The position numbers and the translations under genes are program-made. A stretch of 64,000 nucleotides of DNA. It comes from Phycisphaerales bacterium. Its GTDB lineage: Bacteria; Planctomycetota; Phycisphaerae; Phycisphaerales; UBA1924. The stretch lies in the NCBI GenBank assembly GCA_040221175.1, contig JAVJVK010000007.1, positions 62,001-126,000 of the forward strand, given 5' to 3'. This document shows positions 1-64,000 of the stretch, piece after piece. Below the pieces are notes generated by a model. That model had not been told where the DNA came from. It made no database searches and saw only the letters and a program-made list of their open reading frames with translations. Position 1 is the stretch's first letter, and every line of letters starts with the position of its first letter.

Positions 1-435
1 GTAGGCGTCCAGAAGCGTGAGCAATCGCGAGTCGGTCAGCAGGGGGATGGCGATGGCGGGCAGGGCCATGAGCCCCAGCTTCAGCAAGGGGCCCAGCGGC
101 TTGCGGTCGTCGATGAGCCCAAGCACGTGCAGCAGCAGGATCGCCGCGATGAGCACGACGGCGTCGAAGACCACGGCCGAGGGATCGGTCAGCTCGCGGT
201 GCGGGCCTTCGATCAGGGGCGCGAAAATGAGGGCCGCCACGATCGGCACGAGCAGCCCGGCCACGACGCCGATGCCGCCGATGTTGGGTACGCGCCTCGG
301 ACCCGCCTTGACCTGCCCGGCCACCCCCGCCGCGTCGAGCGCGTTCAGCCGCCGGCCCAGCAGCGTGGCCCCACGCGTGGCGACCAGGCTCACCACGAGC
401 GCGACGAGACCCAGGGCCAGCACCAGCCACGGCAT
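1..435 (-). CDS. WecA/MraY-like undecaprenyl-phosphate glycosyl-1-phosphate transferase (5' part)
   Basis: The gene reads leftward from ATG at 435 and is cut by the window edge, so 145 codons are visible. The product starts with a membrane helix (MPWLVLALGLVALVVSLVA), followed by the family motif RRVPNIGGIG near residue 48 and a conserved acidic loop, GLIDDRKPLGP, near residue 110, with further hydrophobic segments between them. These are hallmarks of the polyprenyl-phosphate sugar-phosphotransferase family (WecA, TagO, MraY), which loads the first sugar phosphate onto the lipid carrier at the inner membrane for cell-surface polysaccharide. I infer the WecA side rather than MraY from the PNIGG form of the first motif. 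No clear ribosome binding site precedes the ATG. The gene is divergent from the regulated membrane-protein operon starting at 564 and shares its operator region. Confidence 0.7.
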   Translation of the reverse strand, partial: MPWLVLALGLVALVVSLVATRGATLLGRRLNALDAAGVAGQVKAGPRRVPNIGGIGVVAGLLVPIVAALIFAPLIEGPHRELTDPSAVVFDAVVLIAAILLLHVLGLIDDRKPLGPLLKLGLMALPAIAIPLLTDSRLLTLLDAY

Positions 436-474
436 GGGCGTGTTGTAGGCCCCGGCGGGGCGTGAGCAACGATT

Positions 475-540
475 TGTCAAGAATGCTTGACATCAATCAA
501 AAGTCAAGTATGCTTGACATGATGTCCAGTACGCTTGACA
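475..540 (+). promoter_or_regulatory. Three tandem operator palindromes with embedded promoter
   Basis: Three copies of the inverted repeat GTCAAG-N4-CTTGAC lie at 476-491, 503-518 and 524-539; the third has one changed base (GTCCAG). Spacing between starts is 27 and 21 bp. A promoter fits inside them: TTGACA at 487-492, 16 bp, TATGCT at 509-514. A purine-rich ribosome site (GAGAGGGGG, 548-556) follows before ATG 564. The likely ligand is the XRE protein encoded at 983-1207, giving autoregulation; that is inference. Confidence 0.75.
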
Positions 541-563
541 CATTGCGAGAGAGGGGGCTGGCG

Positions 564-983
564 ATGCTGCCATCGTTCGAGGAGCGGAGCGTCTGGGTGC
601 AACTGGTCGGGCTGGGGCTGGTGCTGGGCGGGTACTTCGCCTCGGCCGGCCCGATGCTGGCCAGCGGCATCATGGAGATGGCACCCTACATCGCCGTCTT
701 CACGGTGTGTCTGGTGCTGCTGATCGTGGTCCAGATCATCGGGCACATCGTCGCGGCCATCTTCGGCGGAACCGAGGACGCCGACGAGCGGGATCGGCTC
801 ATCGGCTGGAAGGCCGAGGCACGGTCCTCGTGGGTGCTGGGCGCGGGCGTGTTCATGGCGATCACGGCGCTGGCGTTTGGCGTCGAGGCGGCGTGGGTCG
901 CCAACGGCCTGCTGCTTGCGCTGTTCATCAGCGAGATGCTGAGGCTCGTCCTGCAGGTGGTCAGCTACCGCCGGGGTGCGTGA
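564..983 (+). CDS. Four-helix membrane protein partnered with an XRE regulator
   Basis: The 139-residue product has about four predicted transmembrane helices, at roughly residues 10-30, 36-64, 86-110 and 112-133, and a charged loop (GGTEDADERDRLI) between helices 2 and 3. I chose ATG 564 because it follows a purine-rich ribosome site. An in-frame start at 462 would place the three operator palindromes and the promoter inside the coding sequence. Its stop overlaps the ATG of the downstream regulator (TGATG), so the two are translationally coupled. The arrangement of a small helical membrane protein (DUF2178-like in size and layout) followed by a COG1476-type HTH protein recurs in bacteria; the function of the membrane partner is unknown. 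Confidence 0.75.
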   Translation: MLPSFEERSVWVQLVGLGLVLGGYFASAGPMLASGIMEMAPYIAVFTVCLVLLIVVQIIGHIVAAIFGGTEDADERDRLIGWKAEARSSWVLGAGVFMAITALAFGVEAAWVANGLLLALFISEMLRLVLQVVSYRRGA

Positions 984-1207
984 TGGCCGCCAAGGACAAC
1001 GGTCGCGTCATCAACCACATCCGCGTGCTGCGAGCCGCGGCCGACGGCATGACCCAGGGCGACCTGGCCAAGCGCGTGGGCGTGAGCCGGCAGACGCTCA
1101 ACGCCATCGAGGGCGGCAAGTACGCGCCCTCGCTCGAGGTCGCCTTCAAGATCGCCCGCGAGCTGGGACGGCCGCTGTCCGAGGTGTTCGAGTTCGTCGA
1201 CCGCTAG
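983..1207 (+). CDS. Small XRE-family transcriptional regulator
   Basis: This 74-residue protein is essentially one helix-turn-helix domain: MTQGDLAKRVGVSRQTLNAI carries the two HTH helices, followed by EGGKYAPSLEVAFKIARELG, typical of compact YozG/COG1476 regulators with no effector domain. It overlaps the stop codon of the membrane protein by one base and should be made from the same transcript. The three GTCAAG-N4-CTTGAC palindromes upstream of the operon are its probable binding sites, suggesting negative autoregulation. The stop codon lies within CTAG, shared with the convergent PEP-CTERM gene, so no terminator separates the two. Confidence 0.85.
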   Translation: MAAKDNGRVINHIRVLRAAADGMTQGDLAKRVGVSRQTLNAIEGGKYAPSLEVAFKIARELGRPLSEVFEFVDR

Positions 1208-1803
1208 CGGCGGCGACGCTGCGCGAGCACGCCGCCGGCCAGCACGAGCGCCGACGCCGGGGCGGGGATGACGCGGATGGTGGCGGCGCCTTCGGTGAGG
1301 TCGGGCAAGCGGGATTCACTGCCGGGACTGAATGGATCTGTGTAGACGGCGTAGTACATCGTGGCCGTCGAGAGCCAAACGTCGAACGCCTCCGGGGCCG
1401 GAGGAGCTGTGTAGACCGCCTCCCAGAACGCGATGGGATTGGATGTGTCAGCATAAATCTCGCCAAGGGCATGCAGCTGGCCCGCGAGAATACCGTCGTA
1501 GCCGGTTGTCGATGCCGCACCAGGCGAGGATCCGGGCCCATTCATGGGAAAGACCAAACGTGCATCGCTCCAGCCGTCACTGCCCACGCTCGTGCGCAGC
1601 CTCGTTGCGATCCCTTGCATCGCGTAGTCGCTCGGGTCAAACCCCGCCCACATCGTCACCACCGTGCTCTCCCCCGGCATCAGCACCGGATTCTCGACCT
1701 CAATGGTGATGGCCGTCTGGGCCAGGGCGGCCGGGGCCAGGGCGGCGGCCAGGCACGGGGCCAGGCATGGGGCCAGGACGGCGGCTCGGATGCTCGCTGG
1801 CAT
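1204..1803 (-). CDS. PEP-CTERM-like secreted protein
   Basis: The 199-residue product begins with a signal peptide ending near ALAPAALAQ and ends with a sorting tail: VIPAPAS, a short hydrophobic stretch (ALVLAGGVLA) and a terminal QRRRR. That tail is the PEP-CTERM/exosortase layout, in which the protein is exported, processed at the tail and attached to the surface or released. The mature part has no recognised domain; it is rich in Thr and aromatic residues and probably beta-structured. The start at 1803 sits at the edge of a 748-bp intergenic region carrying the first 21-bp array, divergent from atpA. No exosortase gene lies in this window. Confidence 0.75.
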   Translation of the reverse strand: MPASIRAAVLAPCLAPCLAAALAPAALAQTAITIEVENPVLMPGESTVVTMWAGFDPSDYAMQGIATRLRTSVGSDGWSDARLVFPMNGPGSSPGAASTTGYDGILAGQLHALGEIYADTSNPIAFWEAVYTAPPAPEAFDVWLSTATMYYAVYTDPFSPGSESRLPDLTEGAATIRVIPAPASALVLAGGVLAQRRRR

Positions 1804-2040
1804 GGCGGATCTCCCTGGGTGCTGGGGGCTTCGGGCGGGTTCGACGCGGGATCACGCGGCCCGCTCCTACCAATCTACCACACCGGGCCCCACGTCCCAA
1901 AACACAATCCCGAGAAGTTCGCCGCGGGTATTCCCGCGTTGCGAACGGGCCCCGAAAGACCCAAACAAGGGCCTCAGGGCGAGAAATCGGCCTCGGAGGC
2001 GGGTTCTGGGCCGGGGAGCGTCCGGATAAGCGCTGTGCAA

Positions 2041-2333
2041 AATCGTTTTGCAGCGCTGCGAATCCGTTTTGCAGCGCTGCAAATCCATTTTGCAGCGCTG
2101 CGGATCCGTTTTGCGGCGCTGGGAATCCGTTTTGCAGCGCTGCGGATCCGTTTTGCAGCGCTGCAAATCCATTCTGCAGCGCTGCGGATCCGTTCTGCAG
2201 CGCTGCGGATCCGTTTTGCGGCGCTGCGAAACCGTTTGGCAGCGCTGGAGATCCACGCCGCAGCGCGGCAGAACCGGTTCGCGGCACCCCAACGCGGCCT
2301 TGCAGCACCGCGGAATCGTCTGGCGGGTCCGCG
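2041..2333. repeat. 21-bp tandem array A (about 14 units)
   Basis: Units of exactly 21 bp run in register from 2041 (first unit 20 bp) to about 2333 and decay toward the right. The unit is AATCCGTTTT plus GCAGCGCTGC plus G; its core GCAGCGCTGC is a perfect 10-bp palindrome, so palindromes sit two helical turns apart. The last four units keep only the period. The array lies between the divergent starts of the PEP-CTERM gene (1803) and atpA (2552). Reading frames through it stay open only because 21 is a multiple of three. The flanks 1804-2040 and 2334-2551 hold no gene that I can see, apart from a short inverted repeat (CGCGGG-TATT-CCCGCG, 1923-1938) and the atpA leader. Confidence 0.9.
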
Positions 2334-2551
2334 CGGCGATCTCGCGGAACCGCGGCGGGGCCCGGCCCCGACCACCCCCCACCCCCACCCTCCACCCCCC
2401 GCCCGGACGCCCACCACCCCCGCGTGCAAGCCTGCCTCCGGCCGAGACAACCGGGCCCAGCGCCGCTACCCTTGGCACCAAACTCTCATGGGCCCGGCGG
2501 TGGTGGCCGGAAGCCCGTGCGTCGCCTCTTTCTATAAAGGGACAGCCCGCC

Positions 2552-4147
2552 GTGAAGATCCGAACCGACGAGATCGCCAGCGTCATCCGTACCGAGCTCG
2601 AGCAGTACGCCAACGAGCTCGAGGTCTCCGAGGTCGGCCGCGTGGTCGAGGTCGGCGACGGCATCGCCCGCGTCTACGGCCTGGCCAACGCCATGGCCGG
2701 CGAGCTGCTCGAGTTCCAGAGCGAGGGCGGCGCCGTCATGGGCCAGGTCATGAACCTGGAGATGGACACCGTGGGCGCCGTCATCTACGGCGACTATCTG
2801 AAGGTCAAGGAGGGCGACCTGGTCAAGAGCACCAGCCGCCTGCTCGAGGTGCCCGTGGGCGAGGGCCTGCTGGGCCGCGTGGTCGACCCGCTGGGGCGTC
2901 CTCTTGATGATGGCCCGGCGATCGAGGCCGCCGAGTACCGCAAGGTCGACATCATCGCACCGGGCATCGCCGACCGCCAGCCGGTGAGCGAGCCGCTGCA
3001 GTTCGGCGTCAAGGCCGTCGACGCGATGATCCCCGTGGGCCGCGGCCAGCGCGAGCTGGTCATCGGCGACCGCAAGACCGGCAAGACCGCCGTCTGCATC
3101 GACGCCATCATCAACCAGAAGCAGTACTGGGGCACCGAAGACGCGGTGGTGTGCATCTACGTCGCCGTCGGCCAGAAGGAATCCACCGTCGCCGGCGTGG
3201 TCGAGAAGCTCAAGAAGCACGGCGCGATGGACTACACCATCGTCGTCAACGCGGCCAGCAGCGACCCGGCCCCCATGCAGTACGTCGCGCCCTACTCGGG
3301 CTGCGCGATGGGCGAGTACTTCATGTGGCAGGGCAAGGAAGGCAAGACGCCCAAGCACGCGTTGCTTGTCTACGACGACCTGAGCAAGCAGGCCGTGGCG
3401 TACCGCCAGCTCTCGCTGCTCCTGCGTCGCCCGCCCGGCCGCGAGGCCTACCCCGGCGACGTGTTCTACCTGCACAGCCGCCTGCTGGAGCGCGCCACCA
3501 AGCTGAGCGACGAGAACGGCGGCGGCTCGCTGACGGCCCTGCCGATCATCGAGACCCAGGAAGGCGACGTGTCGGCGTACATCCCCACCAACGTGATCTC
3601 GATCACCGACGGGCAGATCTATCTCGAGCCGGAACTGTTCTTCAGTGGTGTTCGCCCGGCCATCAACGTCGGTATCTCCGTGAGCCGCGTGGGCGGCGCC
3701 GCCCAGATCGGCGCGATGAAGAAGATCGCCGGCTCGCTGCGACTGGACCTGGCCGCCTACCGCGAGCTCGAGGCCTTCGCGCAGCTCGGCACCGAGCTGG
3801 ACAAGGCCACGCAGAACCAGCTCGACCGCGGCGCCCGCATGGTCGAGCTGCTCAAGCAGCCCGAGTTCACGCCCTTCCACGTGGTCGACCAGGTCATCTC
3901 GATCTTCGCCGGCACGCGTGGCTACCTCGACGAGGTCGCCCTGGAAGACGTCCGCCAGTTCGAGAAGGACCTGCTCGAGGCCTTCCAGACCAGCTACAAG
4001 CCGCTGTGGGACAAGCTCGACACCGAGCGCAAGCTCACCGACGAGATCAACAAGGAACTCGAAGAAGCGCTCAAGAACTTCAGCGGCGACTGGGTCCGCA
4101 AGCAGAAGAGCGGCAAGAAGGCCGAGCCGGCCGCCGCAGGCGTCTAA
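2552..4147 (+). CDS. atpA: F1Fo ATP synthase subunit alpha
   Basis: This is the non-catalytic alpha subunit of the F1 head, which alternates with beta in the hexamer that makes ATP at the inner membrane. The 531 residues are of normal length. The order is standard: N-terminal beta-barrel ([17 protein letters not shown]), P-loop GDRKTGKT at residues 172-179, the alpha signature around [18 protein letters not shown] with the arginine finger, and a helical C-terminal domain. The start is GTG 2552, preceded by AAAGGGA (2536-2542); an AT-rich TATAAA at 2533-2538 may also be a -10 element. A Lys/Ala-rich tail ([10 protein letters not shown]) ends the protein. No other atp gene flanks it. The next gene is convergent and a terminator follows directly, so it appears monocistronic here, unlike the usual atpHAGDC order. 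Confidence 0.97.
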
Positions 4148-4176
4148 GGGCGTCAAGCTTTCCTGAGACCACGCAG

Positions 4177-4200
4177 GCCCGCCGAATCGGCGGGCTTTTT
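4177..4200 (+). terminator. Rho-independent terminator of atpA
   Basis: A perfect stem GCCCGCCG-AAT-CGGCGGGC (4177-4195) is followed by five T residues, 30 bp after the atpA stop codon. Confidence 0.9.
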
Positions 4201-4315
4201 CGTGCGCCGCCACAAGCGGTCGCGGCCGACTCAGCGCAGCAACGCACATCGCCGAAGGCATGGTTGCCTCCGGCGATGATGAACGCTGGGTTGATTCGAC
4301 TCGGGGGTGCCGGTA

Positions 4316-4939
4316 TCAGCGGCGGCGACGGATCGCCAGCAGGCCACCCATGCCGAGCAATGCCAAGGCCGAGGGCGCCGGAACAAACACGGGCACCTTG
4401 TCGGACAGGCCGCCTTCGAGCCCGCGGAAACGCATCACCATGCCGGGGCTATCGACCGAGCCGATGAAGTCGTTCGAGGTCAGGCTCCCGGCGTCGGCCG
4501 AACTGATCTCGAAGATGAATCGGCCGCTTTCCCCGATGCCAAGACCGACGGAGGGATCGCCACCGCCAAGCCAGTTGGCACCGACGGCGGCACCGCCGTC
4601 GAACTGCCCAAACGGACTGGCATGAAACGAGCCCAGATCCAGGAACGATACGGGGTCGGCCGAAGCCAGCAGGGTGGCCAGCGGGTCGTTGTCGCCCGAG
4701 GCCCTGAAGACCAGGCCGGTCATGAAGCCACCGACCGCCAGGGGCGAGTCGTTCGTGACGTCAATGCTCAGCCGGCCGTCGTTGCCGCCCAGATAGGTGT
4801 ACTCGAGGCTGCCGGAGAACATGGCTCCGGTCTGCTCGCTGCTCGCCGCCATATCGCCGCTGAAGCTGACGACCTGCCCATGGGCCAGGGTTGCTGCCCC
4901 GGCTGCGGCGACAACCGCCAGAATGCGTGTGGTATGCAT
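4316..4939 (-). CDS. PEP-CTERM-like secreted protein
   Basis: The 207-residue product starts [19 protein letters not shown], a signal peptide ending at HGQ, and finishes with a PEP-CTERM tail: [18 protein letters not shown] followed by RRRR. The mature region is Gly/Ser/Asp-rich and predicted beta-strand, with no recognised enzyme motif. ATG 4939 is preferred over an earlier in-frame start at 5014 because it places the signal peptide at the N-terminus and follows a GGGGAG ribosome site about 12 bases upstream. The gene is convergent with atpA and divergent from the GC-dockerin gene at 5155. Confidence 0.8.
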
Positions 4940-5142
4940 CGTGTCTCTACTCCCCAAGAGAATCCCGCGGGGTGTGCGTGCGGCCCCAGCGACCGCACGT
5001 CTCTCCTCTGCCACCAGTCTAATGCCGATCTCGATTCACAGAATCAGGAAATGCCAGCCCCCGAGACAAAAAAAGTGGAAATTGAATGGTTATTGGACGT
5101 CTTTTGGTCGAAGTTTGGGTCGTGATCCGGCCGGACTTCGGG

Positions 5143-5148
5143 TATGTT
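5143..5148 (+). promoter_or_regulatory. Probable -10 box for leaderless transcript
   Basis: TATGTT is followed by exactly six bases and then ATG 5155; there is no ribosome site between them. Confidence 0.45.
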
Positions 5149-5154
5149 CTGGGC

Positions 5155-6330
5155 ATGACCAGATCGCTCCTTGCCATCATCGCGTTCGCGACCGCCCAGC
5201 CGGCCCTCGCCCAGTACGCCGTTCACACGCTCGAACCCCCGGCAGGGGCCACCGACACGGTGGTCACCGCGATCGATGCCGATGGGACGATCGTGGGCTC
5301 GGCCAACCTGCCTACCGGCCGAATCGCCGTGCTCTGGGCGTCGTTCGACTCGCCGCCGCAACTGCTCGGCACGCTCGATGGCGGCGCCAATAGCGAGGCG
5401 ATCTCCGTGGCCAACGGCCTGGTCGTGGGCGTCAGCGACCGGGACTGCGGCCAGCGGGGGGCGTTCCTGTGGACCGCCGCTGGCGGGCTCGTGCCGGCGG
5501 GCCCGTCGGCGTGCGTTCCGGTCCAGCCCGTCAGCGTGAATGGATCGGGGGACGTGCTGATGCAAGTGGGCGAGCCGCCGCTGCCCATCGTGTGGCCGCT
5601 GGGCGGGGGCTCACCGCGTCCGGTGGATACCTGGGGCCAGCCGGCCACCGCGCTGCGGCTGGACCCCGACGGTCGCGTCCTTGGCGCATCGCGATTCCAC
5701 CCGGATGCCACCGGCACCGAGCGCGCCATCGAGTGGCCGGCTTCCGGGCCCGGCAGGTTGCTCGATCGTCTCGATCCGGACGCCGGTGGGTTGGACGCGG
5801 CCGTTGACCGCCATGCCTCGGGCCTCATCGTCGGCTTCGCACGCCTGGGCTCGGTCTCTCGGGCCGCCGTGTGGAACGCATCGGGCGAGCCCATCGACGC
5901 CGGCGAGGCGCTGGGCCCGGGGATTCGGTCGGACCTGGTCCGCATCAACGCCGACGGGCTTGCCGTGGGCTCTTCGTCGCTGGGGGCCTTCATCTGGACC
6001 GCGGATGCCGGGGCGCAACTGCTCGAGGACCTCGTCGATGAATCGGGCGACGGGTGGCAATTGAACCTGTCGCAGGACATCAACGACGAGGGCATCATCG
6101 TGGGCAACGGCACGAGCCCATCCGGGCAGCCGCGCGCCTTCGTGCTCGTGGAGGGTGGCCTCGCGTGCCGCGCCGACATGGACGGCGATGGCGCCCTGAC
6201 GATCTTCGACTTCCTGGCCTTCCAGAACCTGTTCGATGGCGGCGACGCGCGCGCCGACTTCGACGGCGACGGATCGCTGACGATCTTCGATTTCCTGGCG
6301 TTCCAGAACGCGTTCGATACCGGCTGCTGA
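5155..6330 (+). CDS. Secreted HAF-repeat-like protein with GC-type dockerin tail
   Basis: The start at ATG 5155 gives a signal peptide (MTRSLLAIIAFATAQPALAQ). The body of this 391-residue protein repeats a pattern of short strands of the type LGTLDGG...AISVANGLVVGVS, which resembles HAF-type extracellular repeats and would form a beta-propeller or similar fold; this family call is tentative. The last 55 residues contain two EF-hand-like dockerin repeats (DMDGDGALTIFDFLAFQ and ADFDGDGSLTIFDFLAFQ), each with a calcium-binding DxDxDG loop, and end in Gly-Cys. Such tails likely act in surface anchoring or sorting. The DNA encoding the second repeat is nearly identical to that of the next gene. 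Confidence 0.8.
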   Translation: MTRSLLAIIAFATAQPALAQYAVHTLEPPAGATDTVVTAIDADGTIVGSANLPTGRIAVLWASFDSPPQLLGTLDGGANSEAISVANGLVVGVSDRDCGQRGAFLWTAAGGLVPAGPSACVPVQPVSVNGSGDVLMQVGEPPLPIVWPLGGGSPRPVDTWGQPATALRLDPDGRVLGASRFHPDATGTERAIEWPASGPGRLLDRLDPDAGGLDAAVDRHASGLIVGFARLGSVSRAAVWNASGEPIDAGEALGPGIRSDLVRINADGLAVGSSSLGAFIWTADAGAQLLEDLVDESGDGWQLNLSQDINDEGIIVGNGTSPSGQPRAFVLVEGGLACRADMDGDGALTIFDFLAFQNLFDGGDARADFDGDGSLTIFDFLAFQNAFDTGC

Positions 6331-6410
6331 CAGCACCCCTGACCGCAGCCCTGACCGCAGCCAGGCTTGTCCTGCGCGCCCCTTCCAACACGCGAATGCA
6401 AGTTCATGCT

Positions 6411-6465
6411 CATGCGAACGTCTGCAAGATGTTCGCATGGACATGCGTGCGTCGCAAAGTACAAT
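6411..6465 (+). promoter_or_regulatory. Promoter with overlapping 9-bp inverted repeat
   Basis: CATGCGAAC (6411-6419) and GTTCGCATG (6431-6439) form a perfect inverted repeat with an 11-base centre. It abuts a promoter: TGGACA at 6438-6443, 16 bp, TACAAT at 6460-6465. This layout suits repressor control of the cytochrome gene at 6506. The binding protein is unknown. Confidence 0.6.
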
Positions 6466-6505
6466 TTATATAGACATCCAGTTGCTACGTAAGGGGGAAT
6501 TTACG

Positions 6506-8313
6506 ATGACTCGTTCGATGACGCGCCGGCCCGAGGCATACTGGGCGGGCGCTATCGGCATTGCGCTGTTTGCCACCCTGGTCGCCGCCAGCCGCGTGCC
6601 CACGACGCTGGGAGACTTCTTCGGTCCCGGAACGCAGCCGGGTGGACTGATCCATCCGGTGGAGCACTCGACGCGTTGCGATTCATGCCATGGTGGATAC
6701 GACGCCCTGCACGAGCCCTATGAGCCATGGGCGGCGAGCATGATGGCCCAGTCCGCTCGCGATCCGATGTTGTGGGCCGCGCTGGCCATCGCCGAGCAGG
6801 ACGCGGCCTTTGCGGGCGACATGTGCCTGCGATGCCACACGCCCGGCGGCTGGCTTGCCGGCCGCAGCACCCCGACCGATGGCTCGGCGCTGATCGCCGA
6901 AGACTTCGACGGCGTGAACTGCAACATGTGCCATCGCATGGTGGACCCGCACTACAAGCCCGGCGTGAGTCCGGCCGTGGACGCCGACATCCTCGCGGGC
7001 CTGACCCATCCGCCCATGAGCGAGCACAGCGGACACTTCGTGATCGATCCGCTCGACCGGCGACGCGGCCCGTTCGATCTGGGCGGCTTCAGCCGGCACG
7101 ACTGGCTGCAATCGCCCTACCACGCGACCTCGAACAACTGCGCCGCGTGCCACGACGTGTCGAATCCCGCCTACGAGCGTCAGCCCGACGGTCGATACGT
7201 CCTGGGCGAGCTCGACCAACCGCACCCGACGCACGACAAGTACGATCAGTTTCCCCTCGAACGCACCTTCAGCGAATGGACGGCAAGCGACTTCGCCCGC
7301 GGCCCCATCGACATGGGCGGGCGCTTCGGCGGCGTGAAGATCGCCGTCAGCAGCTGCCAGGACTGCCACATGCCCGACGTCGTCGGCAAGGGCGCCAAGC
7401 AGGGCGAGATCCGCCCCGACCTGCCCACGCACCTGTTCAACGGCGGGAGCACGTGGATCCTCCAGGCCGTCCGCAACCTCTACCCCGACAGCGAGACGGG
7501 CCTGAGCGACGCGAGCGTGGCGGCCTCGATCGGACGCGCCCGGGACATGCTCGCGCTGGCCTCGGACATGGAACTCTCGGTCGACGGCTCGGACGTTCTC
7601 GTCCGGATCATCAACCAGACCGGGCACAAGCTGCCGACCGGCTATCCCGAAGGTCGGCGCATGTGGATCAACGTCCGGTTCCTGGACGCCGACGGGGCGC
7701 CTACGACGAGGCGTCGGCCACGCTCAGCGAGGGCGACACGAAGGTCTACGAGGGCAAGATCGGGGTGGACGAAGACGTGTCGGCCGTCACCGGCATCCCG
7801 ACGGGACCCAGCTTCCACTTTGCCGTCAGCAACGTCTGGTACAAGGACAACCGCATCCCGCCGCGCGGATTCACGCAGGCCGGGTTCGAGGCCGTGCAGG
7901 CCCAACCGGTCGGCTACCACTACGACGATGGGCAGTACTGGGACGACACGCGATACGCCATCCCGCCGCGGGCCGCGCGCGCCGAGGTGTCGGTCTACTA
8001 CCAGACGGCGTCACGCGCGTACATCGAGTTCCTGCGCGACGAGAACGCCACCAACGATGCGGGGCAGGTGATGTTCGAGCAGTGGGAGCAACTGGGCAAG
8101 AGCCCGCCGGTGCTCATGGACGAGGGAAGCATCGACCTGCCGGCCCCGTGCGCCGCCGACCTGGACGGCGACGGCGTGCTGACGCTGTTCGACTTCCTGC
8201 GATTCCAGAACCTGTTCGACTCGGGCGACCCGCGCGCCGACTTCGACGGCGACGGATCGCTGACGATCTTCGACTTCCTGGCGTTCCAGAACGCGTTCGA
8301 TGCCGGCTGCTGA
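6506..8313 (+). pseudogene. Pentaheme cytochrome c-like protein with GC-dockerin tail, frameshifted
   Basis: The first reading frame encodes an N-terminal membrane or signal segment and five CxxCH heme sites (CDSCH, CLRCH, CNMCH, CAACH, CQDCH), so this is an exported multiheme electron carrier or related redox protein. Near 7694-7697 (a GGGG run) the frame is lost. The downstream frame continues without overlap of sense as GAYDEASATLSEGD, then a beta-rich region and two dockerin repeats ending in Gly-Cys at 8313. Adding one G to the run would give DADGGAYDEA and restore a 602-residue protein. The start ATG 6506 follows AAGGGGG with good spacing. The frameshift may be a true mutation, a slightly larger deletion or a sequencing error; the codon pattern on both sides is intact, which favours a recent event or an error. 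Confidence 0.8.
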
Positions 8314-8337
8314 GCGCGGCCCGGCCGGAACCAGCGG

Positions 8338-8784
8338 CTAGGCGCTCAGCTGGCCATCGATCAGCTCGTACCGGCCGCCCCGCAGGCCCAGCGCCCTGGG
8401 CAGGTCGCAGGCCACGTGCAGCGGGCGGGCGGCCTGGCCGCCGTCGAGGATCGCGATGGCGTGCGGGGCCGCGTCGATGATCAGGAGGCCTTGGCCCGCG
8501 CCACTGCCCACGCGACGAACATCGAAACGGTCCCAGCTGCGCTCCGGCCCGCGCTCTGGCGCTCCCGCCGCCCAGTCGCGGGCGGCGTCCAGGGGCGTGC
8601 CGTTGAGCATGACGAGCGGCCCACGCCCGCCGTGAAGCTCGAGCACCAGCTCGGCCGGCGCGCGGCCGGCCAGCCCGAACGCGGACGGCGCGACGGCCCA
8701 CCGCAGCCGCAGGCACGCCGTGCGCGTGGACGCCTCGCCGCGGACGCGGCGCTCCAGGCCGGTGCTGGTGTGCGTAGTGGTCAT
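8338..8784 (-). CDS. Conserved-looking hypothetical protein downstream of GbsR-like regulator
   Basis: The 148-residue product has no signal peptide, no membrane segment and no domain that I recognise. It contains short beta-like stretches (ELVLELHGGRGPLVMLNG, GLLIIDAAPHAIAIL). It begins four bases after the stop of the GbsR/MarR gene on the same strand and is almost certainly in its operon, so it may be a partner or target of that regulator. I cannot assign a function. Confidence 0.55.
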   Translation of the reverse strand: MTTTHTSTGLERRVRGEASTRTACLRLRWAVAPSAFGLAGRAPAELVLELHGGRGPLVMLNGTPLDAARDWAAGAPERGPERSWDRFDVRRVGSGAGQGLLIIDAAPHAIAILDGGQAARPLHVACDLPRALGLRGGRYELIDGQLSA

Positions 8785-8788
8785 GGCG

Positions 8789-9409
8789 TCAGGTCACCTT
8801 CGCCAGCATCCTGGCCGCCACGCGCAGGCCGCGTCCCTGGGGGCTGGCGAAGCGCTGGCCCAGCTGGTCCACGGTTGCCAGGAAGTCGAGCAGTTCCTCC
8901 AGGCGGGCGTTCTGGGCCCGCACCTCGGCGGCCAGGGCCTTGCCGGCGCCGGCCCGGGCTGCCTGCTTCACGCCGGTCTGGTCGCGGATCTCGTGGAGCT
9001 GGGCGATCAGGGGCTCGACTTCCCGTTTCAATCGCTCGCGCACGATGGCGCGGAACATGGCCCACACGTCCTGCTCAGCCTGGAAGTACTCCTTGCGGTC
9101 GCCGCGCTTGTGGGCCTTGCTGACGATGCCCCATTCGAGCAGGGCCCGCAGCGACATCGACGCGTTGCCGCGCGAGATCTGCAGGCGTTCCATGACCTCG
9201 TCGGTGTTCATGGCCTGCCCGGTGATGAACAGCAGCGCGTGGGCCTCGGCCATGGTGCGGCTGATGCCCCATGCCCCGGCCATCTGCCCCCACGCGGCCA
9301 CGAAGGCGTCCTGGGCCTCGCGCGCGGCCGCCTCGGGCGCGGGCTGCTCGCCGGGCGCGGACGCGGGCGTGGGGTTGGGGGTGGGGGTGGGGGTCGGGGC
9401 GGGGTCCAT
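8789..9409 (-). CDS. GbsR/MarR-family transcriptional regulator
   Basis: The 206-residue protein has a Pro/Thr/Ala-rich N-terminal tail of about 25 residues. A winged HTH of the GbsR type follows: ISRTMAEAHALLFITGQAMN, then MERLQISRGNASMSLRALLE, and a basic wing KRGDRKEYF. A long helical C-terminal half is probably the dimer interface. GbsR-type proteins usually repress osmolyte or transporter genes, but the target here is unknown. I chose ATG 9409 because GATACT lies exactly six bases upstream (a leaderless-type -10) and because upstream in-frame sequence is low-complexity Pro/Gly derived from array B. An alternative ATG at 9448 is possible. The downstream gene at 8784 is coupled to it. Confidence 0.8.
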   Translation of the reverse strand: MDPAPTPTPTPNPTPASAPGEQPAPEAAAREAQDAFVAAWGQMAGAWGISRTMAEAHALLFITGQAMNTDEVMERLQISRGNASMSLRALLEWGIVSKAHKRGDRKEYFQAEQDVWAMFRAIVRERLKREVEPLIAQLHEIRDQTGVKQAARAGAGKALAAEVRAQNARLEELLDFLATVDQLGQRFASPQGRGLRVAARMLAKVT

Positions 9410-9451
9410 GCGGTCAGTATCGCCCGGGACGGGCCCGGAGTCCAGCATTGA

Positions 9452-9469
9452 TTTCAAAAATGACTGAAA
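9452..9469 (-). promoter_or_regulatory. AT-rich inverted repeat upstream of GbsR-like gene
   Basis: TTTCAAAAATGACTGAAA has 5-bp arms (TTTCA/TGAAA) and is a rare AT-rich island in this GC-rich region, about 45 bp before the start. It could be an autoregulatory operator; this is inference only. Confidence 0.35.
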
Positions 9470-9644
9470 GTTTTGCGGGTGGGTGCGGGGGGCGCACGTG
9501 AAATCCCCGCGATCGAAATCCAAACATCGCCCGATCGCTGGCCCCCGGCCCATTCTGATCAGAACCCGACCGTGAAAACCCTGAAAAACCGTGCTGGCGG
9601 GCCGTACGGGCGGCCGGGGCGGTGCCAGCGCGTTTCCCGACTCG

Positions 9645-9896
9645 GAGTTGGGAGTTCCGGGACCGGAGCCGGGAACGCCGGGAACGGACCTGGGAATTCC
9701 GGGGGCGGGCCCGGGTACGCCGGGGCCGGGCCCGGGCGCTCCGGGTTCGAGGTCGGGCGTTCCTGGGCCGGGCCCAGGCGTTCCGGGGCCGGGTTCGGGC
9801 GTCGCGGCGATGGGCCTGGGAGGTCCGCGGCCGGGCTCCGAGCATCCGGACCTTGGGGCCGAGCGTCCGGGGGCGGGCTCGGAGCGTCCCGGCTCG
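9645..9896. repeat. 21-bp tandem array B (12 units)
   Basis: Twelve 21-bp units in perfect register start at 9645, 9666, 9687 and so on to 9876-9896. Rotated to begin at GGGC, the consensus is GGGCGTTCCG followed by GGGCCGGGCCC, and it closely matches array D (about 18 of 21 positions). Translation gives a PGxPG-type heptad in every frame, with no ribosome site or promoter, so I treat it as non-coding. It lies 5' of the GbsR-like gene, in the 699-bp gap 9410-10108. The rest of that gap holds the AT-rich inverted repeat at 9452-9469 and a terminator hairpin at 9969-9988. Confidence 0.85.
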
Positions 9897-9961
9897 GCCG
9901 CCAAACGCTCAGGCCGCGGGCGCGGAGGGGTGGGCGGGCCCAACCCCCCCGTCGGCGGCCA

Positions 9962-9988
9962 CGAGAAACGGCCCGCGCAAGCGGGCCG
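9962..9988 (-). terminator. Hairpin terminator of the 10109-12121 gene
   Basis: CGGCCCGC-GCAA-GCGGGCCG (9969-9988), read on the minus strand, is followed by TTTCTCG. It lies 120 bp beyond the stop codon of the leftward gene. Confidence 0.6.
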
Positions 9989-10108
9989 TGGGTGAGCGGC
10001 AACGTGGGATGGAAGGCCTTCGGCCCCGTCGCCGCGTTGGAGGCGTCGCGCGCCGGATGGCGTCGAACGTCCCCGGCCGCCTCCGGCCGCAACCCGGCTC
10101 GCGGGGCC

Positions 10109-12121
10109 TCAGGGCACGCCGGCGGTGAAGGCGTCCAGGAAGATGGCCATGTCGAGGACGTCCACCTCGCCGCTGGCGTCCGCGTCGGCCCGCTCGTCCT
10201 GGCGGGCGTAGTAGTTGTTGTACAGCGTGGCGTCTTCGGACTCGACCATGCCGTTGCCGTTCATGTCGGGGGTGAAGCAGAAGGTGGTGTAGCGATTCTC
10301 GAAGAGCCAAATGTCGCGCTGCTCGCCCACGTCAACCGTGCCCGAGGGCACGCCCGGGTCGTGCACCAGCGTGTGGACGGACCAGAACTTGCACAAGAAC
10401 GGGTCGTGTTGCATGTCGCTGAAGTCCGCCCACGCGTCGTTGGGATCTCCCATCGGCGCAGTAGCTTCATCCTCGTAGCTGTAGTTGACCGGACCCGCCT
10501 GGACAAGTACGTTGCTCACCGGTGCCGTGTACGAGCTGTTGAGCCTGACGCGACGGATCTGCGGCCAGGTCTGCTGACTGGTGAAGGTGTACTCGATGTA
10601 CGCCACGCCCTGCCGCGTCACGCCGATCGAGGGATACAGGCAGTCGCCGGTGGTCGTGCCGTTAGTCTCGATTCGGCCGCTCGCGACGAGCTGCGGATTC
10701 CAGACCGGGGGACTCTGGATTACGCGGAAGTTCGAAAGGTTCGGGTCGATCACATACCACTGCACTGCGTATCCGTCTTCGGGCTTGGGCGTGCTGGCGC
10801 CGTCAGACGGTGCCACGGCGTGCGTCACGAACACGCGGTCATTTCCTTGCGTGTCTTTCGTGAGCACGGCCGACGAGATAAAAGCACCGCCCGCCCGCGG
10901 ATTGAAAGAGCCATCGGGAGTTTCGGGTTCGTAATTGTCGTTGGCGTAGAAGAATTCAAGCCCCGCACCCACGCCGACATCGAGCAGTGGGTACTCCTGC
11001 GTCGTCATACTGTCGTCCTCGATGTGCTGGGTGTAGTACCACCGCGGGTCCGGCTGGGCGTTCTCGTCAAACCAGAGGCCGGCCAGACGCACGGCGTCCT
11101 GCTCGCCCGCCTCCTCGCCGATCGCGACCGACACGAACAACTGGCAGTTGTCGACCTGGCCGAAGGGCTCCTGCACCGGGTAGTGGCGGCGGTGAAAGTC
11201 GGGCTCGTACTCAATCACCGTTGGATCGGCGGGCAGATCGCGGAGCCGCAAACTTGTGATCAGGCCCTCGCCCGGCCTGTCGCCGTCGCGCATCGACCGC
11301 GGAATTCCGTCGTTGAACTCGATCGGGATGATGAAGATATTCTGGAAAGCGAACGACACACTGCCATCGTTGTCTGTGCCGAACGCGGTAACGTACATCG
11401 CTTGCTCGTCGGTGGCGATGATCGGAAGGTCGAACAACGCGCTCCGCTGCGGTGGAAACACGGTCCCCGTCGGTGGAAATGGCTTGTGAAACTCAAGTGT
11501 AGCGGACGGCGGGTCAAGGTAGCGCTTCATGTTCTGAAATGCCATGTCGAACGCCGCGCCTGCGTTACCGATAGGCGTGGTAGGATCCAGATCATTTCTA
11601 CCGGTAAAGTACCACCAGTGTGTTGGGTCGAACGTATCGAGGGTGGGTTCGAGCGGTGGAAACTCGGATGGGTGCTTCGCGACCGCGACGTGGAACGCCG
11701 AGATATCGTCGTCATTGGTCGTCTGGGGATCTGCGTTCGTTTCGCTGTAGGTCATCCACTGGCGGTTGTGCGTCGGGTCGTAGTCGCTACGTGGGTCGAA
11801 CCATCGGCTGATCGCGATCTCGGGCGGCGTGATCGTCCCGTCGGCCACCCGGAAGAACGGGAACGGATTCGCCGGGTCGTCCAGCGGTCGGCGGTCGAGA
11901 CGGTTGCCCGCCTTGTCGTACAGGATCACGCCGTGGTTGCTCGTGATGACGATGGCGTGCTCGCCCACCGAAATGCCCGTGTCGGTGGGCTTGAAGCCGA
12001 ACTCCTCAGTGTTGTTGACCGTGCGGGCCACGTCCTGGACGGGCTGTCCACACGCGAGACCACACGCCAGCAGCAGACTCGCCGCACCGATAGCCGCACC
12101 GATACCCTTTCGAACATCCAT
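10109..12121 (-). CDS. Large secreted protein with type-I-like dockerin tail
   Basis: The 670-residue product opens with a signal peptide (hydrophobic AAIGAASLLLACGLACGQ) and has a long body rich in Asp, Asn, Pro and aromatic residues, probably a beta-propeller (repeated strands such as GVAYIEYTFTSQQTWPQIRR). The last 60 residues have two EF-hand-like loops (DMNGNGMVESED and DADASGEVDVLDMAIFLDAF), a dockerin-like pair. It ends in Gly-Val-Pro rather than Gly-Cys and lacks the LTIFDFLAFQ motif of its neighbours, so it belongs to a different tail class. ATG 12121 follows GAGGAGAA. No enzymatic motif was recognised. Confidence 0.75.
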   Translation of the reverse strand: MDVRKGIGAAIGAASLLLACGLACGQPVQDVARTVNNTEEFGFKPTDTGISVGEHAIVITSNHGVILYDKAGNRLDRRPLDDPANPFPFFRVADGTITPPEIAISRWFDPRSDYDPTHNRQWMTYSETNADPQTTNDDDISAFHVAVAKHPSEFPPLEPTLDTFDPTHWWYFTGRNDLDPTTPIGNAGAAFDMAFQNMKRYLDPPSATLEFHKPFPPTGTVFPPQRSALFDLPIIATDEQAMYVTAFGTDNDGSVSFAFQNIFIIPIEFNDGIPRSMRDGDRPGEGLITSLRLRDLPADPTVIEYEPDFHRRHYPVQEPFGQVDNCQLFVSVAIGEEAGEQDAVRLAGLWFDENAQPDPRWYYTQHIEDDSMTTQEYPLLDVGVGAGLEFFYANDNYEPETPDGSFNPRAGGAFISSAVLTKDTQGNDRVFVTHAVAPSDGASTPKPEDGYAVQWYVIDPNLSNFRVIQSPPVWNPQLVASGRIETNGTTTGDCLYPSIGVTRQGVAYIEYTFTSQQTWPQIRRVRLNSSYTAPVSNVLVQAGPVNYSYEDEATAPMGDPNDAWADFSDMQHDPFLCKFWSVHTLVHDPGVPSGTVDVGEQRDIWLFENRYTTFCFTPDMNGNGMVESEDATLYNNYYARQDERADADASGEVDVLDMAIFLDAFTAGVP

Positions 12122-12278
12122 CGTTCGTTCTCCTCATGCCTGGTGTTTCCGGACCGAGTATCAAGCTACCAGAAAGCATGGCGTAAAGCACGGCAATCTG
12201 CACTGGATTGAGAAGGATTTGTTGGGGTAGGGCAGATCCGCTTGCATCCGTGGCGGCTTCCGGCCACAATACTGGGAT

Positions 12279-13598
12279 ATGAAAATCGCTGCTTTGCTTG
12301 TCCTCGCGGCCTTCGCGCTGACCGCCTCGTCCCGAGCCATGGCCCAATGCGAGCCCCAGCGGTTCTGGCCCGATTTCGAGCCCAGGCCGCTCGAATTCGG
12401 CGTGGCGGTTGCCATTAACGACGAGCACCTCTTGGTCGTCGATCGCTTCGCGGACAAGGTCTATACGTATCGCAAGGGCGGCGACGGGGACTGGACGTTC
12501 AACCACACGGTGCCCGGCGCCAGCGGCGGGGCCATTTCCCTCGATGGGGATCGCTTCCTGACGGGGAGCCTGGGCGTGGAAGCCTGGGGCGGGGGGATCG
12601 TGTACGAGTTCAATGGCGAGCGTTGGAGCGAGAGTGGGCGGATCGAGTCATTCGACGACGCGCGGTGGCGATACTGGGGCTACTGCGTCACCCTCTTCGG
12701 CGATCGGGCGGCGATGTGCAATCCAAACGGTGCCGCATTGCTATTTCGAGAGGTTGAGCCCGGAATGTGGGTGCACGACGATCCAATGGTTGTGCCAAGC
12801 GGAGTGACGGGGAGCGGCTTTGGTGCGGCATTGACCATGGACGGGCGTTTCTTCGTAGTCGGTGCTCCTACCGAACCAATCACGGGCATCCACAACGGCG
12901 CGGTATATGTCTACGAGTGGGACACCGAAGGCAACCCGCAATTCGTCCAGAGGCTCGAACCGCCCGCCGCGTCGGTTGGGCCGAGGTTGGGATCCTCGCT
13001 CGCGCTCATAGGCGACACGCTGGTCGTTGGGGCGGCGGGAGCGCAGATCGGCCGTGAGGTATTCGGTGCGGTCTACGTCTATGAGAGAACCGACGATGGA
13101 TGGCAGATGAAGCAGGAGTTGCAGGCGCCGGAACCGGAGGATGGAGCGTTTTTCGGTGGCTCGATCGCGATACACGGTGACCTCCTCGCTATTGGCGCCA
13201 CCGGCGAGTACTCCGGTGGTGATGGGCGAGGGACGGTCCACTTGTACCGACGTACCAGCGAAAGCACGTGGCAGCACGTGGACGAAGTGACCCTCCAGGG
13301 CGCCGTTGGTACCGGCTATGGTGTGGCGCTTGACTTAGCAAGCGAGCAGTTGGTGGTCGGCGGTCGGGATACGGCTCACATGGGCTACGACCAGGGCGTG
13401 GCCGACATCTACGACCTCGCCTGCCTGCTCTGCAAGCCCGACCTCGACCTCGACGGCACCCTCACCATCTTCGACTTCCTCGTATTCGCCAACCTCTTCC
13501 AGGACGGGAGGAGCGAGGCCGACTTCGACGGCGACGGCGAGCTGACGATCTTCGACTTCCTGGCGTTCCAGGACGCATTCCAGGCCGGCTGCCCCTGA
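12279..13598 (+). CDS. Secreted FG-GAP-type beta-propeller protein with GC-type dockerin tail
   Basis: The 439-residue product has a signal peptide ending SRAMAQ, followed by seven or so repeats of the kind GAALTMDGRFFVVGAP and GSSLALIGDTLVVGAA, each followed by GAVYVYE. This is the FG-GAP/integrin-like propeller pattern seen in extracellular bacterial proteins. The C-terminus has two dockerin-like calcium loops (DLDLDGTLTIFDFLVFAN and ADFDGDGELTIFDFLAFQ) and ends in Gly-Cys-Pro. ATG 12279 has AATACT five bases upstream and TTGCAT/CACAAT with a 17-bp spacer, so it may be leaderless. A strong bidirectional terminator follows at 13645. Confidence 0.8.
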   Translation: MKIAALLVLAAFALTASSRAMAQCEPQRFWPDFEPRPLEFGVAVAINDEHLLVVDRFADKVYTYRKGGDGDWTFNHTVPGASGGAISLDGDRFLTGSLGVEAWGGGIVYEFNGERWSESGRIESFDDARWRYWGYCVTLFGDRAAMCNPNGAALLFREVEPGMWVHDDPMVVPSGVTGSGFGAALTMDGRFFVVGAPTEPITGIHNGAVYVYEWDTEGNPQFVQRLEPPAASVGPRLGSSLALIGDTLVVGAAGAQIGREVFGAVYVYERTDDGWQMKQELQAPEPEDGAFFGGSIAIHGDLLAIGATGEYSGGDGRGTVHLYRRTSESTWQHVDEVTLQGAVGTGYGVALDLASEQLVVGGRDTAHMGYDQGVADIYDLACLLCKPDLDLDGTLTIFDFLVFANLFQDGRSEADFDGDGELTIFDFLAFQDAFQAGCP

Positions 13599-13644
13599 AT
13601 CGGGGGGCGCCGGGCACGAAAATCTCTGGAACCCATGGATCCAG

Positions 13645-13670
13645 AAAACCGGCTTCGCAGGCCGGTTTTT
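13645..13670 (+). terminator. Strong terminator hairpin
   Basis: AAAACCGGC (13645-13653), a seven-base loop and GCCGGTTTT (13661-13669) form a stem flanked by A and T tracts, 46 bp after the GC-dockerin gene. Confidence 0.85.
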
Positions 13671-13702
13671 CGCCCTTCGGCCCGGCACGACCCAGAAATT
13701 CT

Positions 13703-13747
13703 TCGCCCGATCCATCAACTCGGACTGGAGTGGCCCTGCGAACCGCC
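13703..13747 (+). promoter_or_regulatory. Element shared with the upstream region of the paralogue at 31545
   Basis: TCGCCCGAT, a short variable stretch, then CTCGGACTGGAGTGGCCCT and ACCGCC match the region 31397-31443 (TCGCCCGAT...CTTGGACTGAAGTCGCCCT...ACCGCC). In each case the element lies about 80-100 bp before one of the two FN3 paralogues. It may be a shared promoter or operator. Confidence 0.55.
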
Positions 13748-13829
13748 CGAAAACCTGGGTGCCGGCGTTGGTCGGCCCCGCAGAGGCACGCGGGGCGGGC
13801 GCCGGGACACACGTTTTGGAGATTCAGTC

Positions 13830-14543
13830 ATGCCGACATCAACACGCTATCCGAGCCGCCAGGGCGACCTCATCCCCTGGAGCCGTGCTCGGGCCGACAC
13901 GTGGAAGGGCGGACAGGCGGGGGTCCCCGACATCGGGCTCACCCAGCTCCAGGCCGACACCTTCGACGCCGCGGTAACGCTGGTCGAGGAAAAACTTGCT
14001 TTGCAGGTCGCGGCCATCGAGGCCGCCGAGCGGGCCAGCCAGGAAAAGGAAGAAGCATATAACGATATGCTCCGCCTGCTTGGAAGTTACATGGGCATCA
14101 TCGATGGCTACGGCAAGGCCACCGACGACCCGGGCGTGTGGGCCCGGGCGGGCTTTGCCGAACCCAAGAAGGGCGGCCCGCGCCCGGCGCCGCCCGTGCC
14201 CACCGTGGGCGAGACGGTGACCAAGAGCGACGGCTCGGTGCTCTTCGAGTGGGATATTACCTCGGGCGGCGGCGCCCAGTACATCGTCCAGCGGATGATT
14301 ACCGACCTGGATGGCGTCGAGGGCCCGTGGGTCGTCGTCGACTTCACCAGCCAGAAGCAGTACCTGGACGAGGCCGTGCCCGTGGGCGTGCGTCGGGCGA
14401 CCTACCGCGTGCGGGCCCGCCTGAGCAACGGCCAGGCCAGCGGGTGGAGCTCGGTCGCCCAGGCCAACTTCGGCACCCAGGGCAGCCAGGGCGGCCCGGT
14501 GGCCAGGAAGGCCGAGGGCGCTCCGACCACCGGCGTGGCCTGA
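13830..14543 (+). CDS. Helical plus fibronectin-III-like protein, paralogue of 31545-32255
   Basis: The 237-residue protein has no signal peptide. Residues 1-100 are mostly helical and charged (VEEKLALQVAAIEAAERASQ), then a Pro/Lys-rich linker (EPKKGGPRPAPPVPT), then a domain of about 95 residues that looks like fibronectin type III: VLFEWDITSGGGAQYIVQR, PWVVVDFTSQKQYLDEAVP and YRVRARLSNGQASGWSS. A paralogue of identical layout is encoded at 31545. ATG 13830 is preceded by TTGGAGA. The role is unknown. The lack of a signal peptide suggests a cytoplasmic or non-classically exported structural or adaptor protein. Confidence 0.7.
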   Translation: MPTSTRYPSRQGDLIPWSRARADTWKGGQAGVPDIGLTQLQADTFDAAVTLVEEKLALQVAAIEAAERASQEKEEAYNDMLRLLGSYMGIIDGYGKATDDPGVWARAGFAEPKKGGPRPAPPVPTVGETVTKSDGSVLFEWDITSGGGAQYIVQRMITDLDGVEGPWVVVDFTSQKQYLDEAVPVGVRRATYRVRARLSNGQASGWSSVAQANFGTQGSQGGPVARKAEGAPTTGVA

Positions 14544-14663
14544 GCGGGACGCGTTCGAGCACGAAACCCGGGACCTCTCCGGGGGCGGGCCGCGTGGGCT
14601 CGCCCCGCTTGCCATTGGGGGGGATGCACGCCCGCGGCCGGGCCGCCGAGGGCCGCGAATCCC

Positions 14664-14669
14664 TACGAT
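14664..14669 (+). promoter_or_regulatory. Probable -10 box for leaderless transcript
   Basis: TACGAT is followed by six bases and then the GTG start at 14676; no ribosome site is present. Confidence 0.5.
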
Positions 14670-14675
14670 TCGCTC

Positions 14676-15173
14676 GTGGCCGAACAGGACCAACACACCC
14701 CCCTGCGCAGCGGGGCCGACCAGCCCCCCACCAGCCCGCCGCCCGAGGAGCCGCGGACGGTGGGGCCGCGGCTGCTGGGGGCGATCGTGGCCCTGGTGGC
14801 GGCGGCGCCGTTGGCGGTGGGCGCGGCGCTGACCCCGGCCGCCGAGGGCCACGGCACCCACACGCGGCTGGGGCTTCCCAGTTGCTCGTGGGTGGTCGCC
14901 TTCGACGCCCCGTGCCCCACGTGCGGGATGACCACGGCGGTGACCCACGCGGCCCACGGCGACCTGATCGGCTCGTTCCTCGTGCAGCCGGCCGGGGCGA
15001 TATTCTCCGTGGTCGCGGCGATCGCCTTCTGGTGCGGGCTGCACGGGGCGATCACGGGTGCCGAGACGGTGCGGCAGAGCGCCAGGATCTTCCGGGGCCG
15101 CACGTGGTGGCTCATTGGCGGCATCCTGTTGGCCGCATGGGCGTACAAGATGGTCGTCTTCGAGCGTGGGTGA
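14676..15173 (+). CDS. DUF2752 family membrane protein
   Basis: The 165-residue protein has a Pro-rich cytoplasmic N-terminus and three predicted membrane helices (around residues 30-52, 100-120 and 143-160). It contains the DUF2752 hallmark PCPTCGMTTAVTH at about residues 83-95, with a conserved CPxCG pair. The biochemical role of DUF2752 is not established; the cysteines suggest metal binding or redox. The start is GTG 14676, with TACGAT six bases upstream, so the transcript is probably leaderless. Confidence 0.8.
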   Translation: MAEQDQHTPLRSGADQPPTSPPPEEPRTVGPRLLGAIVALVAAAPLAVGAALTPAAEGHGTHTRLGLPSCSWVVAFDAPCPTCGMTTAVTHAAHGDLIGSFLVQPAGAIFSVVAAIAFWCGLHGAITGAETVRQSARIFRGRTWWLIGGILLAAWAYKMVVFERG

Positions 15174-15259
15174 GGGCAGTGGCCGCCCCCGAGCCGTCGC
15201 CCCGTTCCGCCTTGGTTCAGCTTCTTGACTCAGACTTCTCCAGCCAGACCGGAGGTCGC

Positions 15260-15934
15260 ATGACCGGATCCGCCGCCATCCGATCCACCGCCATCATCAC
15301 GCTGCTGCTGGCGTGCATGGCGGCCGCCGGATGCAACATCGTGGGCTTCTTCGGCGCCCTCGAGGCCGAACGGCGACGCACGGGCACCATCACCGTCGAG
15401 GGCGTCTACGACGGCCTGGAAGGCGAGCGGGTTGCGGTCGTGGTCGACGCGTCGCGCGAGATCTACATGACCGCGCCCCAGGTGGTCGGGGCCATCCTGA
15501 CCGAGATCATCGCCCGGCTGGAAGCCAACGCGGGCGTTCAGAGCGTGGTGCCGGCCGCCGAGGTGCAGCGCGTGCTGTACAACGAGCCGGGCCTGCTGGA
15601 CCGCACCTTCGACGAGATCGCGGCCCGCTTCGGCGTCGAGCGCTTGGTCATCATCCAGCTCGACGAGTTCCGCCTGGCCGAGCCGGGCAACGAGTACGTC
15701 TGGAATGGCCAGGCCGCGGGCAACCTGCTGGTGATCGAGGCCGACAGCTACCTGGAAGACGACGTGCGCCTGGAGCAGTACGTCAACGTGACGTATCCGG
15801 ACCAGCCGAACACGACCATCGACGACTTGTCTGCCAACGCGGTTGCGCTCGAACTGCTGCGCCGCTTCGCCAATCGCGCCTCCTGGTTCTTCTACGACCA
15901 CAAGGAGCGGTACCCCGAGTACCAGGAGTACTAG
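15260..15934 (+). CDS. Lipoprotein (first of a sister pair)
   Basis: The 224-residue product has a lipobox (LLLACMAAAGC), so it should be lipidated and held at a membrane facing the periplasm. The mature part starts GCNIVGFFGALEAE and has an alpha/beta pattern: VAVVVDASREIYMTAP, a helix, SVVPAAEVQRVLYN, then FGVERLVIIQLDEF. This fold pattern resembles CsgG/TolB-N type periplasmic domains, but the assignment is tentative. ATG 15260 has a perfect GGAGG site five bases upstream. The next gene, four bases downstream, is a related lipoprotein with the same GCNIV start and strand order. Confidence 0.7.
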   Translation: MTGSAAIRSTAIITLLLACMAAAGCNIVGFFGALEAERRRTGTITVEGVYDGLEGERVAVVVDASREIYMTAPQVVGAILTEIIARLEANAGVQSVVPAAEVQRVLYNEPGLLDRTFDEIAARFGVERLVIIQLDEFRLAEPGNEYVWNGQAAGNLLVIEADSYLEDDVRLEQYVNVTYPDQPNTTIDDLSANAVALELLRRFANRASWFFYDHKERYPEYQEY

Positions 15935-15938
15935 CCCG

Positions 15939-16583
15939 ATGCGTGTGCTTCCACTGTTCTGCCTGACCCTGCTGGCGCTGCTGAGCGCCGGGTGCAACAT
16001 CGTGGCGCCCATTGCCGTGCTGGTGCACGGCCCGCCCAAGGTGCCCGCCGAGTATCGCCTGGACCGCAACCGGAGCGTGGCGGTCGTCATCGATGACCCC
16101 GACAGCCTGGTGCCCTCGCTGGGCTATCGCCGCGTGATGCTCGCCTCGGTCCAGGAGAACCTGGCCGAGCGAGCCAAGATCCGCGAAGTGATCGACGCGC
16201 GCGACACGATGGCCGTGCTCCAGCGCGACAGCGCCCAGGAGCGCATGAGCCTGACCGAGATCGGCCGGGCCATCGGGGCCGAGCAGATCGTCTGGGCGCG
16301 GGTGGAGGGCTTCAGCCTGGCCGCATCGACGGGCGAGTATCGCCCCAACGCCCAGCTGCGGGTGAAGGTGATCGACGTCTCGACGAACGAGAAGGCCTGG
16401 CCCGACGAGCCGGCCAGCGGGTACGAGCTGGACGTGACCATGCGGGTGCGGCCGGACTTCGTGCCCTCCAGCGGCCCCGAGCAGCGCACCGCCATGGAAG
16501 AACTGGCCCAGTACACCGGCCGGGCCATGGCCGAGCTGTTCTACACCGTCGAGAAGACGTTCAGCGCCCGCGCGGGCAGCTGA
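15939..16583 (+). CDS. Lipoprotein (second of a sister pair)
   Basis: This 214-residue lipoprotein has the lipobox LLALLSAGC, and its mature N-terminus (GCNIVAPIA) matches the preceding gene. Shared order of elements (SVAVVIDDPDSLVP, a helix, REVIDARDTMAVLQRD, then IGAEQIVWARVEGFSL) indicates a tandem duplication followed by divergence. The two are likely cotranscribed, with a CAGGAG site just ahead of this ATG inside the previous gene's end. They may form a hetero-oligomer at the membrane; no enzymatic residues were recognised. Confidence 0.7.
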   Translation: MRVLPLFCLTLLALLSAGCNIVAPIAVLVHGPPKVPAEYRLDRNRSVAVVIDDPDSLVPSLGYRRVMLASVQENLAERAKIREVIDARDTMAVLQRDSAQERMSLTEIGRAIGAEQIVWARVEGFSLAASTGEYRPNAQLRVKVIDVSTNEKAWPDEPASGYELDVTMRVRPDFVPSSGPEQRTAMEELAQYTGRAMAELFYTVEKTFSARAGS

Positions 16584-16596
16584 AGGGGCCAATCAT

Positions 16597-17640
16597 GTGT
16601 CGATGGCCCGAACCCCTTACAGGCTGCTGCACCTGGTCGAGGCCGACCACCCGGGCATGCCCCCGCCCGAGGGCGGGCCCAGGCTGGACCAGCTCGAACG
16701 CGGCGGCGACCTGAGCGCCCTGGCGTGCGCCGCCATGCTGGATGCCGAGGACTCGCACGCCCCCGCCGATGCGCACGCGGTGGTCGCCCTGGGGCCGCCG
16801 GCCGTGCAGCGCCGGGTCGCGTCGCTGGGTGCTGGCCCGGTGGCGCGCGTGCCGGTGCCATTCGGCACGCCGCATGCGACCGCCAACGTCCTGCGCAAGG
16901 TGGTGCGCCGCAGCGGCGTTCGTTTCGATGCGTGCGTGGCGTGGAGCGCCTTCGCCGCCCGGGTCGCGCGGCTGACCGGCTTCGGACCCGGCCGGGGCGA
17001 CCTGGCGCCGTTGCTCGAGGCCGACCCGCACCGACCCGATCCGGACGCGGCCAACCCCGAGCGCGTGCGAAGCCCTCACGGCGAAGAGGGCGCCCTGGCC
17101 CCGCTGGCTTCCCGCGTCATGCGTGCTGCGTTGTCTCCGGCTCGCCTGCCCTTGGGTGAAGCACGGGAGCGAGGCCCCGACGCACCGATTCGCGTGGCGC
17201 TGCTGGCCGATCCGGCGGCCTCCGGCTCCGCCACGCTGGCCTGGCGGGCCACGGCGCTGGCGGCGGCGGCCCATGGCCCGATGGACCTGATCCTGCCGAT
17301 CGGTTGCGCGGCGGCCCGTCGCGTGGCGCGGCTGCCCGAAGCCAGCCATGCGCGCGTCATGCTCGACCACGACGGACTCCCACAGCGACTGGCGCGCGTG
17401 CGTCTGGCGCTCGCGGTCTATGGGCCGGGTGTGTACGAGCACGCCAGCCCCGGGCTGGTTGCCTATGCCCTCTCGATGGGCGTGGGGGTGATCGCAGACC
17501 GAACGCGCATCGATGGCCTCCACCCCGACCTACCCGAGGGCGAGCCCATCGCGGGACTACAGCCATTGCACGCGCCGGTGCCCATCGAGATCGCCCGGGC
17601 CATGCTGGCGGCGCTCGATTCGCCCGTGGCCAGCGCATGA
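16597..17640 (+). CDS. Putative GT-B-like glycosyltransferase
   Basis: The 347-residue cytoplasmic protein has two alternating alpha/beta halves. The second ends with a pattern resembling the nucleotide-sugar region of GT-B enzymes (YGPGVYEHASPGLVAYALSM then GVGVIADR); the first half carries VLRKVVRRSGVRFDACVAWS. I do not see a full family signature, so the call is low confidence. GTG 16597 is preferred to ATG 16603 because AAGGGG at 16583-16588 is better spaced for it. It starts 14 bases after the lipoprotein stop and may be the last gene of that operon. A strong terminator follows at once. Confidence 0.45.
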   Translation: MSMARTPYRLLHLVEADHPGMPPPEGGPRLDQLERGGDLSALACAAMLDAEDSHAPADAHAVVALGPPAVQRRVASLGAGPVARVPVPFGTPHATANVLRKVVRRSGVRFDACVAWSAFAARVARLTGFGPGRGDLAPLLEADPHRPDPDAANPERVRSPHGEEGALAPLASRVMRAALSPARLPLGEARERGPDAPIRVALLADPAASGSATLAWRATALAAAAHGPMDLILPIGCAAARRVARLPEASHARVMLDHDGLPQRLARVRLALAVYGPGVYEHASPGLVAYALSMGVGVIADRTRIDGLHPDLPEGEPIAGLQPLHAPVPIEIARAMLAALDSPVASA

Positions 17641-17667
17641 CAAACGCCCGCGGTGCGCGGGCGTTTG
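17641..17667. terminator. Bidirectional terminator between convergent genes
   Basis: A perfect 12-bp stem CAAACGCCCGCG-GTG-CGCGGGCGTTTG starts immediately after the stop codon at 17640 and lies 26 bp before the convergent stop at 17693. Confidence 0.8.
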
Positions 17668-17692
17668 ACGAACTCCTGCGAGACTGGAAGAC

Positions 17693-18412
17693 TCAGCGGT
17701 TGCGGGTGCGCGGCGCCATCTCGCCTTCCTGCTTGTCCTTGGGCGGCTGGAGCACGAGCAGGCGATCGACGACCGTCGAAATCTTGTCGCTGCGAACGCC
17801 GGCGGCGCGAACGATGCCCTCGCGATCAACGATGACGTAATAGGGCCACCACTGCACGCCGTACGCGTCCTTGGTCTTGTCGTCCTGGTCGGCGGCCATG
17901 GCGAACAGGCCGTTGTTGGCCTCGGCGGTCTCCATCATCTTGTCGCTGCCGCGGGTGTTGCAGATGCCCACGAATCGCACGTCCTTCTCGGCGTACTTCT
18001 GGGCCATCTCGGTGTTCTTGGGCATGGCCGCGCGGCAGGGCGGGCACCAGGTGCCCCAGAAGTCGATCACGACGATCTCGCCGCGCATCGACTTGATGTC
18101 GCCGCCCTTGAAATCGTCGTCCAGGGCCTGCCACTCGCCAACCTGGAAGCTGGGGGCGGGCTTGCCGAGCTGGCTCTGGATCTTCGCCCAGGCCTCGTCG
18201 TAGCGCTCGTTGCCCGGCGAGGCATAGGTCAGGTCGCGCGAGAGCAGCGTCTCGAGCGTGTAGTCCTGCTGGGTCGCCTGCTGGCCCATGGTTCCGTCCT
18301 GGCTGGCGTTGACCATGCCATTGGACGTAACCAGCGCACCGGCCATGATGACCATGGCACCGCCGAGTTGAATGGTCGTCGAAGAGCGAGAGCGATTGCA
18401 GAAACACGGCAT
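17693..18412 (-). CDS. TlpA-like thioredoxin-fold protein
   Basis: The 239-residue protein has a basic N-terminus and one hydrophobic segment (residues 16-31) that acts as an anchor or signal. A TlpA/ResA-type thioredoxin domain follows, with the redox site WCPPC at residues 122-126 (VIDFWGTWCPPC) and the cis-Pro region near WWPYYVIVDREG. Such proteins reduce disulfides outside the cytoplasm, often in cytochrome c maturation. A probable ResB gene starts at the far right of the window but is not linked. ATG 18412 has GGAGG upstream. Confidence 0.85.
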   Translation of the reverse strand: MPCFCNRSRSSTTIQLGGAMVIMAGALVTSNGMVNASQDGTMGQQATQQDYTLETLLSRDLTYASPGNERYDEAWAKIQSQLGKPAPSFQVGEWQALDDDFKGGDIKSMRGEIVVIDFWGTWCPPCRAAMPKNTEMAQKYAEKDVRFVGICNTRGSDKMMETAEANNGLFAMAADQDDKTKDAYGVQWWPYYVIVDREGIVRAAGVRSDKISTVVDRLLVLQPPKDKQEGEMAPRTRNR

Positions 18413-18594
18413 GGCTGAGATCCTCCACGTTGGGCCCGCACATTGACAGGCGTTGATCTTCTGAAACGGGTGGAACGGGCGGCTGAAAACGGCCGGACCG
18501 GCAGCGACCCGACACGCTTCGGGCAGCAGGAGACGAGCGAAACAACGCTAGCGCGTCCGATGTTCCCGCCATAACAGGGGGTTTCCCATCATGC

Positions 18595-18622
18595 TTGCAC
18601 GCGTGGTATGGTGGTTTATGAT
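18595..18622 (+). promoter_or_regulatory. Promoter giving a leaderless HMG-CoA lyase transcript
   Basis: TTGCAC (18595-18600), 16 bp, then TATGAT (18617-18622), six bases, then ATG 18629. Transcription would begin at or next to the start codon. An in-frame ATG at 18608 would put the -10 inside the gene. Confidence 0.6.
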
Positions 18623-18628
18623 GCCGCC

Positions 18629-19570
18629 ATGGCCCAGCAGACCTCCCCAGACCAGGTTCGCATCGTCGAAGTCGGGCCGCGCGACGGCCTCCAGAACGAG
18701 GCGGGCCGGGTGGCAACGGCCGACAAGGCCGCGCTTGTTCGCACTCTGATCGCGGCCGGGCTCCCCGAAATCGAGTTGACGAGTTTCGTCAGCCCGAAGT
18801 GGATTCCGCAACTCGGCGATGCCACGGAATTGCTCGAGATGCTCGCCGGAGACCTGCCCGAGCAGACCACCTTCAGCGCCCTCGTTCCAAACATGAGGGG
18901 CATGGAGCGCTTGCTGGAAGCGAACGAGAAGGCCATCAGGGCCACGGGCCGGCGCGCCATCGATAAGGTGTGCCTGTTCACGGCGGCAAGCGAGACCTTC
19001 AGCCAGAAGAACACCAACGCGTCCATCGCCGAGACCTTCGAACGTTTTGCGCCCGTCGCCGCAGCGGCCCGTGAGCACGCGCTTGAATTGCGTGGGTACG
19101 TCAGCTGTGCGTTTGCGTGTCCGTTCGAGGGCACCATCGGCGTTGACGCCGTGGTCCGCGTCGCCACGCGATTCGTCGAAAAGCTCAAGGTCGACGAGGT
19201 GTCCATCGCCGACACCATCGGTCAGGCCGCGCCCGGCGATATCGGTGAGCGGATCGAAGCACTGGCGCACATCGACACGACACGCCTCAACCTGCACCTG
19301 CACGACACCTTCGGGCGGGCGGCAGACTGCGTGCGGGCGGGCCTTCGCGCCGGCGTGCGATCGTTCGACGGCGCGGTCGGTGGTCTGGGCGGGTGCCCGT
19401 ATGCCTCGACCCCCGGCAAGCGGGCGCCGGGAAACATCGCCACCGCCACGCTCGTGCAGGTCGTTGAAGACGAGGGCCTGACAACGGGCGTCGTGCGAGG
19501 CACACTGGCAGAAGCCGGGCAACTGGCCGAAGAACTCATCGCCCGCGCACGCACCGGAGCCTCGGCATGA
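18629..19570 (+). CDS. mvaB: Hydroxymethylglutaryl-CoA lyase
   Basis: The product (313 residues) cleaves HMG-CoA to acetoacetate and acetyl-CoA, the last step of leucine and isovalerate catabolism. The family motifs are in order: EVGPRDGLQNE at residues 16-26, the VSCAFACPFEG region near the barrel centre, metal-binding HLHDTFGRA, and the catalytic cysteine loop GGLGGCPYA near residue 258. Length is normal. It is the first gene of a three-gene operon with two enoyl-CoA hydratase-like genes, overlapping the next by ATGA. The biotin-dependent carboxylase and isovaleryl-CoA dehydrogenase that would complete the pathway are not in the window. Confidence 0.93.
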   Translation: MAQQTSPDQVRIVEVGPRDGLQNEAGRVATADKAALVRTLIAAGLPEIELTSFVSPKWIPQLGDATELLEMLAGDLPEQTTFSALVPNMRGMERLLEANEKAIRATGRRAIDKVCLFTAASETFSQKNTNASIAETFERFAPVAAAAREHALELRGYVSCAFACPFEGTIGVDAVVRVATRFVEKLKVDEVSIADTIGQAAPGDIGERIEALAHIDTTRLNLHLHDTFGRAADCVRAGLRAGVRSFDGAVGGLGGCPYASTPGKRAPGNIATATLVQVVEDEGLTTGVVRGTLAEAGQLAEELIARARTGASA

Positions 19571-20280
19571 TCGCACGCGAACGCATCGGCGACGTCGAAC
19601 GGCTGATCCTGTCTCGGCCCGATCGACGCAACGCGCTTACGCCGGCGATGCTGGCCGACCTGGCCGGGCACATCGAGCGTGCGGGCGATGCACGCGCCTT
19701 GCTCTTGCTGGGCGAGGGCAGGGTGTTCTGCGCGGGCTTCGACCTGGACCTGTGCGTGGGCCAGCAGGGCGAGGCCAACCTGCGGAGCCTGCTGACGGAC
19801 CTGTCGAGATGCGTGGCGGCCATGCGCGCCCTGCCGATCCCGGTCGTCATCGGCGTGCAGGGCGCTGCGATCGCCGGTGGTTGCGCCCTGCTCGGCGGCG
19901 GCGACGTCGTGATCGCCCATCCCGACGCGAAGCTGGGCTATCCGGTCACGCGGCTGGGCATTTCTCCCGCCGTGAGCGCTCCGTTCATTGCCGTCGCGCC
20001 CGGACAGGCACGGCGATTGATGCTGGACCCCGGATTGATTGATGCCCGCCGGGCCCACCGCATCGGCCTAGTGCACGAGTTGCACGACGAGCCGGCGGCG
20101 CGCGCCATGGAGCAGGCCGAGCACTGGTGCGCCAAGCCCGCGCACGCCCTGGCCGACACGAAGCATTGGCTGAACGAACTGTCTCCCGCCGACGCGTCTC
20201 AGGGCCTGGACACCTCCCTGTCGCTCGTGGGCAACGACGAATCCCACCGCCTGCTGGCGGCCGCCCTCGAAAAGAGATGA
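19567..20280 (+). CDS. Enoyl-CoA hydratase/isomerase-family protein lacking the usual catalytic Glu
   Basis: The 237-residue protein has the crotonase fold: a CoA-binding RRNAL near residue 20, the oxyanion-hole region (FCAGFDLDL and GAAIAGGCALLGGGDVVIA), and PAVSAPFIA matching the gnyH/LiuC-type hydratases. In the segment where that group has a catalytic glutamate (E-V-x-I/L-G-x-x-PAV), this protein reads YPVTRLGISPAV, so the glutamate appears replaced by Val. It may be an inactive partner, a divergent thioesterase-like member, or a subunit with the active hydratase next door. The start overlaps the HMG-CoA lyase stop (ATGA), implying coupled translation. Confidence 0.8.
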   Translation: MIARERIGDVERLILSRPDRRNALTPAMLADLAGHIERAGDARALLLLGEGRVFCAGFDLDLCVGQQGEANLRSLLTDLSRCVAAMRALPIPVVIGVQGAAIAGGCALLGGGDVVIAHPDAKLGYPVTRLGISPAVSAPFIAVAPGQARRLMLDPGLIDARRAHRIGLVHELHDEPAARAMEQAEHWCAKPAHALADTKHWLNELSPADASQGLDTSLSLVGNDESHRLLAAALEKR

Positions 20281-20284
20281 CCCG

Positions 20285-21028
20285 ATGACCGACCTGGCCA
20301 CCCTTGATATCGATGGCGCCATCGCCACGCTGACCATGAACCGCCCCGACGCGCGTAACGCGATGTCGCTGCCGCTGCTGGACGCGCTGCACGCCCGGCT
20401 CGACGAATTGCCGAAGGATCCGCACGTGCTGGTTCTGACCGGCGCGGGGAAGAGCTTCTGCGCGGGCATGGATCTCAAGAGCGTGCTGGGCGACGAGAAC
20501 GCACCGCCCAAGCTCCTGCACGGCATCGCGAGGCTGACCACCCGCCTGCGCAACCTGCCCATGGTCGTCCTGGCCAAGGTGAACGGGGCCGCCATTGGGG
20601 GCGGATGCGGACTGGCGTGCGCGTGCGACGTCGTGCTGAGCCACGCCGACGCGAAGCTGGGCTTTCCGGAGGTCGACCTGGGCGTGTGCCCCGCCGTCGT
20701 GGCGCCCGTGCTGGTCCGAAAGATCGGGGCGGGCAGGGCGCGGGCCATCCTGCTCCGCGGCGGGCTCATGAACGGCACGCAAGCCCACGAGGCAGGCATC
20801 GTCGATGAACTGGCGGAAGATCGCGACACGCTCGATGCCGCGTGTCAGCGCGTCGCAGATCGATTAGCCGCCGGCGGCCCGAGCGCTATCGCCGCGACAA
20901 AGACGCTGCTGACCGAGATCGATGGCTCGGGAGACGATCGTCTGGCGGCACGCGGCGCCGACCTGAGCGCCTCCGTACTGGCCACGCCCGAAGCGCGCGA
21001 GCGACTGGCCGCGGCATTCAACCGCTGA
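20285..21028 (+). CDS. Enoyl-CoA hydratase, methylglutaconyl-CoA hydratase type
   Basis: This 247-residue crotonase-family enzyme has ARNAMSLPL, FCAGMDLKS, GAAIGGGCGLACACDVVLS and FPEVDLGVCPAVVAPVLV. The PEV glutamate expected for catalysis in gnyH/LiuC-like hydratases is present. Together with the upstream HMG-CoA lyase, the likely reaction is hydration of 3-methylglutaconyl-CoA to HMG-CoA in leucine degradation. That specificity is inferred from gene context and the PAV-x-x-P motif. It starts four bases after the preceding stop and shares about 35-40% visible similarity with it, consistent with a duplication. Confidence 0.85.
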   Translation: MTDLATLDIDGAIATLTMNRPDARNAMSLPLLDALHARLDELPKDPHVLVLTGAGKSFCAGMDLKSVLGDENAPPKLLHGIARLTTRLRNLPMVVLAKVNGAAIGGGCGLACACDVVLSHADAKLGFPEVDLGVCPAVVAPVLVRKIGAGRARAILLRGGLMNGTQAHEAGIVDELAEDRDTLDAACQRVADRLAAGGPSAIAATKTLLTEIDGSGDDRLAARGADLSASVLATPEARERLAAAFNR

Positions 21029-21080
21029 CCCGTTTGCTCGCCGTTCGAGCAGTCATGTTCCACGTGCCCATGAAGCAACA

Positions 21081-21106
21081 CCCCCGCACGCAGGAGCGTG
21101 CGGGGG
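21081..21106. terminator. GC-rich hairpin between convergent genes
   Basis: CCCCCGCACGC-AGGA-GCGTGCGGGGG is a perfect 11-bp stem located between the hydratase stop (21028) and the convergent stop at 21139. It lacks a T-run. Confidence 0.55.
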
Positions 21107-21138
21107 CGGTGCCAAGGGGTATGGCGATTCAGGAACAG

Positions 21139-23001
21139 TTACGGGCAGCCCGCATCAAACTCGTTCTGGAAGGCCAGGAAGTCGAACAGCGTCAGCACGC
21201 CGTCGCCGTCGAAGTCGGCACGCAAGTCGCCGCTGTCGAAGGCGTTCTGGAAGGCCAGGAAGTCGAAGATGGTGAGCTGGCCGTCGCCATCGAAATCGGC
21301 CCGGCACAGCGTCTCGAAGCAGATGTTGTCGATGCTAAACAGCCACGTGGGCGAGGACGAATCGATCTCGATCCGCGTCACGCCGTTGAGGTTGTCGAAC
21401 TGGATGTCACGCCGCCACGCGCCGCCGTTCTCGAGCAGCCCCTCGGTCCGCACCAGGGCGGCCCCGCGATAGAAGCGGATGGGGAACTCGAACCCGGTGC
21501 TGGGCGATCCGCCGCTGTGGAAGTCCAGCTCGATCGAGTCGATGGCCGGCGAGAACCGCATCTCGAGGGTTTCGTTGCGATCGCCCTGATCGCCGCCGTC
21601 GGTCGCGTTCACCAGCGACTTGGTGCCGAAGTAGCTGAGATAGTCCGACACCGAGGCGGGGGCGCCCGAGCCGACGCTGAACCGCACGCCCGTGTACTGG
21701 GTGCTGATGCGGTCGCCCGCATCGCGGTCCTCGAACTGGATGCAGCCGGGGTTGCACAGCCAGACGATCTGGGCCTCGATGAGGTCGGCAACTTCGCTGG
21801 CGGTCATCGACTCGTACTCGAAGCCGTTGAGCAGCGTGCGCTGGCCGCGGCCGCCGATGACCGTGGCCCCGCGACCCACGACGCTGTTGAATCGCGACAC
21901 CACCTGGGCGCCCGCGGCGGCGGTCAGGTCATCGCCGTTGTCGTTCCATTCATCGCCGGCGACGGTCACCGGGCTGGTCGCCACGCTCCACGAGGCGTGG
22001 CCGCTGCTGTTGTAGACGGGCTTGGGCGCGAAGAAGTCCACCGTGCTGGCCACGTCGAAGGTCGACTGCAGCGAGGGCGAAGCATCCAGGTTCCAGTACG
22101 AGAAGTGCACCTTGGCGCCACGCGAAACGGCGCTGGCGATGGCCGTCTCGAAGCTTCCCGCAAACCCGTTGGCCGGCTCGTGGATCACGATGCAGCCGTA
22201 GTTGCCGCTGCGGACCGCGTCCTCGAGTTCGGCCTTATCGGCCACGATGAGGCGGTACCGCCCCTCGCCGAAGGCGGCATCGGCCGCATCGAGCTCCCAC
22301 CGGGCGCCGGCGCGGGCCTCGGTGAAGACCAGATTGCCGCTGTCGTAGCCCAGCAGGTGGGCGATCTGGTTGCGCACGCCGTTGCGGGTGCGCGTCAGGC
22401 TGGTCATGGACGCGTAGTCCCACGCGTTGTAGATTGTCTTGCCACCCACCGACGTGGCGATCGTCCCACCGGCGCTGTTCAGGCCCGCGCGATAACCGCT
22501 GGCCAGCGTCAGGTCGTCGCCGTTGTCAAAGTAGTACGGGTCGGCGGCATCGGCGGTGAGGTTGCCCACGCCACCCCACGACGCGTCGCCGATGTCGATC
22601 TTGTTCTTGGGCGCGAAGTAGTCGACGGCGGCCGTGAAGCCGAAGATGTCGCCCGTCAGCAGGTCGTCGCCGTTCCAGTACGACACGTGCAGGCGACCGC
22701 CGTCGTTCACCCAGTTGCGCATCGCCGTGATGGTGTCGGCATCGAAGGTGCTCAGCGGGTTGTTGACCACGACCACGTCCCAGCCGCCCGCGGCGAGTTG
22801 GGTACGGAAACCCGCCTGGTCGTTGCCGTCGATCAGCGTCACGGCCAGGCCCAGGGCCGTGCAGGCATCCTCGGCGATGTCGGTCTGGGCCGCGCCGGCC
22901 GACTCGTTCTCCCACACCAGGGCCGACTGCGCACAGGCCAGGCCCGTCACCGCGAGAAGGGACGCGGCGGCGGACACCATGCGAATATGCGAATGACTCA
23001 T
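21139..23001 (-). CDS. Secreted protein with internal duplication and GC-type dockerin tail
   Basis: The 620-residue product begins with MSHSHIRMVSAAASLLAVTG, a signal peptide ending CAQ. ATG 23001 is preferred over an in-frame start 48 codons earlier because of the signal peptide and a GAGGGAG site. Two similar domains of about 200 residues follow. Each contains a helix-strand unit (AMRNWVNDGGRLHVSYWN and AIASAVSRGAKVHFSYWN), a FFAPK-type segment, NDNGDDLTAAAGAQVV-like text and an AWDYASMT/GFEYESMT ending, so the gene arose by internal duplication. The domain is reminiscent of ThuA/DUF4350-like class-I amidotransferase folds, without visible catalysis. A jellyroll-like region and two dockerin loops ending Gly-Cys-Pro follow. 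Confidence 0.75.
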   Translation of the reverse strand: MSHSHIRMVSAAASLLAVTGLACAQSALVWENESAGAAQTDIAEDACTALGLAVTLIDGNDQAGFRTQLAAGGWDVVVVNNPLSTFDADTITAMRNWVNDGGRLHVSYWNGDDLLTGDIFGFTAAVDYFAPKNKIDIGDASWGGVGNLTADAADPYYFDNGDDLTLASGYRAGLNSAGGTIATSVGGKTIYNAWDYASMTSLTRTRNGVRNQIAHLLGYDSGNLVFTEARAGARWELDAADAAFGEGRYRLIVADKAELEDAVRSGNYGCIVIHEPANGFAGSFETAIASAVSRGAKVHFSYWNLDASPSLQSTFDVASTVDFFAPKPVYNSSGHASWSVATSPVTVAGDEWNDNGDDLTAAAGAQVVSRFNSVVGRGATVIGGRGQRTLLNGFEYESMTASEVADLIEAQIVWLCNPGCIQFEDRDAGDRISTQYTGVRFSVGSGAPASVSDYLSYFGTKSLVNATDGGDQGDRNETLEMRFSPAIDSIELDFHSGGSPSTGFEFPIRFYRGAALVRTEGLLENGGAWRRDIQFDNLNGVTRIEIDSSSPTWLFSIDNICFETLCRADFDGDGQLTIFDFLAFQNAFDSGDLRADFDGDGVLTLFDFLAFQNEFDAGCP

Positions 23002-23168
23002 CGGTTGCTTCTCCCTCGTTCTTCCACGCGGCGAGCCGACCTCCGGCCCCGCCGCGCGGCTTGGACGAGTCATGAGCGCAATCCGACGCCCCCACTCACG
23101 CAGTTTTTCACAACGGGTGTTTGTCCTATTCGTAATGTCTGACAAGCCCGAACCGGCAAAGCAGAGGC

Positions 23169-23546
23169 CTACTGGCCACCCGACATGACCTTGAAGTTCG
23201 CTTCGTCCATGAACTCGATGAGTTGGACGCGTTCGCGGGGAATCCAGATCTCCTTGCCCTCGCGGATCTCACTGACCTGCTTGAGAACGACCCAGTGCTC
23301 GTCGATCTCGTCGAGGTAGCCGAACACCTGCGTGGGCGTCGCACTGCCCGGGCCGTGGACGCTGAAGGTCCGGATGCCGTGGCTGAAGCCCGAAGAGCTT
23401 CCGCCACGCACGGGCGCCTGGGCATCATGCACGAGGTACACGCGGACTGGGTCGTCGCGCCCTTCCTCCGACGCCATGCCAAGCCCAGCCGCCAGCCCGC
23501 CGGCCAGCATCAGGCCACCACTCACCATCCACCGCTTCCGTCGCAT
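23169..23546 (-). CDS. Small exported protein of unknown function
   Basis: The 125-residue product has an N-terminal basic hydrophobic segment (RRKRWMVSGGLMLAGGLAAG), then a soluble region with FSVHGPGSATPTQVFGYLDE and a charged helix (KEIWIPRERVQLIEFMDEAN). A canonical AAGGAGG site precedes ATG 23546. It is the first of several closely spaced leftward genes but separate from the VOC gene upstream (11-base gap), so it may be its operon partner. No domain recognised. Confidence 0.6.
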   Translation of the reverse strand: MRRKRWMVSGGLMLAGGLAAGLGMASEEGRDDPVRVYLVHDAQAPVRGGSSSGFSHGIRTFSVHGPGSATPTQVFGYLDEIDEHWVVLKQVSEIREGKEIWIPRERVQLIEFMDEANFKVMSGGQ

Positions 23547-23557
23547 GCCCCGCCTCC

Positions 23558-23941
23558 TTACGTGTCGCGCTGCGAGTGCAGCGCAACGCAGTTGCCCTCG
23601 CTATCGCTGATGATCGCCCGGAAGCCGTGCGGCCCGATCGGGTGGACATCCTGCTTGACCTTCCCACCCAATGTCGGCACCTTCGCCACGGCGTCACGAA
23701 TCCGGCCGTCGACGTTCAGATAGATCAGCACGCCCGTGTCAGCGACCTCGCCCGTCTTGGGCACCAGACACCCGCCGTTGCCTTGATCATGATCGAGCAC
23801 GGCGAACTCGAAGCCTTCGTTGCTCTCGCGGTGTATCTTGATGGCCAGCACCGCCGAGTAGAACGCGATCGAGCGATCGAGGTCGGCCACGGGCAGGTCG
23901 AACCAGACGACGCGGTTGTGCTTGGTGTTAAAGTCGGACAT
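23558..23941 (-). CDS. VOC-family (glyoxalase/bleomycin-resistance fold) protein
   Basis: The 127-residue protein has the vicinal-oxygen-chelate pattern: VVWFDLPVADLDRSIAFYSA at the start, a central FEFAVLDHDQG, then GVLIYLNVDG and a second module ending GPHGFRAIISDSEGNCVALH. It is the length of single-domain VOC proteins that act as dimers and hold a metal between modules. The substrate cannot be told. It follows the GNAT gene by 10 bases and precedes the small exported gene by 11, suggesting an operon with aconitase at its head. Confidence 0.85.
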   Translation of the reverse strand: MSDFNTKHNRVVWFDLPVADLDRSIAFYSAVLAIKIHRESNEGFEFAVLDHDQGNGGCLVPKTGEVADTGVLIYLNVDGRIRDAVAKVPTLGGKVKQDVHPIGPHGFRAIISDSEGNCVALHSQRDT

Positions 23942-23951
23942 GATCCCGACT

Positions 23952-24400
23952 TCATCGGCTCGAATGGATCGCTCGCACCATGACCACGTGCGGACCGATG
24001 CCAGGCAGTTCGAATTGCTCGCCCACGGAGCAAAAGCCGAGCTTCTGGTAGTATCCCGCCGCCGTCAATCGGGCATTGCACCAGGCCTCTGCATAATCTT
24101 GCAAGGGGGTGTGAGAAAGACCGAAATCGACCAGGTCGCGCCCATACCCCCGGCCACGGAACTCGGGCAGCGTGGCCATGCCGCGAATGCGCACGGCAGC
24201 ACGCTCGGAGCCAGGCGTGGACTCCACGAAGAAAGACGAGACGGACACGAGCGTTCCATCCACGCGAATGCCGACGTGGACGCTCGTGTCTGCCTCGTCA
24301 TCCGGGTACACCGACTGCGCTTCGGGCAAGCCCGGCCTGAGTATGCGCTGCCTCAAGGGCCGGGCATCGGCCGCCGCGATGAGTTCGACGCCTGGACGAT

Positions 24401-24404
<4 letters not shown>
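23952..24404 (-). CDS. GNAT-family N-acetyltransferase
   Basis: The 150-residue protein carries the acetyl-CoA-binding loop [18 protein letters not shown] near residue 85 and a C-terminal [18 protein letters not shown] typical of GNAT enzymes. I place the start at GTG 24404, which overlaps the aconitase stop codon (GTGA). Earlier in-frame starts would run far into acnA on the same strand. Translational coupling to aconitase is therefore likely. The substrate is unknown. Confidence 0.85.
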
Positions 24405-27289
<2,885 letters not shown>

Positions 27290-27412
27290 GGCAGGGTCTC
27301 CCGGGGGTCGCGTGCGAATCGTCGGTCCACCGGTAGTATCGCCGGGCCGGACCTATTGGTCCAACTGCTGACGCTAACAGCTTGTATAGATATCGTCTAT
27401 GCCGACCGCCCG

Positions 27413-28504
27413 CTAGCCGTCCAGCGGCTCGTCCGGCGGACGCTCCTCCCAGTGGCCGGCCCGGCCCAGCTCGCGGCCGTGCTCGTAAAGGGCCCGCATC
27501 TCGTCGGGCTCGAAGGCGTCCCAGTCGGGGCTGCCATCGAACTGGCGCACGTAGTTGAAGCGGAAGCGCACCCCCGCCTCGAGCGTCTCGGCGTAGAGCT
27601 TCTGGAGGCTGCCGATGGAGACCTCGCTGATCAGCGTGTTCACCGCGCGGCGGGCCACGCCGATCATGGGCACCCAGCCGAAGTCGACCTCCTGGTATCG
27701 CGTCCTGAGCTGCCCGTTCACGAGGGCGTACAGGGTCGCCGGCGGGGCGCCCTGGGCCCCCGCCCCGCCATCGGCCGCGCGGCGCTGGGCCTCGATCGCC
27801 TGGCACAGGCGGGCGAGTTCCTGCCGCCAGAAGACGTTCTCGCGCAGGCCGCCGTCGACGTGCCAGCGGTTCCTGTTGCGATCGTCGCGCAGGCCGCTCT
27901 TGAGCTTGACGGGCGGGAAGGCCATCGGCACCGCGGCGGCGGCCAGCAGCACCTTGCGGAACAACTTGTATTCCTTCTCCTGGGCCAAACACACCAGGTC
28001 CCAGATGACCAGCCGCGTGTCGCCCAGGTCCACCGTCGCGACGTACAGCCCGCGCCGCTCGCCCTGCTCGGCCACGGCGTTGATCACCTTCCTGGTGATG
28101 TGCGTCTCGATGAGCTTCTTGAGGGGCGCGGGGTCATAGAGCGACTTACTAAAAGGAATATTGATCCACCAGCGGCCCTCGTACACGTCCTTGCGCGTCA
28201 CGCTCGTGTAGATCGATTCGAGCGCTTCGGTGCTGGCCTCGCTCTCGATGAACGCCAGGGGCGCCATCAGGCTGCCGGTGCTGATGCCCGTGACGACGTC
28301 GAAACGCGGGCGGTCGCCGCGCTCGTGCCAGCCGTTGAGGTAGCCGGCGCTGAAGGCCCCGTACTTGCCCCCGCCGCTGATGGCCAGCACGCTCGCGGCC
28401 CTCCCCGGCTCGATGGGGCGGACGACGTCGGTCGCGAAGCGCGCCAGCTCCCCGCCGCGCATCGCGCGGCAGCGTGCGAGTGGTCCGTCGCGGTGCTTGG
28501 CCAT
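27413..28504 (-). CDS. Patatin-like phospholipase family protein
   Basis: The 363-residue cytoplasmic protein contains the patatin elements: oxyanion loop SGGGKYGAFSAG near residue 44, nucleophile motif GISTGS near residue 73, and the catalytic Asp in HVDGGLREN. Together these make a Ser-Asp dyad lipid acyl hydrolase. There is no signal peptide or membrane helix. ATG 28504 follows GGAAGG. The physiological lipid substrate cannot be deduced; the divergent or upstream LysR gene is on the same strand and could regulate it. Confidence 0.85.
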   Translation of the reverse strand: MAKHRDGPLARCRAMRGGELARFATDVVRPIEPGRAASVLAISGGGKYGAFSAGYLNGWHERGDRPRFDVVTGISTGSLMAPLAFIESEASTEALESIYTSVTRKDVYEGRWWINIPFSKSLYDPAPLKKLIETHITRKVINAVAEQGERRGLYVATVDLGDTRLVIWDLVCLAQEKEYKLFRKVLLAAAAVPMAFPPVKLKSGLRDDRNRNRWHVDGGLRENVFWRQELARLCQAIEAQRRAADGGAGAQGAPPATLYALVNGQLRTRYQEVDFGWVPMIGVARRAVNTLISEVSIGSLQKLYAETLEAGVRFRFNYVRQFDGSPDWDAFEPDEMRALYEHGRELGRAGHWEERPPDEPLDG

Positions 28505-28594
28505 GGCGGGTCCTTCCGTAAGCGTCGTGCTTCCTGCAACGAGGGATGCGCGCCGCAGGCGCGCCCGGTCAGGCTACGGGGCCGCGGGGCCCGT

Positions 28595-29500
28595 TCAAGG
28601 GGCCGTCGCCATGGCCGCAAAGAGGTCCTGCTCGAAGGCCGCCGCCGCGGGCGAGGGGGCGCGGTCCCTCCTCCGCACGAGGGCGAGCCCGCGCACCAAT
28701 CTTCCATCGCGGCAGGCGAGTCCCGTCGTTTCCGGCTTGTCGGGCGCGCTCCCGCTGAGCGCCATCCGGCTGACGAACCCCACGCCCACCCCCGCCTGCA
28801 CCATGCGCGCAATCCCCTCGATCGACCGCAGCTCGACGACCACCTCGAGCGTCACGCCGTGGGCCATGGCCGCCTGATCGATGACCGCGCGCACGCTGCT
28901 GCCGGCCTCGAAGCCCACCACGGCCTGGCCTTGGAGATCCTTCCAGGCGAAGTCGGTCTTGGCGCTCAATGGGTGCCCCGGCGGGCAGATCAACCGCAGC
29001 TCGTCCTGCGCGCGGGCGACGGTCATCAGCTCGGTGCTCCCGGGAATGTTCACCGGCAGGGTGACAACCCCGAGGTCCAGCTCGCCCTTGAGCAGCGCCT
29101 CGGCCACCTGGCTGCTGCCCGCCTCGCGCACGCTCACGCGCAGCTCGGCGTGCTTGCGGCGAAAGCGCTGCACGACGCCGGGCAAGAGGTACGTCACGAC
29201 GGTCGCCCCCGCGCCGATCCTGACGGTCCCCGCCTCGAGCCCCGCGAGCGCCCGCACGGCCCGCACGCCGGCGTCGACGCTGCGGACCGCCTGGTCGGTG
29301 TGCTCGAGCAGGACCAGGCACGCCTCGGTGGGCGTCAGCCCGCGGCCGGTGCGGCTGAAGAGGTCGACGCCGAGTTCTTCCTCGAGCTTGCGGACGGCGG
29401 CCGAGAGCGTCGGCTGGCTGAGCCCCAGCCGCTGAGCGGCGACGGTCATGGTGCCCGCGTCGGCGATGGCGCGGAGGTAGCGCAGGGGGGTGAGCTCCAT
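28595..29500 (-). CDS. LysR-family transcriptional regulator
   Basis: The 301-residue protein has an N-terminal winged HTH (TMTVAAQRLGLSQPTLSAAV and RKLEEELGVDLFSRTGRG) and a periplasmic-binding-protein-like effector domain with ELDLGVVTLPV, RLICPPGHPLS and GVGVGFVSRMAL. ATG 29500 fits the usual short N-terminus of LysR proteins (MELTPLRYLRAIADAGTM). Sequence near GVVTLPV and CPPGHPL resembles CysB/CynR-type members, but the ligand is unknown. The patatin gene is 90 bp downstream on the same strand. Confidence 0.88.
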   Translation of the reverse strand: MELTPLRYLRAIADAGTMTVAAQRLGLSQPTLSAAVRKLEEELGVDLFSRTGRGLTPTEACLVLLEHTDQAVRSVDAGVRAVRALAGLEAGTVRIGAGATVVTYLLPGVVQRFRRKHAELRVSVREAGSSQVAEALLKGELDLGVVTLPVNIPGSTELMTVARAQDELRLICPPGHPLSAKTDFAWKDLQGQAVVGFEAGSSVRAVIDQAAMAHGVTLEVVVELRSIEGIARMVQAGVGVGFVSRMALSGSAPDKPETTGLACRDGRLVRGLALVRRRDRAPSPAAAAFEQDLFAAMATAP

Positions 29501-29566
29501 GGGGCATGGTTGGCCGCCGGAGCCGGCGGCATCGCCACGTTCGGAGCCCACCGCGCCACGGCGCGC

Positions 29567-30904
29567 TTACGGGCAGCCGATCGCGAACGCGCTCTGGAAC
29601 GCCAGGAAGTCGAACAGGGTCAGGCTACCGTCGCCGTCGAAGTCGGCGGCCGGATCCCCGGTGGCGAACAGGCTCTGGAACGCCAGGAAGTCGAACAGGG
29701 TGAGCATGCCGTCGCCGTCCAGGTCGGCCGGGCACGAGGCGCCGCCGCACTCGTTGAGGAACACGCCCACGGTGTCCGTGTTGACGCCCGCCACGGCCAG
29801 GTCGTTGTCGCCGTCGCCATCCAGGTCGCCGAGCGCCGCGGCCGTGTTCGAGTCGCCGGTGAAGTACCGCGCCTCGGCGGCGAACGTGCCATCGCCGTTA
29901 TTGACCAGCACGCTGAGCCGGGCGTCCGAGTCGGCGACCGCCACGACGAGGTCGGGAGCGCCATCGCCGTTGAGGTCGCCGATGGCCACCGCCTGGGCGA
30001 ACCCGGTCACGTCGTAGGACTCCTCGGCGCTGAAGGTGCCGTCGCCGTTGTTGCGAAGCACGCTGGCGTTGCCGGTAATCGCGCTGCCGGCGTTGGCCAC
30101 GGCCAGGTCGTCGTCGCCGTCGCCATCGATGTCGCCGAGCGCCACGAACTGGGCGGCGAACTCCAGGCTGTATGGAACCTCGCGGGCGAACGAGCCGTCG
30201 CCGTTGTTGGCCAGCACCGAAACCTGGCCGCCGCCGATGACCTGGACGGCCAGGTCGACGTCGCCGTCGCCGTCCACGTCGCCGGTCGCGATGGCGCGCG
30301 AGCCGATGCCTCCGACGCTGTACGTCGACTCGGGCCCGAACGTGCCATCGCCGTTGTTCAGCAGCACGCCCACGCCGCCGCCGAAGAACTTGCCCACCGC
30401 CAGGTCGGCGTCGCCGTCGCCGTCCAGGTCGTCGATCGCGACGAACTGGGGCGAGATCGCGCTGTACGCAACCTGGGGCGCGAAGGTGCCGTCGCCGTTG
30501 TTCATCAGCACGCTGACGTTGTTGCCGCCCAGGTTCGACACGGCCACGTCGTTGTCGCCGTCGCCGTCCAGGTCGCCGATGGCCGCCCAGAAGGCGCTCA
30601 GGCCGGTGGCGTACGCCACCCCATCGGCGAAGGTGCCGTCGCCGCTATTGAGCAGCACGCTGGCGTCGCCGCTATCGCGGTTGGCGGTAACCAGGTCGTT
30701 GTCGCCGTCGCCGTCCAGGTCGCCGATGGCCACCGACAGCGGGTAGTCGCCCACGCCGTAGCTCGCGACGGGCGCGAAGATCTCGCCGGGGTCGCAGTCC
30801 TGGGCCAGCGCGGGGGCGCCCAGCAAGGCGGCGGCCGCCGCAACGAGCACGGCGGGCGCGGCGGGCACGGGATGGGTCGTGGTCTGGGGCTTGGTCTTGG
30901 TCAC
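29567..30904 (-). CDS. Secreted FG-GAP/VCBS repeat protein with GC-type dockerin tail
   Basis: The 445-residue product starts at GTG 30904, preceded by AGGAGAG, and has a signal peptide ending GAPALAQ. Its body is about seven repeats of 45 residues, each with an IGDLDGDGDNDLAVA-type calcium loop and a VLLNNGDGTF ending, the FG-GAP/VCBS propeller pattern. The tail has two dockerin loops (DLDGDGMLTLFDFLAFQ and ADFDGDGSLTLFDFLAFQ) and ends Gly-Cys-Pro. The repeats are very uniform, suggesting recent expansion. The upstream side is the 640-bp gap that holds array C. Confidence 0.85.
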   Translation of the reverse strand: MTKTKPQTTTHPVPAAPAVLVAAAAALLGAPALAQDCDPGEIFAPVASYGVGDYPLSVAIGDLDGDGDNDLVTANRDSGDASVLLNSGDGTFADGVAYATGLSAFWAAIGDLDGDGDNDVAVSNLGGNNVSVLMNNGDGTFAPQVAYSAISPQFVAIDDLDGDGDADLAVGKFFGGGVGVLLNNGDGTFGPESTYSVGGIGSRAIATGDVDGDGDVDLAVQVIGGGQVSVLANNGDGSFAREVPYSLEFAAQFVALGDIDGDGDDDLAVANAGSAITGNASVLRNNGDGTFSAEESYDVTGFAQAVAIGDLNGDGAPDLVVAVADSDARLSVLVNNGDGTFAAEARYFTGDSNTAAALGDLDGDGDNDLAVAGVNTDTVGVFLNECGGASCPADLDGDGMLTLFDFLAFQSLFATGDPAADFDGDGSLTLFDFLAFQSAFAIGCP

Positions 30905-31081
30905 GGCTCTCTCCTGCGGCCTCCGGGTCTCGCGAACGAAGCGCAGGACACGGGCGCAGGGAAATGGCCGGAGGCCACCGGTGCACGTTCCACGCCCCCA
31001 CGCCGGAACACGCCACGCCCGCATGCTACCAGAAACGCCCCGCTCGTGCAAGGAAATCTTCCGGCCGCCGCAACGCGACGG

Positions 31082-31270
31082 GAGGCCATCGGTGTCGGTG
31101 GGGAGGCCGCGGGGCTCGCCAAGGAGGCCGCCGGGCCATCCTGCGAGGCCGACGGGCTCCGCGGTGAGGCCGCCGGGCTCTCCGACGAGGCCGCCGGGCT
31201 TCACGGGGAGGCCGTTGGGCTCTCCGTGGAGGCGGCCATGCTCCACGGGGAGTCGCTTCTCGGGCCTGTG
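31082..31270. repeat. 21-bp tandem array C (nine units)
   Basis: Nine 21-bp units start at 31082 and each opens with GAGG or GAGT; the consensus is GAGGCCGCCGGG followed by CTCTCCGAC. No unit breaks register. The array lies in the divergent gap between the FG-GAP gene (start 30904) and the FN3 paralogue (start 31545). Open frames through it arise from the period. The rest of the gap holds an A-rich tract at 31384-31395, two AAGTCGCCC copies, and the conserved element at 31397-31443; I see no gene. Confidence 0.85.
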
Positions 31271-31396
31271 CAGAACCCGAAAACGCCGGTCGATGCTGGG
31301 AAAACCGGCCGCGCGGCGGCAGGGGCGTGCGACGCGGCCCGGCCGGGCCCGGGCGATGCGAGCCTAAAACCCGGCCACGCCCCAAACAAAAAAAAG

Positions 31397-31443
31397 TCGC
31401 CCGATTTTCCGTTCTTGGACTGAAGTCGCCCTCGGGGACCGCC
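31397..31443 (+). promoter_or_regulatory. Element shared with the upstream region of the paralogue at 13830
   Basis: TCGCCCGAT...CTTGGACTGAAGTCGCCCT...ACCGCC matches 13703-13747 base for base over most of its length, although the coding genes have diverged strongly. This suggests functional conservation as a promoter or operator. Confidence 0.55.
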
Positions 31444-31544
31444 GACCTTAGGTCTGGGCCGCCGCGGCACGCGTCGCGGGGCCCGGGACCGATCGGGATG
31501 GCGAACTTGCATCCGGCCCGATCATAAGAAAGGCGGAACGCATC

Positions 31545-32255
31545 ATGTCTGGACAACGCACGACCGTGCCCGGCGGCGACCGGGCGTCCCTCCAGTTCAC
31601 CGAGGCCCGTAAGCAATTGTGGACCGACAACGCCGCGCTCATCGGGCTTGCTCCCGAGGACGCCGCGGCGCTGGTCGCCTCCAGCGGATCGGCCCAGAGT
31701 GCACTGGATTCCCGCGTCGCGGCGGTCAACGCGGCCAAGGCCGCCACCGTCACGTGGCACACCGCGGCCGAGGAGAACCGCAGCCTGGCCCAGGACCTCG
31801 TTCGCAAGATCCGCGGCTTCGCCGTGCAGCAAGCCGATCCCGACGCGGTCTACGCCGCGGCCCAGATCGACCCGCCCAAGACCCCCGGCGAGCTGCCCGA
31901 GCCCGCCGTGCCCACCGACCTCAAGGTAACATTGGACACCGAGGGCCGGGCCGTTCTTACGTTCGAGTCCACCCGCTACGGCGGGACGACGTGGCGCATC
32001 CAGCGCCGCGTGGTGACCAGCCAGGGCGCCATCACGCCCTGGGCCTCGGTCGACTGGGTCTACGAGCGCAAGTTCGTCGACCAGGCCACCCCCAGCGGCG
32101 TGGCGGGCGTGCACTACCGCGTCCGGGCCGAGCGCCCCAGCGGCATCAGCGCCTTCTCGACGCCCGTCGCCCTGCCCTTCGGGGCCGGCGGGAATCAGCA
32201 GGCAACCGCGGGCGCCATCGCGCCCACGGAAACCAGCGGCAAGGAAGCCGGCTGA
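31545..32255 (+). CDS. Helical plus fibronectin-III-like protein, paralogue of 13830-14543
   Basis: The 236-residue protein has no signal peptide. Residues 1-110 are helical (SALDSRVAAVNAAKAATV), a Pro-rich linker follows (DPPKTPGELPEPAVPT), then an FN3-like domain: RAVLTFESTRYGGTTWRIQR, PWASVDWVYERKFVDQATP and HYRVRAERPSGISAFST. Domain order, lengths and linker match the protein at 13830, so the two are paralogues. ATG 31545 has GAAAGG upstream. Array D begins on the base after its stop codon. Function unknown. Confidence 0.7.
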   Translation: MSGQRTTVPGGDRASLQFTEARKQLWTDNAALIGLAPEDAAALVASSGSAQSALDSRVAAVNAAKAATVTWHTAAEENRSLAQDLVRKIRGFAVQQADPDAVYAAAQIDPPKTPGELPEPAVPTDLKVTLDTEGRAVLTFESTRYGGTTWRIQRRVVTSQGAITPWASVDWVYERKFVDQATPSGVAGVHYRVRAERPSGISAFSTPVALPFGAGGNQQATAGAIAPTETSGKEAG

Positions 32256-32318
32256 GCCGCTCCGCGGCGGGGCCCGGGCGCTCCGCGGCGGGGCCCAGAC
32301 GCTCCGCGGGGGGGTCTC
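32256..32318. repeat. 21-bp tandem array D (three units)
   Basis: Three 21-bp units run at 32256, 32277 and 32298-32318, containing CGCTCCGCGGCGGGGCCC; rotated, they match array B at about 18 of 21 positions. The array starts directly after the FN3 gene and lies upstream of ogt. Confidence 0.75.
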
Positions 32319-32433
32319 TTCCCCCGTGCCATGGACAACCACGAGACGGGCGATGGGCCGGGGTGCGTATTCCCCCGGCCCGTTGTCCGTGGCCGGGCCG
32401 CCATCGGCCCCATCGCGGGCCCGTTTGACAGGC

Positions 32434-32439
32434 TACTGT
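32434..32439 (+). promoter_or_regulatory. Probable -10 box for leaderless ogt transcript
   Basis: TACTGT is followed by five bases and then ATG 32445; no ribosome site is visible. Confidence 0.4.
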
Positions 32440-32444
32440 TCGGT

Positions 32445-33011
32445 ATGGCCACCGAAGCCGCCACCCTGACGACCACGACCATTCCCAGCCCCGTGGGCGA
32501 GCTGACCCTCGCCTCGATCACGGACCTGGATGGTCCCCGCGTGTGCCTGGTCGAGTTCGGCCACCGGCAGGGGGCGGCCCTGGACGCCCTGGCCACCATG
32601 TTCGATGCGCAGGTGCGGCCCAGCGTCGACCCGCCCGAGTGCCCGGCGCTGGCCCTGCTCATCCGGGAATTGACCGCCTACTTCGTGGGCGACCTGAAGC
32701 AATTCACCGTGCCCCTCGAGCTCGCCGGCACGGCCTTCCAGACCAGCGTGTGGAACGCCCTGCTGGCGATCCCCTACGGCACGACCGTCGGCTACGGCGA
32801 CCTCGCCCGCATGATCGGCAAGGACGCGGGGGCCAGCCGGGCCGTGGGCGCGGCCAACGGGGCGAATCGGCTGGCGATCGTCGTGCCGTGCCACCGGGTG
32901 GTCGCCGCCGATGGCAGTTTGCATGGCTACGGCGGGGGCCTGGAGCGCAAGCGCTGGCTGCTGGACCACGAGCGGACCGTCGCCGGCGGGCTGTTCGCCA
33001 CGGCCGGATAG
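32445..33011 (+). CDS. ogt: Methylated-DNA--protein-cysteine methyltransferase
   Basis: The 188-residue protein has the acceptor-cysteine motif IVVPCHRVVAADG and the DNA-binding segment FQTSVWNALLAIPYGTTVGY near residues 107-126, with an N-terminal ribonuclease-H-like domain. It transfers the methyl group from O6-methylguanine to its own cysteine as a suicide repair step. The ATG at 32445 gives the normal length. An in-frame ATG at 32331 would add a tail encoded by repeat-rich DNA and is rejected. Confidence 0.93.
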   Translation: MATEAATLTTTTIPSPVGELTLASITDLDGPRVCLVEFGHRQGAALDALATMFDAQVRPSVDPPECPALALLIRELTAYFVGDLKQFTVPLELAGTAFQTSVWNALLAIPYGTTVGYGDLARMIGKDAGASRAVGAANGANRLAIVVPCHRVVAADGSLHGYGGGLERKRWLLDHERTVAGGLFATAG

Positions 33012-33059
33012 CCGCCATTTGTAGAGCCCGCCGCGCGAATCGGCCGTTAGACCCTTCGC

Positions 33060-34037
33060 ATGCGCGTGACGGCGATCATCCCGAGCCGGGGCGGGGCCGA
33101 TGGGGCCCTGGCCCGCTGCATCGCCTCGCTGCTGGCCGAGCGCGACGCGAAGCTGGCCATCGTGGCGAGCATCGACGGCCCCGACGCCCCGGCCGACCTG
33201 GCGCCCTTCGCCCGCGACGGCTCGGTCACGATCGTGACCGGCGAGCCCGCGGGCCCCGCCGCCGCCCGCAATCGGGGTCTCGAGGTCGCCGACGGCCAGC
33301 TCGTGCTCTTCCTCAACGACGACGTCGTGCCCTGCCCGCGGCTCATCGATCACCACCGGGCCGCCCACCGCGACGGGGCGCCCAAGCTCGTCCTGGGCGA
33401 TGCCCCCTTCGCCGTGCCCACCGACGACCGCGTGCTCGACCGCATGACCCGCGAGACGGCGCTGCTGTTCTTCTACAGCGACATGAACGGCGTCGAGCGC
33501 GACCGCGACTGGGGCTTCCGCCACGCGTGGACGCTCAATCTCTCGGTGCCGCGCTCGATCTGCGCCGCGTTCGATGACGGCCTGGCGCATCCGATGTTCG
33601 ACGACCTGGAGTGGGCCTACCGCGTCACGACCGAGCACCGCGCCCCCGTGCTCTACCGCCCCGAGGCGAGCGCGACGCACCACCACCGCTACGAGCCCGG
33701 GCAGATCCTCGCCCGCGAGGCGCTGCTGGGCCACCAGGCGTTGCAACTGCACCGCGTCAACGAGGCGTGCGCTTCGGCGGTGTTCGGTGATCGCTTCGAC
33801 GGCTCCACCCAGTCCATCGAGGACGCCCGCGCGCTCATGACCGACGACGCCATCGACGCGTACGCGCGGTTCGAGGCCATCGCCCGCAAGCCGGTCTTCA
33901 GCACCAACATCCGCGAGCTGTTCGCCAGCGCCCGCGGCTGGCGGATGGCCGCCCGCGCCGCCGGCTTCCTCGCGGCCGTCCGCAGCGCGCCGCCCCCCAG
34001 GGCCGGTCAGGTCTTCGCCGCCCCCGCGAGCGCCTGA
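33060..34037 (+). CDS. Family 2 glycosyltransferase
   Basis: The 325-residue protein begins MRVTAIIPSRGG, the GT-A nucleotide-binding start, followed by AAARNRGLEVADGQLVLFLN with the metal-binding acidic motif NDDVVP near residue 93. The region FDDLEWAYRVTTEHRAPVLY corresponds to the acceptor/catalytic ED motif. It transfers a sugar from a nucleotide donor, probably to a surface glycan. It precedes a GT-B-like protein by three bases (stop then GTG) and lies beside two more carbohydrate or methyl transferases. Confidence 0.85.
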   Translation: MRVTAIIPSRGGADGALARCIASLLAERDAKLAIVASIDGPDAPADLAPFARDGSVTIVTGEPAGPAAARNRGLEVADGQLVLFLNDDVVPCPRLIDHHRAAHRDGAPKLVLGDAPFAVPTDDRVLDRMTRETALLFFYSDMNGVERDRDWGFRHAWTLNLSVPRSICAAFDDGLAHPMFDDLEWAYRVTTEHRAPVLYRPEASATHHHRYEPGQILAREALLGHQALQLHRVNEACASAVFGDRFDGSTQSIEDARALMTDDAIDAYARFEAIARKPVFSTNIRELFASARGWRMAARAAGFLAAVRSAPPPRAGQVFAAPASA

Positions 34038-34040
34038 GCC

Positions 34041-36071
34041 GTGGCCGCGCGCTCGGGCCAGATCGTCCTGTTCGCCAGCCGCCGCCCGCTCGACCAGTTC
34101 GCCGGCGTGCCCGACGCACTGAACGCACGCGGCGTCGAGGTGTTGTATGAACGCCTCTGGGATCGAGAGATGCGCTTCGGGCACCACGCGATCACTGAGG
34201 TACTCGAGGGCGCCCGCGCGATCGCCTTCGCCGACCTGAGCCACAACGCCCACCTGGCCCCCACGCGCCTCGCGCGAGAGATGGGCATCCCCACGGTGCT
34301 GCTGGTCGACGGCATCGTCGAGCACGCCGCGACGATGCGCAACCCCTGGCTGGGCCCCGACCACCTCCAGCGAACCCCCCACGACCGCGTGCTGGCGATG
34401 GGCCCGCTGCAGGCCCACATCCTCGCCGACCTGGGCAACGCCGTTGCAACCACGGGGTTGCCGCGGCTGGACGGCTTCGAGGCCCAACTCGCCGACGCAC
34501 GTACCCGCACCGAGCCAAACCAGTGGCTCCTGGTCGCCACCGCACTGACGCCCGCGATGGACGACGACGCCCTCGCCCGCGTGCGCACGATGTTGCACGA
34601 GCTGCGCGATCAGGTTCGAGCCCGCCACCTGCCCATCCGCTGGCGCATCGACGCCGCGCTCACGCATGACCTGAACGTACCACGCGACACCGCACCGCTC
34701 ACCGAATCCCTCGCCGGCGCCCGCGCCACCATCACCACCGCGAGCACGCTGGCCGTCGAATCCATGCTCGCCGGCGTGCCTACCGCGATCGCCCACCCCC
34801 ACCCCTGGCCGCTGTGGGTCCCCGCGGCGTGGATCTGGGCCGACGCGCTGGACGACTCGGTGATCGCGGACCTGCCCATCGAGCACATGCGCACCGTCGC
34901 CGGCACGCTCGACGCGCTCCTGGCCGATCCCGACCTGGAACGCCAACGCACCATCCTCGCGCAGCTCCACACGCCGGACGCCGGGGCGAACGTCGCGCAC
35001 GAACTGGTGAACGCGCGCCGGACCGGCAACACCAACCCCGTCGCCTCCATGGCCCGCGTACGCGTCGCGCCCGCTCCGTGCGAGACGCTCTACCTCGCCC
35101 TCTGCGACCACGAGCAACCGCGCCCGCCGATGGTCGACGCCGCGCTCGCCGCGATGCGCACGCGCCCGCGCGATCATCTGCTGTGCATCGGGCTGAGCCC
35201 CCTGAACTTCGCCGACGCCCGCACGCCCGCGCTGCACCACCCACGCGCCCGTGAGGTCGTGCCCGACCCCACGCTCGCCATGCACGAGCGTGCACAGGCA
35301 ATCCTCGAGGCCGCCCTCCTGCTCGCGCCCACGCAGATCACCTTCGACGACGACTGCGCCCTGCCCCTGGCCGCGCAGCTCGCTGCCCGTGGCGTGCGCT
35401 GCGACGACTCCCGCCTGGCCCAGCGCACCGACCACGCCGTTCGATCCATCGAGCGGTGGCCCTGGGCGCCGCGCTGGCCCGACGACGAGACCGCCGCCGA
35501 CACATGGTTCGAGCGCGAGCTGCGACACGCCGGCTACGAGCGCATCGCTCTCGATGCACCAGGTACCGAGTGCGACGCCGTGCTCGTGCGCGCCGCCGCG
35601 CCGCGCCCGGACCCGGCGCTCGTCCAGCAATGGCGCGATCGCGGCCTGGGCGTCGCCGTCTCGCCCAACGGTCTGGTCGAAGCCGGGGTGTACGCGGCCC
35701 AGCGCGCCATCGATCGCTTGGCCGCCCAAGGTTGCACCCGCATTGCCGTCGTCGCCCACGACCAACGCACCCCCGTGCTCATCGCCCCCATCCGTCACGG
35801 CGCCCCCATCGTCGGCTGGATCGACGACGGCGCCATCGAACCAACGACCCACGTTGGCCTGCCCGCACACGCCTTCCACGCCGGCATCGATCGCCTGCGG
35901 CCAGACGCGCTGCTCGCGTTGCACGAGCGCGACCTGCCGCGCTACCGCGCCACCGGCCTGCCGACAGAACTGGTTGATCTATCGGAAGCTGCCGCGCACC
36001 AGCTCGACCACGTCGTGCGCGAAGCGATCCATCCCGAAACGCTCGCGCGCCCGCGCGCCCATGGCCGTTGA
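34041..36071 (+). CDS. Large GT-B-like protein of a surface-glycan cluster
   Basis: The 676-residue protein starts at GTG 34041, three bases after the GT2 stop codon, and is translationally coupled to it. The N-terminal 300 residues look like a GT-B fold (FADLSHNAHLAPTRLAREMG, GPLQAHILADLGNAV then TTGLPRLDG, TTASTLAVESMLAGVPTAIA), comparable to polysialyl/CDP-glycerol-type transferases. The C-terminal half is a second alpha/beta region (RIAVVAHDQRTPVLIAPIRH). No precise family is assigned. Its last 93 bases overlap the end of the convergent gene at 35979, an unusually long convergent overlap. Confidence 0.55.
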   Translation: MAARSGQIVLFASRRPLDQFAGVPDALNARGVEVLYERLWDREMRFGHHAITEVLEGARAIAFADLSHNAHLAPTRLAREMGIPTVLLVDGIVEHAATMRNPWLGPDHLQRTPHDRVLAMGPLQAHILADLGNAVATTGLPRLDGFEAQLADARTRTEPNQWLLVATALTPAMDDDALARVRTMLHELRDQVRARHLPIRWRIDAALTHDLNVPRDTAPLTESLAGARATITTASTLAVESMLAGVPTAIAHPHPWPLWVPAAWIWADALDDSVIADLPIEHMRTVAGTLDALLADPDLERQRTILAQLHTPDAGANVAHELVNARRTGNTNPVASMARVRVAPAPCETLYLALCDHEQPRPPMVDAALAAMRTRPRDHLLCIGLSPLNFADARTPALHHPRAREVVPDPTLAMHERAQAILEAALLLAPTQITFDDDCALPLAAQLAARGVRCDDSRLAQRTDHAVRSIERWPWAPRWPDDETAADTWFERELRHAGYERIALDAPGTECDAVLVRAAAPRPDPALVQQWRDRGLGVAVSPNGLVEAGVYAAQRAIDRLAAQGCTRIAVVAHDQRTPVLIAPIRHGAPIVGWIDDGAIEPTTHVGLPAHAFHAGIDRLRPDALLALHERDLPRYRATGLPTELVDLSEAAAHQLDHVVREAIHPETLARPRAHGR

Positions 36072-38057
36072 CCAGCCGGCGCGCCACGCCGGATCCATCG
36101 ACCGCTCGACGATCGCTTCAAGCTCCGCCTCGCTGGCAAAGCCCACCGTGCCCACGTCGATGAGCGGCCACGCCGGGTCTTCATGCGGCAACCTGGGCTT
36201 GCCCAGCGGGCAGTCCTTGAGGATCGCCATCTCTCGATGCGTCGGGCCGACCATGCCGCCCTCGCCGAGCACCAGCCCGCAGCGCCCCCACAGCGCCGCG
36301 ACGCGCATGAGTCCGGCGTGGTTGGCGATGGCGTAGAGCGGCCGGCCATCGTCGCTCTGGCCATCGGGCTCGACCGCGCCCACCATCGCGTTGAGCTGGT
36401 ACCAGCGCGCGCGATCCAGGTCTTCGAACGTGCAACGCACGATGGGCAGCCCGCCGCTCATCGCCGCCTCGGCCACGCGCTGGTGGTTCTGGCCGCGCAC
36501 CGAGGCGTGGATCGTCACGCCCGCCAGTTGGTAGGCAGCACGCAGCTCTTCGCCGTGCGTCAACTCCCCCCGCGCATGCGCCGCAAGTTCGGGATGATCG
36601 TCCCAGCCCTTGCCGTACAGGTGCAACCGCCAGCCGCGTTGCCCGCACACGCTGGCCGCCCACCGCGCCGCCTGCTGGCGGAAGTGCAGGTCGGCCAGCG
36701 GATAGGCGATCTGCTGCAGCAGGCCCTCGACCATCGCGCCGGCCGGCGGGCGCGTGCTGCTCGCCCGCAGCGCCGCCTCACACTCGACGCGCAGCTCGTG
36801 CACGAGCCATCGCTGCTGCGCTTCCGATCGCGACATGGCCTCCGGAACGCGTTCTTCCAACTCCAGGATGGCCCGGCCGTACGCGCTCGCTGCGCCGCCC
36901 TGGTCGTATACGCGACGAACGTATTGCGCCGGCGGCTCGCTGTGCCGCGTCATGAGCGCCACGTCGCAGCGAAGGTGCTCATGCCCGCCAGCCATCGCCC
37001 CACCATGGAACTTGGTTGGCGAGACGGGGTTCAGCCAGCCCAGCATGCGCTCCTCGGGCACGCCCAGGCGATCGCGCAGCTCGGGATAGAGCATGCCGAC
37101 CACGAAGTCCCGCGGGCCGCTCCGCGCAAGCTGGCCGCCCATGAAGTAGTGGCCCATCGCATCCTGCGACCACGTCACGACCGGCACGTGCGGCGGCACG
37201 ACCGGCCCCAGGTGCGGGCGCAGGTAATTCAGCAGCACCACGCCGTCGGGCTCGAAGTCGATGATTGCCCGCGTGTAGTGCAGCTGGGTCTGCTTGGTAT
37301 GGTCATCCGGCTCGACCAGCAGCCGGGCGTCGTGGCCCGATGAATTGAGCGCCTCGACGAAGTCGGCCGCCGAGGGCCACATGTACGTCGAATAGCGCGA
37401 CGTGGTGACGAGAAGCCGAAGCGACTCGGCCGTGCGCCAGCGTTCGGCGATGGCCGTCCGCTTCTCGCGGCTGTTGGCCCACTGGCGGAGCGTGGCGCCG
37501 TGCTCTCGCATAACCGCCTGCTGGCGCGCGTGGGCCTCGCCCAGCAGCTTCGCCACGCCGGCGGCCGCGCCTCCGGACGCCCCGTTGTCGATGACGCTCT
37601 TGGGCAGGGGGTTGTCCACGTGCTCGACGAGCCAACGCTCCAGCCGCTCCATCGCCGCCGGGCCCACGAACCACTCGACGCCGGGCGCCGCGAGCAGGTC
37701 GCGTGCCGCGGTTTCCCCCAGCCGCGCGAGTCCGGCCAGCGCCGCCTCGGCCCTGGGCTCGATCACCATCACCCGGGGCAGGTATTGCAGCGAGCCGGTG
37801 CGCTCGGTAATCGCCCGCGCAATCAGCTCGATCGACGTGGCCCCCACGATGACCACCGGCGGTGCGAAGAGATCTTCCGGCGGCCAGATCGCGCCGCCCC
37901 GGGGCGTGGGCAGGGTTTCCGCGAGCAACGGACCCACGCCCTCCAGCACGCCGCCGGTCAGGTCCCACGCCCGCTGCGCCTCGGGCCACAGCGCGGCGGC
38001 GGCCTGGAGTGCCGGGCCGGAACCTGCGGGCGCACGGACAGCGGGGAGTGCGGACAT
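35979..38057 (-). CDS. CgeB-like glycosyltransferase-family protein
   Basis: The 692-residue protein has an N-terminal half of unknown fold and a C-terminal GT-B-type half. It contains LHLYGKGWDDHPELAAHARG, a segment with ELRAAYQLAGVTIHAS, and QRVAEAAMSGGLPIVRC, which matches the CgeB/DUF3880-type glycosyltransferases that decorate surface structures. It ends in the SMDPAWRAGWSTAMGARAR region typical of such proteins. The end overlaps the rightward gene ending at 36071 by 93 bases. It is divergent from the methyltransferase at 38105 with a 47-bp gap. Confidence 0.65.
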   Translation of the reverse strand: MSALPAVRAPAGSGPALQAAAALWPEAQRAWDLTGGVLEGVGPLLAETLPTPRGGAIWPPEDLFAPPVVIVGATSIELIARAITERTGSLQYLPRVMVIEPRAEAALAGLARLGETAARDLLAAPGVEWFVGPAAMERLERWLVEHVDNPLPKSVIDNGASGGAAAGVAKLLGEAHARQQAVMREHGATLRQWANSREKRTAIAERWRTAESLRLLVTTSRYSTYMWPSAADFVEALNSSGHDARLLVEPDDHTKQTQLHYTRAIIDFEPDGVVLLNYLRPHLGPVVPPHVPVVTWSQDAMGHYFMGGQLARSGPRDFVVGMLYPELRDRLGVPEERMLGWLNPVSPTKFHGGAMAGGHEHLRCDVALMTRHSEPPAQYVRRVYDQGGAASAYGRAILELEERVPEAMSRSEAQQRWLVHELRVECEAALRASSTRPPAGAMVEGLLQQIAYPLADLHFRQQAARWAASVCGQRGWRLHLYGKGWDDHPELAAHARGELTHGEELRAAYQLAGVTIHASVRGQNHQRVAEAAMSGGLPIVRCTFEDLDRARWYQLNAMVGAVEPDGQSDDGRPLYAIANHAGLMRVAALWGRCGLVLGEGGMVGPTHREMAILKDCPLGKPRLPHEDPAWPLIDVGTVGFASEAELEAIVERSMDPAWRAGWSTAMGARARERFGMDRFAHDVVELVRGSFR

Positions 38058-38104
38058 GCCCCGTCCATCGGCCCCGCGTTCGTGCCAGCACCAGAAGATG
38101 GCCG

Positions 38105-39355
38105 ATGACCCCTCCCGTGAGCGCCCTGCACACCCACGAATCGAAGAACGACCGTACCGACGCGCCCACCTGGCAGCCCAAGGCCCCGCGCCTGGCCGTC
38201 GTGCCCCAGCTCCGCGAGCGGCTGCTCGACCGCACCGCCGCCTGGCTGGCCATGAGCGGCGTCACCCGCATCGCCCTGTACCCCGGCGGCCGCCACACGC
38301 GCGCCGTCATCCGCCAGCCCTGGCTCATGCACGGCATTCGCGTCACGGCGGTGCTCGACGACCAGCCCACGCGTGAGGCCATCGCCGGCGTGCCGGTGCT
38401 CTCGCCCGGCGAGGCTGCGCAGGACCCGACCTTCCAGGCGGTCGTCCTGAGCACCACCGAGCACGAGGAGGCCGTCGGCGAGCGTGCCCGATCGGTCTTC
38501 GCCGGCACCCCCGTGCGCATCGTTTCGCTCTACGTGCCCGACGACACGATCTGGGAAGCCGACGCCACGATCGAACGCCTCGTGGCCGGCGGGCTCTCGC
38601 TCGAGGACGCCCGCTGGCTTGTGACCAACCGCAGCGAGCGGCACGATGCGCTGCAAGCGATCATCCCGCCCGCCCGAACCGAGCTGCACGCCCGCCGGTA
38701 CGAGCTGGCCGCCGAGATCGCCAGGCAGCACGGGGCCGAACGCATCGCCGACGTCGCCAGCGGGACTGGCTATGGCTCGCGCCTCTTGCACATAATCGCC
38801 CGCGCACGGACCGACGGCGTCGACCTGGACGCCAACGCCGTCGACTACGCTTCGCGCGTGCACGGCTGCGCGGGCGCGTGCGCGTTCCACGCCGCCGACG
38901 CCTGCAACACGCCGCTCGCCTCGAACGCCTACGACCTGGCCGCCAGCTTCGAGACCATCGAGCACGTGCCGGACGCCACGGGCCTGCTCGTCGAGTTGCG
39001 ACGCATCGTCAGGCCCGGCGGGCGCCTGGTCATCAGTACGCCCAACCGGCTGGGCCCCACGCCCCACCACGTCCACGACTTCGGCTTCGCGGACTTCGGC
39101 GCGATGATCGAGAGCGGCTGGACGATCGAGCGTTGGATCGGCCAGAACCCCACCGACGAGGTCTACAGCCCCGACCTGCCTCCTGGGATGTGGCCGATCG
39201 ACCCCGTGGCCGCCCGCGACGAGCGATGGCCCGGCGGCGGGGGCAAACCCCAGTTCCTGATTGCCGTGGCGCGCAAGCACGACGGAAGTGCCGCGTCATC
39301 GACCTGCCATCTGGACGCCATCGTTTCGTGGATGCGCGCCCGGCCGGACGCATAG
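38105..39355 (+). CDS. Two-domain class I SAM-dependent methyltransferase
   Basis: The 416-residue protein has an N-terminal Rossmann-like segment (RIALYPGGRHTRAVIRQP, GIRVTAVLDDQPTREAIAGV) of the kind found in sugar-modifying proteins, and a C-terminal methyltransferase domain with motif I RIADVASGTGYGSRLL, motif II region TDGVDLDANAVDYAS and FETIEHVPDATGLLVELRRI. It probably methylates a carbohydrate or lipid acceptor made by its neighbours. ATG 38105 is the best start; upstream in-frame sequence overlaps the divergent promoter area. No ribosome site is clear. Confidence 0.75.
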   Translation: MTPPVSALHTHESKNDRTDAPTWQPKAPRLAVVPQLRERLLDRTAAWLAMSGVTRIALYPGGRHTRAVIRQPWLMHGIRVTAVLDDQPTREAIAGVPVLSPGEAAQDPTFQAVVLSTTEHEEAVGERARSVFAGTPVRIVSLYVPDDTIWEADATIERLVAGGLSLEDARWLVTNRSERHDALQAIIPPARTELHARRYELAAEIARQHGAERIADVASGTGYGSRLLHIIARARTDGVDLDANAVDYASRVHGCAGACAFHAADACNTPLASNAYDLAASFETIEHVPDATGLLVELRRIVRPGGRLVISTPNRLGPTPHHVHDFGFADFGAMIESGWTIERWIGQNPTDEVYSPDLPPGMWPIDPVAARDERWPGGGGKPQFLIAVARKHDGSAASSTCHLDAIVSWMRARPDA

Positions 39356-39483
39356 CCCCGACCCACGCCGAACAAATCATGTGATCGCTCTCAGACCGCT
39401 CGGCAACTCCCCGCGCGGCGCGATGATTGTCGCCAACGCCGGAACATCGATGCGGACCGGCCCGTTCCACGTGGTACCTTCAG

Positions 39484-39503
39484 GTCGCACGAGACAGTGC
39501 GAC
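39484..39503 (+). promoter_or_regulatory. 7-bp perfect inverted repeat (possible operator)
   Basis: GTCGCAC-GAGACA-GTGCGAC lies 50 bp upstream of the GC-dockerin gene at 39553. Two direct TATGG repeats follow at 39510 and 39525. Confidence 0.45.
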
Positions 39504-39552
39504 AACCAATATGGCGACACCCAGTATGGTCCGAGAAAGAGAGGCATCCATC

Positions 39553-40572
39553 ATGCGCACCATTGCAACCATTTCCGCCGCGGCCGGCCTTGCCACCGCC
39601 GCCCACGCACAATTCACCACCGGCATCACCAAGCCCGTCTTCGGCGAGAACCAGCCCGAGGCCTACTTCAACCTGGGCGACACCAACACGCTCCTGTTCG
39701 ACATCGAGACCGACCTGGGCCTGCCCGCCACCGCGCCCGGCTTTACGGGATTGGCCGGCGATGATCGCAACCGGCGCTTCTTCGCCACCGTGCGCAACGG
39801 TCCCAACGACGACGTCTACGAGTTCAGCTACGACGACCTGTTCAACCCCACCAAGCTCGTCGAGACCCAGGACGCCGCCGGCAACGACATCTCCATCGAC
39901 GGCCTGGCCTACGACACCGACACCGGCATCCTTTATGGCACGCGCACGCTGGGCAGCGGTGGCCAGCCCGAGGGCCTCTTCGCCATCGACCTGGCCACCG
40001 GCGTGCTCACGCTCGTGCTCGACTACCAGGACACCAGCAGCACCTACACCATCGGCGGCATCGACTTCAACGAGGACGACGGGCTGATCTACCTGGCCGA
40101 CGACGACGAAACCGGCGGCCGCTGGATCTACAGCGTCGATCCGCTCGACCCCACCGCCGGGCTGACCGAGGTCGTGCGATTCCCCGATATCGTCACCGAC
40201 GTCGACGGCCTGGCCGCCGGCGGGGGCGAGGTCTTCCTGCTGACCGACAACGCCGACGCCAACGGCGGCGTGCACCACATCTACAACCTCGCCGACGGCA
40301 CGTTCTCCACGGCCGACTCGCCCTACCCCGCGCCCGCGGGCAGCCCCATCGCCCCCAACCCCACCGGCGGGGCGGCCTACACGCCCAACCTGCTCGATGT
40401 CGGCGGCTGCCGCGCCGACATCGACGGCGACGGCGAGCTGACCCTCTTCGACTTCCTCGAGTTCCAGAACCTCTTCGACGCGGGCGACCTGGCCGCCGAC
40501 TTCGACGAGGACGGCGAACTGACGCTGTTCGACTTCCTGGCCTTCCAGAACGAGTTCGACGCGGGCTGCTGA
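39553..40572 (+). CDS. Secreted propeller-like protein with GC-type dockerin tail
   Basis: The 339-residue product starts MRTIATISAAAGLATAAHAQ, a signal peptide. The body has short repeats in which a measured quantity or event is described by strands such as TGLAGDDRNRRFFATVRNG, GLAYDTDTGILYGTRTLG and GIDFNEDDGLIYLADDD, a six-bladed propeller-like pattern. The tail has two dockerin loops (DIDGDGELTLFDFLEFQN and ADFDEDGELTLFDFLAFQ) and ends in Gly-Cys. Note the DEDG instead of DGDG in the second loop. ATG 39553 is preceded by GAAAGAGAGG. A terminator follows at 40610. Confidence 0.8.
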   Translation: MRTIATISAAAGLATAAHAQFTTGITKPVFGENQPEAYFNLGDTNTLLFDIETDLGLPATAPGFTGLAGDDRNRRFFATVRNGPNDDVYEFSYDDLFNPTKLVETQDAAGNDISIDGLAYDTDTGILYGTRTLGSGGQPEGLFAIDLATGVLTLVLDYQDTSSTYTIGGIDFNEDDGLIYLADDDETGGRWIYSVDPLDPTAGLTEVVRFPDIVTDVDGLAAGGGEVFLLTDNADANGGVHHIYNLADGTFSTADSPYPAPAGSPIAPNPTGGAAYTPNLLDVGGCRADIDGDGELTLFDFLEFQNLFDAGDLAADFDEDGELTLFDFLAFQNEFDAGC

Positions 40573-40609
40573 ACGCAGCGAGGACAGACAACCCTCCAAT
40601 TGCAAGACA

Positions 40610-40633
40610 GCCGCCCCTCGGGCGGCCTTTCTT
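40610..40633 (+). terminator. Rho-independent terminator
   Basis: GCCGCCC-CTC-GGGCGGC (40610-40626) is followed by CTTTCTT, 38 bp after the GC-dockerin stop codon. Confidence 0.75.
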
Positions 40634-40654
40634 ATGGCGTGTTCCAAGCTTCGC

Positions 40655-41530
40655 CTAGGGGCACCCGGCGTCAAACGCGTTCTGGAACGCAAGGAAGTCG
40701 AAGAGCGTCAGCTCGTCATCGCCGTCAAAGTCCGCGGCGAGATCGCCCGCGTCGAACAGGGTCTGGAACGCAAGGAAGTCGAACAGGGTCAGCGCGCCGT
40801 CGCCGTCGAGATCTGCAATGCACGCCCCGGCCTCGAAGAGCGTCGCCTCGAAGAAGTAGCTCGCGGCGGCCAGGCTGTCGCTGACTTCTTCGAAGCCCTC
40901 GGTCTGGTCGCGTGCCGTCGCCGCGATACGTAGCTCGTACGCGCCGGGATCGAGGTCGACCTCGATGGGCGCCACGGGCCGCAGCAGCAGCCGCGTCCCG
41001 ATGTCATCCAGCACGGCCTCGACCTCGAACTCGATCTCGAACGTGTCGGTGTTGTGCAGTCGGATCGACGCGCCCGCATCGCCGGGGCGATCGCGCGAGA
41101 CCTCGCCATCGAACGCGCGATCGACCAGCAGCTCGAAGTCCTCGATGAGCAGCGTTGCCGAAGCGGCGGTGACGAACCGCACGCGGTACCAACTCGTGGC
41201 ATACGCATCACCAGATCCCTGGATGAAGAGCTGCGCGACGGCCGAACCGGACGCCTCGATCACGTCGCCATCGGGATCGGGCTCGAACACGCTGGTCTGC
41301 TCGGCGCGTGACCGATTGGACGCGAAGGGCGGGATGGCTGCCAGGGCCGAAACCGACTCGACAAAGTCTCCAGGCTCCATCGAAGTCACCAAGTCACGGT
41401 CGAACAACGGGTCGTCGGACACAAACGAGAAAGCCTCGGCCTCAACCACCCGGCTGATCTCGCGATCCTGGGCGAGGGTCTGACCGGCCATCGCTACCGA
41501 CGCACCGAGGGCGATCATCCATCTCCGCAT
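40655..41530 (-). CDS. Secreted protein with GC-type dockerin tail
   Basis: The 291-residue product has a signal peptide (MIALGASVAMAGQTLA), a beta-rich body with no recognised domain (SWYRVRFVTAASATLLIEDF, FEIEFEVEAVLDDIGTRLLL), and two dockerin loops (DLDGDGALTLFDFLAFQ and ADFDGDDELTLFDFLAFQ) ending in Gly-Cys-Pro. ATG 41530 is preceded by a near-perfect AGGAGGT and, further up, TACAAT. The second loop has DGDD where its paralogues have DGDG, so calcium binding may be weakened. Confidence 0.8.
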   Translation of the reverse strand: MRRWMIALGASVAMAGQTLAQDREISRVVEAEAFSFVSDDPLFDRDLVTSMEPGDFVESVSALAAIPPFASNRSRAEQTSVFEPDPDGDVIEASGSAVAQLFIQGSGDAYATSWYRVRFVTAASATLLIEDFELLVDRAFDGEVSRDRPGDAGASIRLHNTDTFEIEFEVEAVLDDIGTRLLLRPVAPIEVDLDPGAYELRIAATARDQTEGFEEVSDSLAAASYFFEATLFEAGACIADLDGDGALTLFDFLAFQTLFDAGDLAADFDGDDELTLFDFLAFQNAFDAGCP

Positions 41531-41624
41531 GCGTTACCTCCTGCGGGCATTGTACCGAGTTCCGCCCGGATCACGATGGAGACTTCGAGAAGACGGCCGC
41601 ACGCCCTTCCTACCCTCCACGCTT

Positions 41625-42710
41625 ATGACCAGCCATACCCCCCCTGGAAGGGCCCGCATCCTCACCGGCGACACCCCCACCGGCCAGCTCCACCTGGGGC
41701 ACCTGGTGGGCAGCCTCGAGAGCCGCGTTGCGTCGCAGGACGAGTACGACTGCTACTTCCTCATCGCCAACATGCACGCGTACACGACCAGGGCCGACAA
41801 GCCCGAGGGCATCCGCGAGAGCACCTTCGAGATCGTCAAGGACTGGCTGGCCGTCGGCATCGATCCGCAGCGCAGCACCTTCGTCCTGCAAACGGAAGTC
41901 CCCGCCATCGCCGAGCTCACATGGTTCTTCGCGATGCTCTTGCCCTTCAACCGCGTGATGAAGAACCCGACCTTGAAGACCGAGATCAAGGACAAGGACC
42001 TGGGCGATACGTACTCGTTTGGCTTCCCCATGTACGCCGTCGGCCAGTGCGCCGACATCCTCGCGTTCCGGCCGCAGCTCATCCCCGTCGGAGAAGACCA
42101 GGTCGCCCACATCGAGATGTGCCGCGAGGCGGCGCGCCGCTTCAACCAGGTCTACTGCGGCGTCGACCCGCACGCCGAGGATGCTGAACACGAATCACTC
42201 GGCGGCGTGTTCCCGATCCCCGCCGCGAAAATGGGACGCATCGGCAGGCTCGTCGGCACCGACGGCAAGCAGAAGATGTCCAAGAGCCTCAACAACGCCA
42301 TCTTCCTCACCGACACCTTCAAGCAGATCAAGAAGAAGATGGGCCAGCTCTACACCGGCCGGCAGACCATGGACGAGCCCGGCGACATCGACAACGCCCT
42401 GTTCGAGTACGTCCGCGCCTTCATCCGCGACGAAACCAGAGTCAAGGAACTCGAAACCAGGTACGCCGCCGGCGACAACATCGGCGACGGCCACATCAAG
42501 GTCGAGGTCGCCCAGGCCATCGACGAGCTGATCGCGCCCATCAGGGAGAAACGCGCCGAGCTCGCGGGCGAGGCGGGCGACAAGGTTGTGCTCGAGATCC
42601 TCCGCGAGCACGCGGCCAAAGCGAACGCGGTGGCGGAAGACACGCTCGCAAGAGCCAAGGCGGCGATGAAGCTGAACTTCTTCGGGCGAGAGCTGCGGTT
42701 CCCGAAGTAG
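41625..42710 (+). CDS. trpS: Tryptophanyl-tRNA synthetase
   Basis: This 361-residue class I synthetase has the HIGH-type motif TGQLHLGHLVGSL near residue 18 and the KMSKS motif in GKQKMSKSLNNAI near residue 210. The intervening SFGFPMYAVGQCADILAF and PVGEDQVAHIEMCREAARRF are typical of TrpRS. ATG 41625 gives the normal start next to the Rossmann fold. An in-frame ATG at 41529 adds 32 residues of promoter-derived sequence. No T-box or clear ribosome site is seen. The 3' end lies next to an inverted-repeat element at 42719. Confidence 0.95.
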   Translation: MTSHTPPGRARILTGDTPTGQLHLGHLVGSLESRVASQDEYDCYFLIANMHAYTTRADKPEGIRESTFEIVKDWLAVGIDPQRSTFVLQTEVPAIAELTWFFAMLLPFNRVMKNPTLKTEIKDKDLGDTYSFGFPMYAVGQCADILAFRPQLIPVGEDQVAHIEMCREAARRFNQVYCGVDPHAEDAEHESLGGVFPIPAAKMGRIGRLVGTDGKQKMSKSLNNAIFLTDTFKQIKKKMGQLYTGRQTMDEPGDIDNALFEYVRAFIRDETRVKELETRYAAGDNIGDGHIKVEVAQAIDELIAPIREKRAELAGEAGDKVVLEILREHAAKANAVAEDTLARAKAAMKLNFFGRELRFPK

Positions 42711-42718
42711 CCCTTCTT

Positions 42719-42803
42719 ACGAACCCCTGCCGTGAGGCAGGGGGTACGGCAACACGAGCCGCGCCCGCGCTATCATGCCCCCTCGCTCATGCGAGGGGTT
42801 CGT
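42719..42803. repeat. Composite inverted-repeat element (two hairpins within a 10-bp outer stem)
   Basis: ACGAACCCCT (42719-42728) pairs perfectly with AGGGGTTCGT (42794-42803). Inside, CCCCTGCC-GTGA-GGCAGGGG (42724-42743) and CCCCTCGC-TCAT-GCGAGGGG (42779-42798) form two 8-bp hairpins with tetraloops. The element lies between the convergent stops of trpS and the ribbon membrane gene. It may be a REP/BIME-like element or a bidirectional terminator. Confidence 0.7.
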
Positions 42804-43438
42804 CAAGACGGCCGCGATTCGAGCCCACACTCCGGGCACGCCGAAACCCGCTCCCCCAACGCATACCCGCACGCCACGCACAACCCCCGCGCCCGCCGCC
42901 GCCGCGTGCGCCGCCAGCGCAGCAGTGCCATCGGCGTCAACGCGAGCGCGGCGTAGAAGAGGGTGTTGGCGAGTAAGCCGGGCCAGATCGGGCGCCAAGG
43001 AAAGGCGATGTCCTTGCCAGCGAGGGTCGCAGCAAGCAAGCCTTGCGAATGTTTGGCACTCGCCTCGCCATATCGTGTAACAATCCGCCCTTGTGCGGCG
43101 ATCGCCGGCCAGCCCGCCCGCCAGCACTCCACCCTGTCCGCAGAGGCCGTGTAGCGTGTGCGTGCGAATGCGGGCCTGGGATCGCCCGGCTTTGCGTCAA
43201 AGACGTCATCCGGCGGATAGCAGTTGCTCAGCCACCGCACACTGGCGGGATGCTCGAACTTGTACACGAGTACCACGTGATCGGCGCCCAGATAGAAACC
43301 CATCAATCCCGGGCCCGAATTCCGCGTATTCGCGGCTATCACCGCCGCCACCGGCACGCTCACCACCGCCAGCACCACCCCCACCAGCAGCGCCGCCAGC
43401 ACCATCCGCCATGTCAGCATGCGGTGCCGCCGGGTCAT
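42803..43438 (-). CDS. Membrane protein with C-terminal zinc ribbon
   Basis: The product (211 residues from ATG 43438) has an N-terminal membrane helix (WRMVLAALLVGVVLAVVSVP), a periplasmic-like middle, a second helix (LANTLFYAALALTPMALL), a basic stretch and a C-terminal ribbon CVACGYALGERVSACPECG. This ribbon type recurs in two other membrane proteins in the window and is common in planctomycetes. Earlier in-frame starts extend into array E and are not used. Function unknown; metal binding is inferred from the two CxxC pairs. Confidence 0.65.
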   Translation of the reverse strand: MTRRHRMLTWRMVLAALLVGVVLAVVSVPVAAVIAANTRNSGPGLMGFYLGADHVVLVYKFEHPASVRWLSNCYPPDDVFDAKPGDPRPAFARTRYTASADRVECWRAGWPAIAAQGRIVTRYGEASAKHSQGLLAATLAGKDIAFPWRPIWPGLLANTLFYAALALTPMALLRWRRTRRRRARGLCVACGYALGERVSACPECGLESRPS

Positions 43439-43506
43439 CGCCAAGCGTATCGCCCCAGTCAACGCCCCCAGGATCCTCCCGCCGAGCGTCCGTTCCGCCC
43501 AGCCGA

Positions 43507-43653
43507 GCGCACGAATCGTCATTTCGTGCGCTCGCGCGGACGATTCGTGGCCTCTGGTGGCCGCGCCGGGGGCACGGATCACCAGAGAGTGCGCATTCTC
43601 GGACCATCAGAGCGCTCGGATTGCCGGCGCTTGCCCACGCCGCGACGATCCGG
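43507..43653. repeat. Degenerate 21-bp tandem array E (about seven units)
   Basis: Seven 21-bp units start at 43507. Similarity between neighbours is weak, but alternate units pair (GCGCACGAATCG / GCGCTCGCGCGGACG and so on), giving translated heptads such as RTIRALGLP in one frame. The array occupies the divergent gap between the ribbon gene (start 43438) and miaA (start 43677). I treat it as non-coding. Confidence 0.55.
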
Positions 43654-43664
43654 GCCGCCCTGTT

Positions 43665-43670
43665 TATCTT
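43665..43670 (+). promoter_or_regulatory. Probable -10 box for leaderless miaA transcript
   Basis: TATCTT is followed by six bases and then the GTG start at 43677; no ribosome site. Confidence 0.45.
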
Positions 43671-43676
43671 TCTGCC

Positions 43677-44663
43677 GTGAACGCCCGCCCCCGCATCCCC
43701 GTCATCGCCGGCCCAACAGCCGGCGGCAAGACGAGCCTGGCGATTGCCTGCTCGAAGCTGGCCGAGGCGCGGGAGCTCGTGTCGAGGGGCGCGGCGCAGG
43801 TCATCTCCGCCGACGCGTTCCAGGTCTACCGCGGGCTCGACATCGCCAGCGCCAAGCCGTCCCTCGAAGAACGCCAGGGCGTGGAGCACCACCTGATCGA
43901 CATCGTCGAGCCAACGGAGCCCTTCACCGTCGCCCAGTGGCTTGAGTTGGCGACGCAGACCATCGACGAGATCGAATCACGGGGCGGCTGGCCCATCGTC
44001 GCCGGCGGCACGCACCTCTATATCAAGGCCCTGATCGACGGCCTCTTCGAGGGCCCGCCCGCCGACGAAGCGTTGCGCGAAGAACTCCGCGCGATGCCCG
44101 CCGCCGAACGCCGGGCCGAGCTCGAGCGCGTCGACGCCAGGGCCGCCCAGCGCATCCACCCCGCCGACGAGCGCCGCACCATCCGCGCGCTGGAGGTCTT
44201 CCGCCTCACCGGCACGCCCATCAGCGAGCACCAGGGCCAGTGGGACAGCAACACGAACCCCCTCGCCGATCGGCTGCTGCTGGTCACCCTGCACTGGGAG
44301 ACGCAGGCCATCAACCGCCGCATCAACGCCCGGGTGAAGCAGATGGTCGAGCAGGGGCTGGTCGAGGAGACCCGCCGGCTGCTGGACTCGGGAAACCTCG
44401 GCCCCCAGGCGGGCCAGGCCCTGGGCACGAAGCAGGTCGCGGCATATCTCACCGGACCGAGTCAATCCGGATTTTCCCTCGACGACGCCATCGAGCGGAC
44501 GAAGATCGAGACCCGCCGATTCGCCAAGAACCAGCGCACCTGGCTGCGCCGATTGGCCGCCGGGCCGGGCGAAACGCCCAAACGCCTGGCGATCCATCCC
44601 GATGGCCAGGACGCCGGCGAGATGTCGCAAGCCATTGTCTTAGCATGCTTTATGGCCGATTGA
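43677..44663 (+). CDS. miaA: tRNA dimethylallyltransferase
   Basis: The 328-residue enzyme transfers a dimethylallyl group to A37 of tRNAs that read UNN codons. Motifs: P-loop AGPTAGGKTSLAIA near residue 10, DAFQVYRGLDIASAKP (family DSxQVYRxMDIGTAKP), GGTHLYIKALIDGLFEGP, and the C-terminal TKIETRRFAKNQRTWLRRL. GTG 43677 gives the normal N-terminus directly before the P-loop; upstream codons in frame run through array E. TATCTT lies six bases upstream, suggesting a leaderless mRNA. Confidence 0.95.
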   Translation: MNARPRIPVIAGPTAGGKTSLAIACSKLAEARELVSRGAAQVISADAFQVYRGLDIASAKPSLEERQGVEHHLIDIVEPTEPFTVAQWLELATQTIDEIESRGGWPIVAGGTHLYIKALIDGLFEGPPADEALREELRAMPAAERRAELERVDARAAQRIHPADERRTIRALEVFRLTGTPISEHQGQWDSNTNPLADRLLLVTLHWETQAINRRINARVKQMVEQGLVEETRRLLDSGNLGPQAGQALGTKQVAAYLTGPSQSGFSLDDAIERTKIETRRFAKNQRTWLRRLAAGPGETPKRLAIHPDGQDAGEMSQAIVLACFMAD

Positions 44664-44866
44664 CCACACGTTGCCGACAGGCTGCCAACACGCCATCTCT
44701 CCGGCCGGGGCGAATATCGGCGGGCTCGGCGGGGGTTCTGGGCCGATGGAAGGACATCGCACGCCCCGGGGCGGGCCGGCGCTTGACAATGCCGCGGCCG
44801 GCTCCTTCCGTGTCTGCGACCACCCGAACCGCGGGGAAACTACCCACTTGCCCCGAAGCGAACTCC

Positions 44867-47701
44867 ATGGCCAAGAAGACCTCCAAGAAGACCACCACCA
44901 AGAAGACCTCCAGGAAGGTCGGCAAGAAGGTCACCAAGAAGACCGCCAGCCGGGCCGGTGGGGGTGGGCGTGGTCGCACCAGCCGGGGCACGGGCTACAA
45001 GGCCGGGCAGGCCAAGGGCAAGGACCTGGTCATCGTCGAGAGCCCCAGCAAGGCCAAGACCATCAATAAGTACCTGGGCGACGACTACGTCGTCCTGGCC
45101 AGCGTGGGCCACGTGCGCGACCTGCCCGAGAAGGCCGACAAGGGCGACAAGAGTCCGGTGCCCGGCGTCGACCTCGAGAAGCGCTTCACCCCAACCTACC
45201 GCGTGCTCAGCGGCAAGGAAGCGGTGATGCGCGAGCTCAAGCGGGCCGCGACCGACGCGACCAGCGAGGGCGGCAGCGTCTGGTTCGCGACCGACCTCGA
45301 TCGCGAGGGCGAGGCCATCGCCTGGCACCTCGCGCAGGAGATCGGCATCGACGCCGAGGACGCCAAGCGCGTGGTCTTCGCCGCCATCACCAAGGCCGAG
45401 ATCGCCAAGGCCTTCAACAACCCGCATCCGATCGACGTCGACAAGGTCAACGCCCAGCAGGCCCGCCGCATCCTCGACCGCATCGTGGGCTACCAGGTCT
45501 CGCCCCTGCTGTGGAAGAAGGTCACCCGAGGCCTGAGCGCCGGCCGCGTACAGAGCGTGGCCGTGCGCTTGGTGGTCGAGCGCGAGCGTGAGATCCGCGT
45601 CTTTGTTCCAGACGAATCCTGGAGCATCACCGCAAGCTTCGCCGGCACGCAAGACGCCGCCCGTTCGCTGGCCCCCCAGTGGGCCAAGCTGCTGGCGAGC
45701 AAAGACGAGAAGGGCAACCCGCCCAGCATCAAGGCCCAGAATGCATGGCTGGCCAAGCACGACGGCCTGCGCGCCGAGCTCGTCGAGGTGAACGGCGAGA
45801 AGTTCGAGATCCTCCAGAAGGGCAAGCTCGACGACGACGCCGAGGCCGCCGTCAGCGCCGAGAAGTTTAAGAAGCCCCACACCTGCGACATCACGCCCAG
45901 CGTGGTGAAGATGCTCGAGCAGGCCGGCCTGAGCGACGTCAAGACCCACGTGACCGAGGACGAAACCGGCCGCGGCCCGGCGCGCTGGCTGCGCACCATC
46001 ACCGGCACGCCCGACCCGAGCATGCCGTGGACGGTGCGCTCGATCGAAACGAAGCGCACCAGCAGCCGCCCGCCGCCGCCGTTCATCACCTCGACGCTGC
46101 AGCAGGCCGCCAGCACGCGTCTTGGCTTCGGTGCCCGCCGCACCATGAGCGCCGCCCAAGGCCTGTACGAGGGCGTCAACATCCCCGGCGAGGGACCGGT
46201 CGGCCTGATCACCTACATGCGTACCGACTCGACGCACATCGCCGGCGAAGCGCTGAGCATGGCGCGCGAGCACATCAAGAAGACCTGGGGCGACACGTAC
46301 CTCCCCGAGAAGCCCAACTTCTTCGGCAGCAGCAACAAGAGCGCGCAGGAGGCCCACGAGGCCATCCGCCCCACCAACGTCGCCTACACGCCCGACATGG
46401 TGCGCAAGAGCCTCAAGCCCGACCAGGCCAGGCTCTACGAGATCATCTGGCAGCGCTTCGTCGCCTGCCAGATGAGCAACGCGCAGTGGGACGCGACGAC
46501 GATCCTTATTTATGGTGGCAAATCGGACACACTCACCTTCAAGGCCACCGGCCGCGTGCTCGTGTTCGACGGCTTCTACAAGGTCGCCGGCGTCCCCACT
46601 TCCAGCGACGAGGCCACGCTGTCGACCATCAGGGAGCAGGAAACGCTGCACGCCTTCGGCATCGACCCGCGCCAGCGCTTCACCACGCCGCCCGCACGCT
46701 ACACCGAGGCGAGCCTCATCAAGACGCTCGAGAGCGAGGGCATCGGCCGGCCCAGCACCTACGCAAGCATCGTGCAGACGATCCAGGACCGCAAGTACGT
46801 CGAGCAGCGCGAGCGCCGCTTCTATGCGACCGACCTGGGCGAAGTCGTCACCGACAAGCTCATCGAAGCGTTCCCCCGCATCATGGACCTGGGCTACACC
46901 CGCCAGATGGAAGCCGACCTGGACAAGATCGAAGAAGAGCACCTCGACTGGATCGACATGCTCGAGAAGTTCTACGGGCCCTTCAGGGAAAGCCTCGAGC
47001 ACGCCCTGGAGAACCTCCAGCACGCCAAGGCCGAGGTGCAGCCCAGCGACTACCTCTGCCCGCGCGACGGGGCCGAGCTGGTCTATCGCTTCGGCAAGAA
47101 CGGCCGCTTCCTGAGCTGTTCCAACTACCCCGATTGCAACTACGCCTGCCCGGTGGACACGCACGGCAAGCCGCGTCCGATCGAGTACGTCGACGTACGC
47201 TGCCCCAAGACCGGCCGGCCGATGGTGCACCGCACCGGCCGCTTCGGCCCGTTCATCGCCACCGACCTGGCCGAGGGCGAGAGCCCCGAGGATGGACTCA
47301 TCCTGAACATCGACAAGAAGGGCCACATCGTGGCGCCCTCGGTCCCGCCGGTCGAGACCGACCTGCCCTGCCCCACCTGCGAAGCACCGCTCAACCTGCG
47401 CAGCGGCGCCCGCGGCCCGTGGCTGAGCTGCAGCCGCTTCCCCAAGTGCCGCGGCCGCGGCAAGTGGAGCGAGCTGGACGACAAGAAGCAGGCCGAGCTG
47501 GAGCGCAAGCTCGAAGCCCACGAGCGCGCCAACCCCACGCCCATCATCAAGCGCCTGGATGGCACGCCGCTCACCGACGCCAAGGGCAAGCCCGTCGAGC
47601 ACGCACCGACCATCGGCCAGCTCATCCTCGACGAGATGCCGAGCGATGCCGTAAGCACGCACGAGCGCCCCGTGCCCAAAGAGCACGCCAAGTCGGCCTA
47701 A
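44867..47701 (+). CDS. topA: DNA topoisomerase I with lysine-rich N-terminal tail
   Basis: The 944-residue type IA enzyme relaxes negative supercoils. After an unusual basic tail (residues 1-50, rich in KKT/KKTS and GGGGRGR) comes the Toprim domain (VIVESPSKAKTINKYL and FATDLDREGEAIAWHL), the active tyrosine in GLITYMRTDSTHIAG, and the PARYTEASLIKTLESEGIGR motif. Three C-terminal zinc-ribbon modules follow, two of them with clear CxxC pairs (CPRDGAEL...CSNYPDC and CPTCEAPL...CSRFPKC). The histone-H1-like tail is longer than usual for the family. The stop overlaps the convergent DUF5996 gene by four bases. Confidence 0.95.
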   Translation: MAKKTSKKTTTKKTSRKVGKKVTKKTASRAGGGGRGRTSRGTGYKAGQAKGKDLVIVESPSKAKTINKYLGDDYVVLASVGHVRDLPEKADKGDKSPVPGVDLEKRFTPTYRVLSGKEAVMRELKRAATDATSEGGSVWFATDLDREGEAIAWHLAQEIGIDAEDAKRVVFAAITKAEIAKAFNNPHPIDVDKVNAQQARRILDRIVGYQVSPLLWKKVTRGLSAGRVQSVAVRLVVEREREIRVFVPDESWSITASFAGTQDAARSLAPQWAKLLASKDEKGNPPSIKAQNAWLAKHDGLRAELVEVNGEKFEILQKGKLDDDAEAAVSAEKFKKPHTCDITPSVVKMLEQAGLSDVKTHVTEDETGRGPARWLRTITGTPDPSMPWTVRSIETKRTSSRPPPPFITSTLQQAASTRLGFGARRTMSAAQGLYEGVNIPGEGPVGLITYMRTDSTHIAGEALSMAREHIKKTWGDTYLPEKPNFFGSSNKSAQEAHEAIRPTNVAYTPDMVRKSLKPDQARLYEIIWQRFVACQMSNAQWDATTILIYGGKSDTLTFKATGRVLVFDGFYKVAGVPTSSDEATLSTIREQETLHAFGIDPRQRFTTPPARYTEASLIKTLESEGIGRPSTYASIVQTIQDRKYVEQRERRFYATDLGEVVTDKLIEAFPRIMDLGYTRQMEADLDKIEEEHLDWIDMLEKFYGPFRESLEHALENLQHAKAEVQPSDYLCPRDGAELVYRFGKNGRFLSCSNYPDCNYACPVDTHGKPRPIEYVDVRCPKTGRPMVHRTGRFGPFIATDLAEGESPEDGLILNIDKKGHIVAPSVPPVETDLPCPTCEAPLNLRSGARGPWLSCSRFPKCRGRGKWSELDDKKQAELERKLEAHERANPTPIIKRLDGTPLTDAKGKPVEHAPTIGQLILDEMPSDAVSTHERPVPKEHAKSA

Positions 47702-48648
47702 CGACCCGCGTGCGCCTTCCGCGCATCGGCGGGCAGGTCGCATTCGAGCGCTTCGCGGTCCCACCCAGCCAGGTCCGCCGCCGCGGCGTACGTGCTCTCG
47801 AGGAACGCCATGAGCGCCTCTTCGGGGTCCTTCGCCTCGCGCACCGCCGCGTAGGGCAGCACGAACTCACCCAGTTCGTCCGACCACGTCGCGGCCTCGG
47901 GCTGCACGCGCGCCTTCTCGAAGCCATCGGGCTTTGGGTACGCGTACGAGTAGAACACCGCGTCGGCATCGTCGTTGCCGGGCCAGAAGCCCGCGCTGCT
48001 GACCTCGTGCGAGTACGCCTCGCGCGCCACCCAATCGGGAAAGTTCGGCACGCCGCCGGGGTGCGGCGGCGCCGTCCGACCCGAAAAGCGCGTGACGGCC
48101 AGGTCGAAGCTGCCCCAGAAGAAGTGAACCGGGCTGCACTTGCCGGTAAAGCCCGCGCGGAACCGCTTGAACACGCGGTCCATCTGCACGAGCGCCCGCC
48201 AGAACCGCTCGACCGCCGCCGCGTCGTAGGGCCGCGGCGCCGTGTCCTCTTCGAACGGAATGGCGTCGGCCATCTCGCTGGGCGTCGTGTAGATGTCGAT
48301 CTCGATGCCCAGACCCTCGAGCGCATCCATCACCGCCCGATAGAATGCCGAGACGGCGCCCGGCCCAAGGCCGATCCGCCGCACCTCGCCCTCGACGGTT
48401 TCGATCACCAGATCATGGTCCACGAAGTCGAAGCGAATCTCGAAGGCGCGAACACCCTTGGACATGATCGACGTCGTCAGCCCGCGCCCGTTGACGTACA
48501 GCGGCACGTGCCAGGAGTGGTTGGTCCAGGGCGTGGGCTCCAGACGCACCTTGCCAACGACCTGCGTATACAGGTGCAGGGCCTTGGCCGTCTCGGACCA
48601 CGAGGCGTAGGAAATGTCTGGCCATACCGGGCCGGTGGTGTTCGCCAT
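47698..48648 (-). CDS. DUF5996 family protein
   Basis: The 316-residue protein matches the DUF5996 pattern from memory: SETAKALHLYTQVVGKVRL, TPWTNHSWHVPLYVNGRG, and further on SPVHFFWGSFDLAVTRFSGR with HPGGVPNFPDWVAREAYSHE and AGFWPGNDDADAVFYSYAYP. No signal peptide. Function is not established; the conserved acidic and aromatic residues suggest an enzyme. ATG 48648 follows GGGAGG. The gene is convergent with topA and 28 bp downstream of uvrC on the same strand. Confidence 0.8.
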   Translation of the reverse strand: MANTTGPVWPDISYASWSETAKALHLYTQVVGKVRLEPTPWTNHSWHVPLYVNGRGLTTSIMSKGVRAFEIRFDFVDHDLVIETVEGEVRRIGLGPGAVSAFYRAVMDALEGLGIEIDIYTTPSEMADAIPFEEDTAPRPYDAAAVERFWRALVQMDRVFKRFRAGFTGKCSPVHFFWGSFDLAVTRFSGRTAPPHPGGVPNFPDWVAREAYSHEVSSAGFWPGNDDADAVFYSYAYPKPDGFEKARVQPEAATWSDELGEFVLPYAAVREAKDPEEALMAFLESTYAAAADLAGWDREALECDLPADARKAHAGR

Positions 48649-48676
48649 GACGAATCCTCCCGTCCAACGGTAGCGC

Positions 48677-50086
48677 CTACTCCCCCACCACCTTCTTCCT
48701 TCGAAGAACATGGTGGTAGTGCCGCGCGAAACGATGCGCCTCGTCGCGAACCTGCTGGCACAAGCGCAGTCCGAAGTTCTCGCGTCCCAGCCGAATGGGC
48801 TCGCTCCGCTCCTGCACGTGGATCAGCTCTTCTTTCTTGGCCAGCGAGATCACCATGGGCGCCGGCACGTCCATCTCGCGCAAGGCCTCCATCGCCGCGT
48901 GCAACTGCCCCAGCCCGCCGTCGATCAGGATCACGTCGGGATACAGCTCGTGTCCCGCGCCCGCCTCGCGATACCTCCGCGAGATCACCTCGCGGATCGA
49001 TGCATAATCGTCGTTGCCCGTGCCCTTGATCTTGTACCGTCGATACTCGCTCTTGAACGGCCGCCCATCCACGAAGCACACCTTGCTGGCCACCGTCTCG
49101 TTGCCGCCCAGGTGCGCAATGTCGAAGCCCTCGACAACCCTCGGCGGCTCGTCGAGCCCCAGCGTCTTCTGCAGGCTGCGCATCCCCTTCTCGGGCTCGA
49201 CGTAGCCGATCTCGGTTTCGGGCTGCCAGCCATCGCGCTTGCTCGAGCGTTCCTCCAGCTTCTCGATCGCCGCGATCTGGTCGCGCAGCTCCGCCGCCCG
49301 CTCGAACTCCAGCTTCTCGCTCGCCTCGGCCATTTCCTTGCGCAGCTCGCGCAGCATCTGGCTGCGCTTGCTGCCCATGAACCGCACGAAGCGGTCCACT
49401 TGCTCGCCATAGGCCGTCAGGGTCACCTTGTCGGCGCACGGCGCTGTGCACTGGCCGATGCTGTAGAGCAGGCAGGGCCGGAAGTACTTGTTCTTCGGAT
49501 CACCCTCCACGATGTCCAGCTTGCAATCGCGGAACTTGAACACCCGCTGGGCCACCTGCACCGCTTCGCGCAGCGCCCCCGCGTTCACGAACGGGCCGAA
49601 CACCTTGGCGCCCTTCATGTACTCGGGCGTCGTGCCATCGGGCCGCACGCCCGCGGGGTTGCGCGTCACGAACACCCGCGGGAAGTCCTCGCGCTGCGTA
49701 ACGACCAGGTATGGGAACGTCTTGTCGTCGGTCAGCCGGACGTTGAACCGCGGGCGGATGTCCTTGATCAACCGGTTCTCGGTCAGCAAGGCCTCGAACT
49801 CGGTCTCGCACTCGATGAACTCGAAGTCCCGCACCACGTCGAGCATCGGGCCCTTGGCCGGCCCCAAGTCGGTGCTCGGCACGAAGTAGCTGGCCACGCG
49901 GTCGGGCAGCTTGCGGGCCTTGCCCACGTACACCACCACGTCCCTGGCGTCCTTCATCAGGTACACGCCCGGCGCCGCCGGCAGAGAGCGCGCACGCTTG
50001 AGCAGCCGCGCGAGCCGTTCGGCCCGCTCGTCGGCATCCTCCTGCTCGGTCCAGAAGTTTTCGTCACTCACTGGTTCATCGGCCAC
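48677..50086 (-). CDS. uvrC: UvrC-like excinuclease subunit without C-terminal HhH domain
   Basis: The protein (469 residues from GTG 50086) has the GIY-YIG nuclease start (PGVYLMKDARDVVVYVGKAR), the middle cysteine region FRPCLLYSIGQCTAPCADKV, a UvrB-binding UVR motif (EKLEFERAAELRDQIAAIEK), and an RNase H-like endonuclease domain with GFDIAHLGGNE, VILIDGGLGQL and RDEAHRFARHYHH. It stops directly after that domain; the usual tandem helix-hairpin-helix region of UvrC (total about 600 residues) is absent. TACAAT lies six bases before GTG 50086, so I prefer this start. GTG 50131, overlapping the upstream stop, is the alternative. Confidence 0.88.
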   Translation of the reverse strand: MADEPVSDENFWTEQEDADERAERLARLLKRARSLPAAPGVYLMKDARDVVVYVGKARKLPDRVASYFVPSTDLGPAKGPMLDVVRDFEFIECETEFEALLTENRLIKDIRPRFNVRLTDDKTFPYLVVTQREDFPRVFVTRNPAGVRPDGTTPEYMKGAKVFGPFVNAGALREAVQVAQRVFKFRDCKLDIVEGDPKNKYFRPCLLYSIGQCTAPCADKVTLTAYGEQVDRFVRFMGSKRSQMLRELRKEMAEASEKLEFERAAELRDQIAAIEKLEERSSKRDGWQPETEIGYVEPEKGMRSLQKTLGLDEPPRVVEGFDIAHLGGNETVASKVCFVDGRPFKSEYRRYKIKGTGNDDYASIREVISRRYREAGAGHELYPDVILIDGGLGQLHAAMEALREMDVPAPMVISLAKKEELIHVQERSEPIRLGRENFGLRLCQQVRDEAHRFARHYHHVLRRKKVVGE

Positions 50087-50092
50087 GGCTCG

Positions 50093-50098
50093 ATTGTA
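50093..50098 (-). promoter_or_regulatory. Probable -10 box for leaderless uvrC transcript
   Basis: Read on the minus strand, TACAAT is followed by CGAGCC and GTG 50086. Confidence 0.55.
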
Positions 50099-50127
50099 CG
50101 ACCGCCGCTTGACGCACTCACCGGAAA

Positions 50128-50646
50128 TCACCCGCCCGGCCGAACCCCGCGCATCGAGGTATCCCGAGTGCCCGTCGTTGCCGCTTCGGCCTCGGCCGAT
50201 ATCGCGCGCTCCTGCTCCTGACGCTGCACCATGGCCGCGGGATTCAGCGTCCCTTCGCGCTCGGCCCGGGCCCGCTCGGCGGCGGCTCGCAGCTGGGCGT
50301 CACGCTCCAGGTCCGCCGCCGTCAGCCCCGTGCCGCGGAACATCCCGAAGCCAAAGACCAGCACCAGCACGACCACGAGCACCAGCCCCGCGCCGGCCCC
50401 GAAGGCGCCCAGCACCAGCTTCGGACTCATCGAGCCACCCTCGAACTGCTCACGCCACGCCACCACGCGCTCGCCCACGCGCTCCCGCAACGGCGGCCTG
50501 TCTCCGGTGCGTTGGAACCTCTCGAACAGCCCGCCGGTGGCCATGCGGTTGCTGAGCCGTCGCCGCGCCTCACCGCCCGCATTGATCGCGCCATCGATCC
50601 TGCGACCAACCTCCGCGAAGCTGTCTTCGAACTCACGCCTGCCCAT
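50128..50646 (-). CDS. Small single-pass membrane protein
   Basis: The 172-residue protein has an N-terminal charged helical region (GRREFEDSFAEVGRRIDGAI), one strong transmembrane helix (LVLVVVLVLVFGFGMF, about residues 92-107) and a charged C-terminal region (ERDAQLRAAAERARAEREG). ATG 50646 is preceded by GGAGGG. It lies upstream of uvrC on the same strand with overlapping stop/start bases, so it may be cotranscribed. No recognised domain; the function is unknown. Confidence 0.6.
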   Translation of the reverse strand: MGRREFEDSFAEVGRRIDGAINAGGEARRRLSNRMATGGLFERFQRTGDRPPLRERVGERVVAWREQFEGGSMSPKLVLGAFGAGAGLVLVVVLVLVFGFGMFRGTGLTAADLERDAQLRAAAERARAEREGTLNPAAMVQRQEQERAISAEAEAATTGTRDTSMRGVRPGG

Positions 50647-50732
50647 AGGGCCCTCCAGCCACTGCCACTCCATTGTATCGGAAGTCGGCGAGAAACGAAA
50701 CACCATTCGCACGACCGGAAATGTTTCGAACG

Positions 50733-50738
50733 TACACT
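50733..50738 (+). promoter_or_regulatory. Probable -10 box for leaderless transcript
   Basis: TACACT is followed by five bases and then ATG 50744; no ribosome site. Confidence 0.45.
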
Positions 50739-50743
50739 GGCCG

Positions 50744-51625
50744 ATGCACTGGGTCGCGCCCGAGCACGAAGGCCACATGCCCCCAGGCCTCGCCTGCATC
50801 GACTGTCGCTACGACCTGGGCGGGCTCGCCTGGGGCACGCGGTGCCCCGAGTGCGGATTCCCGGCTCCCGCGGCGTGGCCAACCAGCGCCCTCGGCGAAG
50901 CCCACCCGGCCTTCATCGCCCACCTGCACGACCGCTTCCGCGACCTCTGGCACGTCGACGCGTGCCTCGCCTTCGGCCTGCTGCTGCTTGCTCTGGTCGT
51001 ACTCCTGGAGGCGTTGCTTCCCACCAGTCCTGCCAGTGGCGTGCTCGCGCTCGTTGGCGCGGTCTGCCTCGTCGCCAGCAGCGTCTACGGCTGCATCGCG
51101 CTGGCCCGCCTGTCGACCAGCCATCGCAACGCACGCATGGACCTCGATCTGCCGCATCGCAAGGCAATCCTCTGGTCGTTCGTGTTCACCGTGGCGCCGC
51201 TTGGTATGCTCGTGCTGTCCGTGTTCTTTGCGTTCATCATGCTCGCGGGCACGTGGTGCATCGTCGTCCCTGCGATGCTGACCTCCGCGATTGCCGCCAT
51301 CTGCCTGCTCGTCAACACCGCCGACCACGCCTCGACCACCATCGAACGCACGGGCAACAGCCCTCGCTGGACCCGAGCCGAGCTTGCCGCGGCCGTCGCC
51401 ACGGCATGCTGGCCCATCGCGATCCTCATGTTGTGGGCCTACCTCGGCGGCGCGGGTGTTGCCATCTCGGTCCTTTTGCTCGTCGCCATGCTCTGCGTCA
51501 CCCACGCCCTGCGCATGCGCCACGCACAAGAGGTGGTGCGCCTGACGCTCCGCCAGCGTCGCCAACAGCTCGCCCGATTCACCGCTACTTCGGAAGATCC
51601 ACCCCTCGCATCCCCCCGTTCGTAG
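50744..51625 (+). CDS. Polytopic membrane protein with N-terminal zinc ribbon
   Basis: The 293-residue product has an N-terminal ribbon (CIDCRYDLGGLAWGTRCPEC, residues 17-36) followed by about six membrane helices (for example CLAFGLLLLALVVLLEALLP and LWSFVFTVAPLGMLVLSVFF). The ribbon resembles those of the proteins at 42803 and 56903. ATG 50744 is supported by TACACT five bases upstream. Its last 41 bases overlap the convergent pilin-like gene. Function unknown; this ribbon family may be a sensor or assembly factor. Confidence 0.65.
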   Translation: MHWVAPEHEGHMPPGLACIDCRYDLGGLAWGTRCPECGFPAPAAWPTSALGEAHPAFIAHLHDRFRDLWHVDACLAFGLLLLALVVLLEALLPTSPASGVLALVGAVCLVASSVYGCIALARLSTSHRNARMDLDLPHRKAILWSFVFTVAPLGMLVLSVFFAFIMLAGTWCIVVPAMLTSAIAAICLLVNTADHASTTIERTGNSPRWTRAELAAAVATACWPIAILMLWAYLGGAGVAISVLLLVAMLCVTHALRMRHAQEVVRLTLRQRRQQLARFTATSEDPPLASPRS

Positions 51626-52565
51626 CCCAGAAGTACAGCGGGAACTCGCCGTCGGTGCCGGCCACGCCGCCCAATGCGTCCAGGCCGCTGGGCCGCCGGC
51701 TGGGGTAGAGCGGCATCAGGTCGCTCGGCTGGATGCGCCCGCCGGGGAGGAACTCGTCTCTGTCCGCCGCCGCGTCGCCGATCTTGCGCATGTCGGCCTG
51801 TCGCACGCTGCCGTCGCCCGTCGCGACGTGGGGCCTGGCCTCCGGATTGCACCAACTGGGCGCCATCTTCTGCCGCGTTGCGCCGCTGCCGGAGATCGCC
51901 ACTCGGTTGTTCTTCGCAAAGTCGGCGCGCTCCCAGAGCAGCACCTTGTCGGCAGGCTGGGCCATGCTGGCCGCCGACGTCGGCGCGAGGCTGCCCGGAC
52001 CCATCGCCGCCCGCGCACCCGCGCCGAATCGGCTCGGCGCCGTCCACATCGTCGGGCTCATGTAATAGCTCGAGGGATACAGGTACAGCCCGTTGAGGCT
52101 GTCCTGCAACGACCGGTACTGCGCCAGTTGATCGAGTGCGAGCCGGTCGGCCGGCGAAAACTGCACCTCGGTGTCTCTTCCGCCCTGCGCGTTCCAATCG
52201 CTCAGCCACGAGTACCAGTACACGCCGAAGAACTCGGTGCTCCACTGCGGGGCCGAGGGCACCTCGAAGTTCCAGATCGGCTCGTCCTGCGAGGGATGGA
52301 GCGCATCGCTCCACACCGAACCGGGCACGCGCCGCCGCCGGGCGTCGGTCTCGGGGTCAAAGGGCGTGGGGAAGAACCGCTGCTCGTGCTCGTACAGCAT
52401 CAGCAACTGCGACAGGCTGCGCAGGTTGGCCACGCCCACGGTCGAACGGGCCGTCAGCCGGGCCCCCGCCAATGCCGGGATCAGGATGCCCATCAGCACG
52501 CCGATGATCGAAATGACCACCAGAAGCTCGATCAGCGTAAAACCGCGTAACCTGCTCGAAGCCAT
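51585..52565 (-). CDS. Type II secretion/pilin-like protein (DUF1559-like prepilin)
   Basis: The 326-residue protein has a class III prepilin leader: MASSRLRG followed by FTLIELLVVISIIGVLMGIL, where cleavage after Gly and N-methylation of Phe are expected. The rest is an extracellular region with WYSWLSDWN, YYMSPTMWTAPSRFG, a LLWERADFAKNN segment and a small C-terminal GDG/GGR motif, matching the abundant planctomycete pseudopilin class. ATG 52565 follows AAGGGGG. Its end overlaps the convergent membrane gene by 41 bases. Confidence 0.85.
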   Translation of the reverse strand: MASSRLRGFTLIELLVVISIIGVLMGILIPALAGARLTARSTVGVANLRSLSQLLMLYEHEQRFFPTPFDPETDARRRRVPGSVWSDALHPSQDEPIWNFEVPSAPQWSTEFFGVYWYSWLSDWNAQGGRDTEVQFSPADRLALDQLAQYRSLQDSLNGLYLYPSSYYMSPTMWTAPSRFGAGARAAMGPGSLAPTSAASMAQPADKVLLWERADFAKNNRVAISGSGATRQKMAPSWCNPEARPHVATGDGSVRQADMRKIGDAAADRDEFLPGGRIQPSDLMPLYPSRRPSGLDALGGVAGTDGEFPLYFWATNGGMRGVDLPK

Positions 52566-52673
52566 CAGGCCCCCTTCGCCATCCCCGTGCCAGTGCTGGT
52601 TCCCCACACCGTACTACGCCCTGCCAGCCCCGAAGTTGCATGCCGGTTTCCCGGCTGCCCGGCCGGCCGTCTA

Positions 52674-52701
52674 TTGAGACTCCGTCTCAACACGATACGA
52701 T
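52674..52701 (+). promoter_or_regulatory. Fur-type palindrome overlapping a promoter
   Basis: TTGAGACTCCGTCTCAA (52674-52690) is a perfect palindrome with 7-bp arms, similar in layout to the 7-1-7 Fur box (TGAGAAT-N-ATTCTCA). It contains the -35 (TTGAGA, 52674-52679); the -10 TACGAT lies at 52696-52701 after a 16-bp spacer. Iron-responsive repression of the downstream transporter operon is inferred. Confidence 0.7.
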
Positions 52702-52737
52702 CTCGCTCACCGCCACGTCACACCTTCAGGAGCCTCG

Positions 52738-53697
52738 ATGCCCATGCCCGCAAGTGCCCGTTTTGCCGCGTGTTGTGCCGCCGCCACCCTCGCCCTGCTT
52801 TCCGCGTGCGAGGAGCAGGCCCCGACCTCGCCACCGCACGCGTCGACCACCACGACCGAACTCGCCCCGGAACAGCCGGCAAGCGAGACCGCCACGAGCG
52901 AAACGCCCCGCGTGGCCGCCCTGCTGCCCTTCGCCGCCGACCAGCTCATCGCCCTGGGCGTCCAGCCCGTGCTCGTGCCGTCGCTTCCGGGCGGCCAGCC
53001 CGAGGCCTGGCAGGGCATCGAGGCGGGCGCCCTGGACCACTCGGTGGGACCCAACATCGAGCAGCTCATCGCCGCCGACGCCGACGTCATCATCATGAGC
53101 GCCGTCTACAGCCAGTTCGTCCCCCAGATCGAGGACTCGACCGAAGCGCAGGTCATCACCATGGACGCCGACACGCTCGAAGACGTCTCGGCCCACACGC
53201 GCACCATCGGCGAACTCGTGGGCAAGCCTGACCAGGCCGACGCATGGATCGCCGACTTCAACGCGCAGCTGGCCGCCACCGAGCCAATCGATTCAGCCGG
53301 CGACCCCATCAGTGTGCTGGCGGTGTTCGGCACGCCACAGTCCTTTTATGCATTTCTTCCCGACAGCTATCTGGGCGATCTGGTCGAGACGGCCGGCGGG
53401 CGACTTATCACCAGCGACCTGCCCGCGCATCGTTTCTATCGCGGCCTGGCTCCGTTGAGCATGGAAGCCGTCGTTCAGAAGGATCCTGACGTCATCCTCG
53501 TCGTGTTCCACGGACCCGAGCGCGCCGCCCGCGCGCTCTTCGCCCGTGACCCCCTGTGGGGGCAACTGACCGCCATCAAGGACGACCACATCGCCTTCCT
53601 GGGCGAAGACCTCTTCGCGATGCGATCGGGCTCGCAGGCCGTCACCGCACTGGAAGACGTCCGCGCCGCCATCGAGCGAGCCAAGCCCACCCAATGA
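52738..53697 (+). CDS. Siderophore/iron ABC transporter substrate-binding lipoprotein
   Basis: The 319-residue product has a lipobox (TLALLSAC, residues 17-24) and a Thr/Pro/Glu-rich linker, then a class III binding-protein fold (RVAALLPFAADQLIALGVQP, ADADVIIMSAVYSQFVPQIE, VVQKDPDVILVVFHGPE). This matches FepB/BtuF-type receptors that deliver ferric chelates or cobalamin to a FecCD permease. ATG 52738 follows AGGAG. The Fur-type operator suggests iron rather than B12. It overlaps the permease start by ATGA. Confidence 0.85.
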   Translation: MPMPASARFAACCAAATLALLSACEEQAPTSPPHASTTTTELAPEQPASETATSETPRVAALLPFAADQLIALGVQPVLVPSLPGGQPEAWQGIEAGALDHSVGPNIEQLIAADADVIIMSAVYSQFVPQIEDSTEAQVITMDADTLEDVSAHTRTIGELVGKPDQADAWIADFNAQLAATEPIDSAGDPISVLAVFGTPQSFYAFLPDSYLGDLVETAGGRLITSDLPAHRFYRGLAPLSMEAVVQKDPDVILVVFHGPERAARALFARDPLWGQLTAIKDDHIAFLGEDLFAMRSGSQAVTALEDVRAAIERAKPTQ

Positions 53698-54743
53698 CCA
53701 CCCTGTCGGCGGGCCATCAGGCGACCATCTCCCCGGCTACGCGTCCCGCGTGGCGTCGCTTCGTGACGCCCGCCGCCATCGTGCTCGTCCTCGTGCTTGG
53801 TCTTGCCCTGTCGCTCGCGCTCGGAGCCGTCCGCATCCCGCTGGCCGACGTGGTCGCCACGCTCACCGGCTCGGGCGAGGGCACGAGCGAGCGCATCATC
53901 ATGAGCGCCCGCCTGCCGCGCGCACTCGTGGCGTTGCTCGCCGGCGCGAACCTCGCCGTCGCCGGCGTCCTGCTCCAGGGCGTCACGCGCAACCCACTCG
54001 CAGACCCGGGCATCATCGGCGTCACCGCCGGCGCAGGCGTCAGCGCCACCATCGTCTTGGCCGCCTTCCCGCAGGCTGCCCACGCGCTCCCGCTGGCAGC
54101 CTTCCTGGGCGCCATGGCCTCGGCCGTCTTCGTCTACGCCGTAAGCTGGACGCCCGGCGGCGCGGGCAAGGGCGGCACGAGCCCCGTCCGCATGGTGCTC
54201 GCGGGCGTGGCCGTCAACGCCATCCTCGGCGCCGTCATCGGCGTGCTCATTACCGCGTTCGCCGACCGCATCCCCGCCGTCATGTTCTGGACCGCCGGCT
54301 CCTTCAACGGCCGCGGCTGGAGCCACCTCTGGATGGTGCTGCCCTACTCCATCGTGGGCCTCACGATCGCGTTCCTCCTCCGCTCACGCGTGCGCATCCT
54401 CGAACTGGGCGATGACACTGCCAGCACCATGGGCATCTCGGTCGAACGAACGCGCCTGCTCGCCTTCGCCGCCGCCGCCCTGCTTGCCGGCTCGGCCGCC
54501 AGCGTCGCCGGCCTGGTCGGCTTCGTCGGCCTGGTGGTTCCTCACCTGGTCCGCCTGGCCATGGGCTCCAACCGCCTGATCGTGCCCGTCAGCGCCTTCG
54601 CCGGCGGCGCATTGCTCTTGTGGGCCGACCTCGCCGCCCGTACCGTGCTCGCTCCGAGCGAGCTGCCCGTGGGCGTCGTCACCGGCCTCGTCGGCGGCCC
54701 GTACTTCATCTTCCTGCTCTACAAGTCGGGGTGGCTGCGATGA
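53694..54743 (+). CDS. FecCD-family ABC transporter permease
   Basis: The 349-residue protein has about nine or ten membrane helices and FecCD motifs: RLPRALVALLAGANLAVAGV, GVTRNPLADPGIIGVTAGAG, and VGFVGLVVPHLVRLAMG with LPVGVVTGLVGGPYFIFLLY at the end. It would form a homodimeric inner-membrane channel with the ATPase below. The start overlaps the previous stop, and its own stop overlaps the next start, so the three genes are tightly coupled. Confidence 0.9.
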   Translation: MTTLSAGHQATISPATRPAWRRFVTPAAIVLVLVLGLALSLALGAVRIPLADVVATLTGSGEGTSERIIMSARLPRALVALLAGANLAVAGVLLQGVTRNPLADPGIIGVTAGAGVSATIVLAAFPQAAHALPLAAFLGAMASAVFVYAVSWTPGGAGKGGTSPVRMVLAGVAVNAILGAVIGVLITAFADRIPAVMFWTAGSFNGRGWSHLWMVLPYSIVGLTIAFLLRSRVRILELGDDTASTMGISVERTRLLAFAAAALLAGSAASVAGLVGFVGLVVPHLVRLAMGSNRLIVPVSAFAGGALLLWADLAARTVLAPSELPVGVVTGLVGGPYFIFLLYKSGWLR

Positions 54744-55600
54744 CACTGAAGGCCAACGACCTTTCCATCGACCTCCCGCCCCGCCGCGTGCTCGCCGGCG
54801 TGAACGTCACGATCGAGCCGGGGGAGATGGTCGCCATCGTCGGCCCCAACGGCTCGGGCAAGTCCACGCTCCTGCGCGCCCTGGCGGGCCTGCTGCGCCC
54901 CGCCGCTGGCAGCGTCACGCTCGATGCCAAACCCCTGCACCGCTACCCCAAGCGCGCCCTGGCCCGCCGCCGCGGCCTGCTCGCCCAATCGGCCGACCTC
55001 CCCCAACTCACGACCGTGCGCGAGCACGTGGCCATGGGCCGCCACGCCCATGCCAGCGCCCTGGCCTCCCTCTTCCGCTCGCAGCATCAGGCCGCCCACG
55101 ACAACGCCATCGACACCGCCATGGATCGCTGCGGCATCGCGCACCTGGCGGACCGCCGCATGGAAGCCCTCTCGGGCGGCGAATGCCAGCGCGTCCGCCT
55201 GGCGACAACGCTCGCCCAGGAGCCCGCCGTCCTCATGCTCGACGAACCGCTGACGGGCCTGGACATCGAGCACCAGCTCAGCCTGCTCGACCTGCTCAAG
55301 GAACTCAACACCGCCACCGGCGTCACCGTCATCTGCGTCATCCACGAACTGGGCCTTGCCCTGCGGCACTTCCCCCGAATCCTGGCCGTCCACGACGGCG
55401 CCATCGCGGCCGACGGCACGGGCCGCCAGGTCATGACCACCCCCACGCTCCGCACCGTCTTCGGCGTCGAGGGCTGCGCCTGCTACGACCTTCCCGATCA
55501 CCCCGTCGTGGTGTGCAAGAGCCCGGGCGAATGCGCTGCCGGCCGCGAACTGCCGCAGGTGGTCACACCGATCCTCGACCGCCGAGCCATTGCCCGATAA
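54740..55600 (+). CDS. FepC/BtuD-type ABC transporter ATPase
   Basis: The 286-residue ATPase shows Walker A GPNGSGKSTLL near residue 35, the Q-loop (LLAQSADLPQ), signature ALSGGECQRVRLA, Walker B VLMLDEPLTGLD and the switch His in VICVIHELGLAL. Together with the two upstream genes it forms a type II importer for iron chelates or cobalamin. An extra C-terminal stretch (about 50 residues, with GCACYD and CKSPGECAAG) carries four cysteines, which is unusual for this family. A weak hairpin follows at 55607-55627. Confidence 0.92.
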   Translation: MTLKANDLSIDLPPRRVLAGVNVTIEPGEMVAIVGPNGSGKSTLLRALAGLLRPAAGSVTLDAKPLHRYPKRALARRRGLLAQSADLPQLTTVREHVAMGRHAHASALASLFRSQHQAAHDNAIDTAMDRCGIAHLADRRMEALSGGECQRVRLATTLAQEPAVLMLDEPLTGLDIEHQLSLLDLLKELNTATGVTVICVIHELGLALRHFPRILAVHDGAIAADGTGRQVMTTPTLRTVFGVEGCACYDLPDHPVVVCKSPGECAAGRELPQVVTPILDRRAIAR

Positions 55601-55606
55601 AAACGC

Positions 55607-55627
55607 AGGGCGCACGATTTGCGCTCT
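55607..55627 (+). terminator. Weak hairpin after the transporter operon
   Basis: AGGGCGCA-CGATT-TGCGCTCT forms an 8-bp stem with one G-T pair, six bases after the ATPase stop codon. It is followed by a mildly T-rich CTATTTCTC. Confidence 0.35.
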
Positions 55628-55686
55628 CGACTATTTCTCAGCCAATCAGGCTCAAGTCGCCCCCTCACACGTTCGATAACCGGGGC

Positions 55687-56832
55687 ATGGCACCCCAGAA
55701 CAGCAACCCGGCCGTCGCCCAGGCCCAAAGCCAGGGCGAAAACCAGACCGCACCGAGCCCCACCAGCAGCGGACGCCAGCCATTCAGGCTCTCGGCGCTG
55801 CACCCGCGCGCGGGCAAGGCCTCGTCGGCCGGCATCGCCCCCAACCTCATGGGCGAGATGGCCGGCCTGTTCGAGGGCAGCCTCACCAGCGGGTACGGGC
55901 CACAGATCGGCATGGTGCCCACCGCCAAGCCCAAGACCGAAGAGCCCTCCACCAAGCCCGCCAGGCCCGCGATCAAGCGCCGGTCCAAGGCCTCAACCGA
56001 AGCCAAGCCGAAGCCCGCCCCGCGCCGCATGACCGCCGAGGAGGCACGGGCCTTCCTCATGGGCTCGGAGGCGCCCGCCGGCCCCAATGCCGAGCCCCGC
56101 CCGATGCGCACGCCGCCCATCCCCAAGAGCATCCGCGACCTGCGCCTGGCGGGCTTCACCAGCGTCTACGAACTGCTGCCCGAAGAGCCACGTCTGTTCG
56201 CCCTCGAGTCGGTCTACGGCCGCTGGGACGGCAAGATCCTCGTGCTGGATTCAGCCCCGACCCACGTCCAGGTGGTCAAGGCCCGCCTGGCACGCCGAAC
56301 CCTGCGCCCTTACTGCCAGCACGAGACCCCGGCGACCTACGGCCTGGCACGCCTTGCATTCCCGTTGGCCAGCCGAGGCGTCCTGGCGGGCACTTGCTAC
56401 GGCCCGCTGCTGGTTAACGACAACGGCCGCGATGAACTGAAGCGCAGCCGCGACGAGCACCGCAAGGCGGTCGCGCCCATGTTGCGCCACGTCATCAAGA
56501 GCATGCCAAACGTGAAGGCCATCGTCTGCCTGGGCGTCACCGCCTACGACTTCGTGCTCCATGCCATGACCAGCAAGGCACCAAGGCCGGGAGCCTTGCC
56601 CCGCTGGCCCCAGGAGTTCGATGCGGCCGAGCCCGTGCGCCCGATCTTCGGTGGGCCCACCGTCTTCCTCACTTGCCGCACCTCGCCCGACGCCATCCAC
56701 CGTCGCGGCGGCGAGACCAGGGCCCAGCAGGACTGGCAGGCCGTCGCCGACCACCTGGCACACCAAGAGAAGCCTCGCGCCCTTAAGAGCATCGGGCGCT
56801 CCAAGGTGACCGTGCCCAACCACGCCGCCTGA
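55687..56832 (+). CDS. Uracil-DNA-glycosylase-superfamily-like protein with disordered N-terminus
   Basis: The 381-residue protein has a low-complexity, Pro/Ser/Lys-rich N-terminal 140 residues and a C-terminal domain resembling the UDG superfamily. In that domain DEHRKAVAPMLRHVIKSMPN and KAIVCLGVTAYDFVLHAM match the helix-strand pair of family 4/5 UDGs, and VFLTCRTSPDAIHRRGGETR corresponds to the HPS-type motif region, with Ser-Pro present but His replaced. The active-site GEAPG motif is not evident (ILVLDSAPTHVQ is its nearest match). It could be a repair glycosylase or an inactive relative. Start ATG 55687 is supported by GATAAC six bases upstream. Confidence 0.45.
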   Translation: MAPQNSNPAVAQAQSQGENQTAPSPTSSGRQPFRLSALHPRAGKASSAGIAPNLMGEMAGLFEGSLTSGYGPQIGMVPTAKPKTEEPSTKPARPAIKRRSKASTEAKPKPAPRRMTAEEARAFLMGSEAPAGPNAEPRPMRTPPIPKSIRDLRLAGFTSVYELLPEEPRLFALESVYGRWDGKILVLDSAPTHVQVVKARLARRTLRPYCQHETPATYGLARLAFPLASRGVLAGTCYGPLLVNDNGRDELKRSRDEHRKAVAPMLRHVIKSMPNVKAIVCLGVTAYDFVLHAMTSKAPRPGALPRWPQEFDAAEPVRPIFGGPTVFLTCRTSPDAIHRRGGETRAQQDWQAVADHLAHQEKPRALKSIGRSKVTVPNHAA

Positions 56833-56891
56833 TACACATCACCACTTCGAACGAGGCCCGAGCGCACGCCCGGAACCTTCATAACAAACCC

Positions 56892-56897
56892 TACGCT
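56892..56897 (+). promoter_or_regulatory. Probable -10 box for leaderless transcript
   Basis: TACGCT is followed by five bases and then ATG 56903; no ribosome site. Confidence 0.4.
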
Positions 56898-56902
56898 GAC
56901 GC

Positions 56903-57358
56903 ATGCGTCTCACGGGCCGAACCATTACCGACGACCGCGGCAACCGTCGTCCAATCACGCGATGGGTGTATAGCTTCACCTATCCCATGCCCTGGGAACC
57001 AATCTACCGCGAGACCCCGCGGAGCTGGCGCATGTATCACCTGGGAGCGCTCATTTTTGCACTGGTGGTCGTGGCCTTGATCGTGTTGTCGAGCTTCATC
57101 TTCCCAAGCCTTGGATCGCCGCTTGCAGCCCTGCCCTCGCTGTGGATGCCAGCGTTCATGATCGTCTGGATGGGTGTGTTCTGCTATTTCCACTTCGCAG
57201 TGTTCAAGCCCTGGGCCAAGCGGCACAAGCTCGCCGCTGGCCACTGCCGTGCTTGCGGCTACGACCTCACAAACCTCACCGCCGACCCCGACGGCTGCAC
57301 CACCTGCCCCGAATGCGGCGCCGCGTGGAAGCTCCCGCCACCCACTCCCCAGACCTGA
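56903..57358 (+). CDS. Two-helix membrane protein with C-terminal zinc ribbon
   Basis: The 151-residue protein has two membrane helices (IFALVVVALIVLSSFIFPSL and WMPAFMIVWMGVFCYFHFAV) and a cytoplasmic C-terminal ribbon, CRACGYDLTN ... GCTTCPECG. This is the same ribbon class as in the 42803 and 50744 proteins, but here with two helices only. It is convergent with the repressor gene at 57362 with a three-base gap between stops. Function unknown. Confidence 0.65.
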   Translation: MRLTGRTITDDRGNRRPITRWVYSFTYPMPWEPIYRETPRSWRMYHLGALIFALVVVALIVLSSFIFPSLGSPLAALPSLWMPAFMIVWMGVFCYFHFAVFKPWAKRHKLAAGHCRACGYDLTNLTADPDGCTTCPECGAAWKLPPPTPQT

Positions 57359-57361
57359 GCC

Positions 57362-58225
57362 CTACTCCCCCACCCGCCGCGTCACGCTCACCGCCGGATA
57401 CAGCCCCGCCACCTTCTCCCGCGGCTCCACGCGCGCCTTGTGCCGGGGATTCAGCGGCTGCAGCCGGATCAGTTCTTCGCCCCCTTCGCCGCGCTCGAAG
57501 TACACGCGCTTGAACGTGGTCTCGCTGTCCGGCTCGGCAAGCCGCGCGAAGCAGTCCATCCCGTCTCGCACCTCGCGGCCGGGGCTGAAGATTACCACGT
57601 CGCCCTCGAGATACGTGGGCTCCATGCTGTCGCCGGTGATGCGGGCCGCGAAGGCGTCCGGGTCGCCCAACTCGGGCGCCGCCACGTAGCTGTCGGCTAC
57701 GCGGGCCGGGTAGCCCAGGTCGGTGAACTCGGCCGCCTGTCCCGCCGGCACAAGATTAATCAGCGGCACCGCCCGGGGTAGCAACGCCTCGACCGTCTCG
57801 CCCTCGCCCGGCGTGCCCGCCTGCGGCGCAATCCGCTCCACCAGCCGAGCCAGCACGCCCGACTCGAACGCACGATCGAGCCCGCCCGGCCCCGCCGAAC
57901 GGAGCATCGCCGCCAGTTGCCGCGCAGCGTGGCCCTGCTCGCGCCGCTCGGCCAGCTCCTCGCGCACGGCCGCCGGCGTGCTCTGCATCGCCACCATCTC
58001 ACCCAGCGAGCCCGGCTCCATCTCCAGGGCTCGCTCCAAGCCAGACAGCACACGCTCGGTCGGCGCCCCCCGCTTGCCGCGCTCCAGCAGCGAGAGATAT
58101 CCCTTGGTGCACCCCGCCCGCTCGGCCGTCTCGCGCAAACTCAGGCCGAGCCGCAGCCGCCGATCCCGCAGACGATCGCCGAACCCGCTCGCCAACGGCC
58201 ACTCGCTGCATCGATCCACCGGCAT
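57362..58225 (-). CDS. XRE/S24-type (LexA/CI-like) repressor
   Basis: The 287-residue protein has an N-terminal XRE HTH (GLSLRETAERAGCTKGYLSL) and a C-terminal S24 self-cleavage domain: ARITGDSMEPTYLEGDVVIF with the catalytic serine at residue 200, and TTFKRVYFE with the catalytic lysine at residue 239. This architecture is that of phage CI and SOS-responsive repressors, which autocleave after RecA-ssDNA signalling. ATG 58225 follows GGAAGGGG. It is divergent from the HTH/ABC/GNAT/terminase cassette, so it is the likely switch for that cassette. An operator (TTGCAA-TTGT-TTGCAA) lies between them. Confidence 0.88.
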   Translation of the reverse strand: MPVDRCSEWPLASGFGDRLRDRRLRLGLSLRETAERAGCTKGYLSLLERGKRGAPTERVLSGLERALEMEPGSLGEMVAMQSTPAAVREELAERREQGHAARQLAAMLRSAGPGGLDRAFESGVLARLVERIAPQAGTPGEGETVEALLPRAVPLINLVPAGQAAEFTDLGYPARVADSYVAAPELGDPDAFAARITGDSMEPTYLEGDVVIFSPGREVRDGMDCFARLAEPDSETTFKRVYFERGEGGEELIRLQPLNPRHKARVEPREKVAGLYPAVSVTRRVGE

Positions 58226-58326
58226 GCTCGGCCCCTTCCGTGAGCCGCCTCAGAGCATCGAGAGCGGCTATCTGCTCCATATCGCCACCCAACTGCGCAA
58301 TCTGGTGGGGATACCAAACATTAGCC

Positions 58327-58355
58327 TTGCAATTGTTTGCAATCCAGTCGACAAT
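58327..58355 (+). promoter_or_regulatory. Cassette promoter with overlapping repressor operator
   Basis: TTGCAATTGTTTGCAA (58327-58342) contains two TTGCAA palindromes 10 bp apart. The first is also a -35 followed, after 17 bp, by GACAAT (58350-58355). The S24 repressor at 57362 is the likely binder. A GGAGAG ribosome site precedes ATG 58397. Confidence 0.6.
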
Positions 58356-58396
58356 AGGGCGTCAGACCAAAGCATGCAGTAAACGGAGAGCACGCC

Positions 58397-58834
58397 ATGC
58401 AGACAAGACTGGACGATGCGGCCCTGGACATGCGACGCAAGCAGCGGCGGGCTCTCGTGACGCGCGTCCTTGACGCGGCAGACCATCTGCCCCCCGAAGA
58501 ACGCCAGCTGCTCATCGCCATTTATGGCCGCGGCATGGCCGTCAGCGAGGCCGCCGTCATGCTGGGAACCCCCGAGCGCCAGCTTCGCCGCCGCGTCCGG
58601 GCCCTGGTCCGTCGCGTGTGCGACCCGACCTTCGACGCCGCCGTCCGGCTGAGCCCGGACATGCCCCGCCAGCTCCGCCAGGTCGCCCGCCTGAAGGCCA
58701 TTGAGGGCCTGCCCATGCGGCAGATCGCCCAAAGGCTGGGCGTGAGCTACCACACCGTGCGCAAGCACTACGACGCATTCCGAGCCCTGATCGAGGCCGC
58801 GGGCTCGCGCTCCAAGCCAGGGAGCGCCGCGTGA
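58397..58834 (+). CDS. Double-HTH protein, possible terminase small subunit or sigma-like activator
   Basis: The 145-residue protein has two HTH-like regions: GRGMAVSEAAVMLGTPERQL followed by RRRVRALVRRV, and KAIEGLPMRQIAQRLGVSYH followed by TVRKHYDAFRALI. The second resembles sigma-70 region 4/LuxR-type HTH. Its position just before an ATPase, GNAT and terminase large subunit fits a small-terminase or cassette regulator. It is the first gene of the operon and overlaps the next by GTGA. A Pro/Gly-free short C-terminus follows. The function is inferred from position only. Confidence 0.6.
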   Translation: MQTRLDDAALDMRRKQRRALVTRVLDAADHLPPEERQLLIAIYGRGMAVSEAAVMLGTPERQLRRRVRALVRRVCDPTFDAAVRLSPDMPRQLRQVARLKAIEGLPMRQIAQRLGVSYHTVRKHYDAFRALIEAAGSRSKPGSAA

Positions 58835-59529
58835 ACGACCGCGTCGCCCACGCCCGCGCCTTGTTCGCCCTGCCCGTGGGCTCGGCCGAGCCCTGCCGCC
58901 GCAGCGCCCTGCGCGCCGCCCGCGATGCCGCCCGATCGCTCGCGCAGCTCGAGCCCGGCCAGGTCGCCCTGCTCACCGGCCCCAGCGGCAGCGGCAAGAG
59001 CACCGCCATCGCGATGCTCCGCCGCCGCCTTTCGCGCATGGGCCGCGTGGTCGTCCGCCCACCCGCACACCTGTCGCGCCGACGGCCCACCATCGAGCAC
59101 GTGGGCGATGACCTCGACCAGGCACTCGGACTGCTCGGCGCCGCCGGCCTGGCCGAGGCCTCCTTGCTCGTGCGTCCGGCCGGCCGACTGAGCACCGGCC
59201 AGCTCGCGCGGCTGACCATCGCCGCTGCCATGGACCGTTGCACCCCCGGCTGCGTGCTCGTCGTCGACGAGTTCGCCGCCACGCTCGATGCGCCCACCGC
59301 CCACTCGCTGGCCCACGCTTTGGCGCGCTGGTGCCGACGCAAGCGCATCACGCTGGTTGCCTGCAGCGCTCGAGAAGACACGCTCGAAGCGCTCGCGCCC
59401 GACCTGCTCATCGTCCTGCCCCTGCCCGGCGATCGCCCGTCGCCACCCGTCGTCATCACCCGCGCCCCCGCGGAGCCATGCCGTGGCACACGCCTCGCTC
59501 GTCCGCCGATTCCGCGTCCTGCGCACTGA
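58831..59529 (+). CDS. ABC-type ATPase of the COG2401 kind
   Basis: The 232-residue cytoplasmic ATPase has Walker A GPSGSGKST at residues 50-58, a signature-like LSTGQLARLTIAAAM, and Walker B CVLVVDEFAATLD with the DEF-xx-LD form typical of COG2401 (ABC-ATPase fused to acetyltransferase) rather than of transporters. The switch region VACSAREDTLEAL lacks the usual His. No membrane partner is present. It starts at GTG 58831, overlapping the HTH stop, and its end overlaps the GNAT gene by 47 bases, as expected if the two once formed one fused protein. Confidence 0.75.
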   Translation: MNDRVAHARALFALPVGSAEPCRRSALRAARDAARSLAQLEPGQVALLTGPSGSGKSTAIAMLRRRLSRMGRVVVRPPAHLSRRRPTIEHVGDDLDQALGLLGAAGLAEASLLVRPAGRLSTGQLARLTIAAAMDRCTPGCVLVVDEFAATLDAPTAHSLAHALARWCRRKRITLVACSAREDTLEALAPDLLIVLPLPGDRPSPPVVITRAPAEPCRGTRLARPPIPRPAH

Positions 59530-60157
59530 CCCCATCACCATCGAAACGGGCACGTACGACGATCTTCGCGCGCTGTCGCGCTACCACTACGTGGCCGGTC
59601 GGCCCGGGCCCATCACCCGTATCCTGCGCGCGAGCGCCGACGGCGAGACCGTGGGCGTGCTGGCCGCGTCGATGCCGACCCTCAACGGCCGGTGGCGAAG
59701 CATCGCCTGGCCGGGCGACTACGACACGCCCGACAAGCGCGCCAACGCCCTGCGCCTCAACCACGACGTCCGCGTGATCTCGCGCGTCATCGTCGACCCG
59801 CGTTACCGCGGCCGCGGCGTCGCGGTCCGGCTCGTGCGCGCGTACCTGGACGCCCCGTGCACCGAGCGCACCGAAGCCCTGGCCGCCATGGCCCACGCGT
59901 GCCCCTTCTTCGAGCGAGCCGGCATGGAGCGCATCGACCTGCCGCTGAGCAAGGCCGACGCCAAGCTGCTGCGCGCGATGGCACGCCACGGCGTCGAGCC
60001 GGCCGACCTGCTCGCGAGCCTGCCCGCGGCGATCACCCCGAGCCTGCGCGCGTGGGCGCGGGCCCGCAAGCTCCGCGGCGGCGACATCGCCGCGCGGGCA
60101 TTTGCGCTGCTCACCCACCCACCCGTCGCCCACGTGCACGAACGGAGCCAGTCGTGA
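59483..60157 (+). CDS. GNAT-fold protein, COG2401 acetyltransferase-domain type
   Basis: The 224-residue protein has LSRYHYVAGRPGP near the N-terminus, the CoA-loop region RVIVDPRYRGRGVAVRLV near residue 95 and AHACPFFERAGMERIDLP. These match, from memory, the acetyltransferase half of COG2401 fusion proteins (RYHYxxGxP...PRYRGxG...PFFExAGM), which is also the layout discussed for phage Mom-type DNA-modifying acyltransferases. GTG 59483 is the only in-frame start close to the domain; it overlaps the ATPase by 47 bases. The acceptor is unknown; DNA, tRNA or protein are possible. Confidence 0.65.
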   Translation: MAHASLVRRFRVLRTDPITIETGTYDDLRALSRYHYVAGRPGPITRILRASADGETVGVLAASMPTLNGRWRSIAWPGDYDTPDKRANALRLNHDVRVISRVIVDPRYRGRGVAVRLVRAYLDAPCTERTEALAAMAHACPFFERAGMERIDLPLSKADAKLLRAMARHGVEPADLLASLPAAITPSLRAWARARKLRGGDIAARAFALLTHPPVAHVHERSQS

Positions 60158-61602
60158 CGCCGCTGCCGGCACGGCCGGCGACCGTCGACGAACTGGCCCA
60201 GTGCGTGGGCACGATGCTGGACGTGCAAGTGAGCGCCAAGCCCTTGGCGTACCTGGCCCATGCGTTCTTTGCCGACCACATGCCCGACGCGCTCGGCAAC
60301 ACCGCCGACGACCCGATCGACGCGGTCGTGTGGGCCAACCGCGGGGGCGGCAAGACGTTCCTGGGCGCCGTGGCGACGCTGCTGGACCTGGTGTACAAGC
60401 CGGGCATCGAGGTGCGCATCCTGGGCGGCTCGCTCGAGCAGGCCCAGCGCATGCACGCGCACCTGCGGCATCTCATCCGGTGCCCGGCCGTCAGCGAGCT
60501 GGTCGAGGGCCGCGTCACCGATCGACGGCTTGAGCTGATCAACGGATCGAGGCTCGAGTTGCTCGCCCAGAGCCAGGCATCGGTCCGCGGCACGCGCATC
60601 CAGAAGCTGCGCTGCGACGAGGTCGAGCTCTTCGACCCGGCCGTGTGGGAAGCCGCCCAGCTCACCACGCGCAGCAAGACCGTGGAATACGAGGGCAAGC
60701 CATACACCATCCGCGGCTCGATCGAGGCCCTGAGCACCATGCACCGCGCCCACGGGCTGATGCGGGACGTTGTGGACCAAGCCAACGAGGGCACGCGGCA
60801 CCTGTTCAAGTGGGGCGTGGTCGACGTGCTCGAGCGCTGCGACGATCGCTACACGTGCGAGGGGTGTCCACTGTTCACAGAGTGCCAGGGCTCGGCGAAG
60901 GATGCGAATCGGGTGCCGGGCCACCTGTCCATCGCCGACGCGGTCTCGCTGAAGGGGCGGGTTTCGCTGTCAACATGGGACGCGGAGATGCGGTGCGAGC
61001 GGCCCAAGAGCGACGACGCGGTGCTGCCCGAGTTCGATCGGGCCGTGCACGTGCGCCAGATGCCGAACATCGACGAAGACTGGCAATGGGTCCTGGGCAT
61101 GGACTTCGGGTATCGCTCGCCGACGGTGATCGTGTGGGGCGCGCTCAGCCCCGAGGGGGTGTTGCGCGTTGTTCGTGAGCGCGTGGCGTCACGGTGTCTG
61201 CTCAATGAGCACATCGACGCGATGCTGGAGAACGAGAGCCAGAAGCCGAGCTGGATCGGCATCGACCCGGCCGGCTGGCAGGGCAACGCGCAGACCGGCC
61301 TGAGCGACGCCCAGCAGATCCAACGCGCCGGCCTGACCGTGCGCGCCCGCCGCACGACCATCCGGGCCGGGCTCGACCTGCTGCGCGCTCGATTGCGGCC
61401 TGCCAATGGTGAGCCGACGCTGTTCATCTCTCCCGACTGTCCGCACCTGATCGAGAGCCTGGAGCGCTACCACTACGACATGCAGCGCCCCATGAGCGAG
61501 GAGCCGGCCAAGGACGGGCCCGACCACGCCGTCGATGCGCTGCGGTACCTGGTGACGAATCTCGATCGGCCGGGGGCGCTGAAGGCGGGGAGTTACTTGT
61601 GA
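60154..61602 (+). CDS. Phage-type terminase large subunit (TerL) with cysteine cluster
   Basis: The 482-residue protein has an ATPase half (AVVWANRGGGKTFLGAV, P-loop near residues 61-68; KLRCDEVELFD as Walker B) and a nuclease half with WVLGMDFGYRSPTVIVWG and GPDHAVDALRYLV, the usual TerL acidic residues. In phages it packages DNA into heads. Cysteines 229, 235, 238 and 244 (C-x5-C-x2-C-x5-C, CEGCPLFTEC region) suggest a metal or Fe-S site between the halves. It overlaps the GNAT gene by GTGA. No portal, capsid or tail gene follows; the next gene is convergent, so this is an orphan terminase. Confidence 0.85.
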   Translation: MTPLPARPATVDELAQCVGTMLDVQVSAKPLAYLAHAFFADHMPDALGNTADDPIDAVVWANRGGGKTFLGAVATLLDLVYKPGIEVRILGGSLEQAQRMHAHLRHLIRCPAVSELVEGRVTDRRLELINGSRLELLAQSQASVRGTRIQKLRCDEVELFDPAVWEAAQLTTRSKTVEYEGKPYTIRGSIEALSTMHRAHGLMRDVVDQANEGTRHLFKWGVVDVLERCDDRYTCEGCPLFTECQGSAKDANRVPGHLSIADAVSLKGRVSLSTWDAEMRCERPKSDDAVLPEFDRAVHVRQMPNIDEDWQWVLGMDFGYRSPTVIVWGALSPEGVLRVVRERVASRCLLNEHIDAMLENESQKPSWIGIDPAGWQGNAQTGLSDAQQIQRAGLTVRARRTTIRAGLDLLRARLRPANGEPTLFISPDCPHLIESLERYHYDMQRPMSEEPAKDGPDHAVDALRYLVTNLDRPGALKAGSYL

Positions 61603-62591
61603 GTGTCGAGGCCGAGGAACCGCAGCATGATGGCCTCTTCGCTCTGACACAGGTGTTCCATCGCCGCGGCCGACGCACTTTGACCATGCAGGCAGGCTCG
61701 CGCGAAGGCAAAGAACTCGGCGGGCCTGGTGTCGAGCAGCGATCGCGTGACGGCCTCGGCGAGGTTGTACGAGAGTTCCTGGTGCCCATCCTCGGGCGAG
61801 CGGAAGGTGTCGCCATGCAGGAACCCGGCCAGGCCGATCGACGACCAGAGCGCTCTGTGTCGCCGCATCTTCTCGTGATCGATGGTAAAGAAGCACTGAT
61901 TGGTGACGCGCTCTTCCATCATCTGTGTGAGACCCTCTTCGGCCCACAGAGGGAGGTCGCCGGCGTCTTCTGACCGAGGTGCGAGCGCGTGGTGGGTGAG
62001 TTCGTGCGCGATCGAATGCTCGAACGCGTGGCGATCGACGTTCAGGATCAGCGTCGACGGATTGATTGACGAATCGCCAAGATAGATGCCGCCGGATGAG
62101 GCAACGTGCCCATCATCCTGGCGGTACGCGTCAACAAGGTCGTAGTACGCATCCATCGTGGGCGCGGCGATGATGGTGATGTGGGCGATGGGGTGCTCGT
62201 TGGGATCACCAAGGATGGGAGTGAGCGCTCGTCCGATCGTGGCGAGCGACGACGCCGCTGCGCGCTCGAGGCGCATCCGATCGGCCTTGGGGGCAAGGCC
62301 CTCGACACCGATGCTGCGCCATCGCTCGAGCGGCGTTCTGTACTTCGATTGGAGGGTCTGCGCGAGAAAGTCGACCCAGCCGGCAATCATTGCGTGGGCC
62401 AACTCGTCGGCGTCGGAGTCTGTCTGTGTTGTCGAGTCAATGTGATCCAGGGCCTCGTCCCAGTTCAGGTGAGGCAGGCCGAGATGGCTGCGCAGGAAGG
62501 GCGAAATCGCGTCGATGGCCAGCGGCTCGGGCAGGCCGGCGGGCTGGGGCGTGGCGTCCGGGCGCCCGCGCGAGGATCGACGAAAGAACAC
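61593..62591 (-). CDS. Gluzincin-like metallopeptidase (HExxH), probably cytoplasmic
   Basis: The 332-residue protein has SIAHELTHHALAPRS, the zinc motif HExxH, followed by a third ligand in LPLWAEEGLTQMMEE, the gluzincin arrangement. There is no signal peptide. It starts at GTG 62591, 8 bases after the upstream stop, with a GAGGG site. The N-terminal half (LPEPLAIDAISPFLRSHLGL) is of unknown fold. Possibly a self-contained protease or a pseudoprotease; all three apparent ligands are present, so activity is likely. It converges with the terminase gene with a 10-base overlap. Confidence 0.75.
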   Translation of the reverse strand: MFFRRSSRGRPDATPQPAGLPEPLAIDAISPFLRSHLGLPHLNWDEALDHIDSTTQTDSDADELAHAMIAGWVDFLAQTLQSKYRTPLERWRSIGVEGLAPKADRMRLERAAASSLATIGRALTPILGDPNEHPIAHITIIAAPTMDAYYDLVDAYRQDDGHVASSGGIYLGDSSINPSTLILNVDRHAFEHSIAHELTHHALAPRSEDAGDLPLWAEEGLTQMMEERVTNQCFFTIDHEKMRRHRALWSSIGLAGFLHGDTFRSPEDGHQELSYNLAEAVTRSLLDTRPAEFFAFARACLHGQSASAAAMEHLCQSEEAIMLRFLGLDTHK

Positions 62592-62599
62592 GGCGGCCC

Positions 62600-62941
62600 T
62601 CAGTGCCTGAACAACCGGTACACCATCAGGATGCCGCCGCTCAGGATCGCGCCGCCGATGAGGCCGAGGATGCCGTCCATGGCGGCGCCCCAGCCGGGGC
62701 CCACCTCTTCTGGTGCGACGAACGCGCCGACGCCGGCGGCGATGGCGATGCTGGCCAGGATGAAGACGGCCTGGAAGGCGTTGTCCTTGACGCGAAGGTT
62801 CGGGCCGACGGCCACGTCGGTGACGATGTCGTAGGTGCTCGGCTCCTTGCGCTTCCTGGCGCCTCGCTTCGGCAGGGGCGGCGGGCCGGGCCGCCGGGGC
62901 GTGTCGGGCGTGGGCGAAGGGCCGTCGGGGTGCTGTGCCAT
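62600..62941 (-). CDS. Small two-helix membrane protein
   Basis: The 113-residue protein has a Pro-rich basic cytoplasmic N-terminus (PRRPGPPPLPKRGARKRKE) and two hydrophobic helices (FQAVFILASIAIAAGVGAF and ILGLIGGAILSGGILMVYRL). It is cotranscribed with the protease gene downstream and lies beside array F. No domain recognised; it may anchor or regulate the protease. Confidence 0.6.
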   Translation of the reverse strand: MAQHPDGPSPTPDTPRRPGPPPLPKRGARKRKEPSTYDIVTDVAVGPNLRVKDNAFQAVFILASIAIAAGVGAFVAPEEVGPGWGAAMDGILGLIGGAILSGGILMVYRLFRH

Positions 62942-62994
62942 GGTGGGCGATGGTATCGGCGGGCGGGCCGGGGGTGTTTCGGGGGTGCGGGGAT

Positions 62995-63183
62995 GGTTCC
63001 GGGCGCGCCCTGGGAGGCTTGGGCCGCGCCCCGAAAGGTTCCGGGCGCGCCCTGAGAGGCTTGGGCCGCGCCCCGAAAGGTTCCGGGCGCGCCCTGAGAG
63101 GCTTGGGCCGCGCCCCGAAGGGTTCCGGGCGCGCCCTGGGAGGCTTGGGCTGCGCCCTGAGCGGTTCAGGCCGTGGCCCGCGG
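62995..63183. repeat. 21-bp tandem array F (nine units, 42-bp superperiod)
   Basis: Nine 21-bp units alternate between two forms, GGTTCCGGGCGCGCCCTGA and GGCTTGGGCCGCGCCCCGA (each plus two further bases), giving a 42-bp superrepeat. Three copies of the pair are nearly identical, the best preserved repeat of the set. It lies in the divergent gap between the two-helix gene (start 62941) and the lipoprotein (start 63276). Confidence 0.9.
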
Positions 63184-63264
63184 GGTGTGCGCGGCGGCGC
63201 ACGCGGGCTTCCCGGGGGCGATGCGCAGTTCCTGCGCATCCGGTGGGGGCGGGGCGGGGGCGGC

Positions 63265-63270
63265 TAGCAT
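63265..63270 (+). promoter_or_regulatory. Probable -10 box for leaderless transcript
   Basis: TAGCAT is followed by five bases and then ATG 63276; no ribosome site. Confidence 0.45.
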
Positions 63271-63275
63271 GGGGC

Positions 63276-63932
63276 ATGAAGCCGAGCAACCCCTGCCCGC
63301 GTGCCCTTCTGGTGCTGCCCCTGCTGGCGTTGCTGGCTCTGCTGGCACTGCCCCTGGCCGCCTGCGAGGAGGCGGCGATCGAAGAACAGTCCGTGCCCGA
63401 GGGGGCCGAGACCATCGCCGAGCCGCCCCACACCCAGAGCCAGATCCAGACCGAGCCCGACGCGGCGGCCGAGGCGGCAGATGGGGAGCCGGCCTTCGCC
63501 GACGACGCCGAGGCGTGGCCCTGGGCGGCGCCCGCGGGCTGGCGCCGCGTCGACCAGGAGCGGCCGATGCGTCTGGCAACGTACGTGATCGAATCGGGCG
63601 ACGCCGGGGATACGGTGGAGGTCGCCATCAGCCGGTTCCCCGGGGACGTGGGCGGCATGCTGGCCAACGTGAACCGCTGGCGCGGGCAGGTGGGGCTGGC
63701 GCCGGTCGGCCAGGGCGAGCTGGACGGCATGATGGAACGCTTCGAGAACCCCGGCTTCGTGGGGCACACGATGCGGCTGGATGGGCCCCAGGGGCACATG
63801 CTGGTGGCCAGCATCCATGAGAGCGGCGAAGACCGGACGTGGTTCGTGCGGGTGACCACCGACGCCCAGACGGCCGACGCGGTCCAGGACGAGGTGTTCG
63901 CCTTCGCGCGCACGTTCGGGGCGGGGGGCTGA
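63276..63932 (+). CDS. Lipoprotein of unknown function
   Basis: The 218-residue product has a strong leader (LLALLALLALPLAAC) with lipobox LAAC, a Glu/Pro/Gln-rich linker, and a C-terminal domain of about 130 residues: WAAPAGWRRVDQERPMRLAT, YVIESGDAGDTVEVAISRFP, GHTMRLDGPQGHMLVASIHE and ADAVQDEVFAFARTF. This pattern recalls periplasmic domains that bind small ligands, but no family is named. TAGCAT five bases upstream suggests a leaderless message. The next gene probably begins 12 bases after its stop. Confidence 0.7.
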   Translation: MKPSNPCPRALLVLPLLALLALLALPLAACEEAAIEEQSVPEGAETIAEPPHTQSQIQTEPDAAAEAADGEPAFADDAEAWPWAAPAGWRRVDQERPMRLATYVIESGDAGDTVEVAISRFPGDVGGMLANVNRWRGQVGLAPVGQGELDGMMERFENPGFVGHTMRLDGPQGHMLVASIHESGEDRTWFVRVTTDAQTADAVQDEVFAFARTFGAGG

Positions 63933-63938
63933 TAGCCT
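63933..63938 (+). promoter_or_regulatory. Probable -10 box for leaderless transcript
   Basis: TAGCCT is followed by six bases and then ATG 63945. Confidence 0.35.
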
Positions 63939-63944
63939 GCGGGC

Positions 63945-64000
63945 ATGCTCCTCCGCCGGGCCATCGAGCCGCTGGCGTCGCTCCGCCTGACCGTCGTTCT
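63945..64000 (+). CDS. Probable ResB-like cytochrome c biogenesis protein (5' end only)
   Basis: Only 18 codons are visible before the window edge. They read MLLRRAIEPLASLRLTVV, and the LASLRLTVV segment is the typical start of the first membrane helix of ResB/Ccs1, which holds apocytochromes for heme attachment. The start is supported by TAGCCT six bases upstream. The call rests on this short match alone. Confidence 0.4.
   Translation, partial: MLLRRAIEPLASLRLTVV

What the first reader, a model, noticed from the sequence alone, without database searches (positions are those of the whole stretch)
57362..61602. Repressor/HTH/ABC-ATPase/GNAT/terminase cassette: candidate undescribed system
An S24 CI-like repressor is divergent from four genes whose start and stop codons overlap: a double-HTH protein, a COG2401-like ABC ATPase, a COG2401-like GNAT protein and an orphan terminase large subunit. 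There are no head, portal, tail or integrase genes. The ATPase and GNAT pair is the split form of a fused family thought to modify nucleic acid or protein, and a TerL that cuts and translocates DNA follows. This could be a self-contained defence, DNA-modification or DNA-transfer module, or a decayed prophage. The S24 domain implies release by DNA damage.
Basis: partly seen in the sequence, partly recalled or inferred. Interest (0 to 1): 0.75.

Follow-up and report, generated by a model that had tools for sequence, protein, structure and literature searches.

The report
Capsid-less phage terminase operon in Phycisphaerae
A set of genes that viruses use to mark, cut and pump DNA into their shells has been kept by a whole class of planctomycete bacteria (Phycisphaerae) as an ordinary single-copy chromosomal operon, next to a repressor built to switch off upon DNA damage and with no linked virus-shell genes, so it probably does an unknown DNA-handling job for the cell.

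Summary
All five genes are present as described: a divergent S24 repressor, then HTH, ABC ATPase, GNAT and TerL with overlapping ends. It is not a decaying prophage. The same cassette was found in every one of 41 loci read from the order. A TerL ortholog occurs in 152 of 298 genomes sampled from the class, almost always as one copy. Outside the class only weak or partial terminase matches appear. The TerL tree follows taxonomy family by family, so inheritance is vertical. ATPase and nuclease residues and a four-Cys cluster are invariant in 72 of 72 class TerLs. The repressor keeps the Ala-Gly cleavage site and the Ser/Lys dyad. Across the class the operon is HTH-ABC-GNAT-ParB-TerS-TerL; the window's genus has lost ParB and TerS. 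Nickie-like phages and rare Phycisphaerae prophages carry the same order followed by portal and capsid, so the origin is a phage packaging module. The portal and capsid families searched were absent from the window's genus; other head families were not tested. Best reading: an ancient domesticated, SOS-controlled packaging-initiation module that marks and cuts or translocates DNA without linked capsid genes. The activity is inferred. A gene transfer agent with unlinked, untested heads remains the main rival.

The parts
57362..58225 (-). S24 (LexA/CI-type) repressor, HTH + autoprotease; Ala161-Gly162, Ser200 and Lys239 invariant in relatives
58311..58355 (+). promoter/operator region: -35 TTGCAA (58327-58332), 17-bp spacer, -10 GACAAT (58350-58355), palindrome-like GTTTGC-N6-GTCGAC (58335-58352)
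   Evidence: footprint over 7 genus members; 18-bp palindrome GTTCAC-N6-GTGAAC enriched in order-level loci; full 30-mer found once in own genome
58397..58834 (+). double sigma-70-region-4-type HTH protein (putative activator or DNA-recognition subunit)
58831..59529 (+). small ABC ATPase; Walker A, LSxGQ signature and Walker B (DE) conserved
59483..60157 (+). GNAT acyltransferase partner (in one open frame with the ABC domain in several relatives); likely GTG start at 59483
60154..61602 (+). terminase large subunit: ATPase + RNase H-like nuclease + four-Cys motif, all catalytic residues kept

Best explanation
This is a phage DNA-packaging initiation module domesticated by an ancestor of the class Phycisphaerae and kept since as a single-copy chromosomal operon: repressor <-> HTH - ABC - GNAT - (ParB - TerS) - TerL, without linked portal, capsid or tail genes. 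Shown: gene content and order, vertical inheritance, intact active sites, derivation from a phage packaging locus, conserved self-cleavage residues of the repressor. Inferred: (1) DNA damage activates RecA, the repressor cleaves itself and leaves a palindromic operator over the operon's promoter; (2) the HTH protein and, where kept, ParB and TerS choose the DNA; (3) the ABC-GNAT pair acylates DNA (or a DNA-bound protein) in an ATP-gated way; (4) TerL cuts and/or translocates that DNA. With no linked shell, the likeliest use is handling of the cell's own or invading DNA during the SOS response (site-directed cutting, end processing or movement) rather than filling virions.
For: Whole cassette in 41/41 order-level loci, repressor not found in six, and in class-level families f9, f11, f13, f14, f15, f18, f20, f23. 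TerL ortholog in 152/298 class genomes, one copy in nearly all; outside the class only weak or partial matches. TerL tree: 24 labels need 23 changes, the minimum; families f4, f5, f6, f11, f13, f15, f18, f24 each one clade. Walker A Lys/Thr, Walker B Asp-Glu, nuclease D317, D371, D457, D461 and four Cys invariant in 72/72. dN/dS about 0.07-0.16 for the closest pair. Repressor A-G site, Ser, Lys invariant in 21; REP and TerL distances correlate, r=0.91. Palindrome with >=10/12 matches in 18 of 42 intergenic regions against 1.8% of shuffles. Phages RHph_X66, nickie and RHEph10 show ParB-ABC-GNAT-TerL-portal; prophage-like loci L186, L188, L189 show the module followed by portal and capsid. Chromosomal genes (rpiB, sulfatase) lie inside the operon in some families. 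No PF04860 or PF05065 match in 7/7 genus members; no phrog_145 portal in them, while the same search rings in G104, G113, G161, G217. Literature predicts DNA base acylation for ABC+GNAT (PMC7824862).
Against: No biochemical or expression data. Head proteins evolve fast, and only five portal/capsid families were tested, so unlinked head genes could be missed. One family of the order (f2) almost entirely lacks TerL, and about half of sampled class genomes showed no match, so it is not essential. In f20, f23 and f24 some TerLs stand away from the other genes. dS is near saturation, so dN/dS values are rough. The operator motif was picked from the same sequences on which it was counted. An SOS link is deduced from residues, not observed.
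Confidence: 0.6

Rival explanations
1. Gene transfer agent (GTA): the operon is the packaging part of a class-wide GTA whose shell genes lie unlinked and belong to families not recognised here. SOS induction would package chromosomal fragments for transfer or repair.
For: Vertically kept, catalytically intact TerL with phage-derived partners is what a GTA needs. Closest relatives sit in prophage-like loci with portal and capsid. A GTA that promotes DNA repair and survival is known in Caulobacter (PMC9632790, abstract listed).
Against: No PF04860 or PF05065 match in the 7 genus members; no phrog_145, PF20036 or phrog_247 match in them or in complete relatives. The 30-bp operator occurs once in the genome, so no second operon shares it closely. 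TerS and ParB were lost in the window's genus.
Confidence: 0.22
2. Chromosomal anti-phage or anti-plasmid system: the repressor is released by damage or phage signals, GNAT-ABC marks self DNA, and TerL attacks unmarked DNA or jams packaging of incoming phages.
For: ABC+GNAT is predicted to modify DNA bases (PMC7824862); TerL has an intact nuclease; the ABC protein shares its ATPase core with PADLOC models such as mad3 at 5e-14.
Against: The PADLOC similarity covers about 84 residues of generic ABC signature/Walker B. Vertical single-copy inheritance over a class is unlike the usual patchy spread of defence genes. TerL is not a known restriction nuclease.
Confidence: 0.12
3. Decayed prophage remnant without function.
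For: Phage-derived genes; ParB and TerS erode along the lineage to the window; single in-frame stops in a few members.
Against: Catalytic residues invariant in 72/72, purifying selection, tree matches taxonomy, regulator kept with TerL at r=0.91.
Confidence: 0.04

Closest known systems
Packaging locus of nickie-like and RHEph10-like phages (Nickievirus, Rhizobium phages RHEph10 and RHph_X66)
   Same: ParB, ABC ATPase, GNAT and TerL in the same order and strand as each other, with ABC-GNAT-TerL as in the window
   Different: Phages carry ParB before the ABC gene and a portal gene right after TerL with a full virion gene set; here there is an S24 repressor, an HTH gene and no linked portal; the TerLs are far apart (separate clade)
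Phycisphaerae prophage-like loci L186, L188, L189
   Same: Closest relatives of the TerL, same four-Cys motif, same module
   Different: Followed by portal (phrog_145) and major capsid genes; sporadic; sister clade, not orthologs
Gene transfer agents such as RcGTA and CcGTA
   Same: Domesticated phage packaging machinery kept vertically in chromosomes
   Different: GTAs keep head and tail genes, mostly in one cluster; none found here in the families searched
ABC ATPase + GNAT predicted DNA-base acylation system (Iyer et al. 2013 as cited in PMC7824862; Tenacibaculum phage pT24)
   Same: Same two domains; pT24 was itself a hit of the window's ABC protein
   Different: Function only predicted; here chromosomal, with a terminase and an SOS-type repressor
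Phage Mu Mom (GNAT-fold DNA modification enzyme)
   Same: GNAT fold; Mom (8bv8) among the matches of the model, TM 0.44
   Different: Many other GNATs score alike; no sequence match of the GNAT profile to a solved structure

Membership tests
Tailed-phage terminase large subunit | P-loop ATPase with Walker A and Walker B | tested here: met
   ANRGGGKT and CDE; K67, T68, D155, E156 invariant in 72/72
Tailed-phage terminase large subunit | RNase H-like nuclease with acidic triad | tested here: met
   D317, D371, D457/D461 invariant; align with D6E terminase
Tailed-phage terminase large subunit | Works with a portal to fill a capsid | tested here: inconclusive
   No linked portal in the window or class-type loci; phrog_145 and PF04860 absent from genus genomes; other portal families not tested
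LexA/CI (S24) SOS repressor | HTH plus S24 domain with Ala-Gly site and Ser/Lys dyad | tested here: met
   A161-G162, S200, K239 invariant in 21; Pfam HTH_31 and S24
LexA/CI (S24) SOS repressor | RecA-dependent self-cleavage and induction | not testable with these tools
   needs experiment
ABC-GNAT DNA modification system (Iyer 2013 prediction) | ABC ATPase adjacent or fused to GNAT | tested here: met
   adjacent in window; same open frame in L051, L054, L061, L063, L068, L071
ABC-GNAT DNA modification system (Iyer 2013 prediction) | acylated base in DNA | not testable with these tools
   needs mass spectrometry
Gene transfer agent | vertically kept, host-regulated packaging genes | tested here: met
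   vertical descent and intact residues; regulation inferred from the repressor
Gene transfer agent | head and tail genes | tested here: inconclusive
   five portal/capsid families absent from the genus; others not tested
Prophage (complete or decayed) | integrase and structural genes, or broken frames | tested here: not met
   none around the window's cassette; frames intact in nearly all relatives
Known anti-phage system (PADLOC) | component set of a catalogued system | tested here: not met
   only partial single-domain matches, e.g. mad3, mad8, mad1, capH

The most novel reading that the evidence does not exclude
A terminase has been turned, at the root of a bacterial class, into a capsid-free cellular DNA motor/nuclease that is switched on by DNA damage and works with a base-acylating ABC-GNAT pair: a new kind of SOS-controlled chromosome-processing machine with no known counterpart.
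Probability: 0.4. Interest if true: 0.9.

Novelty: new variant of a known kind. Interest (0 to 1): 0.74.

Why it matters
TerL is treated as a hallmark of tailed viruses, and an isolated TerL in a genome is usually read as prophage debris. Here it is an ancient, single-copy, catalytically intact chromosomal gene of a whole bacterial class, in a regulated operon. If it works without capsids it would be a new cellular use of a viral DNA motor; if a hidden shell exists it would be a new GTA lineage in Planctomycetota. Both are testable in cultured Phycisphaerae. It also warns virus-finding pipelines that this TerL does not mark a virus, and it offers a genetic handle on the uncharacterised ABC-GNAT DNA-modification prediction.

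Tried and rejected
(1) Decayed prophage: rejected by class-wide conservation, tree and active sites. (2) Known defence system: PADLOC gave only generic ABC/HTH-domain matches. (3) Unlinked capsid or portal genes: PF04860, PF05065, phrog_145, PF20036 and phrog_247 gave nothing in the genus; the first phrog_145 run lacked a positive control, so it was repeated with known carriers; PF20036 itself was not rerun on carriers, but phrog_247, which covers the same capsids, was. (4) A regulon sharing the operator: the 30-mer occurs once; a looser 21-mer gave only further sites with 2-3 mismatches, which I could not separate from chance. (5) Viral contigs: single-sequence queries found almost nothing; the profile found 9 distant or partial ones. 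(6) Literature: COG2401, GTA + Phycisphaerae and domesticated terminase + Planctomycetes gave no paper on this; the 2013 Iyer paper is not held. (8) One search was a mistaken call without a model id; one search was this report in a wrong format.

Full report
Observation. HTH/ABC and GNAT/TerL overlap by GTGA; ABC and GNAT overlap by 47 nt. Profile searches confirm S24 + HTH, two sigma-70 region-4 HTHs, ABC ATPase, GNAT and terminase. The AlphaFold model of TerL (pLDDT 91) matches complete terminases (D6E, T4 gp17, HK97) over both domains, and its nuclease part aligns with D6E TerL including the acidic residues.

Conservation in the order. The ABC protein matches 92 of 101 relatives, 7 of 7 in the genus, though the weakest matches are general ABC ATPases. 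In 41 loci taken around good hits in the own genome and 40 relatives, the divergent repressor, HTH, ABC, GNAT and TerL recur in this order; a repressor was not found in six of them, two loci on short contigs are cut inside the cassette, and L073 has its GNAT before the HTH. Flanking genes are kept only within the genus (e.g. the ORF at 55684-56832 in four genus members) and differ beyond it, so the cassette itself is the conserved unit.

Distribution in the class and phylum. A TerL profile (A1) finds orthologs in 152 of 298 Phycisphaerae genomes, nearly always as one copy (some are split over two pieces), at about 450-757 bits for full-length members of the vertical type. In a phylum sample, matches outside the class reach at most 214 bits and most cover only the nuclease domain. 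Named carriers are mostly Phycisphaerales MAGs, plus complete genomes such as Planctomycetales bacterium ZRK34. A TerL tree of 81 sequences needs 23 label changes for 24 groups, the minimum, and most families form single well-supported clades. This is vertical inheritance. The tree was a quick search, and the two other-class sequences in it are long branches whose position is unsure.

Ancestral content and erosion. In families f4, f5 and f6 and in many class-level genomes two genes lie between GNAT and TerL: a ParB-N protein (Pfam 2e-9 for L174) and a small protein that I read as TerS from its position and look; no library named the latter, so the TerS label is an inference. In the window's family ParB has shrunk to a small product homologous to its C-terminal tail; in the window's genus both are gone and TerL abuts GNAT. 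In f18 and f20 rpiB lies inside the operon, and in one f23 genome a sulfatase does, which marks it as chromosomal.

Phage origin. Phages RHph_X66, nickie and RHEph10 carry ParB-ABC-GNAT-TerL-portal in one strand and order; Jace has ParB next to a fused ABC-GNAT gene with a terminase small subunit nearby. Three Phycisphaerae loci (L186, L188, L189) carry the module followed by head genes: portal in L186 and L188, major capsid in all three; their TerLs form a sister clade to the vertical family. So the operon derives from a phage packaging locus whose shell genes are no longer linked in the vertical lineage.

Selection. In 72 class TerLs Walker A Lys/Thr, Walker B Asp-Glu, nuclease D317, D371, D457, D461 and the four Cys are invariant. 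dN/dS for the closest pair is 0.07-0.16 across the genes; it rises in wider pairs, where dS is near saturation. Pairwise distances of repressor and TerL correlate at 0.91.

Regulation. The repressor keeps the Ala-Gly cleavage site, the Ser nucleophile and the Lys base in all 21 aligned sequences. Upstream of HTH lies TTGCAA-17-GACAAT, conserved in the genus, overlapped by GTTTGC-N6-GTCGAC. In the order the region holds the palindrome GTTCAC-N6-GTGAAC with at least 10 of 12 matches in 18 of 42 intergenic regions, against 1.8% of shuffles (the motif was chosen from the same data). Whether it binds this repressor or LexA is not known. The operator 30-mer occurs once in the genome.

Shell genes. 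PF04860 and PF05065 are absent from all seven genus members and occur in only a few other relatives. phrog_145, the portal of the nearest prophages, is absent from 61 relatives and from the 15 non-prophage genomes of a controlled run, nine of them single-contig assemblies, while the same search rings in four of five prophage-type genomes. PF20036 and phrog_247 capsids are likewise absent. Other head families were not tested, so a GTA with unlinked, unrecognised heads is not excluded.

Function. The literature predicts that the ABC-GNAT pair acylates a DNA base (PMC7824862; the primary 2013 paper is not held). The GNAT model resembles many GNATs, Mu Mom among them, which is compatible but not specific. 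Put together, the most economical reading is an SOS-released module that selects, marks and cuts or moves DNA. Which DNA, and to what end, is open; the capsid-free reading is favoured because no shell genes were found and because TerS and ParB were shed in this lineage while TerL activity residues were not.

Noticed in passing
L186, L188, L189: Prophage-like loci in Phycisphaerae with ABC-GNAT-ParB-TerS-TerL (parts missing in L189) followed by portal (phrog_145 in L186 and L188) and capsid (phrog_1357 or Gp13-like); possible source lineage of the module.
   Followed up: partly
L161:1-12255: IMG/VR contig where a chromosomal-type GNAT-TerL is followed, after a truncated TerL frame, by genes that look like phage replication genes: perhaps a provirus inserted in or beside this TerL gene.
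   Followed up: partly
window 55684-56832: ORF next to the cassette that looks like a uracil-DNA-glycosylase-type protein by eye, with no Pfam match; kept beside the cassette in four genus members.
   Followed up: partly
L170, L171, L172: rpiB (ribose-5-phosphate isomerase B) lies between the GNAT or TerS gene and TerL in families f18 and f20.
   Followed up: partly
family f2 of the order: Nearly all sampled genomes of f2 lack the TerL although neighbouring families have it; only G086 keeps it.
   Followed up: no
window about 62950-63240: Repeated Arg/Pro-rich 'GARPEPLRARP'-like coding repeats, open in several frames on both strands.
   Followed up: no
window 60838-60885 (TerL residues 229-244): Invariant C-x5-C-x2-C-x5-C motif between ATPase and nuclease, shared with the prophage-like relatives but absent from the nickie-like phages; likely a metal site.
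   Followed up: partly
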